Assembly (NCBI GenBank): GCA_002189035.1
Contig: NEEC01000020.1
Coordinates: forward strand, 744,001 to 808,000
Length of the DNA stretch: 64,000 bases
Reading direction: 5' to 3'
Source: Utricularia gibba
Lineage: Eukaryota > Streptophyta > Magnoliopsida > Lamiales > Lentibulariaceae
Shown here: positions 1 to 64,000 of the stretch, piece after piece
How positions within the stretch are numbered: position 1 is the first letter of the stretch
Layout: the number at the start of each line of letters is the position of its first letter
Notes under the pieces: model-generated
Told to the model about the DNA's origin: nothing
The model's database searches: none
What the model saw: the letters and a program-made list of their open reading frames with translations, nothing else
Program-made: the position numbers and the translations under genes

Positions 1-939
1 TTTGACACATGAAAACAAAATGATAATCCACAACTTAGATACACCACATGCTTTTTTTTTTCCACTATGCTCTCTAAATAAAACCACACATTTCTAGCAA
101 TGGGAGCTTTATTAAAATTTCTCATAAGACTAATATACATGTTCTAACCAAACTATTACCTCTATGCCATGCTTGAGAATTAGTATCATTAGTATTAGGC
201 ATGGGCAATAAAATAAAACCCTACTATTATATACAAAGTAGATCCAAAGACAAAAATTTTTGTTACCATTTAGACAGAATCTTAGTCTTTTTGTCTAATC
301 TTTGAATTATTTTATTATTTATTAAAAAAATTAAAATATGAATAGGTTGTGAAATTTATTTAATTTATTATTTTCATATCTATATGCAGTTGTAGAATTG
401 CATTCCATTATCCCATAATATGGTCAATAAAGAACCTCAAATATTCAGTCTTTTGCTCATTTTGAATATAATGATTTTTCATGATTTTGAATATTATATT
501 ATTTTGAAAAATTACAATTGTTCTCCAACTTCTGTTACCTGTTGAGTTAATTTTAATTTAGTTTCTCACATTTCCAAAATATTATTTTTATAATAATTTT
601 TAAAATATAAAAAATATATATTTTACTACATTAAATACACTAACTCTCAAAAAATGATAGTATGAAATTATTAATTCTCAAAATGATATTATAAAAATAT
701 TAATTCTCAAAATGATATTAAAATGGAAGCCCTAACATGGTGCTTAGCGATGTGTAACATGTTTGACTTGTGTCCAGGTTTGAGCTTTCTAAAAAGGGAA
801 ACTAACGAGGAGAGTTCTCCTCTCCCGCTAACGATTCTATTGAAGGAGCCCATTTAGTGCTCTTCTTTTCTCCGTAAACGATTCGGAATCTCGTTGTTGC
901 ACCTCTCTGGAATCAGCTCTGTGTGGGTTTTTTAAAAAA
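1..939. other. AT-rich intergenic DNA and upstream region of the RING-CH gene
   Basis: No coding signal is seen. The sequence is strongly AT-rich with many A or T runs. A short imperfect duplication occurs at about 645-720, where the phrase aattctcaaaatgatatta appears twice. The GC-richer stretch from about 790 to 939 probably holds the promoter and 5' UTR of the gene starting at 940. Confidence 0.6.
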
Positions 940-2122
940 ATGTCGACTTCGCGTCACCCTGCTGCCACAGACGACAGCGGTCCCGCCGCGACGGAGATGG
1001 CGCCGCCGGCGTCGGAAAACGAGGGGAGGGATTCCAGTGCATCCATGGAGAATGTGGATCTGGAATCCGGGGTTAGCAACACTGAAACTGGAGTTTCGCC
1101 AAGGAATGGAAGAGCAAATTGCAGGATTTGCCATCTCAGCATCGATGCCACGCATCAGGATTCTGGGAATAGTTTCGAACTGGGGTGTTCATGTAAAGAT
1201 GATTTGGCTGCAGCCCACAAACAGTGTGCCGAGACTTGGTTCAGGATCAAAGGAAACAGGTGAGTTACATCATATCACCATGTCTATTTGTTCAAGTTAA
1301 GATGAAGCATTGCTATCGAAAATTTTTGAAATTTGTTTTTATTTTTTAAAATTATTTTTAAAAAAATTAAAATTAAACAATTATTTATTTTTCTAAAAAT
1401 AACTTTTTATAGTATAATTTTAAAAATATTTTTGATAGAATTATTTTTATAATTAAAATTATTTTATAACAAAATTATTTTTACTTCTTAAAAATAAAAA
1501 TAAAATTAAAATTTTAGGTAATACTTCTTAAAACCAAAATTTTATACAATAGTTATTTTTCATACATAATAAAATTAGAATGATTAATTTTCAAATTCAT
1601 CCATAACTCGGTCAATTTTAAAAAATAACCATTTTAACATTCAATCTTACATACTAAGATCAAAATTTTATACATAGGATATTTATTTTTCAAACACAAC
1701 AAAAAAAGTTTGGTTACTTTTTTTCTTATGCCAAATGCGGTCAAAAGATGGCATTTTTATACGTTTGGATCGCCTTCTGGTTGTCTGTCTTCATTTGGAG
1801 TTCCTTTAAGCTTTGTTGCCAGCAGCTTGGTCCTCATCTGAACTCTGTTTCTGAGTCCCACAGGACTTGTGAGATATGTAAATCTACAGCTTGGAATGTG
1901 AGCAGAACCGTCACGGCCAGAGCCTATACAGGCCACGCCGAAAGTTGGCACGAGGAAGAGGAGGATGAGCGCCGGAGAACGTGCCACTGCCATTGGTTCC
2001 TACAGTTCCTGGTGGGGTGCATCGCCTTTGGCCTCATTATCTTCTTGGTTTGCCGCTTCAAGATGGACCCTGAGGGAGCGGCACTTGCTTCCACTTTCCG
2101 GGGCATCGCTGGCTTTCTATAA
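940..2122 (+). CDS. RING-CH (RINGv) zinc-finger membrane protein, putative E3 ubiquitin ligase
   Basis: Two exons, 940-1259 and 1864-2122, join in frame to give 192 residues. The RING-CH finger spans about residues 62-120: CRIC, then C-S-C, then an H..C pair (HKQCAETW), and finally CEIC, which is split by the intron. Joining at AG|G restores NRTCEIC. A single hydrophobic segment at about 151-172 (starting WFLQFLVGC) lies near the C terminus and is preceded by an acidic/basic stretch (HEEEEDERRR). RINGv/MARCH-type proteins are membrane-anchored E3 ligases that use E2 enzymes to ubiquitinate membrane or secretory cargo. Plant members with one C-terminal membrane segment are mostly uncharacterised. 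The start is the first ATG after the GC-rich leader. The target is unknown. Confidence 0.85.
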
Positions 2123-2368
2123 TCAGCAGTTTTCTTTGTGCAGCAAACAGTATATAGCAAAATTGACTAGACAAATGATACCAATGAATTGATTCTCATA
2201 TTCCAAAGATTGTAGATGATTGCAAGAGAGCATGAATGCAATTCATGTCTTTTTTTCTTGCGTTAACAGAATAGATAGACGCATCAAACAAAGTCACGGT
2301 ACAAAATGAAGGATTCTGCTCCAGGAAACAAACTGCAACATGGGCCAAATAGTGAAGAAGATGAATTT

Positions 2369-4326
<1,958 letters not shown>

Positions 4327-5204
4327 ATGGTAGTTATCTTCCTGCTACGTTTCCTGGCGATCGTATGCATCAGTTGGTTTTGTAGCTTTGTTGGATCTGG
4401 TGCTGTTTTAGCGCTTCCTTTCGAAGGATTGAATCTCAAGTTTTTGATGTTTTCCGCCCTGATTTTGGATTAGTATGGGATTTCTGGTTGTCTAATGATG
4501 TTGCATCATGCTTTAGAGAGATCACGTTGATGTAGATTGGCGATTGTAGGCGCTTTTTGTTCTATTATGATTTGGTCATCAGGTGTTTGTTTATTTATCT
4601 GCGAGTTGTACCCTGTGTCGGCTAGAAACTGCAATTGTTCCCGTATTCCATCCCAACTCTGAATCAGAACTCAGATTCGTTGCCATGGATTTGTTGCAGT
4701 TTGATCCTTTGTGAATGCAGGCAAATGCAGCATCAGGAATGGCAGTGCACGATGACTGCAAATCAAAGTTCATGGAGCTGAAGGCGAAGAGAACACACCG
4801 CTTCATTGTTTTCAAGATCGAGGAGAAGCAGAAGCAGGTGATCGTTGAAAAGCTAGGAGAACCAACCCAAACATACGAGGACTTCACTGCATCCCTCCCT
4901 CCAGAGGAGTGCAGATACGCCATCTATGACTTCGAGTTCCTCACCAAGGACAATGTCCCCAAAAGCAGGATCTTCTTCATCGCATGGTAAGCACATAACC
5001 ACCCTCATTCCCTCTTAATATCCCACAACTGACACCATTTTTCTCTTCCCACAGGTCCCTGACACTGCCAAAGTGAGAAACAAGATGATATATGCAAGCT
5101 CCAAGGACAGGTTCAAGAGAGAGCTGGATGGAATACAGGTTGAGCTCCAAGCAACTGACCCAACTGAGATGGATCTCGATGTCTTCAAAAGCCGCGCCAA
5201 TTAA
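4327..5204 (+). CDS. ADF: Actin-depolymerising factor (ADF/cofilin), with a one-base deficit at the exon 2/3 junction
   Basis: The structure is the plant ADF pattern. Exon 1 is only the ATG (4327-4329), exon 2 is 4721-4986, exon 3 is 5055-5204. The product starts [18 protein letters not shown], contains [38 protein letters not shown] and SRIFFIAW, then [20 protein letters not shown] and ends FKSRAN. ADFs sever and depolymerise F-actin, are regulated by N-terminal Ser phosphorylation, and are normally about 139 residues. Exons sum to 419 nt, one short of the 420 needed. With the only visible GT and AG at this intron, W is followed by SLTLPK and a stop, not SPDTAK. The missing base is at tggtccct, where a CCCC run is expected. 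Either an assembly error or a truncating mutation removes about 40 C-terminal residues, including the last actin-binding helix. Confidence 0.9.
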
Positions 5205-5972
5205 GCTCATCTGCAGCCTCTTTCATCCATAACCGTCAATTGTCAACTCTTTGTATAATAGACTGTGAAACCCCTTCTCTGTGGCTGCTTACTGAGAAAT
5301 GACTCTGTATTCTGGCTTCTTGGTAGTCACTTCCCCGTACTGAACCAGGAGGATACGGTGTCGTTTGTCCTTTTTTTTTTGTTTTTATGAAAATATAATT
5401 TCCAAATTAAAGAAAGTTCATCATACTTTTAAAAATACTTTAATTTTCAAAATGCTTAAAAAAACCCGGTAATTTGCTTTTCCTTTATTCTCCATTCTTT
5501 TTTTAATTTAAAATAAAGTTAGCGGGGGAGCTAGTTGAATTAATGCAAACATTTGATTTGAAAAACATTTCATTAAAATATTCTATTATTATTATTATTA
5601 TTAGCTATAGGACCCATACTTTTATTTTCTAATATGTAATTTTTAGTAATTCGTTTATAAAATAATATTATTTAGTAAAGAAACATGGATGAATTAAATT
5701 TGAATCTCACTAAAAATAAAATAAAAAATTCAATAAATATTTGAACTACAGTACAACCTTATTTTAAACATAGATCACACAAGCCCCTTTTTGATATGAT
5801 GCTCGGCCGTTTCCGGTACTTGGCAGCGGCATGTGAGCGGAGCCCTTCTGTTCTCGGAGCTCCTCCAGCGCAACTTGTCCACTTCACGGGCTCGACTTGT
5901 CTTCCGATTCGCGGCCCCCCCAGCCCCACCTCTTGATCCTCACACGCCGCCGCTCTGATTCCGTCGCCGGCG
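5205..5972. other. Intergenic DNA between ADF and the membrane-protein gene
   Basis: ADF 3' UTR to about 5330, then AT-rich DNA with an (ATT)n stretch near 5585-5605. The last 170 bases are GC-rich and are probably the promoter and leader of the gene at 5973. No other gene is seen. Confidence 0.55.
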
Positions 5973-6551
5973 ATGAACCCCTTCCGTGAACTGGGCATCG
6001 GCCTCAGCGTCCTGTTCGGGTTCGTTCTCCTTGGGATCGTCGCTGATCTCTACTACTACCATTGGAAGAAGAGAATCATCGCCGCTGCGGACGGGGGAAG
6101 CCAGCTTCCCTGCTCACCGTCCTGGTTTTACTGTTCTTTCCGGTGGCCTGGGCGGAGGGAGCCGGCGCAGGAACTGGTGAAACTGCAGGCTTCTTCTCTC
6201 TTCACCATTGTGGAGGAAACCAAGGAGGATCTGGAATCGAACGGATCGAGGAGGAGCGTGTTCACCCCGCTACCTTCGCCGCCGCGGAAGGACGGAATGG
6301 AGTTGATGCGGGCTTCCCCGCCGCCGACTTTCAGGTTCATGAGGGACGCGGAGGATAAGCTTCTGAGGAAGATGGTAGAGCAGGAGGCGGAGATGCAGAG
6401 GAGGTTCAAGAAACAGGGGAGCAATGGGGACTCTTCGTTGCTTCCTCCTGACAAGCAAAACTCCGGTCAGGCGGTCTGGTTTTTGTCCCAGTCCAGGGCT
6501 ACTGTTAACGGAGTCGGAGAAGAAACTCTGCACCACTCAGTTTCGATCTGA
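5973..6551 (+). CDS. Uncharacterised plant single-pass membrane protein
   Basis: A single-exon frame of 192 residues. Residues about 8-28 (start GIGLSVLFGFVLLGIVADLY) form one hydrophobic segment directly followed by YYYHWKKR, so the N terminus is probably a signal anchor with a basic cytosolic flank. The rest is polar: a Pro/Ser stretch (FTPLPSPPRKDG), an FRFMRDAEDKLLRKMVEQEAEMQRRFKK segment with heptad-like charge (possible short coiled coil, about residues 125-152), and a Ser-rich tail. The layout resembles small plant proteins annotated only as membrane or lipoprotein-like. Function is not known. GC content is higher than in the flanks and the frame is uninterrupted. No enzymatic motif is visible. 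Confidence 0.7.
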   Translation: MNPFRELGIGLSVLFGFVLLGIVADLYYYHWKKRIIAAADGGSQLPCSPSWFYCSFRWPGRREPAQELVKLQASSLFTIVEETKEDLESNGSRRSVFTPLPSPPRKDGMELMRASPPPTFRFMRDAEDKLLRKMVEQEAEMQRRFKKQGSNGDSSLLPPDKQNSGQAVWFLSQSRATVNGVGEETLHHSVSI

Positions 6552-7739
6552 AGCTGTCCCTGCCAACTAATTGAGATTGTTTTTTTATTTATTAATTTTC
6601 TTTTCGGCGCTCTTACCATTTAATTCGTCCTTTATTTTAAGCCCATATTTTAAAATATTATAATAATTTAAGCATTAATTATATATTATTAATTAAAACA
6701 TATTAATTAAACTATATTAAATTTAAGCATTCTCATCTACAATAAATCCCATTATTTTTTTGAATTTTTAAAAAACCTTTAAGAAATTATACTCTTTTTC
6801 TTGAAATTTTATCCATTTAAACTGTTTACACACCACATTATCATTATTTTTTTCATTTAAATCTCTATCAACACTTAGTAGAACGAACTATCTAAAATCC
6901 AAACCCGACAAACGCATTCGGGTCTATTGGATTCGTTTTCTGTAATTGGATCCTTTTCAACCCAAAAATTTACAAATATTTTTTCGTTCAATTAATATCT
7001 TTAAATTATTTCGAATTTGTGAATCAAATAGACGTTTTGACGTCACATAAATGTAATTATGAAATGAGGGCACCACAATCAACTATATGGAATGATGTCG
7101 TTGCCACTCATTGATTAATTTCATGATGATTAAAAAAAATTCAAAACTTTAATTATTTCATGGTTGAATCTTTACATGCCCAAGTGGAGGACATTCCATG
7201 TGATTCTACCTGTAAACGAGTAAATTTGCAGGTCCTAAATTATAAAAATAGTCATATTTTAATATATCTATGTAATAAAATTGATCATTTTAAACATTAA
7301 TATTTTGTTTTAGTGTGTAAGTTAAATTGATTATTTATTATTATTATTATAAATAATTTTGGTTCGATTTGATAGAGAACAATTTGAATTCGAATTTGAT
7401 TCAACTTAATTCGAGCTTTCGATAATTTTTATAATTTTTAATATCTTATGATAAAGAAACTACTATCAGTTTATGTTCATCCAACTTATGAGGAGAAGCT
7501 CTTTTTATATTCTTTTAATAAACTAGTGGTAGTAACTTCTTTGTCACCATTTGAGGTCATATGATATTATAATGCTTATTGTTCTTTAGATCAAATGTTA
7601 AAATATTACCAAAGTAAATAAGTTACTTTTTTTGTATTATACTTTTTAAAAAAATATATCAAATTACTTTTTATAACAAGTGATTTTTAAGGAATTACAT
7701 TAGGTCCATTAGAATTATGAAAGAATAACTTCTTTAATA

Positions 7740-7970
7740 AAAGTAAGTTTTAAAAATTGATCATAAGATTTGAATTTACAATCACATTCATTTACAAACT
7801 ATTGAAATTTTTATTTTAAATATATTTTTAATAAAATTATATGCAAATCATAATTTAATATAAATATAATTTATAGATTTATGTAATATTTCTATAATAA
7901 AAATGATTTATAAAATATAATTATTAATAAATATTTCGAAAAAAATGATTTATCATTTTTTTACATCATT
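7740..7970 (-). repeat. Dispersed AT-rich repeat, family 2, copy 1 (inverted relative to copy at about 61900)
   Basis: The reverse complement of this segment aligns by eye with 61900-62145. The two share the 21-mer atcatttttattatagaaat+at, then a ..ttaaa(a)ttatgattt.. block, then a ..tcaatctta/tcaaatctta..atcaatttt.. block, in the same order. The copies are about 54 kb apart and in opposite orientation. No coding capacity is seen. This is probably a decayed non-autonomous transposon; the class is unknown. Confidence 0.5.
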
Positions 7971-8089
7971 TAATCAATTTTATAATAAGTATTTTAAAAA
8001 ACACTTGAAAAAAATAAGAAATAAGAAATAGAAACATGTATTTTTATAAGAAATATAAAGTAAGAATTCTCCAATTTTTTGTTTTCTTC

Positions 8090-8145
8090 AAATGGGCTCC
8101 ATAACGGCCCTCCCTCACTTGGGCCTTCCCTGTATTGGGCCCCTA
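8090..8145. promoter_or_regulatory. Orphan cluster of site II-like TGGGC motifs
   Basis: Three TGGGC-type motifs (atgggctcc, cttgggccttc, attgggccccta) and acggccc occur in about 55 bp of locally GC-rich DNA, surrounded by AT-rich sequence. The nearest start codon is 1.7 kb away (XBAT31-like). Such clusters usually mark core promoters of housekeeping genes. Here no adjacent coding region is visible. Confidence 0.35.
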
Positions 8146-8689
8146 ATCCGATCCATCCTTTTAATTACCATTTAACCCCTTGTCTTTCTCCATTTACATA
8201 CCTTCCATGCTTCATCAAATGATTAACCTTGACAGAGGTCAACAACCCTGGAGTCAGGTCAATGTCTAATTTTTTACCACGTAAGGTTGGATCCATTTTC
8301 ACATTTACTAAGATAAAAAAAATTATACTAAATTTGGTTAGTTTCTTATATACGTATTAAATGATGAATAGATTTCTAAATCAACTTTTGTATTGGCAAG
8401 AGTCTAATTTGTGCCCCATTTTTACAAATTTTTAGGGTAGAAGTCAATTTTTACATTTTTGAGTTTTTAAATTAAAGAAAGAAAGAATGATTTACATCTA
8501 TTTTTTGCGATATTGTTCATTTGTATATGTAATATTCATGGTTTCATGTTTTTTTGTCTTTAACTTTCCTTTTCATAAGGTTACTTATTCCCAAATTACT
8601 AAAAATCAAACATACTTAACTTTGTAATTACTATTAAGGACCCTCCATTATAATCTAAAAAAAATCTCGTGTTAGATGTGTGCAATTAA

Positions 8690-8900
8690 GAGTCTGTTTG
8701 GTACAGCTTATGTTTCAGTAGAAGCACTTCTAGAAGCAATTCTCAAATAAAACACGTGTTGGTTCTCTTTTACATGAAGTTGAAATAATGAAGTGTTTCG
8801 ATTTTTTTTAGAAGCTGAGGTACTCCTGCTAAAAAAAAACTAAAGTACTTTTAGAATCATTTATTTGAAGTTATTTTTTGATGCAGTACCAAACAGACCC
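8690..8900. mobile_element. 211 bp MITE with Tourist/PIF-Harbinger-like ends
   Basis: The left end reads gagtctgtttggtac (8690-8704). The right end, reverse-complemented, reads gggtctgtttggtac, so 14 of 15 positions match as terminal inverted repeats. The element is flanked on both sides by taa (8687-8689 and 8901-8903), which fits the 3 bp TAA/TTA target duplication of PIF/Harbinger elements. Subterminal agaagcacttctagaag and the reverse of aaaagctgag..ctaaagtac give further internal symmetry. No ORF is present, so it is non-autonomous. Confidence 0.8.
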
Positions 8901-9550
8901 TAAGTTATCCAATCTTATCCTCTTCTTTCTCTACTTCCTCTACTTATCATTCATAATCAATGTGAAATTCGCCTAGGACACTTCCTCATAAACTTCACAA
9001 TCTTTACTAAGATTTACCTCATCATCGATTATGATCCTAAATTTGGTTTTGATATCAAATATAATCATCAACACACACATGGTTATATATATATATATAG
9101 CAAGGAGTGATGTCCATGATTAAGGTTGGAGACAGATTTTAAAATCAATCGATTTGAATTGATTACTCATTATTTGAAATTAGATAGGTAAATCGATCAA
9201 TTGAGTTGTAATTTTTTTATATATTTAAAAAATCATATATATTTAAATCTTTGAACACTTTTTTGTGATTTAAATCATGAATACTCCATTAATTGCACTT
9301 TAACTGATTTTTCTATCATATTTATATTAATATATTTGAATAATTCTTTCTTTTCTTTTATTGATGGACATAGGGAGTTTGACCGGTTCAATTTCAAAAC
9401 CGGTTCAGCTTTGAAATCCGTTTTGAAAATACAGGTAGGGAAATAATTAGGACAGATTGCCTGAAGATTTTTTTTATGGTGATTAGTCGTAATTATTTAA
9501 GTTTAAATGTCAATTGTTAGGACAAGTTGGTGGCGGTAATGAAGAAGATG

Positions 9551-9565
9551 ACGACTCAGTCGTCG
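9551..9565. promoter_or_regulatory. 15 bp palindrome around GACTCAGTC upstream of the E3 gene
   Basis: The sequence gacgact-c-agtcgtc has perfect 7 bp arms around one base. The core resembles bZIP half-sites (TGACTCA/GACTCAG). It lies about 260 bp upstream of the ATG at 9818. Function is inferred only from symmetry and position. Confidence 0.3.
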
Positions 9566-9817
9566 GCGGCACTTCCTTCCCCTACAATTTCTGACTTCCT
9601 TTTCTGCAACTGGATGCAATAATTCATTCCCCCAGTTGTGAAATTTCATTTTCTGTAATTATTTCCATCGCGGGAATCAAGCTGCCCCGGCAACATCTCA
9701 AGGGCACGCTTTCCCGACACTCTCCTCCTGCATTCATTCATTCGCATACGGAACGGAACCTGCTTGCTTTTTTTATGGTGTTCTTCTAGCTGGTTGTTGG
9801 GGAAAAGGCCGTGCGTT

Positions 9818-11529
9818 ATGGGTCAGGGGCTGAGCTGCAGTGTGACTGAGGAAAAGGAGCTTTTTGGGGCTGTTCAGAGAGGGGATGTGGAGTACGTTCA
9901 ACAAGCGTTGACAGGAGATTCTTGTTCTTCTCTTCTTCGTAGCTTCACATCATTCGATCGCAACTCTGTTCTGCATGTTGCTGCGGCTGGTGGCTGCTAT
10001 GAGGTGGATCGATATCTTGGGAGAAAAGCTCTGTTTTGTGTTGATCGTTTTGTGGGTTGTTAATCGTCCGTTTTACAGATTGTTTCCTTGCTTCTGGATT
10101 TATCTGTGAAGCCAGATGTTTTGAATCGGCATAAGCAGGTTTTTCTTTTCTTTCAATGAGGGATCTGCAGTTTTCTGGTCGATTTTTGTTCTGTTGAATG
10201 TGGTTTCTGGTGTTCACAGACTCCATTGATGTTGGCTGCGCTGCACGGCAAAATATCATGTGTGGAGAAGCTCATTCAGGCTGGTGCCAATGTGAGTATA
10301 CAGAGAAAACTCAATGTTTGCTTCTTCTTTTTCTTCCGGGGCTGACTTTTTTCCCCTCTTCCGAGGTTAGATTATTGTATTTGATTCAGCTAATGCAAGA
10401 ACCAGCCTGCACTATTCGGCGTACTATGGCCATGCTGATTGCCTAGAAGCCATTCTCTCTGCAGCGCGCACCTCAAGAGTTTCAGCTTCATGGTAGATTT
10501 CACTTCCCCTGTTTAACATTCCATTCTGGTCTTTGACGACTGAGAATCTCAGGGGATTTTCAAGATTTGTGAACATCAGAGATAAGAAAGGAGCAACTCC
10601 TCTGCACCTAGCAGCGCGTAGAAGACATCCAGATTGCGTCCGAATGTTGCTGAACAACGGAGCCCTTGTTTCAGCTTCCACCGGTGGATATAAGTACAGT
10701 TTTCCTCCCCTAAGTTGCTGAATCTTTGCTATGGAGGACATAGAAACACTTTTCTGAATGTGTTCAGTGTTGCAGCTTTCCTGGTAGCAGCACCCCACTT
10801 CATTTTGCTGCAAGAGGAGGGTGTCTGGATTGCATCAGAGAGCTGCTCGCATGGGGAGCTGATCGCCTTCAGAGAGATGCTTCTGGGAGGATACCATATG
10901 TAGTAGCTTTAAGGCATAACCATGGAGCCTGCGCTGCACTGCTGAATCCCTCTTCCTTGGAGCCTCTTGTCTGGCCTTCCCCTCTGAAGTTTATGAGTGA
11001 ACTCAATGCAGATGCAAAAGCTCTTCTGGAACAAGCTCTGATGGATGCTAACAAGGGAAGGGAGAAAATCATCTTGAAAGGCAATGGCTACTCCATCCTC
11101 TCCCCCTCAGGTTCGGATTCCGGGATTAACAACGACGAAAATTCGGAAGAAACCGAAATGGATCTCTGCAATATATGCTTTGATCAAGCATGCGAGATCC
11201 AGGTTCAGGATTGTGGACACATGATGTGTGCACAATGCCTTCTGGCGTTGTGTTGCCACAACAAGCCGAGCCCTACAAGCTCTTCACCTCCCAAACTCGT
11301 TTGCCCCTTCTGCCGCAGCAGCATCAGCAAACTCAGTGTAGCAAATGCTAAAGAAGAAGGAGAAGTTGATCACAATGTCAACTTCTCAAAGCCTCAGAAA
11401 ACATGGAGATCTAGGAACCAAAGTGAGGAATGCAGCAGCCTCAAGAGCTTGTCATTTAGAAGAACCGGGCATGGCTCCGGCGGAATCGAGCCGCTCGACA
11501 AGCCGGCATGCGTAAGGCCGGTCACATAA
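9818..11529 (+). CDS. XBAT31: XB3-type ankyrin-repeat RING E3 ubiquitin ligase (XBAT31-like)
   Basis: Six exons (9818-10003, 10079-10138, 10220-10291, 10371-10492, 10553-10693, 10776-11529) join in phase to 444 residues. The N terminus MGQGLSCSV offers Gly2 for myristoylation and a nearby Cys. Ankyrin repeats cover about residues 45-270, with motifs such as SVLHVAAAGG, TPLMLAALHGK, TSLHYSAYYGHADC, ATPLHLAARRRHPDC and STPLHFAARGG. The conserved linker EPLVWPSPLKF follows. The C-terminal C3HC4 RING is at about 325-377 (CNICFDQACE, DCGHMMCAQC, CPFCRSS). XB3/XBAT proteins ubiquitinate substrates in immunity, ethylene and thermomorphogenesis pathways; XBAT31 is the nearest by remembered sequence. 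The start at MGQ is chosen because of the conserved myristoylation context. The tail after the RING is Ser/Lys-rich and poorly conserved. Confidence 0.92.
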
Positions 11530-13484
11530 CAAAGGATTTCATTCACCTGCATCAGATGTGCAGCTTCACTCAGGAAGATTCAGGTTTTAGTTTGTGGTTT
11601 GCATTCTTTCAAAGGTATTGCCATTGCATATGATTGACTCTGTAACATACATGAGTGGATGGTGGGAAAAGCTCATTGTCCCCTGCTGTTGCTTCCTGTA
11701 AGATACACATATTCATGTATTTGCAAAAAGGGTTGTCATCATTACGCCTCAATGTTCCACAAACTATCCTGAAACATATGCAGAGTGCAAAGCATCACAG
11801 AGACAAGAAGATTCATCCCAAAAGGTGCGCAGAATATTTCTTTCAAGATACCATCCATTTGCGTTTTTCAGAAGCAACAGTAGCTTCCATGTTTTGGATT
11901 CTTTCAAGATTCCATCCTTTTCAACTTGTTGATCAAGGTGGACGACAAGGGCAGATTGCTTCAGACAAAAGATGATAAGTGACTGAAAATGAACCTCCAG
12001 GTTTCTGGTAGGGACAACCTCGAAAAAAGACAAAGCATACCAAATAGTGAATGAGCACGTCTCCCTGAGAGCTAAACCTGTGGTCTTTAACATTTCTTCA
12101 GATTCTTTTGGATACCTTTTCTCACAAAGATTCTTGGATTCCGTATCTGCTACAGCTTCCCCTGTAGACAAGATAGTGGAAAATGAACACTCAGGATATA
12201 TTCTCGTGTTTATCTACAAAAGTTGTAAAAGCAACAAGGACATACAGGGATTGATGATAGTCTTCAAAAGAAGAAAGTTATTGGGTGTGTGAAGTTACTC
12301 ACTCATTTATCAGTTTTGATGTTAAGAGAAGCACAATAGATGTGCCACATGATGAAAACCACCTGCAAGTTGAAGGTGGAGCATCATGAATTGAGACATA
12401 TTTCATGGGAATGTGTAGATAATTCGCTTGAACTCCAAGAACATCTTGAAGGGTATGCTTGTTGATGAACAAGGCCATGGATTAAGTGCAACTGAAGCAC
12501 TAGTGTTAGGAAATAGGGCTCTACACACACAGGGGATTAAAGTGGATGGAGCCTTCTAGATCTCTTGAATTACACAAAACAACCGGAAATCTCATCACGT
12601 TTTCAGGAACCATAGACTGGAAAATTTATGCAGAACAGAACTTAATGAAACACCGAATGAAAAATAACAATGGGAGGAAACTTCTTTGGAATGTGACCAG
12701 CGAGAATAAGGTATCTTCCATTTGGAGGGCTTGATGTTTTGGAGTAGAAGAAGAAACTGAAACTAAGGCAACTCAGTAGAGATGAAATCAGAGTAACCAC
12801 AAAGAAGGCAGTAAAAAGAAGTTTCTAAAGATTAACATTTGTCAAATTTCAGGGGTTCTCTGAAGCCGAAGTGCCAAAAAGAAAAAAAAAATGGTTTCTT
12901 TGATCTGCACACAGAACAGGAACTTCATGAAACATTGTCAAACAAGGTTCAAAGGGGTTATTACAAAAATTTCAAACACTGTATATTCAACCACGGTAAA
13001 ATAGTCAAACTAGCTGGCAAGCAGGAAAGTTGCGACTTGCCAAGCAACGAAAATCAAAGAAGATTCGACTATTCGATCTCAGTGGTAACGGAGGATCTTG
13101 CTGGAGTGGAAAAAGTACCAGGGCAAGACTTCGCTACTTTTTTACGTGTAAACAGTAAAAAGCATGACAGACACCTGTGTGGTAAATTTCTTTCTGGTCA
13201 TTTCAAACGGGAGAACTGTGTGGTAAATTTCTCCCACCTGGGCAATCTGGTTGTGCGGCTAAAAAGCATACACAGACACCCTTCTTACGTTTCGCCAAAA
13301 AGCACCAGAAGTCGCTATGAACGACCTTTTTGAGACTTGCACACAATTTTACCACGAAGGGCTATGTCCAACCGTCAATCGGAGGATTGCATTTGGGTTC
13401 CTCAATTACTCGGATCATCTAAAAAAACAGAGTTGACCACAAAGATTGATTCCCTGCTTTGGTTCTCTGTCGGTATTGTGACGA
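11530..13484. other. 2 kb region between the E3 gene and RUG3, no gene assigned
   Basis: The first 100-150 bases are probably the E3 3' UTR. The remainder is less AT-rich than other gaps here, but the long open stretches lack plausible start codons or recognised motifs. A 164-codon open stretch at 12839-13333 contains no ATG. Local duplications occur, for example ctgtgtggtaaatttct at about 13178 and 13217, and aaaaagcat..acagacacc at about 13158 and 13261. This could be decayed gene or transposon sequence. Confidence 0.4.
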
Positions 13485-16400
13485 ATGAGGACGTTAAAGA
13501 CGTATGGCTGGGCGAAAAAATATACCCTCTTTTCAAGTTTGATTTCTAAAGGAGCTCTGGAGTTAGGATCATCTATACGTAGGTGGGTTTCTACTGGCAG
13601 TGGGAGTGTAGAGTCTTTGGTAGCCGAGGAATCAAACAATGGAAAGCGCTTTGCGGCAGTGTGGGGGAATGGGGATTTTGGAAGACTGGGATTGGGAAAT
13701 TTGGAGTCTCAGTTCAGGCCTAAATTCATATCGTCATCTGTCTTCGAGAATCAGGGTCTGAAGGAGATCGCTTGCGGCGGTGCTCACACACTTTTTCTTA
13801 CCGGTGCGATGATCTATGTATTTTTCTAACCTGATACTTTTCCAAGCTGGGTTTGTCACTGTTCATGATGCATGCGTCAGAATTTGTGCAAAATGCTTGA
13901 ATTTCGTGTTTGTTCCTGTTTACTTGATTAAGTTGTTTAGTTTTTTCTCATTGTTTCTTGCAACTTATGGTACATCTGCAATGTGCCACCAATTCTTGTC
14001 TGCTAGATTTGATGAAGCTCAAACCATGCAATATCATGCAATGCAATGTTGGATTTCTAAAAGTGTAGATGGGGGATCAGATCAGAGTCTCATATTAGAA
14101 GAATAAATCATTGTTCCATAGAGTGTGTGTGCATATATAAAGAGGAGCATACATGCTGTGTTCTCCATATTTTTTTGTTGGGTTTGCTGATGTTTTTTTT
14201 TTTTTTTTGGTTCTAAGCAAAGTTCTTAACGATGTTGCTTCTGCAGTGAATGGAGACGTGTATGCTACTGGATTGAACGACTTTGGGCAGCTAGGCCTGC
14301 CAGATTTTCAAAGCTATTCAGCTGTGAGCTAACTAAACGCTAACATTTAAACAATTGCTTTTGTTGATCTATCTTTAGACGATCCAAATTTTTTCCATGT
14401 TTCCTAGAGTCAATGCCCTTTTTGTTTTTCACTATTCCGGGCATTCTGCTTGATGTTGGATTCATTTGCAATATTCATCACAGGAACCTAAGAGAGTTTC
14501 TGCCATTCCCAAGGCGATTGTCAAGATTGCAGCTGGTTATCATCACTCTGCTGCTATTACCGGTTGATACAATGCCCTTTATTTCCTATCCATTTTTCGA
14601 GGATTCGGATGCTCTTCAACGGTCCCTTTACTCCATTAGTCCTATTCTTCTGCTGTTGGTGTAAATGTCTCTTTGGGTGTGTAGTCATGTAGCATATCCA
14701 GGTTGGTCTCATTGTATTTTCTTCTTACATAGCTGATGGAGAACTGTATTTATGGGGAAAGAATGCAAGTGGGCAGCTTGGCCTTGGTAAAAGTACGATA
14801 ATTACTTCTTATTTTTGAAAATCATATTCCGGTTCTAAGTATCTCTTTTTTTTACTTGATGTATACATAGACCTCACGTCAAGATTCAGTTTTTAAGATT
14901 ATTATGGTTATAGTTACCAGAGTTACGTTTCCTGGACCATTGTGCAGAGGCTGAGAAGGTAATTTCGGTACCCAGCAAACTCACATCCTTGGATGGTATT
15001 GACATTAAAACAATATCTTTAGGATTTGAGCACTCAGTTGCTGTTACAGGTGTGAATTATATGCCTTGGCAGCACTTGCATTTAAACTTGCACATGAAAA
15101 ATCATCTCTCTGCAATCTTTGCCAGATAAAGGTGAAGCATTGAGTTGGGGTGGCGGGGAGTCCGGAAGACTTGGTCATGGTCACACATCAAGCATTTTGG
15201 GGTTTCAGAAGAGTAGCAGGTTACACTTTATCTGTTTCAGTTGTCGGTTTATAATGTTTCAAATTTCTATCATGCGTGCTGTTTTAACGCTTTAGTTTCA
15301 TTTTCTGTTCGTTTGGTTTACATTTTTGTTGCTATCTTGGTGCCAATTCAGCGAGTACACCCCAAGGCTAATCAAGGGACTTGATGGAGTGAAGGTAAAG
15401 TGGTCATTTTCGGCAGGATGAAAGCTGTGTGGTCGCATATTAATGGAGTTTCTCCACTTCACTTGCTTCCTCTGCTAGGTTAAAAGCGTTGCTGCTGGAA
15501 TGCTGCACACTGCCTGCATTTCTGGTAATACCATCTATGCCTTCATTGTGAATATCAGAATGAATACATATAACATTGATTTAATTGATGCAGAAAATGG
15601 CTCTGTTTATTTCTTTGGTGAAAGGGAATTATCAAAGTGGGTAAGACTGAGTTGTTTCCTTTGGCTGTGTCCTCTTCATGGGTTTCTCCTTATCAGCTCT
15701 GATATTCTTCCATTAGGGCTTTGGAAAAGCAAAGAGCGAGACAACACCTGCTACTATCTGCCCATTACCATTTTCAAAAGATGTTGCATGTGGTGGTTAC
15801 CACACTTGTGTCATTACATGTAGTCTCTGAACTTACTTGGCCTTCCACTTTTCCATGAAAGCTCCCCATATTTACTAATCCTGCCCTGTAGATGGTGGAG
15901 AACTATACGCATGGGGCACTAATGAGAATGGCTGCCTCGGCAATGGGTATGCAAATGTTCCTTTAGATTTCCACTTCATTTGGGAAGCGCATGATTTCTA
16001 TATAGTTACAACGTTGCTCTTTATCCCAAGTGCTTTGCATAGCCTAATGAGAACTCTTACTTGGTTCGCATTCTGAACAACAGCTCCACCGATATGTCGT
16101 ATTCACCAGAGATAGTGCAAGGTCCATTTTTAAGGGATCCTGTTAACCAGGTGTGAATGAGGATTGTCCTTCATGTTTGGTTATCTTTTTTCATTTCCTG
16201 CTATGAGTTACACCCTTTATTGCTCAAAAACTCTAAACTGAAAGAAGCAAAATGGTGGACGGGGAAACTTTATGCTGGTTTGATTTTTCATGCTGTCATT
16301 TTTCAGGTTGCCTGTGGTTGGAAACATACAGCAGCAGTTGCAGGTGAGGTTAAGATCCTCTGCACTTGCTTTCAGTATACTTGTTTTTGTAATAATCTCC

Positions 16401-16810
16401 TGAGGATATGTTGTTCTATGGTGGCGTGTCAACATTTCGCTCGAAACAGAATGCAGTAGATTAAGTTGTTTGAAGCTAAGATGCATCAATCTGTCTCTAA
16501 TGAGCTGACTGAATGCATTCTACAGGAAACAAAGTGTACACTTGGGGCTGGGGAGGCTCTAATGGGACATTCAAGGAAGATGGGCATTCACCAGGCGGCC
16601 AATTGGTAGATCTTCATCCTTTTTCTGTGTATCTTGTGACTAGCTCTGGCTAGGAACTGAATGGAGAAGTTGGTGTTTCTTCATCCTCAGGGTCAAGGTG
16701 ATGACATCGACTACACTGAGCCAACATTGCTCAATTTAGGTCGAAACGTTAAGGCACTGAGGGTATCTTGCGGATTCAACCATACGGCTGGGATATTCGA
16801 ATTCATCTAG
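13485..16810 (+). CDS. RUG3: RCC1-repeat protein, RUG3-like (mitochondrial)
   Basis: Fifteen exons: 13485-13803, 14247-14323, 14484-14562, 14733-14792, 14948-15049, 15126-15219, 15352-15394, 15479-15524, 15594-15640, 15717-15819, 15892-15946, 16084-16150, 16307-16343, 16526-16605, 16691-16810. All phases agree, giving 442 residues. The protein is a beta-propeller of RCC1 repeats, with blades such as AAVWGNGDFGRLGLGN, VYATGLNDFGQLGL, LYLWGKNASGQLGLGK, ALSWGGGESGRLGHG, LYAWGTNENGCLGNG and VYTWGWGGSNG. The N terminus (MRTLKTYGWAKKYTLFSSLI) is basic and Ser-rich, fitting a mitochondrial presequence. Arabidopsis RUG3 is needed for nad2 intron splicing and complex I biogenesis. One blade reads VIT-Y-GGELYAWG; other RCC1 blades often have D at that site, which spans an intron. 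Confidence 0.88.
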
Positions 16811-17491
16811 TGACGAAAATGGCAACAGCAGCATGCATACATGATAGAAACTAGGGGCAGCAGCAGCAGCAGCGGCCATGCAAGAACATACCAACTGCAG
16901 CCATTATTCTCACTTGTTGAGGCGTTTCTCGAGCTTCCTAAGCATCTTTTGTCTGCAGGCATTGTCTTTATTCAAGACAGTTGCTGCTGAAAATAAGAAT
17001 GTGATCACAGAGAAGTGAGGGTTCAAATATTGAATGCAAAGTTCACAGGAATGTGAAATTTAATGTCTAGAACGGAACCACTTCAGAAATCCTCATATAG
17101 ACTCCAGTTTTCCTTGTTTACATCCAAACCGCCGAGGCTACAGGCTCATACTGGAGGGTTTGGTGTTATGGACTAGGCGATTTTGATCAAAAAATCTTAG
17201 AGACGCCTAAATGGTTTTATTGGTTTTCTAGTTCAGTTTTAAGTATAGGAAACAACTAAATCACTTTCTCCCTTTCATTCAACCGTAAATTACTATAGCA
17301 TTCAACTGCAGATGTCCAGAGTTGCCAGGGCACATAAACCTGCAACATCTACTTGATCTTCTAATGGTGGACTAAAGGAGAAAGTTAACCACCATCTAAC
17401 CAGACACAACGAAACCGACTAGACTTCACCATCTGCATGGTTTCACTGATATGAAAATGATGTACACAGAGCTTGTTGTCATGCACCAAGT
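16811..17491. other. Convergent intergenic region between RUG3 and Elongin C
   Basis: Holds the 3' UTRs of both genes. A (CAG)n run occurs at about 16858-16873 in the RUG3 3' UTR. No additional gene is seen. Confidence 0.55.
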
Positions 17492-18291
17492 TCAGGTGTG
17501 TAGGTAATTAGCGGCCATCATAAGTTCCAATGTCATTTCGGGCTCGATATGGAACTCGGTTTCCTTCCCGCTGCAGCAGAATCAAAACAAACTCATGTCA
17601 AGGAGATAACAATCTACTTCTCACTTTTCCAATCAGCTCATAACTGCTCATGTCCCCTCAAAAAAACAGATTACTATCTACTCAGTGAATCACTTTCAGC
17701 TCATTGCATCTATATGCACACACTATTTAGTCTGCAGCGTCAATCATCTACATAAAACAGCAACCGACATCTAACTAATTTTGGCATACAAATCTAAACT
17801 TTCCTTGTTCCAGTTCCCGCACACTCCACCGAATCACAAGAAGTAGCAATCAATTTAACAATCACTTAAAGGCACACACCTGGAATACTGGAGAGACCAA
17901 TAAAAGTACTGGCATATCTTCTCTAAGATAGCTGTGCTTATTTCTGGAAATGTCACCTCTCCCCGTTCCGTTTCAGCAAAACCACCTGAAACCAACGCAA
18001 CAACGAAATTAAAATCGCACAAAAGCATCCCGAAAAAATGCAGACCACATCTTCAATTTTGTGTCAGTCAAATTTATCCCACAATCATTCCCAACAAATA
18101 AGCCCCAAATTTCACCATAACCCTAAATCCGCATCAAGAAGACATTTCCGCAAAAAAAAAAAAAAAAAAAAAACGATGCCTGGGGAAGTAAGCATGTTGC
18201 GGATGGTCTGAGAAACCATGGCGGCGTCTTTGTCAATCACGAACTCAAAACCCTCGGCGCTTATGAGCTTCACCGTGTCCTCCTTCTTCAT
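17492..18291 (-). CDS. ELC: Elongin C (BTB/Skp1-fold ubiquitin-ligase adaptor)
   Basis: Three exons on the minus strand, 18291-18180, 17985-17880 and 17570-17492, give 98 residues, the normal plant length. The protein starts MKKEDTVKLISAEGFEFVID, contains MVSQTIRNMLTSPGGF, GEVTFPEISTAILEKICQYF and YWSLQYSSGKETEFHIEP, and ends MMAANYLHT. Elongin C has the Skp1/BTB POZ fold and bridges BC-box proteins to cullins, or acts with Elongin A in transcription elongation. Intron 2 is GT-AG. Intron 1 needs the donor CCAG|GCATCG, a GC-AG intron; using it restores the conserved TSPGGFAETERGEV. A run of about 20 T (sense strand) follows the donor. The residue at the second junction is Ser where Arg is usual (YSRGKE). 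Confidence 0.93.
18178..18181 (-). other. GC-AG splice donor of Elongin C intron 1
   Basis: The sense sequence is TTCCCCAG|GCATCG followed by T-rich DNA. No GT near this point keeps the reading frame and the conserved TSPGGF. GC-AG introns make up about 1% of plant introns and usually have a strong CAG|GC context, as here. Confidence 0.7.
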
Positions 18292-19108
18292 CCTCGCTCC
18301 GACTAACCGCCGATCGGTTACTTGTAATTATGGAGAAAGTTGGGCTTCATTCTCAGAAACTATTATTACTTACGAAAAATAATAATTTATATTTATTTTA
18401 AAATGTTTAATAATATAAAAAATTCAGTCACTTTCGTACGCATAGTTCGGTGCATCAAGATTCAAGATGGATGAAAAACTACCACTGCCGTAAGGGCAAT
18501 ATTGTAATTTCATATAAAATATGAAAACGAAAAGCATGTTTGATGATTTTAATAAAATTTTATTTAAATACATATATAAAAAATAACAGTTATATTATTC
18601 AAATAAATTAAACATATAAATCGAATATTATTTTTTATATAAATCCATATATTTATGTTTATCTAAATAATAATAATTTAAATTCAAGAAAATTTTATTC
18701 CGTCCAGAGTCAACCAAAATGAAAGTCAAATGTAATAATATTTGATATATTATATTATTAAAATAGTTATATTTGAACTTATGGGCCTGGTTAATGGGCT
18801 TCAGGTATCGGCTGAATAGTCGTAGCCCATTCAACGTCAGGATGTCAATGTCATCAATTTCTAGGCTTGTTTCTCAAGCAAGGCTCCGTAGGCCTGGTTT
18901 ACTGGCGTCGTGGATAAGCTCAACGCCGTTTGTTTTCGATGAAGGATGAGCTTTGCGCCGTTTGTTTTTGATTCCCCGTCGATCAAATACTGACATCTGT
19001 TGAGTTGTACCAGATATTTTTTCGTCATTTGGTTTCGATTCGGGGATTTTTCCTTCGTATTTGAGCATTTCATGTTGTTTTTGTGACATCCGATTTGGGG
19101 TTCTGGAT
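18292..19108. promoter_or_regulatory. Bidirectional promoter region, Elongin C / FTSH3
   Basis: An 817 bp gap between divergent start codons. The Elongin C side has ttgggcttc at about 18340. The FTSH3 side has atgggcctgg, aatgggcttc and tagcccattc clustered at 18781-18832, all TGGGCY or its complement (site II). Between them is AT-rich DNA (about 18360-18770). Site II elements are frequent in nuclear genes for mitochondrial proteins, which fits FTSH3. No ORF of note. Confidence 0.5.
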
Positions 19109-22100
19109 ATGATCTATTCGAGGATCACTTCTTCGATTTCTCGCTCGTCGCGGTCGAGGGTAGGGCTTGCTTTTCTTGGTTTTGAATTTTTTTGTGTTTC
19201 CTGTCTCTATTTGTCATTTTTGGGTTTCCGCAGAATTGGATTAACGAGGCTACGAAATGGCGGTCTTCCGTGTGCAATGGGGACAATTGTAGGGCTTCCG
19301 ATGTGAATTCTTTGAACGGTGGTTCTGACAGGTTTCATGGGAGTTTGAGAAGTTATTTATCGTCGACTGCGGCTGTTCAGTCATCAGCTTCTCGAGCTGT
19401 TGTATCGGAATTCCGTTACCTTGCAGCGAATATTGGAACTAGGAGATTTTTGTCTGCCCAAACACCTAAGAAAAGAAGTAAGCTTTATGTTTCCAGTACT
19501 TTATCATTTTGGTGTCTGGGAGTAATAGGCTTGTGCGATCTTCGTTCAGTTTTGAGGCGAGTATACTGAAGTGTATCTTTTTGTGGTTGTTTTTGGCAGA
19601 TTACGAGAATTTCTATCCCAAACGGAAGGAAACTTCGAAACAGAATGAACAGAAATCTGGGTCCAAAGGTATGTATAAAACTTCTTATACTTGCTAATCC
19701 CTTTATGATGGAAGAAATCATTTTCTTCAGAGAAAACACACTGTTTATGCAAGCCGCGGGCTAAATTTTTCATCTTCACCAGATATTCGAATTTAGTGTC
19801 TCTTATACAGTAGCTTCAGTTTATCTTTCTAGTCCTCTATCCTTGTTGAATTGGTATGAGACCTGATTATTTTTGGATTTGGTGTTCTAACATTTCAGAG
19901 GAAGGAAGTAAGGATGATCGTAGCTCCTTTCAAGATATTTTACAAGACAGTTTTCAATCTGCGGTCAAGACTATTGAAGCTCTTTTCATCCCACTTCTGG
20001 GTCTTGCACTATTTATGTATGCATTTTCACCTGGGCCGCATGAAGCAAGACAGGTGCTGTGTGTGATATTTTCTTTTCATTAACTAAAGATTTATGAGAT
20101 TGGATAATTTGCTTAGGTTATATTATCATTCCTCTTCTGGTGTTTCCATGTTCATCGTCATAATTCTGATGTTTTTTTTTTTTTTTGCAGATTAGTTTTC
20201 TGGAGTTCAAAAACAAGCTTCTTGAACCAGGGCTTGTCGAGCGCATAGTTGTTTCAAACAAGTCTGTCGCTAAGGTGTATGTCAAACCCTCGAATATACT
20301 GCAAGATAGTATTGATTCCACACAAGGTTCGGAACTTGAACCACCTGCAGCTGGAAGTGGACATGTGACTCGAAAATCTACTCATCATAAGTATTACTTT
20401 AACATTGGAAGTATTGATTCTTTTGAATCCAAGCTGGAAGAGGCACAAAAGGCGATGGGAATTGATTCACACAATTTTGTGCCGGTTACATATGCAAATG
20501 AGGTCTCGTGGCTTGCAGAATTGATGAAATTTGCTCCGACTATTTTGTTATTGGGATCCCTTATATTCATGGGTCGTAGAATGCAAAGTGGATTAGGTGT
20601 TGGTGGACCTGGTGGAAAAGGCGCGCGTGGAATATTTAACATAGGGAAAGCTCACATTACAAAGTTTGATAAGAATTCAAAAGATAAGGTTGCATTTCTG
20701 TTTTTTTTTTTTTTTGTACAGAATCCCGATTATGCATTAAATACTCTTCTTGTTTCCATTCTTTTTAGTAAACAAGAAAGCATGCTTTATCTGATATTCT
20801 GCTCCGATATATGAGATCTCTCAATTTTCCATGCTATATTTTCAGGTTTATTTCAAAGATGTTGCTGGCTGTGATGAAGCAAAAGAAGAGATAATGGAGT
20901 TTGTGCACTTTCTTAAAAACCCTAAGAAGTATGAAGATTTGGGAGCCAAAATCCCCAAAGGTGCTTTACTGGTTGGCCCTCCTGGGACTGGTAAAACTCT
21001 CTTGGCAAAAGCAACAGCTGGTGAATCTGGTGTACCTTTTCTGACGATCTCTGGTTCTGATTTTATGGAGATGTTTGTTGGTGTTGGCCCTTCAAGGGTC
21101 AGGAACCTGTTTCAAGAAGCAAGGCAGTGTGCACCAAGCATTATTTTCATTGATGAGATTGATGCTATTGGTCGAGCGAGGGGTCGTGGAGGGTTTTCTG
21201 GTTCGAATGATGAGCGGGAAAGCACTCTTAACCAGTTGCTTGTGGAGATGGATGGATTTGGAACTACCTCCGGAGTGGTTGTTCTTGCTGGCACAAATAG
21301 GCCTGATATATTGGACAAAGCCTTGTTGAGGCCTGGCCGTTTTGACCGTCAAATTACCATTGACAAACCTGACATCAAGGGACGTGAACAAATATTTCGG
21401 ATTTACCTGAAGAAGATCAAGCTTGATCAAGAACCTGAGTATTACTCTCAGAGACTGGCAGCCCTTACTCCTGGATTTGCCGGTGCTGACATAGCAAATG
21501 TTTGCAATGAAGCTGCTTTAATTGCTGCGAGGAATGAGGTAGAACAGGTTAAAATGGAACACTTCAATGCTGCAATAGACAGGATCATTGGTGGGTTGGA
21601 GAAGAAAAATAAGGTAAAGCACTTGCTCTTATCCTTGATGTATTCCATCCCTAGAAAATTCTCCATGATAGAAATGAGTGACAAAGGTTACATCTCACAG
21701 TGCTTAAGCCCTTTGATGTTCCTCATCAGGTCATAAGTAATCTTGAACGGCGCACTGTGGCCTACCATGAATCAGGCCATGCTGTAGTTGGCTGGTTTTT
21801 GGAACACGCAGAGCCCTTGCTGAAAGTCACAATCGTTCCACGTGGGACGGCTGCACTTGGCTTTGCTCAGTATGTTCCTAATGAGAACCTTCTCATGACA
21901 AAAGAGCAGCTCTTGGACATCACTTGTATGACTCTTGGTGGACGTGCCTCTGAACAGGTAAATCTTCTCACCTTTTCAAGTGTTCATGACCAAAAACCAT
22001 GATGTTTGCTTGAATGAATGAACTCTTGACAAAGCTGTTTTTTTTTTCCTGCAACTTTTCTTATTCAGGTTCTCTTGGGGAAAATATCCACCGGAGCTCA

Positions 22101-22521
22101 GAATGATCTGGAAAAGGTCACCAAAATAACCTACGCTCAAGTTGCAGTTTACGGTTTCAGTGACAAAGTGGGTCTCCTCTCTTTCCCTCAAAGAGAAGAC
22201 GGTTTCGAGATGACCAAGCCGTACAGCAGCAAGACGGCTGCAATCATCGACAACGAAGTTCGAGAATGGGTGACAAAGGCGTATGAACGAACTCTGGAAC
22301 TGGTAGAGGAACACAAAGAGAAAATAGCCAAGATTGCTGAGATGCTGCTGGAGAAGGAGACGCTTCATCAAGAAGACCTGACTCAGGTTCTGGGCGAGCG
22401 GCCTTTCAAGCCCGTTGAGATGACGAACTACGACAGATTCAAGCATGGTTTCGATGAGAAAAAGGAGGAACCACTGAGCAACGAAGGTTCGCCTCTTGAT
22501 CCTGATGTGGTGCCTGCATAG
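19109..22521 (+). CDS. FTSH3: Mitochondrial m-AAA protease, FTSH3/FTSH10 type
   Basis: Eight exons (19109-19159, 19234-19477, 19600-19668, 19899-20053, 20191-20688, 20846-21613, 21730-21957, 22069-22521) give 821 residues with consistent phases. The N terminus [17 protein letters not shown] is a basic, Ser-rich mitochondrial presequence. Two membrane segments follow at about 147-163 and 280-305. The AAA domain has Walker A GPPGTGKT (about 383), Walker [10 protein letters not shown] (about 438) and second region of homology [21 protein letters not shown]. The M41 zinc site HESGH is at about 607-611. Plant FTSH3/10 form hexamers in the inner membrane facing the matrix, degrade unassembled respiratory subunits and act in complex I turnover and ribosomal protein maturation. 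No lesions. The C-terminal tail is acidic ([11 protein letters not shown]). Confidence 0.96.
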
Positions 22522-23009
22522 CTTCATTGTCTGTTGTAATCTATAGGAAGTGAAGTCTATATATCCTGGGGAAGCTGCTAACATGGCATGTCCTCTTTCC
22601 ATCGATCACCAGTCTTCCAAGGTGAGTAGAAATATGTACTTACAGAAGCAATCTGACTGTTTGGGAGGGCTTCTATGGGTGGAGTAGTCTCCTCCATTTC
22701 ACTCCTTTCTTGTACAGCAGGTTGAAACCGCCTTCACCTTTTTATGCACTCTGATTTGATGGAAGAGGTCATGTAATACGATGCTAAGGTAACTCAACCC
22801 TTCCAAGAAAAAAAAAGTAATGGCGAGTGTAGCAGCAGGAAGCACAAAGTAGAAGACAATCAACATACAGTCAAAAGATCAGCACAACAAACACTATATG
22901 AACATGAACAACAGTAGGATCAGTTAGCATGCTGGCCTTTTGCAACAGACTACAAATTACCCTCGACTCTGAAGGATTAGCATACCATAGTCAGTTGAGG
23001 TTGAGCAGA
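22522..23009. other. Convergent 3' UTR region between FTSH3 and the FRIGIDA-like gene
   Basis: 488 bases separating two stop codons. Moderate GC near both genes, consistent with 3' UTRs. A short A-run lies at about 22808-22817. No other feature is seen. Confidence 0.55.
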
Positions 23010-24856
23010 TTAGTGCAGGTAACCTGTTTGGTACTGGTAGGCATTTCCAAAGAAGCTGCCGTGATTCGGGGAGAAGGTGTAAGCCGGCGTACCTATGTAT
23101 GGCAAGAGACGGGGCTCCGCCGGTACTGGATACGCATATGGCCGCGGCGGAGGTGCCATTTTGCAGCTGTGTTGTGGATATCTTTCAGTCATCCTGCTGT
23201 GGTAATTCTTTTCAGCAGCCACATGGGGAAGAGCTCGAGGTGCATGGGGAACAATGGTGGCACGGGGTCTCTTAGATTGTGGCTTGGCTACTTCGGTGGC
23301 TCGCTTCTTGTCTGCTGTGGCTTTCTCAATTTCAAGAACCTGCTTCTGGAGTGAATCAAGTGGGAGTTGCTCCTCGAGTTTGTGGTCTTCAACGCACTTC
23401 ATCACAGCTTTTATGGCAGATAGCTCTTTCTCATGAACGTCGACCTGCAACCGCAAAAAGTGTTAGTTTGCTACTAAGAGCTGTTGCTGAGAATGCTACT
23501 ACAGCCCATACGCTTATAACATGAAACGAAAGGATGCATGCTCCGGGAAATCCAAAGAAGTGAACCTGCGAAGAGGGTGTCTTCTTAGCCTCAGATAAGT
23601 ATGATCTCAGTAATGGGATTGGCAAAAACTGGTCTGTGAGCTCAAAGGCAAAAGCCAAATTAACAGCTTCTATCTGTCTGCCATTCTTTATCAGCACATC
23701 AATCATCCCTAAAAATCCCATGGAACAGATGATCAACAGAAGGAGAACAGAAAATAACCCCTCCTGGGAGAAGCCATTACTTCAATTCTAAAAATGACGC
23801 ATTCTTTTTCAACAAACCTGGGATTTTCTCAGTCAACCCAAGATTGTGGCATAGCTCTGCAGTTTGGCGACGACGAGAAACCATGGGGATCAACTTGAAT
23901 AAGATTTTCTGATCGAATTCTGAATTGATGCTGAATGTAGATAAAAGCAGGAGGAATGCATGAGCTTCCAAAGAATTTCCGTTGCAGGCATCAATATCAA
24001 TGTTTTCAAGTTTGGGTTTCCAATTCTCAGCAATGTCCTTGGCCCCTTGTCTTGCATCTTGGGAGATTTCGTAGAAGGAACAGTTGGCATCCTGATCCTT
24101 CAGGAATCTGCTGAGGCACTCCATCAGCATGATGCAAGTTCTTCTAAGGCCGAGGAGATTTGAATCCTTTTTAGCATCGAAATTTGGAAGCTCTGTACCA
24201 TAAAACTCTTTCAGTGTCCCCAAGATCAAAGTACCAGGATCCACAGAAGCACTGAGTGCAATAGGAACTTCCTCCTTCAAAGTGGCTAGATCCCTACGGT
24301 TGTCTGAGATGAACTTTTGCAGCCCTTCTGAATTCATCTCTCGGCATAATTTCACTAGCTCTGGATAACATTTTACCTGCAGATCAACACTTTTCGCACG
24401 CCTTTTCATGACATCAGAGTTACCCTCAGCAGCCACTCTTTCATTCATGGAAATGTGCTTCACTTGATTATCGGTGCTTCCATCAACTGAATCATCCCCA
24501 GGAAATGGCCTTTTCTTCTGCATACAAGCTAAGATAGCAGACACAGCAGCATCTCGCTTCTCTTGGAGCCTCTCAAGTGAGGCTTGCTCCATAGCCAAGA
24601 CAGCAGCTTTACGCTTCTCCAGCATGACTTTGGATTCAGCAACTTTAGCATCAAAATCCCTTCCCTGCTCTTCTAGCTCGGTAAAGCGTCTCTTCAGTGA
24701 CGTCTGGAGTCCGTACAAATGCTCCTCAAGCTGCTTCCATTGAAAATTTAGAGCAACAGCTCGATGACTTTCAAGTTCCAGAAACGCTTTCTGGAGTTGC
24801 TGTATCTTGGAGGCCGTGGACTCCATAACCGCAGCAGCATAGCAGCTTTTCTCCAT
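23010..24856 (-). CDS. FRIGIDA-like protein (FRL3/FRL4 type)
   Basis: Three exons on the minus strand: 24856-23818, 23708-23566 and 23444-23010, totalling 538 residues. The N terminus (STASKIQQLQKAFLELESHR) is followed by a long coiled coil (about residues 20-110, e.g. WKQLEEHLYGLQTSLKRRF). The central FRIGIDA domain (about 160-420) includes LVKLCREMNSEGLQKFI, FYGTELPNF and LRRTCIMLMECL. The C-terminal third is basic then Pro/Tyr-rich (KRPRATIVPHAP). Frigida family members act as scaffolds in flowering-time transcription complexes or more widely. The start MEKSCY is chosen because a CATGTAG acceptor just upstream suggests a 5'-UTR intron; an in-frame ATG at 24901 is possible. It lies downstream of, and in the same direction as, the formin gene. 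Confidence 0.87.
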
Positions 24857-26091
24857 CACAGCGAGCCTACATGCCGTAGAAGCAAATGAGCAGCTCATCA
24901 CTCACATTTGACAGTGGATCATGATGCATCGTGTAAAAGGTAATATCCAATTTTGCCTTTCCGACATGCAGTTTGAACGTCCAATGAAGCTACGATATTC
25001 AGAAGCAAGGAGAAAAGTGCTTAATCGCATCCAATTTGACATGAATCCATGCAAATCTGGACCAGTTACCAGGTATTCAAAAAGACGAGCTTAATCTAGG
25101 GCGACGGCCGGGAAAACTAGAACTGCAGGACCTACCGATCCCGCGGCGGCGCAAAGACTTACCGAATCGGAACCCGCTGCTCCGGGGGAAGCAAAATTTC
25201 ACGCCATTTGACTCGGGAACGGAAACAAGGGTTTCCTGGGTGTGGATACCGATTCTCCAGACAGCGAACTGTACGCCATTTGTGCCGTGGGGTTGCTATG
25301 TACGGCTACGCCAGGCACGTGCATCGCAATTGCAGACTGACCTTTTTTCTTCCTCCACTCCCGGAAACACCATCACCAGAACTTCATGCCCCGGAAAACG
25401 TCACGTTCACGCCTTTGCCTGAGCTTGTCTTCCTCCACACGGAAGACCCATCTGGTTTAGCTCTGAACTTGAAGGATCGTGGACCCAGTCCCATGTTCTC
25501 AAGTTTCACTTCTGGTTAATGGCCTGGTATGCACCATTCCCCTGTTGCGACTGCGATTTGGGAAGCAAGAACCAGAAAGCCTTCGGGGAGCAGAATGGCC
25601 GCCGTCTGCGATTCCCAATTTTTTGAGAATGACGATGTTGAAAAATGCTAAATTCTAGTTGAGAGAGAGATGATGATCTTTAGAATTAACTCGTTGAGTT
25701 TTGTGGCATTGCCCAGATGTTGATAAAAGGATGGATGCGGAATCCATAGACAGCATGACAAGACTTCCTAAGCTTCATTAGATGATCTGTTGCAATCCTA
25801 AAGGAGAGAACAACAAAACACAGAGTGTCACTCCTCAGAGTACTAATCTGATATGCAAACTACTTCCTTTTGCAGCTGCAGATTGCCTGCTTACTCTCAG
25901 AACAATCAAACCAACCACAGCCTGTTTTGTAAGAAAGCTTGCTCAAGTAATATGCTTTACAGGGGAATGTCAAAATGTGCAGTTGAGTCCTTCTGCAGCC
26001 GAAGATCCAGCTCCTTGTATACTAAGAAATTCTTCAGCCTTTTTGAAAATGGGAGCTGAATCAAGAACCTTCTTCTCTACTCAGCTTTCGA
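24857..26091. other. Region between FRIGIDA-like and formin genes
   Basis: The first about 400 bases include the 5' leader and promoter of the FRIGIDA-like gene (GC-rich near 25090-25200). The rest includes the formin 3' UTR. A 103-codon plus-strand frame at 25208-25519 is not convincing. No other gene is recognised. Confidence 0.45.
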
Positions 26092-29000
26092 TCAGGAAAA
26101 GGATGAAACTTGCTGCTGTGCCGTGGGATTAACAGGCACTAGGAACTTTTTGGCAGTTTGTTCTTTTGTTATCCCGATTTCCTTGCATACTCTGTCAAGA
26201 ACTGCAAGGAAGTCTCTCACAACCATGAAAATTCTGAAAGGATGAGCCTCTTCCTTTGCTGAATTCCCATGGAAGTATTCAGTTATTTCCTTCACTAGAG
26301 ACAGCGCAAGGCGTTCTTGAGCTTGGACCCTTGAGATATCCTCTTCGGCCTTCTTCATGAAGCTGTTCATGGAATCACAGAACTTGCGGCTGTTGCTTCC
26401 ATCTGGGGAGGATGCAGAGATGAGTCTCACCACTTCGTGTATGCTTCCAAGCCCTCTGGACAGCTTGAAGAGATCACCACTGAGAACTTCTGAATCCATG
26501 GTGGCAGCTTTCTTCACATTAGATAGCTCTGAACTGAGGCCGAAAATAACCTGCAGGCCATTGTCTTTGCACTTGGCTTCATGATCAGAAACACGAGCTC
26601 CTTCCATTCGAATGATCTCCTGAACAACAAAGTGAAGAAGAGTTGTCTTGCCATCAGCTCCCTTGACATCAACAAGCTTGAGTAGAGTGTCCAGCTTGAA
26701 AGCATGCGCATCGCCTCGATTCGTTCCAACATTCATCCGGTTTCCGGTCTTCAACACAGCTTCAAGAATTTTGAGGAACATTCTGCTGGTTCTCAACTCA
26801 TCACAAGCAGCCTGTTTCAACAAAAACCACCCTCTCAGGAGTCATCAAAGTATGCATCCAAGGCCACTCAGTTTCCATTTTTCATTAGAACAACAATGGC
26901 GATCGGTTCCATCACCAGTTATGATTGCTTAAAGAGCAGAATATGCATGGCTTACAGGAATTCTCAAGGAAAACATATTCAGGAAAAGCTATCAAGAGTA
27001 CCTCCAGTGTTGAGCATGACTTTCTGAGGTACTCAACTTCAGACTCAAAGTTGGAAACATAAATCATTGCCTCAGCTCTTTTGAAGGCATATGGTATATC
27101 AATAACTGCCTTCAGAAACCTCTCAGCAGCCCCAAGCTTGCTAGGAGAAGAAGCATCATTATACTCTTTCAGTTTCCGCTCTTCTTCCTTAGTCGGGGCC
27201 ATCTTCAGTAAACCCTCAAGAAGCTCAGTTCCAAGGGTCTCCACATTGCCTGGTTTCAAGTGCAATATGAATTAGAAAAGCAGTGTAAATTTGAAAACAT
27301 AGAAATGGGGAAGACCAATAGAAAAACTACCTTCCACAAGGCCTTCACAGACTTCTTCTACAGTCACATTGAGTGCCCTCATCAAAATTGCAATGTTCTG
27401 TGCCTTCTTAGGATCAAGAACACTGTTTCCAGTCTCTCCCACAGGTGAAGGAATGACCTGCCATCTTGTGGGCTTCTTGGGAGCCACAGTTGGGGCATTC
27501 GCAACGAAAAGTGACTCTATCATTTCTTCATTCAATCTGCATTATCATGGAGCAAGAAAATCAGATTTGAATGTAGGAAAACATTGCCAGTGAAGCTTGA
27601 AAAAAGTTCTGAACTTTAGTGATCATACTTGAATGAGCTGCACTTGAGTTCATCCCAGACCATTTTCCGATCGGAACTAGCGCGCACTTTGTCCCAGTGC
27701 AGTGGCTTCAGCTTTGGTTTATGGAAAAGTTGTTCATCTCTGGCCGTGGCTTCAGTTGGGAGCTCCATGACTTTCTCTGGTGATTCATGCTTGAAATTTT
27801 TCTCGACAGCTTCACGGCCATTAGAGGAAATCTCCACAGACAATGAGCTTTCAACAGCATTGCGGTTCAGGGCAGGCGCTTTTTCCCGGAGGAACTCGGT
27901 TACCTTGAAGGGCGGAGGGGGCGGCGGTGGGGGCAGAACGGGGAATGCAGGGGGAGTTCGCGGCCGCGGTGATGGAGAAACAGAGGGGTTCGCAGGCGGA
28001 GATGAACTCCTTGAAACTCTAGGCGATAATTCATCGCTTCGCCTGGAATATCCACCGGGAGAGGATGAGCTGGGAGGCGAAGGGGAAGGAGATTCTTGAG
28101 ACGCCACAGCTCGAGATGGAGGTATTTGACGGTGCAGCCGCGCGATATTTTGAATTTCGATCAGCTCAGGCGATTTGGGCATCGGGTTTCTGGGAATGGG
28201 ATTGTGTTCCGGCGAGAAGGTCAGCGAACCTGACCTTTCCGGGGAGCCTGAAACCGATTCGGAAGCTGTGGTTGTGGAGTAAATGGAGGAGGAATTCGAA
28301 GTGCACGCGTTGAAACTCTCCACTCGAAAACCGGAAAAAGCCCTCCTGGAAGATGATCCCGTTTCTATGTTATTCTTGATGCCGTTCACGGAGCCTTTTG
28401 GAGAATAAAACTCTTCGTCCTCATCATCTTTACCGCTCGCCGCATCCACATTGCTCCGGTAATTTCTGCGGGTGCTTTTCCGCGGGTTCAAAGGCGGCAA
28501 GGGTTGAATCTCCGGCGACTCCATTATTCGGGAATGGGCATCATCGTTCAGTGCGCCATTGCCTCCGGCGAAGGCAAAACCACCGCCTCCGCCGTGCGGA
28601 TTCACCAAAGTCCCCAAGTATAAAAGCTCGGAGCTAGTCTGCGAAGGCCTAAGAAGCTTCGGAACCGGTCGCCGGTCCGGAGGTCGGTGAGGCGAAATCT
28701 CACCAGATCTTCGAGTTTTAACCTGCTCCAACGACGGCGATCCATCACCCCCGCTACTCCTCCGCACTTGCAGAAACACAGCGACACAAACCACGACCAC
28801 AGCAGCAACAACTGCTGCAATGGCCGCCGCGATGAGCTTCGGGGACGGGGATCCTGCCGCCGGCGAGTGCGGGAGAGCGAGCGAGGATATGTTAGCCGGG
28901 AACGAGACGAATGTTGCCGGCAACGGCGGCGGCGGTGTGGATGGGAAAAACGGAATGTTGTTGTCAGGTTGAGTATCAGAGGAAGGAAATGGGTAAAGCG

Positions 29001-29127
29001 GCGGCGGTGGTGAAAGAGCCGGCGGCAGTGTCTCCCCGGAGAAAAAGGGCTGGTGGAGAACGCGGCGGTTAGCGACGGTGGACTGCAAACTCAGGAAGAA
29101 GACAAGAACGGCGGCGGAAGTTGGCAT
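26092..29127 (-). CDS. Type I plant formin (FH1-FH2, membrane-anchored)
   Basis: Four exons on the minus strand (29127-27629, 27536-27331, 27249-27002, 26811-26092) encode 890 residues. Order of domains: signal peptide (about 1-19), extracellular Pro-rich region with SPPPP and STPPPPLP motifs (cell-wall extensin-like), membrane helix (about 97-119, start [18 protein letters not shown]), Ser-rich cytosolic region, FH1 poly-Pro run ([13 protein letters not shown]), then FH2 from about 475 ([12 protein letters not shown]) through [65 protein letters not shown]-type core residues and a C-terminal coiled region. Type I plant formins nucleate and bundle actin at the plasma membrane and tether it to the wall. 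All splice sites are canonical; no defects seen. Confidence 0.95.
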
Positions 29128-29479
29128 TTTAATCGCCGGTTTGCACGAACGGTAATGAATGCGAAGGGAACTAAACGGAAACCTCTTTTCTTACCCATCA
29201 AATATTAAAATTAATTCCTAATAATTTTTTTATTATAATAATTTGATACTCTCAATATTACAAAAGTAAAACATCTAAATATCCAGCTATCAAATGTAAT
29301 AATTGCATTAAAAATGTCCATGTTTTCATAAAATAGGTAAAATCTAAACTCATTTTAATAAAGAATAAACATAATTTATTGAAATGATTATATCTAATTT
29401 GTAAAGGTTTTAATTTTTCATTGTATTGTAGTAAAATAAAAAATTTATATTTGTTTCAAAAATTATTAAAATTTATTGA

Positions 29480-29690
29480 ATATATATTTTTAGTAGTTGA
29501 TTTGATAAATTATTCAACTTATGTTTCATAGATAAAATAAAAAATTAATTGAAAAATATAATATATATTTTTCATTTATTCTAAAAAATATTTATACCAT
29601 AACATTAAATTATACAATAATTTAATATATTAAGCTTTATAATATATATTTTTTATTTAATTAAAATTTTAAATATGATTTTTATATTAT
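29480..29690 (+). repeat. Dispersed AT-rich repeat, family 1, copy A
   Basis: Shares an ordered set of phrases with 45500-45700 and 59090-59290: (a)taaattatt.aa, then tatgtttca, then attaa.tagaaaaat-like, then ttt.atttattctaaaa.tat, then tttaatatattaa..tttataatatat. Order and spacing are alike in all copies, which is more than base composition would give. No ORF. Confidence 0.5.
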
Positions 29691-31349
29691 TTTAAGTAAT
29701 GTTTTATAAAATTTTTGAATCATATTTATACCTTTTAAAAATTAAAAATAATTTTATTCTACAACTACTTTTGTAAAAATAAAGAATAAATTACTTCAAT
29801 TATTATTTTTACTTTCTAAAATAATTTTTAAAAAAAGTAAAAATAAATTTAAAAAATTTTCCAAAAATTTACTTTACAAATTACATTTAGAATGTTAAAC
29901 TAATTTTATTCCTATATTCATAAAATTAATTTTATTTACATAGTCTAAAACACAGTTTTGAATTATAGAAGATACCTTAAATGTTCATGAAATTTTCACC
30001 ATTGTCCAACTTTACATTTTGGGATGAATTCACCATATAGAACAAAGCTAGTGGGAGGCGGCTACTGATTGAGTTGGGTACGTTTCAAAATAGCAATTAT
30101 ATCAACACAATTATCATAGGTCTTGGACAATTATAATAGCATAATGTACCATGATTAAAATACATCATAATCCATTTGACAATTGACTTGAGTTAGAATC
30201 AAAACAATATCTTCGATATTTCAAATTAAACATAATAAAATAATTTTGTTTGCTAATTTTCAGTTGTCTTATTTCGTTCATAATAAATTTGGGTTTTGAC
30301 ATACATGGTGTTTTGTGTTACTTATAAGTTATTTTAAGTAATTATAATTTACTAATAGCTTATATGAGTATTTTATTTAATACTTAAAAATGATTTTAAA
30401 AAAATGTTTGTAATTTAGTGATAAATTAATTTTAAAATAAAAAAAACTTGATTATTTATCTTTTCAAACCAATTGAATTTTTATAATTACCAAATGTTCA
30501 TATTTATTATATCTATTTTTAAATTCAAAAAGTTGTATTTAGGCTAATGTTATCATATGGTCCATTTACTCTCCTTCCACGTATGTCAAATAGCTAGTAT
30601 TTTTTATTTATAGTATTATGTTTAAAGTATTTTAGTATTAATTTTATTGATGAAAATATATTTATATCAAATAATAGTCATTTGTAATCTAAAGAATCAA
30701 AGTGTTTATATTTATTTAAATATATTTTAAAATCATAATATGTTAATACGTTTTTATTAAATAAAAATATTTATATTTAATATTACTTAATAATAAAAGG
30801 GTAAAATACTATTTAACTTAAAAAATAAGTTGATATTCAAACTCTATCAATTTAATTTTACAATTTTTGACATATCTTCCAAATTAAATGCTATGTACTT
30901 ATAATTGACCTATAATTTCATTAATTTTAAAGTAAATTATAATAAAATTAATACAAACCTCATAACCATCCTGTATGAAGATAGAGAGGCGTTAAGAGAT
31001 CGGTTTTGAGTTGGGTCGGGTCGTCAGTGTTCGATCCGAATCAAATAAAAACGGTTTAATACAGTAATTATTTTATTCTAGTAGAGAAATAAAACACAAT
31101 TTATCCTACAAAATAAATAAAAAATAGCATTATTATATATTTTAAATAATCACAGGAAACAAAAAGAAACGATAATATTTCCCAAACCGGTCCACTGCCA
31201 CGACCGGGGGGTGGAATCATGAAAAGCTGCACAGACTGTGGTTAAGACAAGGCGCCCGTGGAGTGAATGATCCAACGGTCACTGGGCCCACTGCTGGAGT
31301 TATTTATTGCATTCGGATTTTCGTTAATTATTTTAATATATGTAAAAAA

Positions 31350-31460
31350 GACACGTGATTTCGCCAATCCGACACGTGAGGGGAGAAATCAGACAGCAGG
31401 GCTCCAAACTGGTGACGTGTCCTCTTCCCCTTGTCCACGTTACCCACTGCTTCTATATTT
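31350..31460. promoter_or_regulatory. ABRE/G-box cluster with TATA-like element, no gene attached
   Basis: Four ACGT elements occur in 90 bp: acacgtgatt (31351), gacacgtgag (31371), gtgacgtgtc (31412) and gtccacgtta (31433), with a ccaat between the first two and tctatatttg at about 31451. In plants such arrays confer ABA or stress response through bZIP factors. Downstream on the plus strand there is only a short non-conserved frame. The nearest start codon is the formin, 2.2 kb away on the minus strand. Confidence 0.5.
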
Positions 31461-31669
31461 GAGAATGCGAATGAATCATTTTCAAAAACATCCATCACTC
31501 CATTTGGCAGTCCATATTTAGTAAATTAATTTAATTATATTCTTTAAAAGTTTGCTTCTAAATATCAAATTTATTTTTCATTATATCCTAAATATTACTT
31601 TATTTTGTAATAAGAAGTTGTGCTTCAAATTATAGAAAATAGAATCGTTTAAAATTATAAAATTGTTTT

Positions 31670-31870
31670 ATGAAAACTATAAAATTTAATAAAATAAAAA
31701 TTTATATTATAAATTTTAATAATTTAAATTATTATGTAATTTTCATATTATGATATAAATATATTTTAAAATAAAAAAAAATGAATAATCTAATTTTTAT
31801 AATTAATTTCTAATTTAATCACTAAAAAATTCAATAATTTGATTACATAATCTGCATTTTACTAACTACT
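31670..31870 (-). repeat. Dispersed AT-rich repeat, family 1, inverted copy D
   Basis: The reverse complement contains aaattattgaatttttta, then a tagaaattaattataaaaatt block, then aaaatatatttatatca and aatttataatataa, in the same order as the copy at 59090-59290. Alignment was by eye only. Confidence 0.45.
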
Positions 31871-32968
31871 TCAAAAAATTATTACTACAAATCAGATCCT
31901 ATATGTTAAAGTATAATATAATTTTAAATATATTAATAACATTTATATATCAAATATATTTTTAATTAATAATATAATACATATTCATCTAAATATAAAT
32001 AATCTAAATTCCGAACATTTTGTAATCATTGTTTTAACATGATTCCCAAATGTTAACAGAATCATAAAACAAATCAAAATTAAGTTTTAAAAAAGCAAAA
32101 AACATGGATGGAACATGGTGAGAGGACATTAGTGTTTGTTTGTATCATCATGGTGCATGAACAAAGACAAAAACAGATGGAGCTCCCTGCACTGCACGTC
32201 TTCTTTGAAGACACCATGGGAACGAGACCAGATCCACACGTGACGCTTATCATGTCATAAATCCGTCATCTTTGACAGCGCCTGAGTGAGTACATGCCAA
32301 GTATATTCGATAACTAGCTGACGATCAGAGGCCATTTGGACGATGATGATTCTGCTCATATTCTGGGAGTTTTTTTTGTGGAGAAGACGGTTCACTGTAC
32401 ATACAAGTGATCTCTCTCCAGATACTGTGCATTGGGAAGAAGTAGCATTTGTTGAAATAACACGTTATTAATTGAAAGTCATTTCAATTAGTTTATATGG
32501 CAAGTCAATTTATTAACTTTAATGGGTACGAGAGTGAACTAGATCCCATATGTATGCAGTATTTTAATTTATTAGATTGGATTAGACTATTGAAAGATTT
32601 CGAAATCCAAAAAAACTATGCATAGGGGATGCAAACCCAATTCAAAAACCTTTCATCTGTGTGCAACCCAACTCTAATATCAAAAAAGTAGTTCTCTAAA
32701 AGCTTAAATCTTGGAGAATAGATAAATCATTTACACTGTTTTACGTATCAGAGATATTTGATCTTTTATTCTTCTATGTGTTCAATTTACGACAACAATT
32801 ACTAAAACTTGGTTGTTCTCTGGTATGAAGAGAAAAAATGGGGGAGGTGCTGCTCTCTGGGGTTCTTCATTAATTAGTAGTTACATGTGTGCTAGGGAAA
32901 TGAGAATCAAGAAACCCCCACAAACGTGTGGAGGAAGGAAAATGTTACTCTTGGAGATTGGTTGATCA

Positions 32969-34633
32969 TCAAAGCATCCATCTTGGAGAAGAAGTATGAA
33001 CAGCGTTTTGCTGTGGTCTGATCTGCCACGCCATGTTGTTCCTCTTCTTCATGATAGAGGAGACCGTGGGGCTGAAGTAGTCGTGAGAAGCTGTGCCCTG
33101 TGAGTGCACTTTACGGCTCGGAGTGAAACTCCGGTGCTTTTCCGGCAATGCGCCTCGAGCAACTGAGCATCTCTGCACCGGTGCCCATCTTGGGTAGTTC
33201 CCACAGCTCTGGCTTCTTCTCACATTGTGAACCTTTCCCGGACCGGGGCTTGGGAAATTGCGGCTCTCAGCTGTTTCAGCAGAGTACATGGTGGTTTCAC
33301 CTTCACTGTTGTATCCCTGTGGGAGCTCTGAAGTATCAGCTGGTGAAGAAGTTGATCGCATGTCATTCTGGGCTCCGTTTACCGACTCTGTGGACTCAGC
33401 ATGGCCGGATGGTTCACCGTCACATGATTCCGATAGCTCTTCCCGGCGTCTGGGCAGCACTTTCCTTGATTGTTTCGCTGATGATGATGATGATGATGAT
33501 GCATCACCAGGCTTAGGAAGCATGCTTGCTGGAGAATTGACATCCAGATGCTGAACTCGGGTCGGTATCGCCATCGCCATCGCTGCTTTCTTCCCTACCG
33601 GAGTCGAAATCAACTCCGGTGATCCATACATCTCAGGAGTTGGGATACCAGAAACATGTCTCCTATCCACACTTACTGCTTCCTCTTCCAAAGCATTCAA
33701 AACAGGGAAACTTGCTCCAGAGCTGTCTTCTGTTCTGCAAATTGTGTTGCAAAATGCAGGTCCCCCTTCGTTTTCGCCTTCTATCGGCTTGAAAACTCGC
33801 CTCATTGTAAATGATGCGCAAGACAACTCATTCTTTGACATCAGCCGCTTCAAAGGTACCTTTGGTTTGCAAAGTTCATCAAGATTGCCCTCCCAGTGCT
33901 GGTTTAACCAGTCAAGAATGATGGGGATAGGGATCCCAAACTGCATTGAGAGATCCCTTTTGCAAGATTTAGGCGAGGATGAAGATGAGGAGCAAGATCT
34001 GGTATTGGGAGATTTCGCAAGCTTCATGGGATCACAGACCATGAATGCAAGATTCCCATTGGAATCAAAACCAGCAGAACCAGGGCTCCATATCACACCT
34101 TCAGTTGATAACTTGATCAAGTTATCAGTAGCAACAACTACTTTCCCTTCCCCAACTCCCAACTCCTGCTTCTCTGAATATCCCAGAAGATACACAACGC
34201 TTCCCAGCTCAAGATTTGCCTTTGAGCATGATTTCAGGTAATGCAAATGGTGATTCGAATCCCCTTCCACTACATCAACCCCCACAACTGTGAGATCTAA
34301 CACAGAACTCGTGATGAAGAACCTGAATGGAATCGAACGGCCAATGAGTAGCCGTAGAGCATTGAATAAATTCACCCGTTAACGAACTTACCTGTGAGGG
34401 AAAAGGCAAGCAGAAGCGCCGCTGAGGAGTCGGATCTCGGCGGTTTCAGCCGCGGCAGTTGAGGGTAAACTGGCGTGGGTAGTGAGTAGCAGATTCCGGT
34501 GAATCAGAAACCCCGTGGAAACACCGCCTACTCTCGCCATTGCCGGAGATTTCCCTGCAAAAATTGCAGCTTTCATCTTCTCCGACTTGCCCCCGCCATT
34601 GCAGAAACACCAAGACTCCCGCAAAACCCCCAT
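32969..34633 (-). CDS. Plant trypsin-like (S1-fold) family protein
   Basis: Two exons on the minus strand, 34633-34392 and 34322-32969, join at CACAG|G to 531 residues. The N-terminal third is a protease-like domain: GFLIHRNLLLTTHASLPS carries the putative catalytic His, LDLTVVGVD the Asp, and SPGSAGFDSNG the Ser in a G-S-A-G setting. The rest is low complexity and Ser-rich, with SEGETTMYSAETAES and a basic tail (KKRNNMAWQIRP). A Ser run is encoded by a (GAT)n stretch (plus strand, about 33480-33500). It resembles the Arabidopsis family annotated only as trypsin family protein (At2g35155/At5g45030 group). Whether it is proteolytically active is unknown. The start is supported by an in-frame stop shortly upstream. 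Confidence 0.8.
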
Positions 34634-35040
34634 CCCGGTCGACAGCTACCAGTCCTCCAACACGCAGTCCTGGATCAAAAACCAAAACCCATTTTCAAAT
34701 CCGGAACTCGACATAAAGCATCCGGCGAAAGAAGGCATTAAAGTTTGGAGGAGAGGAATGTGAACTATGGACAAAACAATGGGGTTCAATTGCATTATGG
34801 AGCAGCTATGACTTTTGTTAAAGCAGAACTACTGTTGTTTTCAGGGACTACAGTTGTAAATATGAGAAATTTGAGGCTTGGTTTTTTATTTTTGTTAAAC
34901 CCCTATGTTTTAAGAAAATACAAAACGACCCCACCATTCACCGGCTAAAGGACGGTAACCCAACGGCTTCGACTCCAGCTTCCACCCCACGAAGAAAACA
35001 GCCACAGCCTCATCGGAGGATTTTCGAAACCGAACTCAGA
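34634..35040. promoter_or_regulatory. Divergent promoter region, trypsin-like gene / TONNEAU1
   Basis: A 407 bp gap between divergent starts. No clear TATA or site II motif is seen. The sequence immediately before 35041 (gccacagcctcatcgg) is GC-richer and is probably the TON1 leader. Confidence 0.4.
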
Positions 35041-36771
35041 ATGGATGATTATACCAGAGAAATGATGGATTTGAAGACGCTCGTGACTCGTACATTGGAG
35101 AAGAAGGGCGTCCTTGCCAGGATCCGCGTTCGTATACCTTATTCCTCTGAATTTACTGCATTTTCTATGAAGACTGTGTTTCTTCTACGTCCACGTGTTT
35201 ATCTCATGCTCCGGCGGTATGTCGCCGGTTAATTTGCTCAGTTCACGACGGTGATTTGGTGGATCTTTTAATTTTGGTTCATTAGATTTTCTTTTGCATT
35301 TTCCTGCGGAGTAGATTCCTGAAGTTAGCGTCAATTAAGAAAGTACGCTTTGAGTAATGGGAATTGCGAATTGGAGTCTTCATTTCATTTCAGTTTACCA
35401 GAGAAATTGCGCTCTCGTTGCCGGTGCATTGTCATCTGCTAAATTTCTTGATATAGTGAATTTTGTAACTGGAACTTCTCTGCACTAACAGGCCGAGTTA
35501 CGAGCCAGCGTTTTTGAAGCGATTGAGGAGGAGGATAGGGTATTAGAGAAGGAAGAAGGTCTTCCTCCTGCGCTTTTGGGGAGCTGCAATGCCCGTGCAA
35601 AGCAACTTCACAACTCCCCATCAGGAAATTCTCATTTTACAAGTTTTTGTGTGGTTGAATACGATGTGTAGATCAAAAACATATTGGATTGTTTAGAGAT
35701 TCTGGGAAAGTATTACTTGGTCGCGTGTTATGTACATTTATGCTCATGTTTCGCCCCTAACATTAGATGCCTAATTTCAGGAAGGCTTCTCACTGCATTG
35801 ATATCTGAATATTTGGATTGGGCACAGTTAAATCACACCCTGAAAGTCTATCTTCCAGAATGCAATTTGGTATCTATCTATTCCAAGCTATAGTTTTGCG
35901 AGGTTTTGGCTCTGACTAATTTATTCGTAGCACTTACTGTAACGTGTTTGTGCTTCCTTAACCAGGCAAAGGATTCATGGAAAACTGAGTTAAAAGAATT
36001 TAGCAGCAAGAATGGATATGACCTTAATCGAAGTTCAGAGGGTGGGCCTCTGCTCTTGGATGTGCTTGAGGGTTTCTTGAAGTACGAGGTCTGCTTCTAT
36101 GATAATCCATGCTTTGTCACTGAAAGTTTCAAATCATTCCCTCAGGAAATCCATAGATATCCATGTGAGGGAACTCTATATGAAGAAGCAGTTCGAGTTT
36201 TTCGCATGCTTACTCTAATATGTTACACCTGCCAGCTGATATGAGTATGGCTGTTGGTTGCTCTCGTATTGTTGTTCATCCAGGCTCTGTTTTGTTGGCT
36301 GATGTCTTGTTGTAGAACTTATCGCAAGGAAGGGGTGGTAGCAACAGAAGATCAAGTCCCATAGATTCTGATTCTCTAGCAAACTTCGAATCTCGAACCA
36401 ATAGAAGACCTTCATCTTCGTCCATTGCTGGGGGCTTGCCTCCCCTTGGAAGGTAAATCCATTACTACTGCCCCTCTGGTCTCTCCAGATTTTATCCTAT
36501 CAGTTCTTGATGTGGTAATCTCTTGCAGGCCTATGCCAGTCTTACAGCTACCCGGTGCGTAGTAATGCAGGCTGAATTTATTTCCTGTTGAAATACCTCT
36601 ATCTTTTTAAATACTTCCCCTCATGTTTCAGATAGAAGAGCTGGATCATCTGCAACTGGATACAGGAAAGACGACTACAATTGGCGCGGTGAGAGTGACG
36701 AGTTTTCTGAAGATGTAGGTCGTGCATCAAGTGGATTAGAGAACCTGCAGCTGGAAAAAAAACCCCGTTGA
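35041..36771 (+). CDS. TON1: TONNEAU1 (FOP/LisH-related cortical microtubule protein)
   Basis: Seven exons: 35041-35127, 35492-35642, 35781-35869, 35966-36088, 36316-36452, 36529-36554 and 36632-36771, giving 250 residues. The start MDDYTREMMDLKTLVTRTLE and the segments FEAIEEEDRVLEKEEG, LLGSCNARAKQLHNSPSG, EYLDWAQLNHTLKVYLPECN and LLLDVLEGFLKYE are nearly identical to known TON1. TON1 is in the TTP complex with TRM and PP2A and is needed for the preprophase band and cortical arrays. Oddities: the conserved exon 2 end (SPSG) meets CAG|GAAATT, so no GT is at the ancestral junction. The next in-frame GT (35643) adds six residues (NSHFTR). The C terminus ends LENLQLEKKPR, lacking the usual NLTSSWR-like tail after an A8 run. 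Confidence 0.9.
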
Positions 36772-38133
36772 TCAGATGCTAGAGGTTCTCCTTTTTATTC
36801 TATCAGCTTGCTTATCTGACAACCGTGTAAAATGCAGAAGCTTTGTTCTCATCCCACGCCTACAATGTAGTTTCAGGTGCAAAGGCAATCGAAGATCGGA
36901 GATGGGATGCATTGGAAGGTGGAAACTCCGATCACAGGATGAGTGAACGAACAAAAGGTAGTTTGTTTATTCGGATCTTGTAAGTTCAAAAACGATTCTC
37001 ATGTTGGCATTCGGCATTGCTGCTTTCATGTAACCATAGCTTCTGGCAAGTGTTCAAACAAGTAGTTGTTTCATGTTTCTGAGCTTTCCACTTCACTCCC
37101 ATACTCAGACTCAATCCAACCATTATAATGTCATGATCTATGTCTACATTATATAATATTGTATGTTTCGAATATTCAATTTTTACATTTATATCTTTTT
37201 TTTACATTTTGTTTGTATTCTCATGGGATCATCAATTCTCACTTTACACCAAGTAAAGCACATTTAATTTTGAAATTTCTATCAAGGATCTTTTGATGTA
37301 TTGAAAAAAATGTCTCATTACATTTGATATTAAAATCAAACTAGAGTGCATAATTAATGATGAAATGAGGGTACATTTAACAAGAACATTGAGTATCTAA
37401 GAAGAATAGAATATAAGTTTATAAATCTTGTGACGGTTTCCTATGTCAGTTACGGATGGGGAATAAGATAAAATTAACTAGAATGACAATGTAAATTTTA
37501 TATAAGGTTTTTTTTCTCAATACGGTTAAGTATTTTTGACATAAACTCCAAAATTAAACATATTTAACCAAAGGTATAGTAAAAATGGATGATTATCTAG
37601 AAATTTAGACCAAATGCAAGAAAAATATGAAATAATAAAAATTAAATATTTAAAACGAATAATATCATGTAAGACATATACAAATCGTTATACTATAAAC
37701 CTGATATAATACTTGTCAAAGGAACGAAGTGGTTGGATCGATAGAGAAGGAAATTCAACTGATCCATTTCGATTGAATTCCAAGATATCAGATAGCAATC
37801 TGACTATTAGTTTAGTATCTTGGTGGTCTGAGTTAGGAACATCACCAGGTTGAGGGGTTGAAAGGGCACATCTGAATTTGATGTGGGGGACATGTAGAAT
37901 TTCTAAAAGATGAGGGACTTTGAGTGCAAATTTGAGTGAGAAACTTTAGCCCGAGTTGTCCGAATTCATTACCACTATTTTCCCCTCAAATCTCGTTGGT
38001 CTTTTTCCTCGGGCCCCTTTTCCTTTTCTACTACATCTTCTGCTGCTTTTTTCCCCTTTTTCTCTGAAGACTCAAAATACCCATCTCCTGCTACTCACCA
38101 GCACCGGACGACTCGCAATCAAGGAATTGGCAA
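36772..38133. other. Intergenic DNA between TON1 and the kinase
   Basis: TON1 3' UTR probably extends to about 37150. The middle (37150-37940) is AT-rich without recognisable features. The last about 180 bases are CT-rich (ctactacatcttctgctgc) and look like the kinase 5' UTR. Confidence 0.5.
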
Positions 38134-40472
38134 ATGGGGTGGTTTCTTTGTTGCGGGGAATTCAAGAAGAAATCCAAGAAATCAGAGGACAAGAGCTCCG
38201 AGGATCAGATCCCGTCTAACCCAAGTACCTCAGGGTTCAAAATGTTAGACAAAGGTTTCTGGGTTTTTTTTTTCTTTCCTGATGTATTGCAATTTTATTC
38301 AGCTCTTGGTTGCAACTCCAGTTCTTTAATTTGGGAGGTCTTTTGGGTTGCATTTCTCTGTTCTCATATTCCTCAGTTGATCGTCCTTTTTTCTTTGTTG
38401 TTTTCATGATCCCGTTTGATTTTTGTGCAAATGGGTATTGAAGAAGATTAATCTTTCTTTTCGCAGTAGGCTTAGGCTGCTTCCTCTTTTGACATAAATA
38501 TGAAGCCTTTTTTGTGTGTACTGATTCTTCATGCGTTTTCACGTTGTCTAATAAACCTTGCCACTTTAGTTTGTCCTTTGTGTTTTTCTTTTTCCGCCAT
38601 GGTTCCTGTGACACGCATGGGTTCCGATAGCTAAAACATTTGATTTGATCGCATTCATTATCTTTGGCAGAAAAGGGGAAGGAGGACTTCTCATCTGATT
38701 TGAAAAAAGAAGCTTCGAAAGACGGAGGATCAGGTCACATTGCAGCTCACACATTCACATTTCGTGAACTTGCCACAGCTACGAAGAATTTTAGGGCAGA
38801 TTGTCTTTTGGGTGAAGGTGGATTTGGAAGAGTATACAAGGGGCGTCTAGAGAGAACTAATCAGGTTATTTTGTCTACCTTTGTAGAGAATCACAATGAA
38901 CGTTCTGAATGAGAAACATATGAGCGTCAAAATTACATTGAGTACCATTCCATTTTTCCATAGGATATGATGAGCTTCCCCTCTGTTAGATCCAGAATCT
39001 TGCTTATTTTGTTTGTTTATGTGCCTGATCAAATTTTGATAAAACAGTTTTGTATGACACAAACTATATGTAATTGTCATTTGCTGATTTATGGGAGTTC
39101 AGTAGTACTTTTTCATGGATGCTGCTACCAGAGGACCTCCCAGTACTAAAGGATCTTTATGCACCCCTTGTGTAGGTAGTGGCGATAAAGCAGCTTGATC
39201 GAAATGGCCTGCAAGGGAACCGTGAATTTCTTGTTGAAGTGTTGATGCTAAGTCTACTTCATCACCCGAACTTGGTAAATTTGATTGGATATTGTGCTGA
39301 TGGAGATCAAAGACTCTTGGTGTATGAATACATGCCGTTGGGATCCCTTGAAGATCATCTTCATGGTGTGCACCTCTTTACTGGTTTTCATCATTTTAGG
39401 AAATTAAAAGAACTGCAGATATATTTTCACACACACGTGATATGAGCAAGACGTGAACTGTGATTTCTTTGATCTCCAGGTCTTCCACCGGACAAAAAGA
39501 GACTTGACTGGAACACAAGAATGAAAATAGCTGCCGGGGCTGCAAAGGGCTTGGAATATTTGCATGATAAAGCAAATCCTCCAGTCATATATCGAGATTT
39601 AAAATGCTCAAACATTCTATTAGACGAAGGATATCATCCCAAGCTTTCTGACTTTGGGTTGGCTAAGCTGGGACCTGTTGGTGACAAAACGCATGTTTCC
39701 ACTAGGGTGATGGGAACATATGGATACTGTGCTCCCGAATATGCAATGACAGGCCAGCTTACACTAAAATCTGATGTTTATAGTTTCGGAGTCGTCCTCC
39801 TGGAGATAATCACCGGCAGAAAGGCTATTGATAACTCAAAGGCGGCTGGTGAACACAATCTTGTCGCATGGGTAAGAGCCTTTTCAACTGTTCTTGATGC
39901 AGTTTGCTTCATTTTTATCTGCCAAGTTTGCACTTTTTGCTTGATACATGATATAGAAGGATGGAACTAGTTTCTGGGTCGCTTGTCATTTGAATAAAGT
40001 TGAAAAAAAAGAAACATAATGCCAGCATTATCCATGGAAAGACATCAAACTGCTGAACAGTTTACAAAAACCAGCTTTTTTCTATTCCTGAAACCAGCAG
40101 TTGTCAGATATCGGATGAATGCATGTATTTTTACAAATGAATCCTTGTGTATTTACGTGCATCTGCAATCGTGTCTGTTGCTTTATGCAGGCCCGGCCTC
40201 TGTTCAAGGATCGTCGAAAGTTCTCCCAGATGGCTGACCCCATGCTCCAAGGGCTGTACCCAGCCAGGGGGCTGTACCAGGCTCTAGCAGTCGCTGCAAT
40301 GTGTGTTCAGGAGCAACCCAATATGCGGCCTCTCATCGCAGACGTGGTAACCGCCTTAACGTACCTCGCCGCCCAGAAATTCGACCCGGATGCACATCCA
40401 GTTCAGAAGCAGCAGCAGACTCCTGGTTCAGGTTCCTCTACACCGAGGGTGCGGTGGGAACAACAGGGGTAG
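38134..40472 (+). CDS. Receptor-like cytoplasmic kinase, RLCK-VII (PBL27/RLCK185-like)
   Basis: Five exons (38134-38254, 38671-38864, 39176-39365, 39480-39871, 40191-40472) give 392 residues. [13 protein letters not shown] provides Gly2 for myristoylation and Cys6/7 for palmitoylation, so plasma-membrane attachment is likely. The kinase domain runs from about 82: [13 protein letters not shown] (P-loop), VVAIKQL (Lys), [12 protein letters not shown] (RD-type catalytic loop), DFGLAKLG, activation loop [18 protein letters not shown], and the family block [20 protein letters not shown]. It closely matches PBL27/CDL1-type kinases, which link the chitin receptor CERK1 to MAP kinase cascades. The C-terminal tail ([14 protein letters not shown]) is short and Ser/Gln-rich. 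The start is the first ATG with the lipidation motif. All introns are GT-AG. Confidence 0.94.
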
Positions 40473-40770
40473 CGATCACCTGAACTGAAAACTCAGCTTG
40501 TCATCTTTTTACCATTCTGTGATATCAGAACATGGTCGGTTATTCAGCAACAGAAAAAGGAAAAAAGTGGACAGCAGTCCTCCAAACCTCACCCCTGAAT
40601 TTTGTGAAGTTGGTATTCTTTTATTTATAGGGTTCATTCCTTTTCATCTTGTTCAAAAGGCCTTCTTCTTCATTTCTCTCCATCGATGTAAAAGGGGAAT
40701 TCAGAATTCTGCATAACTTCTGCTAGTCTTCGTTGCCATGAAATTGTATGATATAGCATGAATGATTTAC
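40473..40770. other. Kinase 3' UTR and spacer
   Basis: About 300 bases with no coding signal. It probably contains the kinase 3' UTR and merges into the PGP-synthase relic. Confidence 0.5.
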
Positions 40771-42137
40771 TGTGCTTCAGATAGAGTCCAAGACGAAAGA
40801 AATACCACCCACTCACGCCTCCGCCGCCGCGCTGAAACTGAAGGGCCTTCCGGGTAGGTGGGCAGTCCCCCGTGGACGGGCCATCACGGGGGGACGGAAT
40901 CTTTCTTCCTACAGTTCCCATTCCACTAACGGATACCGAGAGCGACATATGCGTTCTCAGGTGAAGTGGATGACGGATCTGGCGAGTCGCCGCCACTGAA
41001 AAATCACAGCGAGGAGTAGCCGATGGGCTCGTCAAAGTTACTTACTTTGCCTGCTGTACTCACAATTGGGCGCGTTGCTGCTACCCCTGTTCTATCCAGT
41101 GGTGGGCGTTCCATCGCAATCTTTGTTGTTGACAGTTTGTCTTTTTTATGCGCTGTGTTCCATCTCCCTGATGTGTGAGCATTACCTCAGTTCATGTCCG
41201 GATCTGCATTGCTGAATGTATTTAATATGTTTATCAACTTTGACCAGGCTTCTATTCTGTCTTTTGGTCGGGGCCGGTTGCCACCAATGGAATGTTTGTA
41301 GCTGCTGCGATTAATGACTGGATATCTTGCTCAAAAGGTGATGATACTTTGGTCATTATGCTCTAACAAACTTCCACGTCTCTTAACTACATGATCCTTT
41401 GGATGTGGAGTTGCAGATGCTAGTTTGTACTCAGTTTTGGTGCATTTTTTGATGCTATAGGAGAGGGAAAGCTCCATAGTTTATATTGGTTTTAGAAAGG
41501 GTAGAGAAGTTGACAAGATTATTGGTGAACCTCAGGATGCATAGTGTATGATCTTGAGAAAATTGGGAGATGTAACATTGTATTGCATTCTGAGAGATGG
41601 CCCTTTGTGTCATCTTGTCCATCCTTCTTTTGTATAGCCGACCCCCGTCTGGCTTAAGGCAGACCTGCTGTTGCCATAATTGGTAGAGAGGTGAGGCTTA
41701 CATTTTAGCTTTTCCTAGAAACTTAAGCACTGTCTACGCCCCACCACCCGCACTGATAAACAAGTAACTGGACCCTTTGATTGGCTAGCATAAAAGCCAT
41801 GCCATTTACTCATTGTTTGTGGGCTGTTAAGTCAAATTTAGCAGCACATAATGAACCTGCTTTTCCTTTTGCTTGCCTTTTTATATGAGGCCACATCGTG
41901 TAGTTTTCTAGCCTCAGTCTGAAGAAAAAGTCCATTCTTTGCCCCTTGTTGAAGGTTCAGTCTAAGTTGTGGAAAATAACACCTATTTGCTTACTGCTTA
42001 GATGCAACTTGATTCAATGTGCTTATTCTCCTACATGCTATTGCAGTTAATGAAGTTGGAAATTGGAAAACCCCATTCCAGATGGCTGCTCTCACCATTC
42101 CTTTAGCTGCCCTAAGATGGAAGTTCTTGGTCCCCCT

Positions 42138-42156
42138 CCCCCCCCCCCCCCCTCAT
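42138..42156 (+). repeat. Long C homopolymer tract
   Basis: Within the PGPS relic a run of 16 C, preceded by cccctc, forms a nearly uninterrupted C tract in otherwise AT-rich DNA. Long C/G runs are unusual in plant nuclear DNA, and exact length is error-prone in assemblies. Confidence 0.8.
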
Positions 42157-42225
42157 GCCATCTGAATCTCATTATCCCCTCTGAGAACTTGTGTGTTAAG
42201 GTACACAACATGCTATCCTTGTTTA

Positions 42226-42340
42226 GTATTGGAATCTTATGAATCGGTATACGAATGTGTTTCGTATCGGAATCTTATGAATCGATATAGAATGTGATTC
42301 ATATGGTATTTGAATGAATCAATATATGAATGTGCTTGGT
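42226..42340 (+). repeat. Minisatellite, about 3 units of 38 bp
   Basis: Units begin at about 42226, 42264 and 42302. The first two share ggaatcttatgaatcg.tata and gaatgtg.ttc; the third is more diverged (ttgaatgaatcaatatatga). It lies inside the PGPS relic, near its last recognisable exon. Confidence 0.7.
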
Positions 42341-42635
42341 ATCTCATGTACATTTTCCTATCAACCAGCAAGCTCTAGCTTTTGCATTTGTGCAGGTTGG
42401 TTAGTGCAGGAAGCCTTGTGTCAGCTGCCATAGTGTACATCAGTTTGGAGGGAGCTGCTGCTGTAATCCCATCTTGAAAGCTGTTTATAATCTTGGATTA
42501 CTGAGGTTTAAACATGATTAAGGGTGATTAATGATATAAATTACCATTGGTAGTTCTTCTCTGTTCTCATGTATAAAACCAGAGAGAGCAACAGAGGCAT
42601 ATTTGTCTGTCTTGTTCGTTTGGTTGTTTTCTGAT

Positions 42636-43893
42636 ATGGATGAAGGGGGCGTTGGCACTGATAAGATCAGCTACGAAGTCTTCTCAATTCTTGAGGCCAA
42701 TTTCTTGTTCGGTTGCAGAGGAGATGAAGGTCTCCGGGTTGGTGCTAAAGAAGCTTCTTCCGGTGGCGGTAAGCAGAGGAGGAAAATCTGTATCCTCAGC
42801 GTCGACGGCGGGGGGATGCCGGGGGCCACTCCGGCGAAAGCGCTGTGGTATTTGGAAACGGCTTTCAGGAGGAAGTCGGGAAATCCCAACTCCACGATTT
42901 CCGACTATTTTGATATCGCCGCCGGCACCGGCGTCGGCGGGATCCTCATCGCGATGCTGTTCGCCTCCAAAGATGGGACTCGTCCGATTTTCGACGCCGG
43001 AGAAATGGGAGGCTTATTGATCAAGAGACGTGCGGGCAGACGAGGTCTTCTCCGGAGGCTGTTGGGTGGTGGAGAAGAGACTGGAGGGGCGGCGGCGGCG
43101 ATGAAAGCGGCGTTCAGGGACGACAGAACAGGGAGGAGCTTAACTTTGAAAGATACGCTGAAGCCGATATTGATTCCGTGCTACGATTTATCAAGCGCTG
43201 CGCCGTTTCTCTTCTCGAGGGCCGACGCGTTGCAATCCCACAGCTTCGATTTCACCCTCTGGGAAATCTGCGCCGCCACCGCCGCCGAGCCGGGACCGGT
43301 GTGCATCAACTCCGTCGACGGATCCACCCGTTGCGTGGCGGTTGACGGCAGGGTGGCGATGAGTAACCCCACCGCGGCCGCGATGACCCACGTGATGCAT
43401 AACAAAAAAGAATTCCCATTTGTGCGGGGAACGGAGGATATGATCGTGGTCTCCATCGGAGCAGAGGGGTCTCCGGCGGTGGACTCCGAAAAGTCGAAGA
43501 AGTGGAATGGGGAAGATTGGGTGAAGGCATTAGCTAGCATCTCCGGCGAGAGCTCCGCGGAGATGGTTGATCAAGCGGTGGCGATGGCGTTCGGGGAGAA
43601 CAGGGGAAGCAATTACGTGCGGATTCAGGTAAAACGGAACGGAGCCCATAAATTTCACAACGACGAAATATTGATCTTTTGCGCATTTTCAGGCGAACGG
43701 ATCCCGGAGCTGGGATGAAACTCTGAAACTGAAAAACGTGGAGTCGGTTCTGCTGGGCGGAAGGAGAATCGGGGAGAAAACAAACGCCGAGAAACTGGAC
43801 TGGGTGGCGGAGCAGCTGGTGGTGGAGCATCGCCGGAGGAGTTGCAGCCCCGCCGTCGTTCTCAGAAACGCTGCGGATGATTCTCCTTCCTAA
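42636..43893 (+). CDS. Patatin-like protein, pPLAIII group (probable inactive-type)
   Basis: Two exons, 42636-43628 and 43693-43893, give 397 residues. It starts with MDEGGVGTDKISYEVFSILE, then an oxyanion-hole-like DGGG (ILSVDGGGMPG), a GTGVGG motif where classical patatins have the nucleophile elbow GTSTG, and an Asp motif reading VDGRVAMSNPTAAAMTHV. The nucleophile Ser is therefore Gly, and the DGG/DGA box is DGR. This pattern is typical of the pPLAIII group (PLP9-like), which affects cell elongation and lipid metabolism although the canonical Ser is absent. The C terminus is YVRIQANGSRSW..LKNVESVLLGGRRIGEKTNAEKLDWV. Exon 1 is GC-rich. It is likely intact; catalysis is uncertain. Confidence 0.88.
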
Positions 43894-45399
43894 TTTAACT
43901 CATGCCTCCGCACTAAACGTTAAAATTGTTAAACGAATATTATTGGAAACCTTTCTCCATGTTACTAATATAATAAATTAATTATTAATTTATTAGAGAT
44001 AATTTGTAACGTATTTTTATATTTAAAAAATAAAATTAGAGATTTCTTTATAGAAGTAATAAGGCTGTATTTTTTGTATTTTAATAAAATTCATTCAAAG
44101 AGTAATTTAAAAAAATAAAAATTGGAGTTTTACAATTTATTAACAATACGTGTTTTTAAATTTTTAAATTTCTTTTGTAACAAAATTCATTCGTCTTTAA
44201 TAACTAAATTACCTTTGAAATATTTATTTTTTGAGAAATATTTCTAATAAAATAGAAAGTGGATTTCTACAACTTAGTAAAAATAAAAAATATTTTTAAA
44301 ATTTTGACATTTTTAAATTATAAATTATTCATACTTAATAACAAATAATATTTTTCAATAAGTAAAAATTATTCAAATAGAGTTTAAAATTTTTAATTTT
44401 AAATTATATTTAATATGAATTTAAAAATATTTTTGATATAAAGTATAATTAAATGTAAATCATTTTTATTTTTTGAAAAAATAAAATAAGTTTAAAGTAT
44501 ATTGACGATCTTAGCTTAGAAGGAAGGAAACCTTATGTTGAAATGGTGCATATTGATGATATGTGATTGTTGCTTATACCTCTTCATCAAAATCTCTTTT
44601 TTCTTAGTCTAAATGATATTGAATCGCAATTGAATCTTCAAATGTCATGCGAAAATTGTTCATAATTCAAACTTCCTAATCAAGCATATGTTACCATAAA
44701 CTAACAATCACATTTCATGTCTACCATAATTTTCTAAAAGTCAAGTTTTAAGTTAAATAGTATCAATTACATTTTTATATTAAATTTAAATTTATTTTAG
44801 TGGTGTTATATTCATAATAATAGTTTTAGTTTATAATTTTAATAAAAAATATTAATAGTATATACATCAATAATTTTTTTCATGATACATTTCTTTATTT
44901 GATAGTATGAAATTATATGGTATTTCAACTGATATCTGATCTAAATTTTTAAACATTCAATTGATTTGAATTCCAATATACACGAAAATTTGCGATATTA
45001 TAAATGTTCGATTTTAATTGATATCTAATAATCGATATCTTAGAACTTTCAACCAAGTGGTATGTCTATTTGTGATGACAAAAATGAAGTAATCCAAAGT
45101 AGACCCATGATTGGGGTCTTGATTAATTAATTGATTAATGCTATTCTAATGATAAAGTAACAATTATTAGGCAGCCTAATTCCAAATATAAAAAAAGAAG
45201 CATGAGGATGGGCTGCCCTCAACTCTTTATCTTATTTAGAAGTTGGGGGGCTAACCTTTAACTTTCCAAGTATGCTAAAAAAAGAGTGTTTTAATCACAA
45301 ATGATAAGTGCATTTATCATCCTTTTTTCTTTGTTTGTGGAGATGGTCTCCTACCAATATCACTTTCTTTTGTTTATATTTTCAAATCAAAGATTCATA

Positions 45400-45700
45400 G
45401 CCTATTTTGTTTTTATAATTTATTAAAGGGATTTTGTTTAATTTTTAAGATTTTAATCATTAATTGTTATATACTAAAATTAGAAATTTAAATCCTGTAT
45501 TTAGTTTTAAAAAATAATTAAATTTATGTTTCAATGATTAAATAAAAGATTAATTAGAAAAATTATATATTATTTTTTATCTATTCTAAAAATACATTTT
45601 TATCATACATTTAATTATTTCATATATTATTTACTTTTTATTTATACAACAATTTAATACATTAAATTTTATAATATATTTTTTTATGCTATAACAAAAA
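45400..45700 (+). repeat. Dispersed AT-rich repeat, family 1, copy B
   Basis: Aligns by eye with 58985-59295 from the cctattt-t-g-tt start through ctgtttaattttta.a.attttaatc, the tatgtttca block and the tttataatatat block, about 290 bp in the same order. No ORF. Confidence 0.5.
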
Positions 45701-45929
45701 ATAATTTTACAATTTCAAATAGATTCTATTTACATAATCTTAAAATCGATTATATTCTACATTATTTATAACATAATTTCAAATTACAAAACATGCCCTC
45801 GATTTAGTAATTCTCTCAATTTTCAAGATGATTTCATCGTTTTGGATTTTTTTTTTACCATCCGTAGGTGGAAAGGGTAATGTGATGAAGGTGAGTGTGG
45901 TAGTTAGATTAGTGGGATGGTAGTTTGGG

Positions 45930-46090
45930 TGGGCCCCACAAAATACAAGAGTTCGATGTGACACGTGGACAAGGAATTCGGGCACCAAATAATCATTCCC
46001 TTCCTAATAGCTACATTTCACTTGTTTGACAATGGGCAGCGCGTGGGCTCTACCTTCCCACCCATCACGCGCTATCCTCCATTTCCAAAA
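45930..46090. promoter_or_regulatory. Orphan promoter-like island with G-box and CGCG inverted repeat
   Basis: Contains gtgggccccac (about 45932), gacacgtggac (G-box, about 45960) and a perfect 8 bp inverted repeat agcgcgtg (46038-46045) / cacgcgct (46066-46073) separated by 20 bases. The arms include CAMTA-type CGCG boxes (GCGCGTG/CACGCGC). There is no coding region on either side for over 1 kb. Confidence 0.35.
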
Positions 46091-47134
46091 AAAGAAAAAG
46101 AAAATAAAACGCTTGAGGGGGGAGTTTTTTTATTTAATTAATTTTGAAAATTGACAATTTTTTGTAGCATACATTTTTCGTAATATATAAAAAATGGCCA
46201 TATTTCAGAATATATTTTCACAACAATTTGAGAAAAATAACCAAAATTTAAAATATTTTTCATAATAATGATATCAAATGTTAAAAATTTACAAACACTG
46301 TAATAATTTCTTGTTTATATTTTTAAATTTGATCTCATCATTTTTTAATTCAATATGATTTGCATATTTTGAGATAGAAAAGGTATATTTTTGGAAAAAT
46401 TACATTTCAATTTTGTCACTACTCCTTAAATAGAAAGTATTCAAACATTCATTGATCATCATATTATTGGTAAATTATATTACTTTTTGATAGTCATGAT
46501 TTCATGTCTTCAATCATAATATGAATTGAAAACATACAAAGAAGATCCTTGCACTTCTTTGGCACTATATTTTCTAGACCTTGTATAATAAAAATCAATT
46601 ATGTTTAATAGTAAAATGTTTATACAACATTTTTATAGAATCATAAAATATTCTGAAAGGTAAGAGTACCTAACCACACTATTCTACACTAATTACCAAT
46701 GAAGTAATAAATATATTTAAATAGAGAGATTCTAATAATCTTATATGATGTATTTTTCTCAAAAGAAAAAAACGTAAAATCTTCACAAATTGAATAATAT
46801 TCTATAAAAAAAACATGTGTTATGATATATTTCATACAAATTCTTAATTTCTATTTCAATATGTTTGTTAAAAAACATTTTTTTTAAAAAAATACTTATA
46901 ATAAAATAAAACTTGAATCTCTACAAGTTTTTTTTTTGAAATATAAATTTCTAATAAAATTGATTTTAAAATATTTTATAAAAGCAGAAAGTATTTTAAA
47001 TAGATTTAAACTGCTTACAGAGGATCAGCAGCCCATAAATGGAAGAAATAACAAATCTGGACAGATGGGTCTCAAAAGAAATGCAGCAATGGAGGAGAGG
47101 AGTTCACCAGAGCCTAAAGCCTATTAGATTTCAC

Positions 47135-50100
47135 CTATGGTATGTATGTTGGTTGGCTGCTTCCTGCGACGGACGCCACACCAACCTCTGCCGGAAAAGC
47201 TCCCGCCAAACTGGCTCCATCCACCACCTCTTTCAAAGAACTTTGCTGAACAGATTGCATGACTGCTGTGGAAGGAGCTTTGGCTTTGAGCATCATCTCT
47301 TCATACTCATCATCAGGTGTCGAAAGGGCCGTGATGGCGCCTCCGGCTCCGATCGACGCCTCGCCTTCATGAATCACGACCGTTCTGATGACGATGTTGA
47401 GATCAAATGTCTGGTTGTAGCTCAGGTAGCCGATGCATCCGGAGTAGACGCCTCTTGAGCAGCTCTCAAGGGAGTCTAGAATTTCCATGGTTCTCAACTT
47501 GGGAGCGCCTGTCATTGATCCGCCAGGGAAAGCTGATCGAATGCAGTCGACGGCGGTGACGTTCGACTGTTTCTTCCCTCGGATTGTGCTCACCATGGTG
47601 TGGATTGTAGAATAGGATTCCACTTCCATGAGATGTGGGACGTGAACTGATCCTGGCTCACAGACACGCCCCAGATCGTTCCTTAGAAGGTCCACGATCA
47701 TCAGATTCTCTGCTTGATCCTTTTCACTGCATAAAAATGGCATCATGTATCAGACACGAGTTCCGGTGCCGGCATCAAGCAGTTCTTCGAAACATAATGC
47801 ATTCTACATTGCTGGAAGCAGTACCTGTACTGAAGTTGGAGCTTGAGTAGTTGGTCCTCTTCAGGGGATCTTCCACGAGCTATGGTGCCTTTGATGGGCT
47901 TTGCTTCAAGAATCCCATTCCTGTCCAACCTCAGGAACCTTTCAGGTGAAGAGCAGCATATGCACAGATTTTCCGTCGAAAAATTGAGCCATGCAGCATA
48001 CGGCGCCGGGTTCCTATCTCTAAGATTGAGGTAGAGACCAAAACAGTCCATTTCCTCAACTCTTCTTGTCATCTGCGTTGTAAGACATATCTCATAGCTC
48101 TCTCCATCTTTTATGAATTTCTGGCACTTACCAATGTCTTCTATGTATTGCTCTCTCGATTTCTCGGTTAAAAATCCTTCATCCGGGGAATATTGCAATG
48201 GATCAGGAGAAGCAGAGGGTGCTGGCTCGCTCCCCATGCTTACTGTCATATTCATAAGCTTCTTCTCAACGTGATCAAGCCATGGAGTTGTGCTCATCTT
48301 TGTTTCGAGCAAAGACAAGAGGTAAATATAACCACAATGGTGATCAATAACCACCAAATTATCTGCAAAGAAGAGGCAAGCATCAGGGGTCCTTGACTTA
48401 TGTTGATTCTCAGACACCCCACATTCAACTTTAAGATCATATCTGCATTTCAGTTGCACCCACTATCAGTATTTCAAGTATGGCAAAACAAAATGTTTCT
48501 CCACACAAAGATGCTTCGCCTACCCGATATAACCAACGTAGCCACCGCAGAAATCGAAAGGCAGAGCTTCATAATCTGCAGCATCATAGCAGTATGACTG
48601 CAGTTCCTGGCACAAGTAGACAGGATGGAAAGGAAAATGAGCAACAACCTTCTTTATGCTGAAGCTTCAACTAGGAAAAACTAAAAGAGGGTGATGACCT
48701 GATTCAAAAAGCTGAACAGTCCATCCTCCAAATATGTACTTCTAGCACAGCCTGCAGCATCTTCAATGCATAGATAGCCTCCCTGATTAGTAGCCAACTT
48801 GTTGCTGCTGTCATCATGCAAATGATGATGATAAGAGGAAATGGTATGAATAAGTTAAATAGAACTTCAAAGCATCACTGAATGCACTCTAACCTCTTGT
48901 CAGGCAATCTAAATGTCACTTGCTTCCAGAGTGGTCCACCTTTTCCCCCATAAATGAAAAGCGAGCTCTACTCTACGAAGCAGTAGCACACCATCAAACT
49001 ATGCATATAAGTTGATTCCATTCAACAAAGGAAATTAAAAAAGCAAGGACATTAAAGAGAAAAACCATCTCTGTCGAAGAACTGTCAAGCCAAAATGTGT
49101 TTGCAGCTCTATTTTGGTTAAAAAGCTCACAAAATATGTTTTTTGCTCCACCAAGTTGCCTCACAGTGCGTTTCAATTTTCTCCAAACCAACTTCAAAAA
49201 TTTTGATTTTGTTGACAATAATGGGCTCATCAAGCTGCCGTTGCTGACTGACTTATTCACCAAATATTTTGCAACATCTTGCAACGCAGAATTTTTATTC
49301 ATCTGATTGCACACTATGTAAGGTTCAAAGATCAGAGTAAATCAAAGGAGATGATTCTTATAGAAATGAATGATTCCTATATAACATACTCTAGCTGACA
49401 TGAAAAAGAGAAAGTAAAAGATTCCAAATGTCTGTGGTGCAAAAATGCTGCACTAGGCCAGCCACTAAGGAATACCAACCCAAAAAGTCTGAATGCTAAC
49501 TTTGAATGAAACAGTGCATATAGAGGATATTACCAAAATGTTGAATTTCCATATTTATTGATGATGATCTCTTCCTAAACCAGTAGTCTCTTGTAATGTC
49601 AGCAAAGTTTTTGAAAATTTGCCTGCCATAATTTGTTGCAACGCTCTCAGGATGAAACTGGATCCAAGCAAATCAGTCACTTTTTGAAAAACAAAAAAAG
49701 AAAAAAAATTCTTTTCATGATTAGCATGGAGAATAACCTGCAACCCATAATGAGGCCTAGTTGAATGCATGATTCCCATAAGAACATTTCCACTCAGATC
49801 GTCCATTTGATATGGAGTTTTAGAAGAGAGTGGATGACTATTGGCAAGATAATCTAAATCACGAGTTCCAAGTGATGGGACCATCTGGGAGGAGGTCCAT
49901 GCAATGGGAATAAGTTCCTCAGGTAGAGAGTTTGGGTCAATCACAAGAGAATGATATCTGACCACCTGTGGCAAACCAGCTTTAGAAATGTTAATCAACA
50001 GGGGTCTATAAACAGGAAGGTGCAACTGCAAGCTAAAGAGACTGAGGTCACTATAAACTTAGATTCAGGCAGAGCGATGACTTCACTTTAAATCCAGAAT

Positions 50101-51282
50101 TCCTGCCTGAAGGTATTCCACGGAACAACTCACAATTACCATGCTCAATTTCACTGCAAATGTCAAGAGGAAAATTACTAGATGTAACACTATATTTTCT
50201 GGTGTCGAAAAAATTTGTATCTGCTGAATAGAAAAACGATTTCACACCTCAATCTTCCATGAACGGGTTCAGGAGCATGAATAACGTGAGCACCATGAGC
50301 ATGGCCTAAAGCCTGAAAAAAATTAACCCATTCATCAAATCAACTGAACATAAGTTAATGCAATAGGAGAAGAACAGTTGATATCACCACAGACAGCATC
50401 ATCAGAAATAATCCTTGACAATTTGGAATAGGTTCATGAACATCACATGAGAAAGCATCAGGAGGTAAAATTAAGTAATTGCCATGATGTTCGAGGAGAA
50501 CGTTCTACCTCAAGAGTATATCTACCTGATGGCCAAGACAAATGCCTAAAATAGGGATGTCTGGGCATTCAAGCAGCAACCTGAGACATATTCCTGGAAT
50601 TTAGATGTCCATGGTTCAAATCAGGTGGGTTCCCAGATTAGATGTAAAGATTAAGACAAAACACGAAGCAAGAAGGCATTGAGTCTTATCCAACCTATAT
50701 CAGCCGCACATGCTGGAGTTCCTGGACCTGGAGATATCACGATATTGTCAAACGCCCTTAACTCATAGACATAATGATATATTTCTTCCCAAGACGACGA
50801 ATCATTATAGATCACCACAGGAGCCACTGACATGGATCAAGGAGAAAGCAAGAGGAGTTCACACAATATTAGTACTACATCACCCAAGATTCGTACTACT
50901 GCAAGATCTATCCACTCACTGGAGATTCCAAAACAACTAGTACAATATTAAAAAAAAAAAAAAACTTACATCCATTAACAACAGAAAGCTCCTGGTAAAT
51001 ATTGTAAGTGTAACTATCGTAATTGTCAATCAGCAAAGTCCGCACGAATCCCAACTCTGCAGAAGGCTTCTTATGCTCGAATTGTGCTGCATATGATCCC
51101 TCCACATCCCCTTTGTAAAGACTCATTACCTTACCCGCTAAAAAATGTTTACTTTTGTTCTTCAACTCAACGAAACCACGTGAAGTTTTCGGCACAAGCT
51201 CTTTGAAATCCCTACTCTGTGAAATATACTCTAGCGAAGTAAGCGAGGGATGACGCATCGAAAAGCCCATTGCTCGTGCCAC
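47135..51282 (-). CDS. ADCS: Aminodeoxychorismate synthase, fused PabA-PabB, plastid (one-base frameshift in a G run)
   Basis: Thirteen exons on the minus strand: 51282-50970, 50826-50695, 50593-50526, 50312-50248, 50153-50087, 49965-49738, 49657-49534, 49313-49066, 48972-48894, 48807-48699, 48606-48524, 48442-47825 and 47726-47135. After a transit peptide, the glutamine amidotransferase has [18 protein letters not shown], nucleophile GICLGHQ and FHPESV. The PabB part has [10 protein letters not shown] (the Lys distinguishes ADC synthase from anthranilate synthase), [21 protein letters not shown] and [12 protein letters not shown]. It makes 4-amino-4-deoxychorismate for folate. The exons total 2726 nt, one short. 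Exon 9 reads RARFSFMG in one frame, then GKGGPLWKQ in the next; five G are present where six are expected. Confidence 0.94.
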
Positions 51283-52090
51283 TTTCTCGCTAAAAGCAAA
51301 GATCTTCCCTGTATTCTAACTCTGTTGCGAAAACCCAGAACCAAAACGCATCAACATGGAGCTTCCCATCCATAAAACATAAATCGGAGACATAAATGAA
51401 GCATCATCGTAGTGTCCAACTCCACACACAAAAAAAAAAACCCAACAGCAGCTGAACTCAGCACTGATTCACAAACTCAAAGGGAGACAACAAATGGCAT
51501 GATGACGTGACCAATCTCGGCGGCTTGAATCGCCACCACGACTGAAGATCAGCAAACGTTCATACAAAACATCACACTCCGATGTGCACACGTGCGCCAC
51601 TTTTTTTTTACTTTCCTCCTGATCCAGTGGGCCGCATTATAGACTTGGATGGATTTACGTAAATGGGCCGGCCCAATATATAGGCCCATATACATAGCGT
51701 CTGTTTAACGATTTTTATTTCATGAATAAATGCTAATTGACCCCTATGAATCGCAATAATTACACTTATGGTTCTCCAGTCTCCTCTTTCCTTTCCTTCT
51801 TGCCCCGTTTGACTGTCGCTTCCCTCTTCCTCTTCTTCTCTGCTCTCCCCTCACAAACAACAGACTACGGGAATTCATTGAAATTGAAAGAATTTGCAAC
51901 CTGGATTTGGGATTGTTGCCAATCAGGATAGGAAAAATTTCATAATCCAGGCATATATTTGTGTTTCCTTTTTTGTTTTCCGACTCTCCAAAAATACTTC
52001 TACTGCTCCAAAGCTTTGGTGAGGAAGGAAGTTTCCTGTTGTTTTTCTGGATGAGATTGGAACGAGACGGAGAAACGATTCGGTGAATTG
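51283..52090. promoter_or_regulatory. Bidirectional promoter region, ADCS / POWERDRESS-like
   Basis: An 808 bp gap between divergent starts. At 51626-51690 there are four TGGGCC/GGCCCA site II motifs: gtgggccgc, the overlapping pair atgggccggcccaata, and ataggcccata. A CT-rich stretch (about 51780-51855) and the approach to 52091 look like the leader of the plus-strand gene. tcacgt-like cacgtgcgcc at about 51588 is a second possible element. Confidence 0.55.
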
Positions 52091-55000
52091 ATGCCGCCGG
52101 AGCAGTTGCCTTGGGATCGAAGGGACTTTCGAAAGCATGAGAGATCCGCATCCGACACACGCTTTGTAAGTGGTAGTGGAGGATTTGGGAGTAGATGGAG
52201 GGACCCCCACGATCCTCATGCCCCTCCGCCACGGTCGTCGCATCCTCCGGCTCATCACCATTATCAAAACCCGCAGCAACCGCAGCGTTGGTACTCGGGT
52301 TTTCGTTCATCTAGGCCTATAGTGAATGGTAATGTTCTTTTTCGATTAACAGCCGAGCGTGTCTTCCATGGTTCTGTTTCTCTCTTTTTCTTGGTTTGAG
52401 CTCCGTCGGGTTCTGTTTCTGTTGGGTGTTTAGAGTGGCGCATACCTTTGGAATATTCTTGTTCTGAATTGTTAGAATCAGTGTTTCTTTTTATCTCAGT
52501 CCATCACTGTTGCCTTCTTTTTGGAAAGGTGTTCTCTTTCATGGATGCAGTCAACTGGACGGTTCTAGGTTATGAAATCAATGAACAAGTTTTGATCTTT
52601 TTTTCATGGGAACTGCCTTGGGTAGATTTTTGTTTTTGACTTGTCGAGTGTCTTGTGTTAGAAATATTTGCAGTTCTGAAAACTCAAGGCTAACGATGTG
52701 ACTTGGATTGAGAAAGGTTATTTTTCAATTAACGTTGAAGTTGGAAAATTAAGCCCGCATTGGTTTGTTCATTTTTCAATTTTTTCGTAAAATGCTTCCT
52801 GCTTTTGGGTATTCCATGTTATTTCTGAAGGTCATGGTAAGCAGGGTGAATGGCATGTGTATTCAGATGAGGCTGCGCGTGGATATCTACCATTTGGATC
52901 TCGGCACAATGACAGAAGTTTCGAGGATGATGGCTCACGACATTTAGGTCGTCACGGGGATGAAAGGTATGTTCGAAATAGCAGGGAAAGTAGGGGGGTC
53001 TTTACCCATAGGGAGTGGAGATCCCCTAACTGCAGGATCAGTGCAGGTTCCAGTGGTTCAGGGAAACACATTGGCGAGGTTGGTAATCAGAAGCCTCAAG
53101 AACATGCTCCATGTCATAACAACCAGAGTAACAGTGGTGATGCTGCTATTCCTGTCACTTTTTTGCCCTTAGATCAGCATAAATCTGATTTGAAAGTGAA
53201 CTGTGAAGATGGACCTTCGTGTAAATCAGGTTCGTGTAAATCAGGTCAGAATATTGCACCTTCTAGTAGTCTAGAAAAACCCCTTGTTGAACTTAATAGT
53301 CATAGGCCCATAGCAAATGCTTCAATGCCTTACAACAATGGTAAGGTTGATGAGTTGACTACTGCTGTCACTGTTTCGCCCTTACATCAGCATCCGCCTG
53401 TTTCGAATGAGAAACATGAAGACTTTGGAGGTGCAGATGATGTGACTAGATCAGTCCAGAGGTTCGAAAAAGAAAATACTCTTGGATCCATTGACTGGAG
53501 ATTTCTGAAATGGTCACGGTCAGGAAGTCTCTCATCAAAGTGCTCTTCACATGGAAGTTTCAGTAGCTCAAAGGAAGATGAAGCACATCATACTTCTTCT
53601 ATGGGTGCCTGTGCTGCGTACACTGTTCCAAGACCTTCCGATAACACAAATTCTAGGAAAAAGCCACGGCTTGGTTGGGGTGAGGGTCTTGCTAAGTATG
53701 AAAGCAAGAAGGTTGAAGGCCCTGACAATGTTCCAGAGAAGATTGATCTATTTTCTATTCCTAATACAGATACATCGCATTCACCATCTGGAAATCTTCG
53801 AGATAAGAGTCCCATTCACACAAACTTACCAATGTCCTCTACTTCTCCATCTTCTGTTACGTGCAGTTTTTCACCTGGTAATTTGATATCTTCCTAGCAT
53901 GCTGAATTGCCTTTTCTTTTGTTCTTGACACATCTGAAACTGCGCACTAAAGATTCTTATAATCCTATATGCCATCAACGTCACTTGGCATAATCCTGTT
54001 TTCCTATAAAGATGTACTATGATCCTCAGTGATTTGTTGATGTGCATATTTTTCAAAGAACAGTTGGTATTAATTTTTTTATGCTGAAATTATCCATGTG
54101 TCTTCTCATTTTTGTTGGCTCGTGCAATCTCAGCATACTTAAAACATCTTTTGCAGGTATGGAGGAGCATGAGTCCATCAAAGTAGCCGGTATTGATCAG
54201 ATAAATGCAAGTATCAAAAGTGCATTGGGCATATTGCCCATAGCTGACTACAAGGAGCCAAGTTTTAACTTAGGAAGCATTGATGAGTTATCTTCTGTTA
54301 CTAATTTGAGCGATTTGGTAAATGGATTGCTGCAATCCAATGATCAGGGATGGATTGAAACAGGTTATGTTAAATCTACTTCAATGAATACATTGCTTGT
54401 GTGGAAAGCGAATGTATTGAAAGTGCTTGAGGTCACAGAATCTGAAATCGATTCTCTTGAAACACAATTTAGATCACTACTTGGTGATTCTAGAAGTTGC
54501 TGTCCTCACCCTTCAGTCCGACAGTCTTCAACAGGAGATTGCGGTATAATACCTTGTTCAAAAATGTTCAATGCTTCGAGTTTCACCACTGGTCCTAGTT
54601 TGCTGAATCTAGCTGTGCCCAAAGATGTGAATACTGGGGATCCCACATGTGAACTGGAGGATGGGAAGGCTGACAGTCCACTTAGTAATTCATGTAAATT
54701 AGTTGATGCTTCACTGCCTAAACTATTTTTCAAGACGTTGAAACACATTGAATATCCAAGTACAGATCCCATCAACTCCTTGAACTCTGATCAGATGTAT
54801 TGCAGGGATGTGGGTGATATTTATGACTCCATAATTTCTTCCAATAAGGATGTAGCGAGTAAAGTGTCGGATGATTTGAATAAGCTGTTACCTTTCCTGG
54901 GGTGCAGTTTTGATGCTTCAACCTCATCCCATGCATCTTCTTTTCAGAGGAGTCCCCTGAACATCAAGGAGAAGATAATGAAGAGGAGGCAGATTCTCCA

Positions 55001-58000
55001 GTTTAGTGAGAGGGTTCTAATTATCAAGTACAATGTATTTCATCATTTCTGGAAGGAAGGCCGAATAGTCTCTCTGAAGAAAAATAGAAGGAAGCCTCAT
55101 AAGAAGTTTGATCTGTTTCAGACCATGTGCAGCATATACCGTTCATCTAGCCATTCTGGTAAGCTTGTGTGCTATTAGGTCCTCATTTTCTGTCTTTCTT
55201 CTATGATAATGATTGCACCCAGTTTCTATGTCTCTACATGAATTCCATGCATTTCAGGCTTGACGCTCTCCTGCTGTGTATGATATTCTTGTGTTGTATT
55301 TCATTAGTATATAGAATAGTGAAAAATAGCAGGGACGCTTTAAGAGGCCCTGTGTAGGAAGGTGAGTTTTAATTGTGAAAACTATGTTTCTGTGTAGAAT
55401 AAGCTTTTTTTTTCCTATCACTCATGATTTTCAGAGATTAGAGAGTAAGAAGCTTCACTCTGTTTGTTGATTTGAGCCTCATAATCTCATTCTTTTTCTT
55501 ATTGTTAGTGTTTTCATTCCACAAAGTCCAAATTCATTTTGTTGTTTGTCATAGAACCTGTCTCTGTGATACTTATGGTACGACATCCTCCCCAGAAAAA
55601 CGCACATGGTCCTCAAAACGAAATGAACTCAATCTGTACTTTGCTTTACCGGCTTTGGTATAACTTATGAAGAATCATCACTTTTTGCTTTCACAAGCCT
55701 TGCACTGAAAAGCTTATATGGTCACATTTCTGTCTCAGGAAGATTGGATTTTATTTTGGCTAGGGGCATCACACCGTTGAATCACCTTTTCCTTACTTTT
55801 TGTGTGTGCTCTCAAATGTTGTAAAAAAAAAAAAATCCAACAGAATGAAGAATTGTCTGTGACTTAAAACATTGACTCTTTAAAATCTATTTGTATTGCA
55901 GTTGGGAGCCTTCCAAAAGTGCCTGCTGAAGAAATAGTGGATATGGTCAATAGTCTGCTCTCAAATTTTCCTTTCAAACCATGTAGGAGTACTCTCAAAA
56001 TGCCATCGTTAATTCTTGACAGAAACACAAAGTCAAGGTTCATTTCAAATAATGGCCTAGTGGATGATCCTTTTGCTGATGAAAGGGAAAGGTCTGTATT
56101 GAATCCATGGACTGCCGAAGAGAGGGAGATTTTCATTGGCAAGCTTGCTGCATTTGGAAAAGATTTCCAGAGAATTGCTTCTTTTCTGGATCACAAAACA
56201 ATAGCTGATTGTGTTGAGTTTTATTACAAGAATCACAAGTCTGAATGCTTTTCAAGAGCTAAGAGAAAATCTGATTGCACCAAAAAGAAGTCTCGCTCTA
56301 GCATGTACTTGGTGGGAGCCAGGAAAATGTATCGGGATTCAAATGCAGTGTCTCTTGATATACTGGGTGAGGTTGCAAATGCCAGTAATTACATTGAGAC
56401 ACAGCTGAAATATAAATCTCGAATATATCTGGGTTCTTCTGGGTTCCAGAACTCTCCATCCGGTGAGCAAAGCATGTTGCAGTTAATAGACAATTTGGAT
56501 TTTTATACTAATGAAAGGGCAGCTGTTGATGTATTGGCAGGTGTATGTGGTTCCTTATCATCTGAGGCAATGGATTCTTGCATCACGACTTCCTGTGACC
56601 CTGCTGATGGAAACCAAGAATGGAAAATACAGAGACAAAGCTTATGCATAAGACGGCCATTGACCCCTGAGATTACACATTGTGTTGATGATGAGTCTTT
56701 AGAAGAGAGCTGTGGAGAGATTGATTCTACTGATTGGACGGATAAGGAGAAGTCCATGTTTATTCATGCTGTTTCAGTGTATGGCAAAGATTTCTTGATG
56801 ATATCACGTTTTCTGAGAACGAGATCCAGAGATCAGTGTAGAATCTTTTTCAGCAAGGCTCGCAAGTGTTTGAGGTTAGATGTTATTCAGCCTCCTGAAG
56901 CATGTATTGCATCTGATAGTACTGGTGTTGATGGTGGTGATACCGAAGGGGTGTGTGTTATGCAGAATGATTCGTCTATTTGTAATATTATTTCTCAGGA
57001 ACCTTTTGATGACAAGCCTGTTAAAGAAAATAAAGTTTCTAGTGGACATGAAGCCTGTGCCGAAGTTGAAACCACAGTAGAATCAGGATCCGTTGTTAGC
57101 AAGAACGTACAGAAAAATGACTTCTTTACCTCGGCTGAAGAACTGAAGGATAATGATACTGAAAAAACAGGTATTATGTCATGTAAAGTTCCTATTGTAA
57201 GCTTCACCTGTGACAGAACGATGACTGAGCATCAACAAGTATCTAATGAATCATCTACTGTTGATGCAGTTTCTTACATGCTTCCCAAATCTGATGAGAA
57301 TGGTAATGCTTGTGATGGAAAGACATCTTGTGCAATGCCATTACAAAAGAATGATCTTTCAAGATACATGTGTTCATCATCAATGCTGTTCCCAGTTCCG
57401 ATCAAGTATCAAGAGAATTCTTGTAGTGGTGATGATTTCCAAAATGTTTGTTCACGTGGTGTTGATGCAGTGCATTCTCAGATCTTGCGGAAAACTGGGT
57501 GTCCATCTCGTCACTCAGTTTCCTTCCAGTCAAATCCTTCCAATATTCCAAACGGTTACCATGTTTCAGTGACAACCTGTGAGAGGATAACCTGGGAGGC
57601 TGATAACAAAACACAGATTACATCACATTGCGAGGAATGTGAACATCCGAGGCATCAGAATGATACGGCTCCTCAGCAGCTTCATTTTCCAGGACAAAAT
57701 GGCACTCTACCTAGATGTCAGTCAGGAGAGGATAAACCATCCAGGAATGGTGATCTAAAATTGTTTGGTAAAGTTATGATAACCCTTGAAGCGAAATCCA
57801 TCTCTGCAGAGAGTGATGGTGATGGGAAATGCCATAAACAGGAGCCGTTGAATCCCAGTTCTGGAACCATATGTCCCCGTCTGCCTGATACTACAGCTAC
57901 ATTGGGGTTGGATCACTCATCGTTACACACAATTGTGAAGAGCAGTGATTGCCTTCCAGATGGTGCTTCTGTCTTGCCAGGAAAATTCCTAAGCAGATGC

Positions 58001-58063
58001 AATGGATTACCAGGAGCCAATGTGTTACAGAATTTGAAACAACCTCAAGATGACTCTGGATAG
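52091..58063 (+). CDS. PWR: POWERDRESS-like SANT-domain co-repressor subunit
   Basis: Four exons (52091-52328, 52831-53877, 54157-55158, 55902-58063) join to 1482 residues. The N terminus MPPEQLPWDRRDFRKHERS and RESRG-VFTHREWRSP match plant PWR. The middle has PRLGWGEGLAKYESKKVEGP and a coiled segment near EITVSEIDSLE-type sequence. Two SANT/Myb-like domains follow: about 829-875 (NPWTAEEREIFIGKLAAFGK) and about 1037-1085 (STDWTDKEKSMFIHAVSVYGK). Arabidopsis PWR works with histone deacetylase HDA9 in gene repression, flowering and thermomorphogenesis. The last exon is long and carries the Ser/Cys-rich tail. The protein ends NLKQPQDDSG soon after a GDLKLFGKVM motif, whereas remembered homologues run a further one to two hundred residues, so the C terminus may be shortened. 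Confidence 0.9.
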
Positions 58064-58919
58064 GAACGGGGAACGGAGTGCATTTCAACTCAAAGGCCCC
58101 TCTGAGGTGTGCTCCCGGCCCCATAGCCAATAAGCACCATTTTTCAAGTGCTCTAGGTGCAATTGAGCAAGCAGGAATGGAGGATACCTGAAAGGGGACG
58201 CAGCTCAGTAGCAGATAAGTTATCCCTTTGGCGTTTTTAGTGTTGAAATATATATATATATACACATTCTTTTGGTTCTGATTCGTGTAGTTTACAGAGA
58301 GGGCCTTGGGTAGTTTATGATCCTCCCTTTTTCTGTTTAGAGATAGAAAAGCTGCGATGTTGTAGTGCATTAAAAAGCTCCTTCTCTGTCTCTTGTAGCA
58401 TGTGGACACATCTGCAAAATTAATTTCTAGGATTAGTTTCTGGGTAACTGCACTTGAACTCTATTCATTCCTCACATGCTCGCTCCTTGGTTGGCTTCTT
58501 TGTCGTTACTAGACACAAGGGAGGTGGAGCATCTCCTCGAGGAATCGCAGCCGCACACAAACACAAGCCATCGCCGGGGAGCAAACAAAACCGAGCCTTG
58601 TCGGCTTGAATTCAACATTCACACGCATTACCCAGATTGGTCTGTGTTCTGAAGCAGGTTCTTCTCAAGTTTCCAGCTGGGCTTTTCATCGAACAGCTTT
58701 AAAGCATGATCTTTTCCATCCCAGCAGGATGGGTCTCTTCTGGTTCGTTTCGTCTCTGATGCCTTCCTCTTCCCCGGCAGGCATCACATGCCGTGCTGCG
58801 ACTCCGCTGTTGAGACACGCTGAGAAGGCGGGGAATCGGGGACGCGCTTCCACATTCTTCCGTACTACACGTGATGGGCCACCCGTGTAAAGGCACAACA
58901 ATAATATTTTCTTTTCCAA

Positions 58920-58942
58920 AATAATAATAATAATAATAATAA
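58920..58942 (+). repeat. (ATA)n microsatellite
   Basis: About seven to eight uninterrupted aat/ata units, immediately after the GC-rich island. Confidence 0.85.
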
Positions 58943-58984
58943 GTGTATTATCTTTGGTCATATTCTTAATATAAAATATGATTT

Positions 58985-59295
58985 GTAATCCTATTTATTG
59001 TTTGACAAATTTCTTGAAATAATTCTGTTTAATTTTAAATATTTTAATCTTTAGTTTTTTAATATTAAAATCAAAAATTGAAATTTAATTATTCATTTCA
59101 TAAATTATTGAATTTTTTAATCTATGTTTCATATATTAAATAATAGATTACTTACAAAAAATTATACAATTCACCTTTTATATATTCCAAAATATATTTA
59201 TATCAAATATTAAATTATTTATATAATTTTATATATTAAATTTATAACATATATTTTACTTTATTAAATTTTATAATATAATTTTATGTTTTCCC
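58985..59295 (+). repeat. Dispersed AT-rich repeat, family 1, copy C
   Basis: Best preserved left part: cctatttattg, ctgtttaattttaaat, attttaatctttag, then ataaattattgaattttttaatctatgtttcatat and the tttataatata block. It matches copy B over about 290 bp and copies A and D over about 200 bp. No coding capacity. Confidence 0.5.
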
Positions 59296-60302
59296 ACAAA
59301 ACATGTTTAATTTGAATATTAAACATGGATAACAATGTTTTAAAAACGGATTGAATCATTTTTTTTAATTTAGTCATGAATATTAAATTGTGAAATGAAT
59401 CTTATTGATTTGAAATCGAACCATGATTTGATCCATATATATTTTTTATATTTTAAAATGATTCAAATTTAATCAAATCGCTATCTTGAATGATTCATGA
59501 TTCAAAGTAGTTCGACTGCGAATGAACCATGATTTAAACACTAGATAAAAACACAAATTCATCAGTATAATGGTATGGTTACTACTTTGGGTAAGATAAG
59601 TCTCCATTTACCTTATTGCCCTAATTGTACAAAAAATCAATTTTAGAGGCATACATCAAATTACCGATTAACAAATACACATTAAAATACTAAATCGAAC
59701 TCATACTGATAAAAAAAATATTGAATTGAAAATTGATATTTGGATATTGGAAAAGCCTCCACCAATTTTTTCTCTCAAAATAAAAATCCATTTTTTATGA
59801 TTAAATAGCAACATGAATCATAAATCACTATAAAATAAAATGATCATACAAATTTCCATATTAGAAAACAAACAATAGTATATATGCAAACATGATTTCA
59901 GTCAAAAGTGTTAGAACAAAGAAACCATAGCTTTGTTTCAAAAAGTTAGTATCACTTTTCATTATTTATCGAAATTATATAAGAAATTCAGATCACGATA
60001 TATCTAATAGTTATCATGGTATCGAAATAAAATCTGAAGTATTTAGAAATTTGATCATATGTGAAACAAAAATGATCATCTATCACACTTGCAAATAAAG
60101 TATAAAATCCTAAACCTAATCAGTTAGTTGATTATTTGAGTGATGTATTTTGAGTATGGGAGAGGGTTTGAGTGCATGATCGAAGAGAAGGGGGCCACCA
60201 CGTGTGCACCATCGTTTTGGCTCCGGCTTCCTTTCTCTCTTATTATTTCAGATTCCACGCAGCCCCGATGTGCTCCTTTTCCTCACAAGAAGATTATCCA
60301 CC

Positions 60303-60791
60303 ATGGATTATCCTGCCGGCGATGGGGCGGCGCCGGCGAGCCGATACGAGTCGCAGAAGCGCCGCGACTGGCACACGTTCCAGCAGTACCTGAGAAGCCA
60401 CGAGCCCCCCCTGACGGTGGCCAGCTGCGGCGGCGAGCACGTGATCGAGTTCCTTAAGTATCTGGACCAGTTCGGGAAGACGAAGGTGCACGTGCCCGGT
60501 TGCCCCTACTTCGGCGACCCCAACCCCCCGGCGGCCTGCCCCTGTCCTCTGAGGCAAGCATGGGGCAGCCTCGACGCTCTCATCGGCCGCCTCCGCGCCG
60601 CCTACGATGAGAACGGCGGCCCCCAGGAGGACAACCCCTTCGGAGACAAGTCCGTCCGGGTGTACCTCAAAGACGTCCGCCGATCCCAGGCCGAGGCCCG
60701 CGGCGTCCCCTATGATAAGAAGAAGCGCAAGAGGCCGCCCCCCGGAGGCGGCGCCGGCGCCGGCGGCAGCGCCAGCACCAGCGTAAGCTGA
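60303..60791 (+). CDS. LSH: ALOG (LSH/G1-like) family transcription factor
   Basis: A single intronless frame of 162 residues, GC-rich in an AT-rich setting. The ALOG domain spans about residues 14-140: [20 protein letters not shown], then [18 protein letters not shown], the zinc-ribbon-like insert [39 protein letters not shown] and [32 protein letters not shown] nuclear-localisation signal and a Gly/Ala/Ser tail follow. ALOG proteins derive from a tyrosine-recombinase-like DNA-binding domain and regulate boundaries and organ size. Usually the block reads [22 protein letters not shown]. Here it is [22 protein letters not shown], and ICPFYG is GCPYFG, so this member is divergent in a normally near-invariant region. 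ATG at 60303 is chosen because the domain starts soon after; the frame is open further upstream. Confidence 0.92.
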
Positions 60792-60949
60792 AACCTCTCT
60801 CTAGGTAGTGAGCGGTCAAAGTCAGGAGTTGATATTATTCTCGTGCATTTTTTTGTCTGATTTACTTCATATTGTAAAACAATTACCCAAATCCTTCTTA
60901 TTACAAGCCCACACAACATCCCTCATTTACACTTCTTTTCGAATAAAAA

Positions 60950-61515
60950 AACATTTTAAAATTTCTTAAAACAGACACTAAATAACATAATCTTATTACA
61001 ACGACACCTCGGATCCCACCCCTTCCTATAAGAACGAAACATGAACAAATTTTCCGACAAAGGGGATAATTTTTTTAAAAAAATCATTTTAAAATTTCTC
61101 AAAAGAGAATCTTATTTGATAATAAAACTAATTTTAATATAACTTGGTACAAAAATAATCTTATTACAACACCCCTAGGATCCCATAACTTCATCTAAGA
61201 ACGAACATGCACAAATTTTTCAATAAGGGGATAAATTTTTAAAATTTCTCAAAACAAAATCTTACTAACAATAAAACTGATTTTGAAATGTTTGAATAGA
61301 ATTTGTTACAAACATAATCTTAGTATGACACTACCTAGGATCCCACCCCTTCCTCTAAGAACGAAACATGAACAAATTTTTTGACAAAGAAGATAATTTT
61401 TAAAATTTCTTAAAATAGAATCTTATTTAACAATAAAACTGATTGTGAAACGACTTATTACAAACATAATCTTATTACAAAAGCACCTCGCATGAAGAAT
61501 TTTTCCGACAAAAAA
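60950..61515 (+). repeat. Tandem repeat, about 3.5 units of 150-170 bp
   Basis: The phrase cctaggatcccaccccttcct and variants recur at 61007, 61174, 61334 and, truncated, 61486. Each is followed by aagaacgaaacatgaacaaat, tttt.gacaaag.gga, taatttttaaaatttctcaaaa and ataatcttattacaa in the same order. Spacings are about 167, 160 and 152 bp. The array begins about 160 bp after the ALOG stop codon. Confidence 0.8.
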
Positions 61516-61899
61516 TGCCTGTTGAAGCTCGGCCATTCCATTAGCTGTGGTTGCGGTCGACACGGGGGTGGGACCGGGGAGATGTGACTGGTCGAAACGG
61601 GAAGTAAAGTTTGGTGCATGAGACTTGGGAGGTGAGGTGATTGCGGAATGTGGGGCCCGGGTGTTGCTTCCTGCTCCCCCGGTGCGTTGTATGCGCTTCC
61701 CCTTTCAAATATAATACCCATAAAATTATTGCAATTGGGGGCCATGGCATGTCATCGGAATATATCGTGTCGCCCCGCTACTTATTATTATTCCTTTTTA
61801 ATGATTCATGTTATACAAATATAAAATAAGAATTGATATATGCTTAGAAAAAAAACGATTATTATAAAATAAATACATATTTAGAAACCAAAAAATAAT

Positions 61900-62145
61900 A
61901 ATTAATTTTAATAAATAATTACTTATATAGATATATTTATAAATTTTAAAAAAATGTTTTATATATCATTTTTATTATAGAAATATAATATAATTTTTGA
62001 ATTATAATTTGTATAATTACTTTAATTTAAATATATTGATATTAAAATTATGATTTAAAATTAAAATAACTAAATAATTTATAAAAATATTCATGAATAG
62101 ATATATTTGTAATTTCAATCTTAAAATCAATTTTCAAAAATTAAA
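61900..62145 (+). repeat. Dispersed AT-rich repeat, family 2, copy 2
   Basis: Inverted relative to 7740-7970; see that entry for the shared ordered blocks, including atcatttttattatagaaat. Possibly the same decayed element family. No coding capacity. Confidence 0.5.
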
Positions 62146-64000
62146 TCTTTTAAAGAAATTTTCATTTCATGGTTATTTTCAAAAATTAATTCACATAAAA
62201 TAGAATTTGATATACATTTGAAAGATAAAAACTGATTTTATGAACTACCAAACATTGTTTCATGCATCCATTTCCACTCCTATTTTTATTTCTATTTTTG
62301 GTCAAAATTTGACTCTATATTAGAAGTGCTTTTAATATAACCACTCTAAAATACTTAAAACCTTCACTTTTTTTTGACTCAAGGTCTCCTACCTTACAAA
62401 AGATGCTTGAAAAAAAATTATTAAAAAGAAAAAAAAAGGAAATTTGAAAATGGAATCTGGTAGCTTCTTCGCAAGTCAAAAAATGAGCACATTAGTAATG
62501 ACTTTTGCAGGCCGAGGGTACAATAAAAGCACGGTTTTCAACCTCTTTCAAATAAAACGGCGGCGTTTTGACGTGCCTGCCTCTTCCCCAAGGGTGGTCA
62601 CCTTTTCATTGTTCCGCATATTTTCATTATTATTTTTTATTATCAGAAGAATAAATTAATAATTTCATAGAATACAGTTACTTTTTTATATTTAAAATTA
62701 AAAAAATATTATTATTTTAAAAATAATACTTAAATATAAAATAAACCGTTTACTTGATTCTGATTTCTAAGTCTCATTATTTATTCGATATGCTTATATT
62801 CTTTTTTTAATTCTTTTTTCTCTAAGTTTCTTGCGTTATTATGTAACCTTTTTTGTTAATTTTTTATTTCATTTTATTATATATTTTATTGCTATTGATT
62901 ATTCTTGATTCAGAAAATTTATTATCATTTCAAGAATGATAATTACTATTTTTTGCATAATATATTAATTTCCATAATGAGAGTCTTTTATAGGAAAATT
63001 ATTTTTAAAAATGTAAAAAATGGATCTAAAAAATAATGAATAATTTATTTTTGGCCTAATTCCTACCTAAGTAGTATTCCAAAATACTTATAATTTTATT
63101 TTTACTTTTATAAAAATAAAATTAGCTGCAAATGTTTTTCTAAAGAGTACTACTAATACAAATTACAAAATATTTATGATTAAATCGAAGAATTAAAAAT
63201 AATTTGTTTTCTACTAAAAAAATTATACATTTTTAAAAATAAAACTATATTTCAAAAATTTCCTGCAAGACTACTCCAATCCTCATTGTCTATGAGTATG
63301 TTTGGTTTGAGAAAATTTGCATTTCTAGAAATGTCTCTTATACAGGAATATTAGATGAAAAAAGAATAATTTAAATAAAAAATTATTTTAAATATCATGT
63401 TTGATTTTACAAATAAAATAGTAGGATAATAAATCTATTGGGAGATTATATACTTTTAAACAAATCATGTTTGAAAATACATAACCTTTCAAAAGATTTA
63501 AAAGTGGGATAGAAATAATCGAAAATATAATAAAAAAGATCATAACAACAAAATCATCTTAATATAGTATTAAAAATAATAAAGTAGTATTAATATAATA
63601 TTACAAATAATAAAATTGTCTTATACCGTTTTCAAATATTCAAATCACATCTCCATTCCTTTCATTTTATTTATTAGATTTTAAATATTTCAAATTTTTA
63701 ATTTTTATTTTTTAAATTCATAAAATAAACAGTGAAATATGACGTCGTTGATAATTATATCCCATCAAATTTTAACTAACAAACACGTCCTATTATTATT
63801 CTTAGGAATGCGATTGTTGAAGTGCCGTTTTGAATGGGTGGAATTTGTTGGTGACCACCACAACTTATAATCAATATAAATTATTTAATTTTTAATTTCT
63901 AAAATTATGTTATAAATCGTTCAATTTGATTCTTTTTGTAAACAGTTTGTTTTCAAATTTATAAAATTACATAATTAATTACTCATATTATCAAAACTAA

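Follow-up and report, generated by a model that had tools for sequence, protein, structure and literature searches.

Structure of the TONNEAU1 gene

The window, meaning the whole 64,000-nucleotide stretch of Utricularia gibba DNA that was analysed, contains a plant TONNEAU1 (TON1) gene on the plus strand at 35041-36771. Splicing in silico of seven coding exons (35041-35127, 35492-35624, 35781-35869, 35966-36088, 36316-36452, 36529-36554 and 36632-36771, stop included) gave a single open frame of 244 residues. The encoded protein matched the Pfam families LisH_2 (E 9.4e-13, residues 77-104) and FOP_dimer (E 2.7e-5, marginally below the curated cut-off), and its PDB match was human FOP (2d68). 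Exon 2 (35492-35624, plus strand) ended in SPS-G, and exon 3 (35781-35869, plus strand) began RLLTALISEYLDW... and carried the LisH motif. Five introns of the gene were GT-AG; the remaining one, intron 2, began with a different dinucleotide.

Donor and acceptor of intron 2

Intron 2 (35625-35780, plus strand; 156 nt, phase 1) was a GA-AG intron. The donor context was ccatcag/gaaatt (the slash marks the boundary between exon and intron), with exon 2 ending at 35624 and the GA at 35625-35626, and the acceptor was ttcag/gaagg, with its AG at 35779-35780. The donor matched the consensus at 7 of 9 positions, equal to the best GT donors of the gene, and its mismatches fell at +2 and +5 only, leaving CAG/G.AA.T. 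In CAG/GAAATT, an AG stands before the GA and an A after it, the pattern described for used GA sites in PMC7072748. The base at +5 was T in both TON1 copies of the genome (see below), so the site is no strong donor, which counts against its use.

The motif TCAGGAA was present at both ends of the intron (35621-35627 and 35777-35783). This repeat makes the cut point ambiguous on cDNA, GA-AG being the sole sensible pair, and the intron 2 junction could be mimicked by template switching of reverse transcriptase.

Two other classes of site were considered and rejected. A U12-type intron did not fit, since the donor GAAATTCT was unlike [AG]TATCCTT and, by eye, there was no TTCCTTRAY branch site before TTTCAG. 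For the human FGFR GA 5' splice site, a canonical site lying six bases before it is said to be required (cited in PMC7072748). The FGFR site resembles the TON1 site as a GA donor in a conserved gene but differs in that upstream site: in TON1 no GT lies six bases upstream, positions 35619-35620 being CA, which counts against use of the GA. Among U1 genes, no altered donor-binding stretch was seen: the eight found all carried the standard ACTTACCTG, with candidates scored in part and a genome that is possibly incomplete. These standard genes give no indication of a special U1 and likewise count against use of the GA donor.

Comparison with the duplicate TON1 copy

One further TON1 copy was found in the genome, on C1 near 474.5 kb, making two copies in all. 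TON1 relatives were also sought in bacterial or archaeal and viral contigs, and none were found there, as expected. In the C1 copy the aligned donor was CAG/GCAATT, against CAG/GAAATT in the window, and the exon boundaries around intron 2 were the same in both. The C1 intron was GC-AG and 73 nt long (CAG/GCAATT...TTTCAG/GAAGG). It held one GT only, 24 nt before its end; having no usable GT, it can only be spliced as GC-AG if the C1 gene works. Roughly the first 16 bases of the intron were similar in both copies, which places the GA at a truly homologous position. Calculated U1 pairing was the same for the GA donor and the C1 GC donor. The difference in intron length (156 against 73 nt) was mostly due to gaps midway along the alignment, at 35641-35750.

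All seven exons aligned without gaps between the copies, and there were no coding indels. Exon 2 differed from the C1 copy at 11 positions and exon 3 at 6, all of them synonymous, so that the 17 differences in the two exons changed no amino acid. Over the N-terminal domain (residues 1-144), dN was 0.016 and dS 0.41, values that span the whole time since duplication and in which a recent mutation would hardly show. Together with the purely synonymous changes in exons 2 and 3, they show that the region around the junction has been strongly constrained since the copies arose. The first codon of exon 4 (35966-35968) was Ala in the window (gca, A104) and Pro in the duplicate (cca), giving CNL-A/P-KDSW; only five residues, this one among them, differed between the copies over positions 1-144.

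The GC donor of the duplicate also bears on the direction of change. Starting from GC, one change after duplication is enough. Starting from GT, two are required, either as independent T to C and T to A changes or as GT to GC before duplication followed by GC to GA. The simpler direction, judged from the duplicate in the same genome, would be GC to GA. The initial annotation had described the donor as changed from GT to GA; this found no support, as the sole other copy found in the genome has GC and the closest example in the literature went from GC to GA.

The TON1 gene on C1 was followed by the same kinase gene (a receptor-like cytoplasmic kinase) as in the window. The gene upstream of TON1 (33600-34300) likewise had a C1 homologue, which was inverted and lay about 87 kb away. 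The shared kinase neighbour and the inverted upstream homologue show a duplicated block with some rearrangement. In the C1 kinase duplicate, a one-base deletion in the activation-loop region caused a frameshift leading to a stop (C1 about 477982-477984). The exon carrying it was otherwise strongly constrained (dN 0.010, dS 0.41), and the deletion is either a very recent loss of that copy or an assembly base error.

The A at 35626 could likewise be an assembly base error, the plant itself having GC (or GT), an explanation that we rate as quite unlikely. The lone deletion in a constrained kinase exon is what assembly error would look like, although it may itself be real. In polished long-read assemblies, if this is one, wrong bases are normally less frequent than indels, and the indel-free alignment of the TON1 exons with the duplicate further argues against an error at this position. 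According to PMC5716242, sequencing errors may account for part of the rare splice pairs found in annotations.

Alternative GT donors

The next GT downstream (35643-35644, plus strand; acaa/gttttt) lies in phase at +18 and is a candidate cryptic donor. Its use would add 18 nt and give SPSG-NSHFTR-RLLTAL. The initial annotation had placed a GA donor at SPS-G and offered three explanations, namely a GA-AG intron, a donor shifted to this in-phase GT with an NSHFTR insert, or a sequencing error. The window letters and the window translation bear out the GA, the exon end and the insert at these positions, and the set of options was the right one; within it, GA-AG is favoured over the shift.

A donor moved to the GT at 35643, so that the LisH region of TON1 would begin with six additional residues (NSHFTR), appears most unlikely to us. 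The site is a canonical GT in phase with an open frame, and window TON1 has other weak donors too, such as CGC/GTTCGT. However, an in-phase position has roughly a one-in-three chance of arising and carries little weight. With 5 of 9 consensus matches, the +18 GT had the weakest U1 pairing of the set, at -1.4 kcal/mol compared with -2.1 to -6.8 kcal/mol for the GT donors of the window copy, and it was not conserved in the C1 duplicate. With the insert added, the score against FOP_dimer dropped to 18.5 bits, compared with 24.8 bits otherwise. The six residues would fall at the G-R-L motif common to plant TON1 and human FOP, in a region free of amino-acid change between the copies.

Further GT dinucleotides were rejected. 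Those at 35559, 35595 and 35649 lay in phase within exon 2 or the intron; they were poor matches to the consensus, and splicing there would remove or add a larger number of residues. The GT at 35540 had good calculated U1 pairing but would shift the frame.

Comparison with known GA donors

At most about 0.01% of the introns annotated in plants are GA-AG, which makes the TON1 site an unusual one, and five plants had 0 to 14 annotated GA-AG introns per genome (PMC10668435). A GC-to-GA change in TON1 would be of a rare kind already known in another plant gene. In intron 12 of SYMRK, the donor is GC in most dicots and GA in Trema orientalis from Borneo, where the intron is about 95% spliced and the gene functional; GC to GA introduced into Parasponia SYMRK gave full complementation (PMC10668435). 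The Trema gene is like TON1 in having a plant intron with a GC donor in relatives and GA at the same place, in a gene that is otherwise intact (PMC10668435). The two cases differ in that splicing, complementation and population range were shown for SYMRK and its GC is known from many species, whereas for TON1 the GC is known from the duplicate in the same genome only and use of the GA is a prediction from sequence.

Two Arabidopsis introns, AGY1 intron 4 and PPI1 intron 6, are described in PMC5716242 as GA-AG and confirmed by cDNA sequencing; like TON1 intron 2 they are single GA-AG introns in plant genes, although the genes are different. The GA-AG introns of Eurytemora affinis and Oikopleura dioica share with TON1 the AG before and the A after the GA. 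Those animals, however, have thousands of GA sites and possibly a variant U1, as given in PMC7072748, whereas here there is one site and the eight U1 genes found are all standard in the donor-binding stretch.

The GA may be real and poorly used, with intron 2 mostly retained or scattered cryptic sites used instead, so that window TON1 would be a weak allele, or one being lost, with the C1 duplicate compensating for it. We regard this as unlikely. When +2 becomes A, splicing is usually lost, which counts against use of the GA donor. It also counts against use that a TON1 duplicate is present in the genome and could cover loss of the window copy. Retention of intron 2 would give SPSG-NSHFTSFCVVEYDV-stop, in which the 15th codon past SPSG is a stop in frame, and the window residue A104 in place of the Pro of the duplicate would also fit a weakened copy. 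The frame is otherwise intact, however, with no coding indels and a strongly constrained N-terminal domain, and the efficiency reported for the SYMRK GA site (PMC10668435) shows that such a donor can work well in a plant.

The Arabidopsis allele ton1a-1 (nom) is also in keeping with poor use, being a mis-splicing allele of TON1a that is hypomorphic and viable (PMC4813286). Its mis-splicing was assayed with primers spanning exons 2-3, a point of likeness to window TON1; it differs in being a hypomorphic mutant from a genetic screen (PMC4813286). In the literature searched on TON1 intron structure, this allele was the only entry, and it was described without its base. The ton1a-1 mutant is reported there to be without detectable preprophase bands in root epidermis and cortex (PMC4813286), a defect which indicates that loss at one TON1 copy can matter.

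Proposed origin and use of the GA donor

On balance, intron 2 of window TON1 is probably a true GA-AG intron of the U2 type that arose from GC-AG through one substitution at +2 and is spliced at the ancestral position. Under this model, the intron would have begun as GC-AG, as the C1 duplicate still has it, and become GA-AG by that single substitution. Normal U1 and the spliceosome would probably cut after the CAG that ends at 35624, joining it to 35781 and leaving the intron in some transcripts, and recognition would be carried by the consensus kept at the other donor positions (CAG/G.AA.T). The product would be unchanged TON1 protein, and the GA donor is probably a harmless rarity, as far as the letters of the two copies can indicate.

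If the GA donor is used, this would be a second example, after SYMRK, of conversion from GC to GA in a plant. If it is unused, window TON1 would be an ordinary weak duplicate. A broader proposal, which we advance tentatively as possible rather than probable, is that TON1 intron 2 has long been a GC-AG intron in this lineage, and that functional GA donors arise repeatedly by way of GC donors whose consensus is otherwise good, TON1 being a second such case in plants, after SYMRK. The two copies may then differ in splicing efficiency, and hence in how much of a division-plane protein they supply.

With its nearly identical exons, the GC duplicate is a natural control within the same nucleus, and the GA/GC pair would offer a direct measure of the splicing cost of the GC-to-GA change if the GA is used. 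In that case, gene predictors will misplace the end of exon 2.
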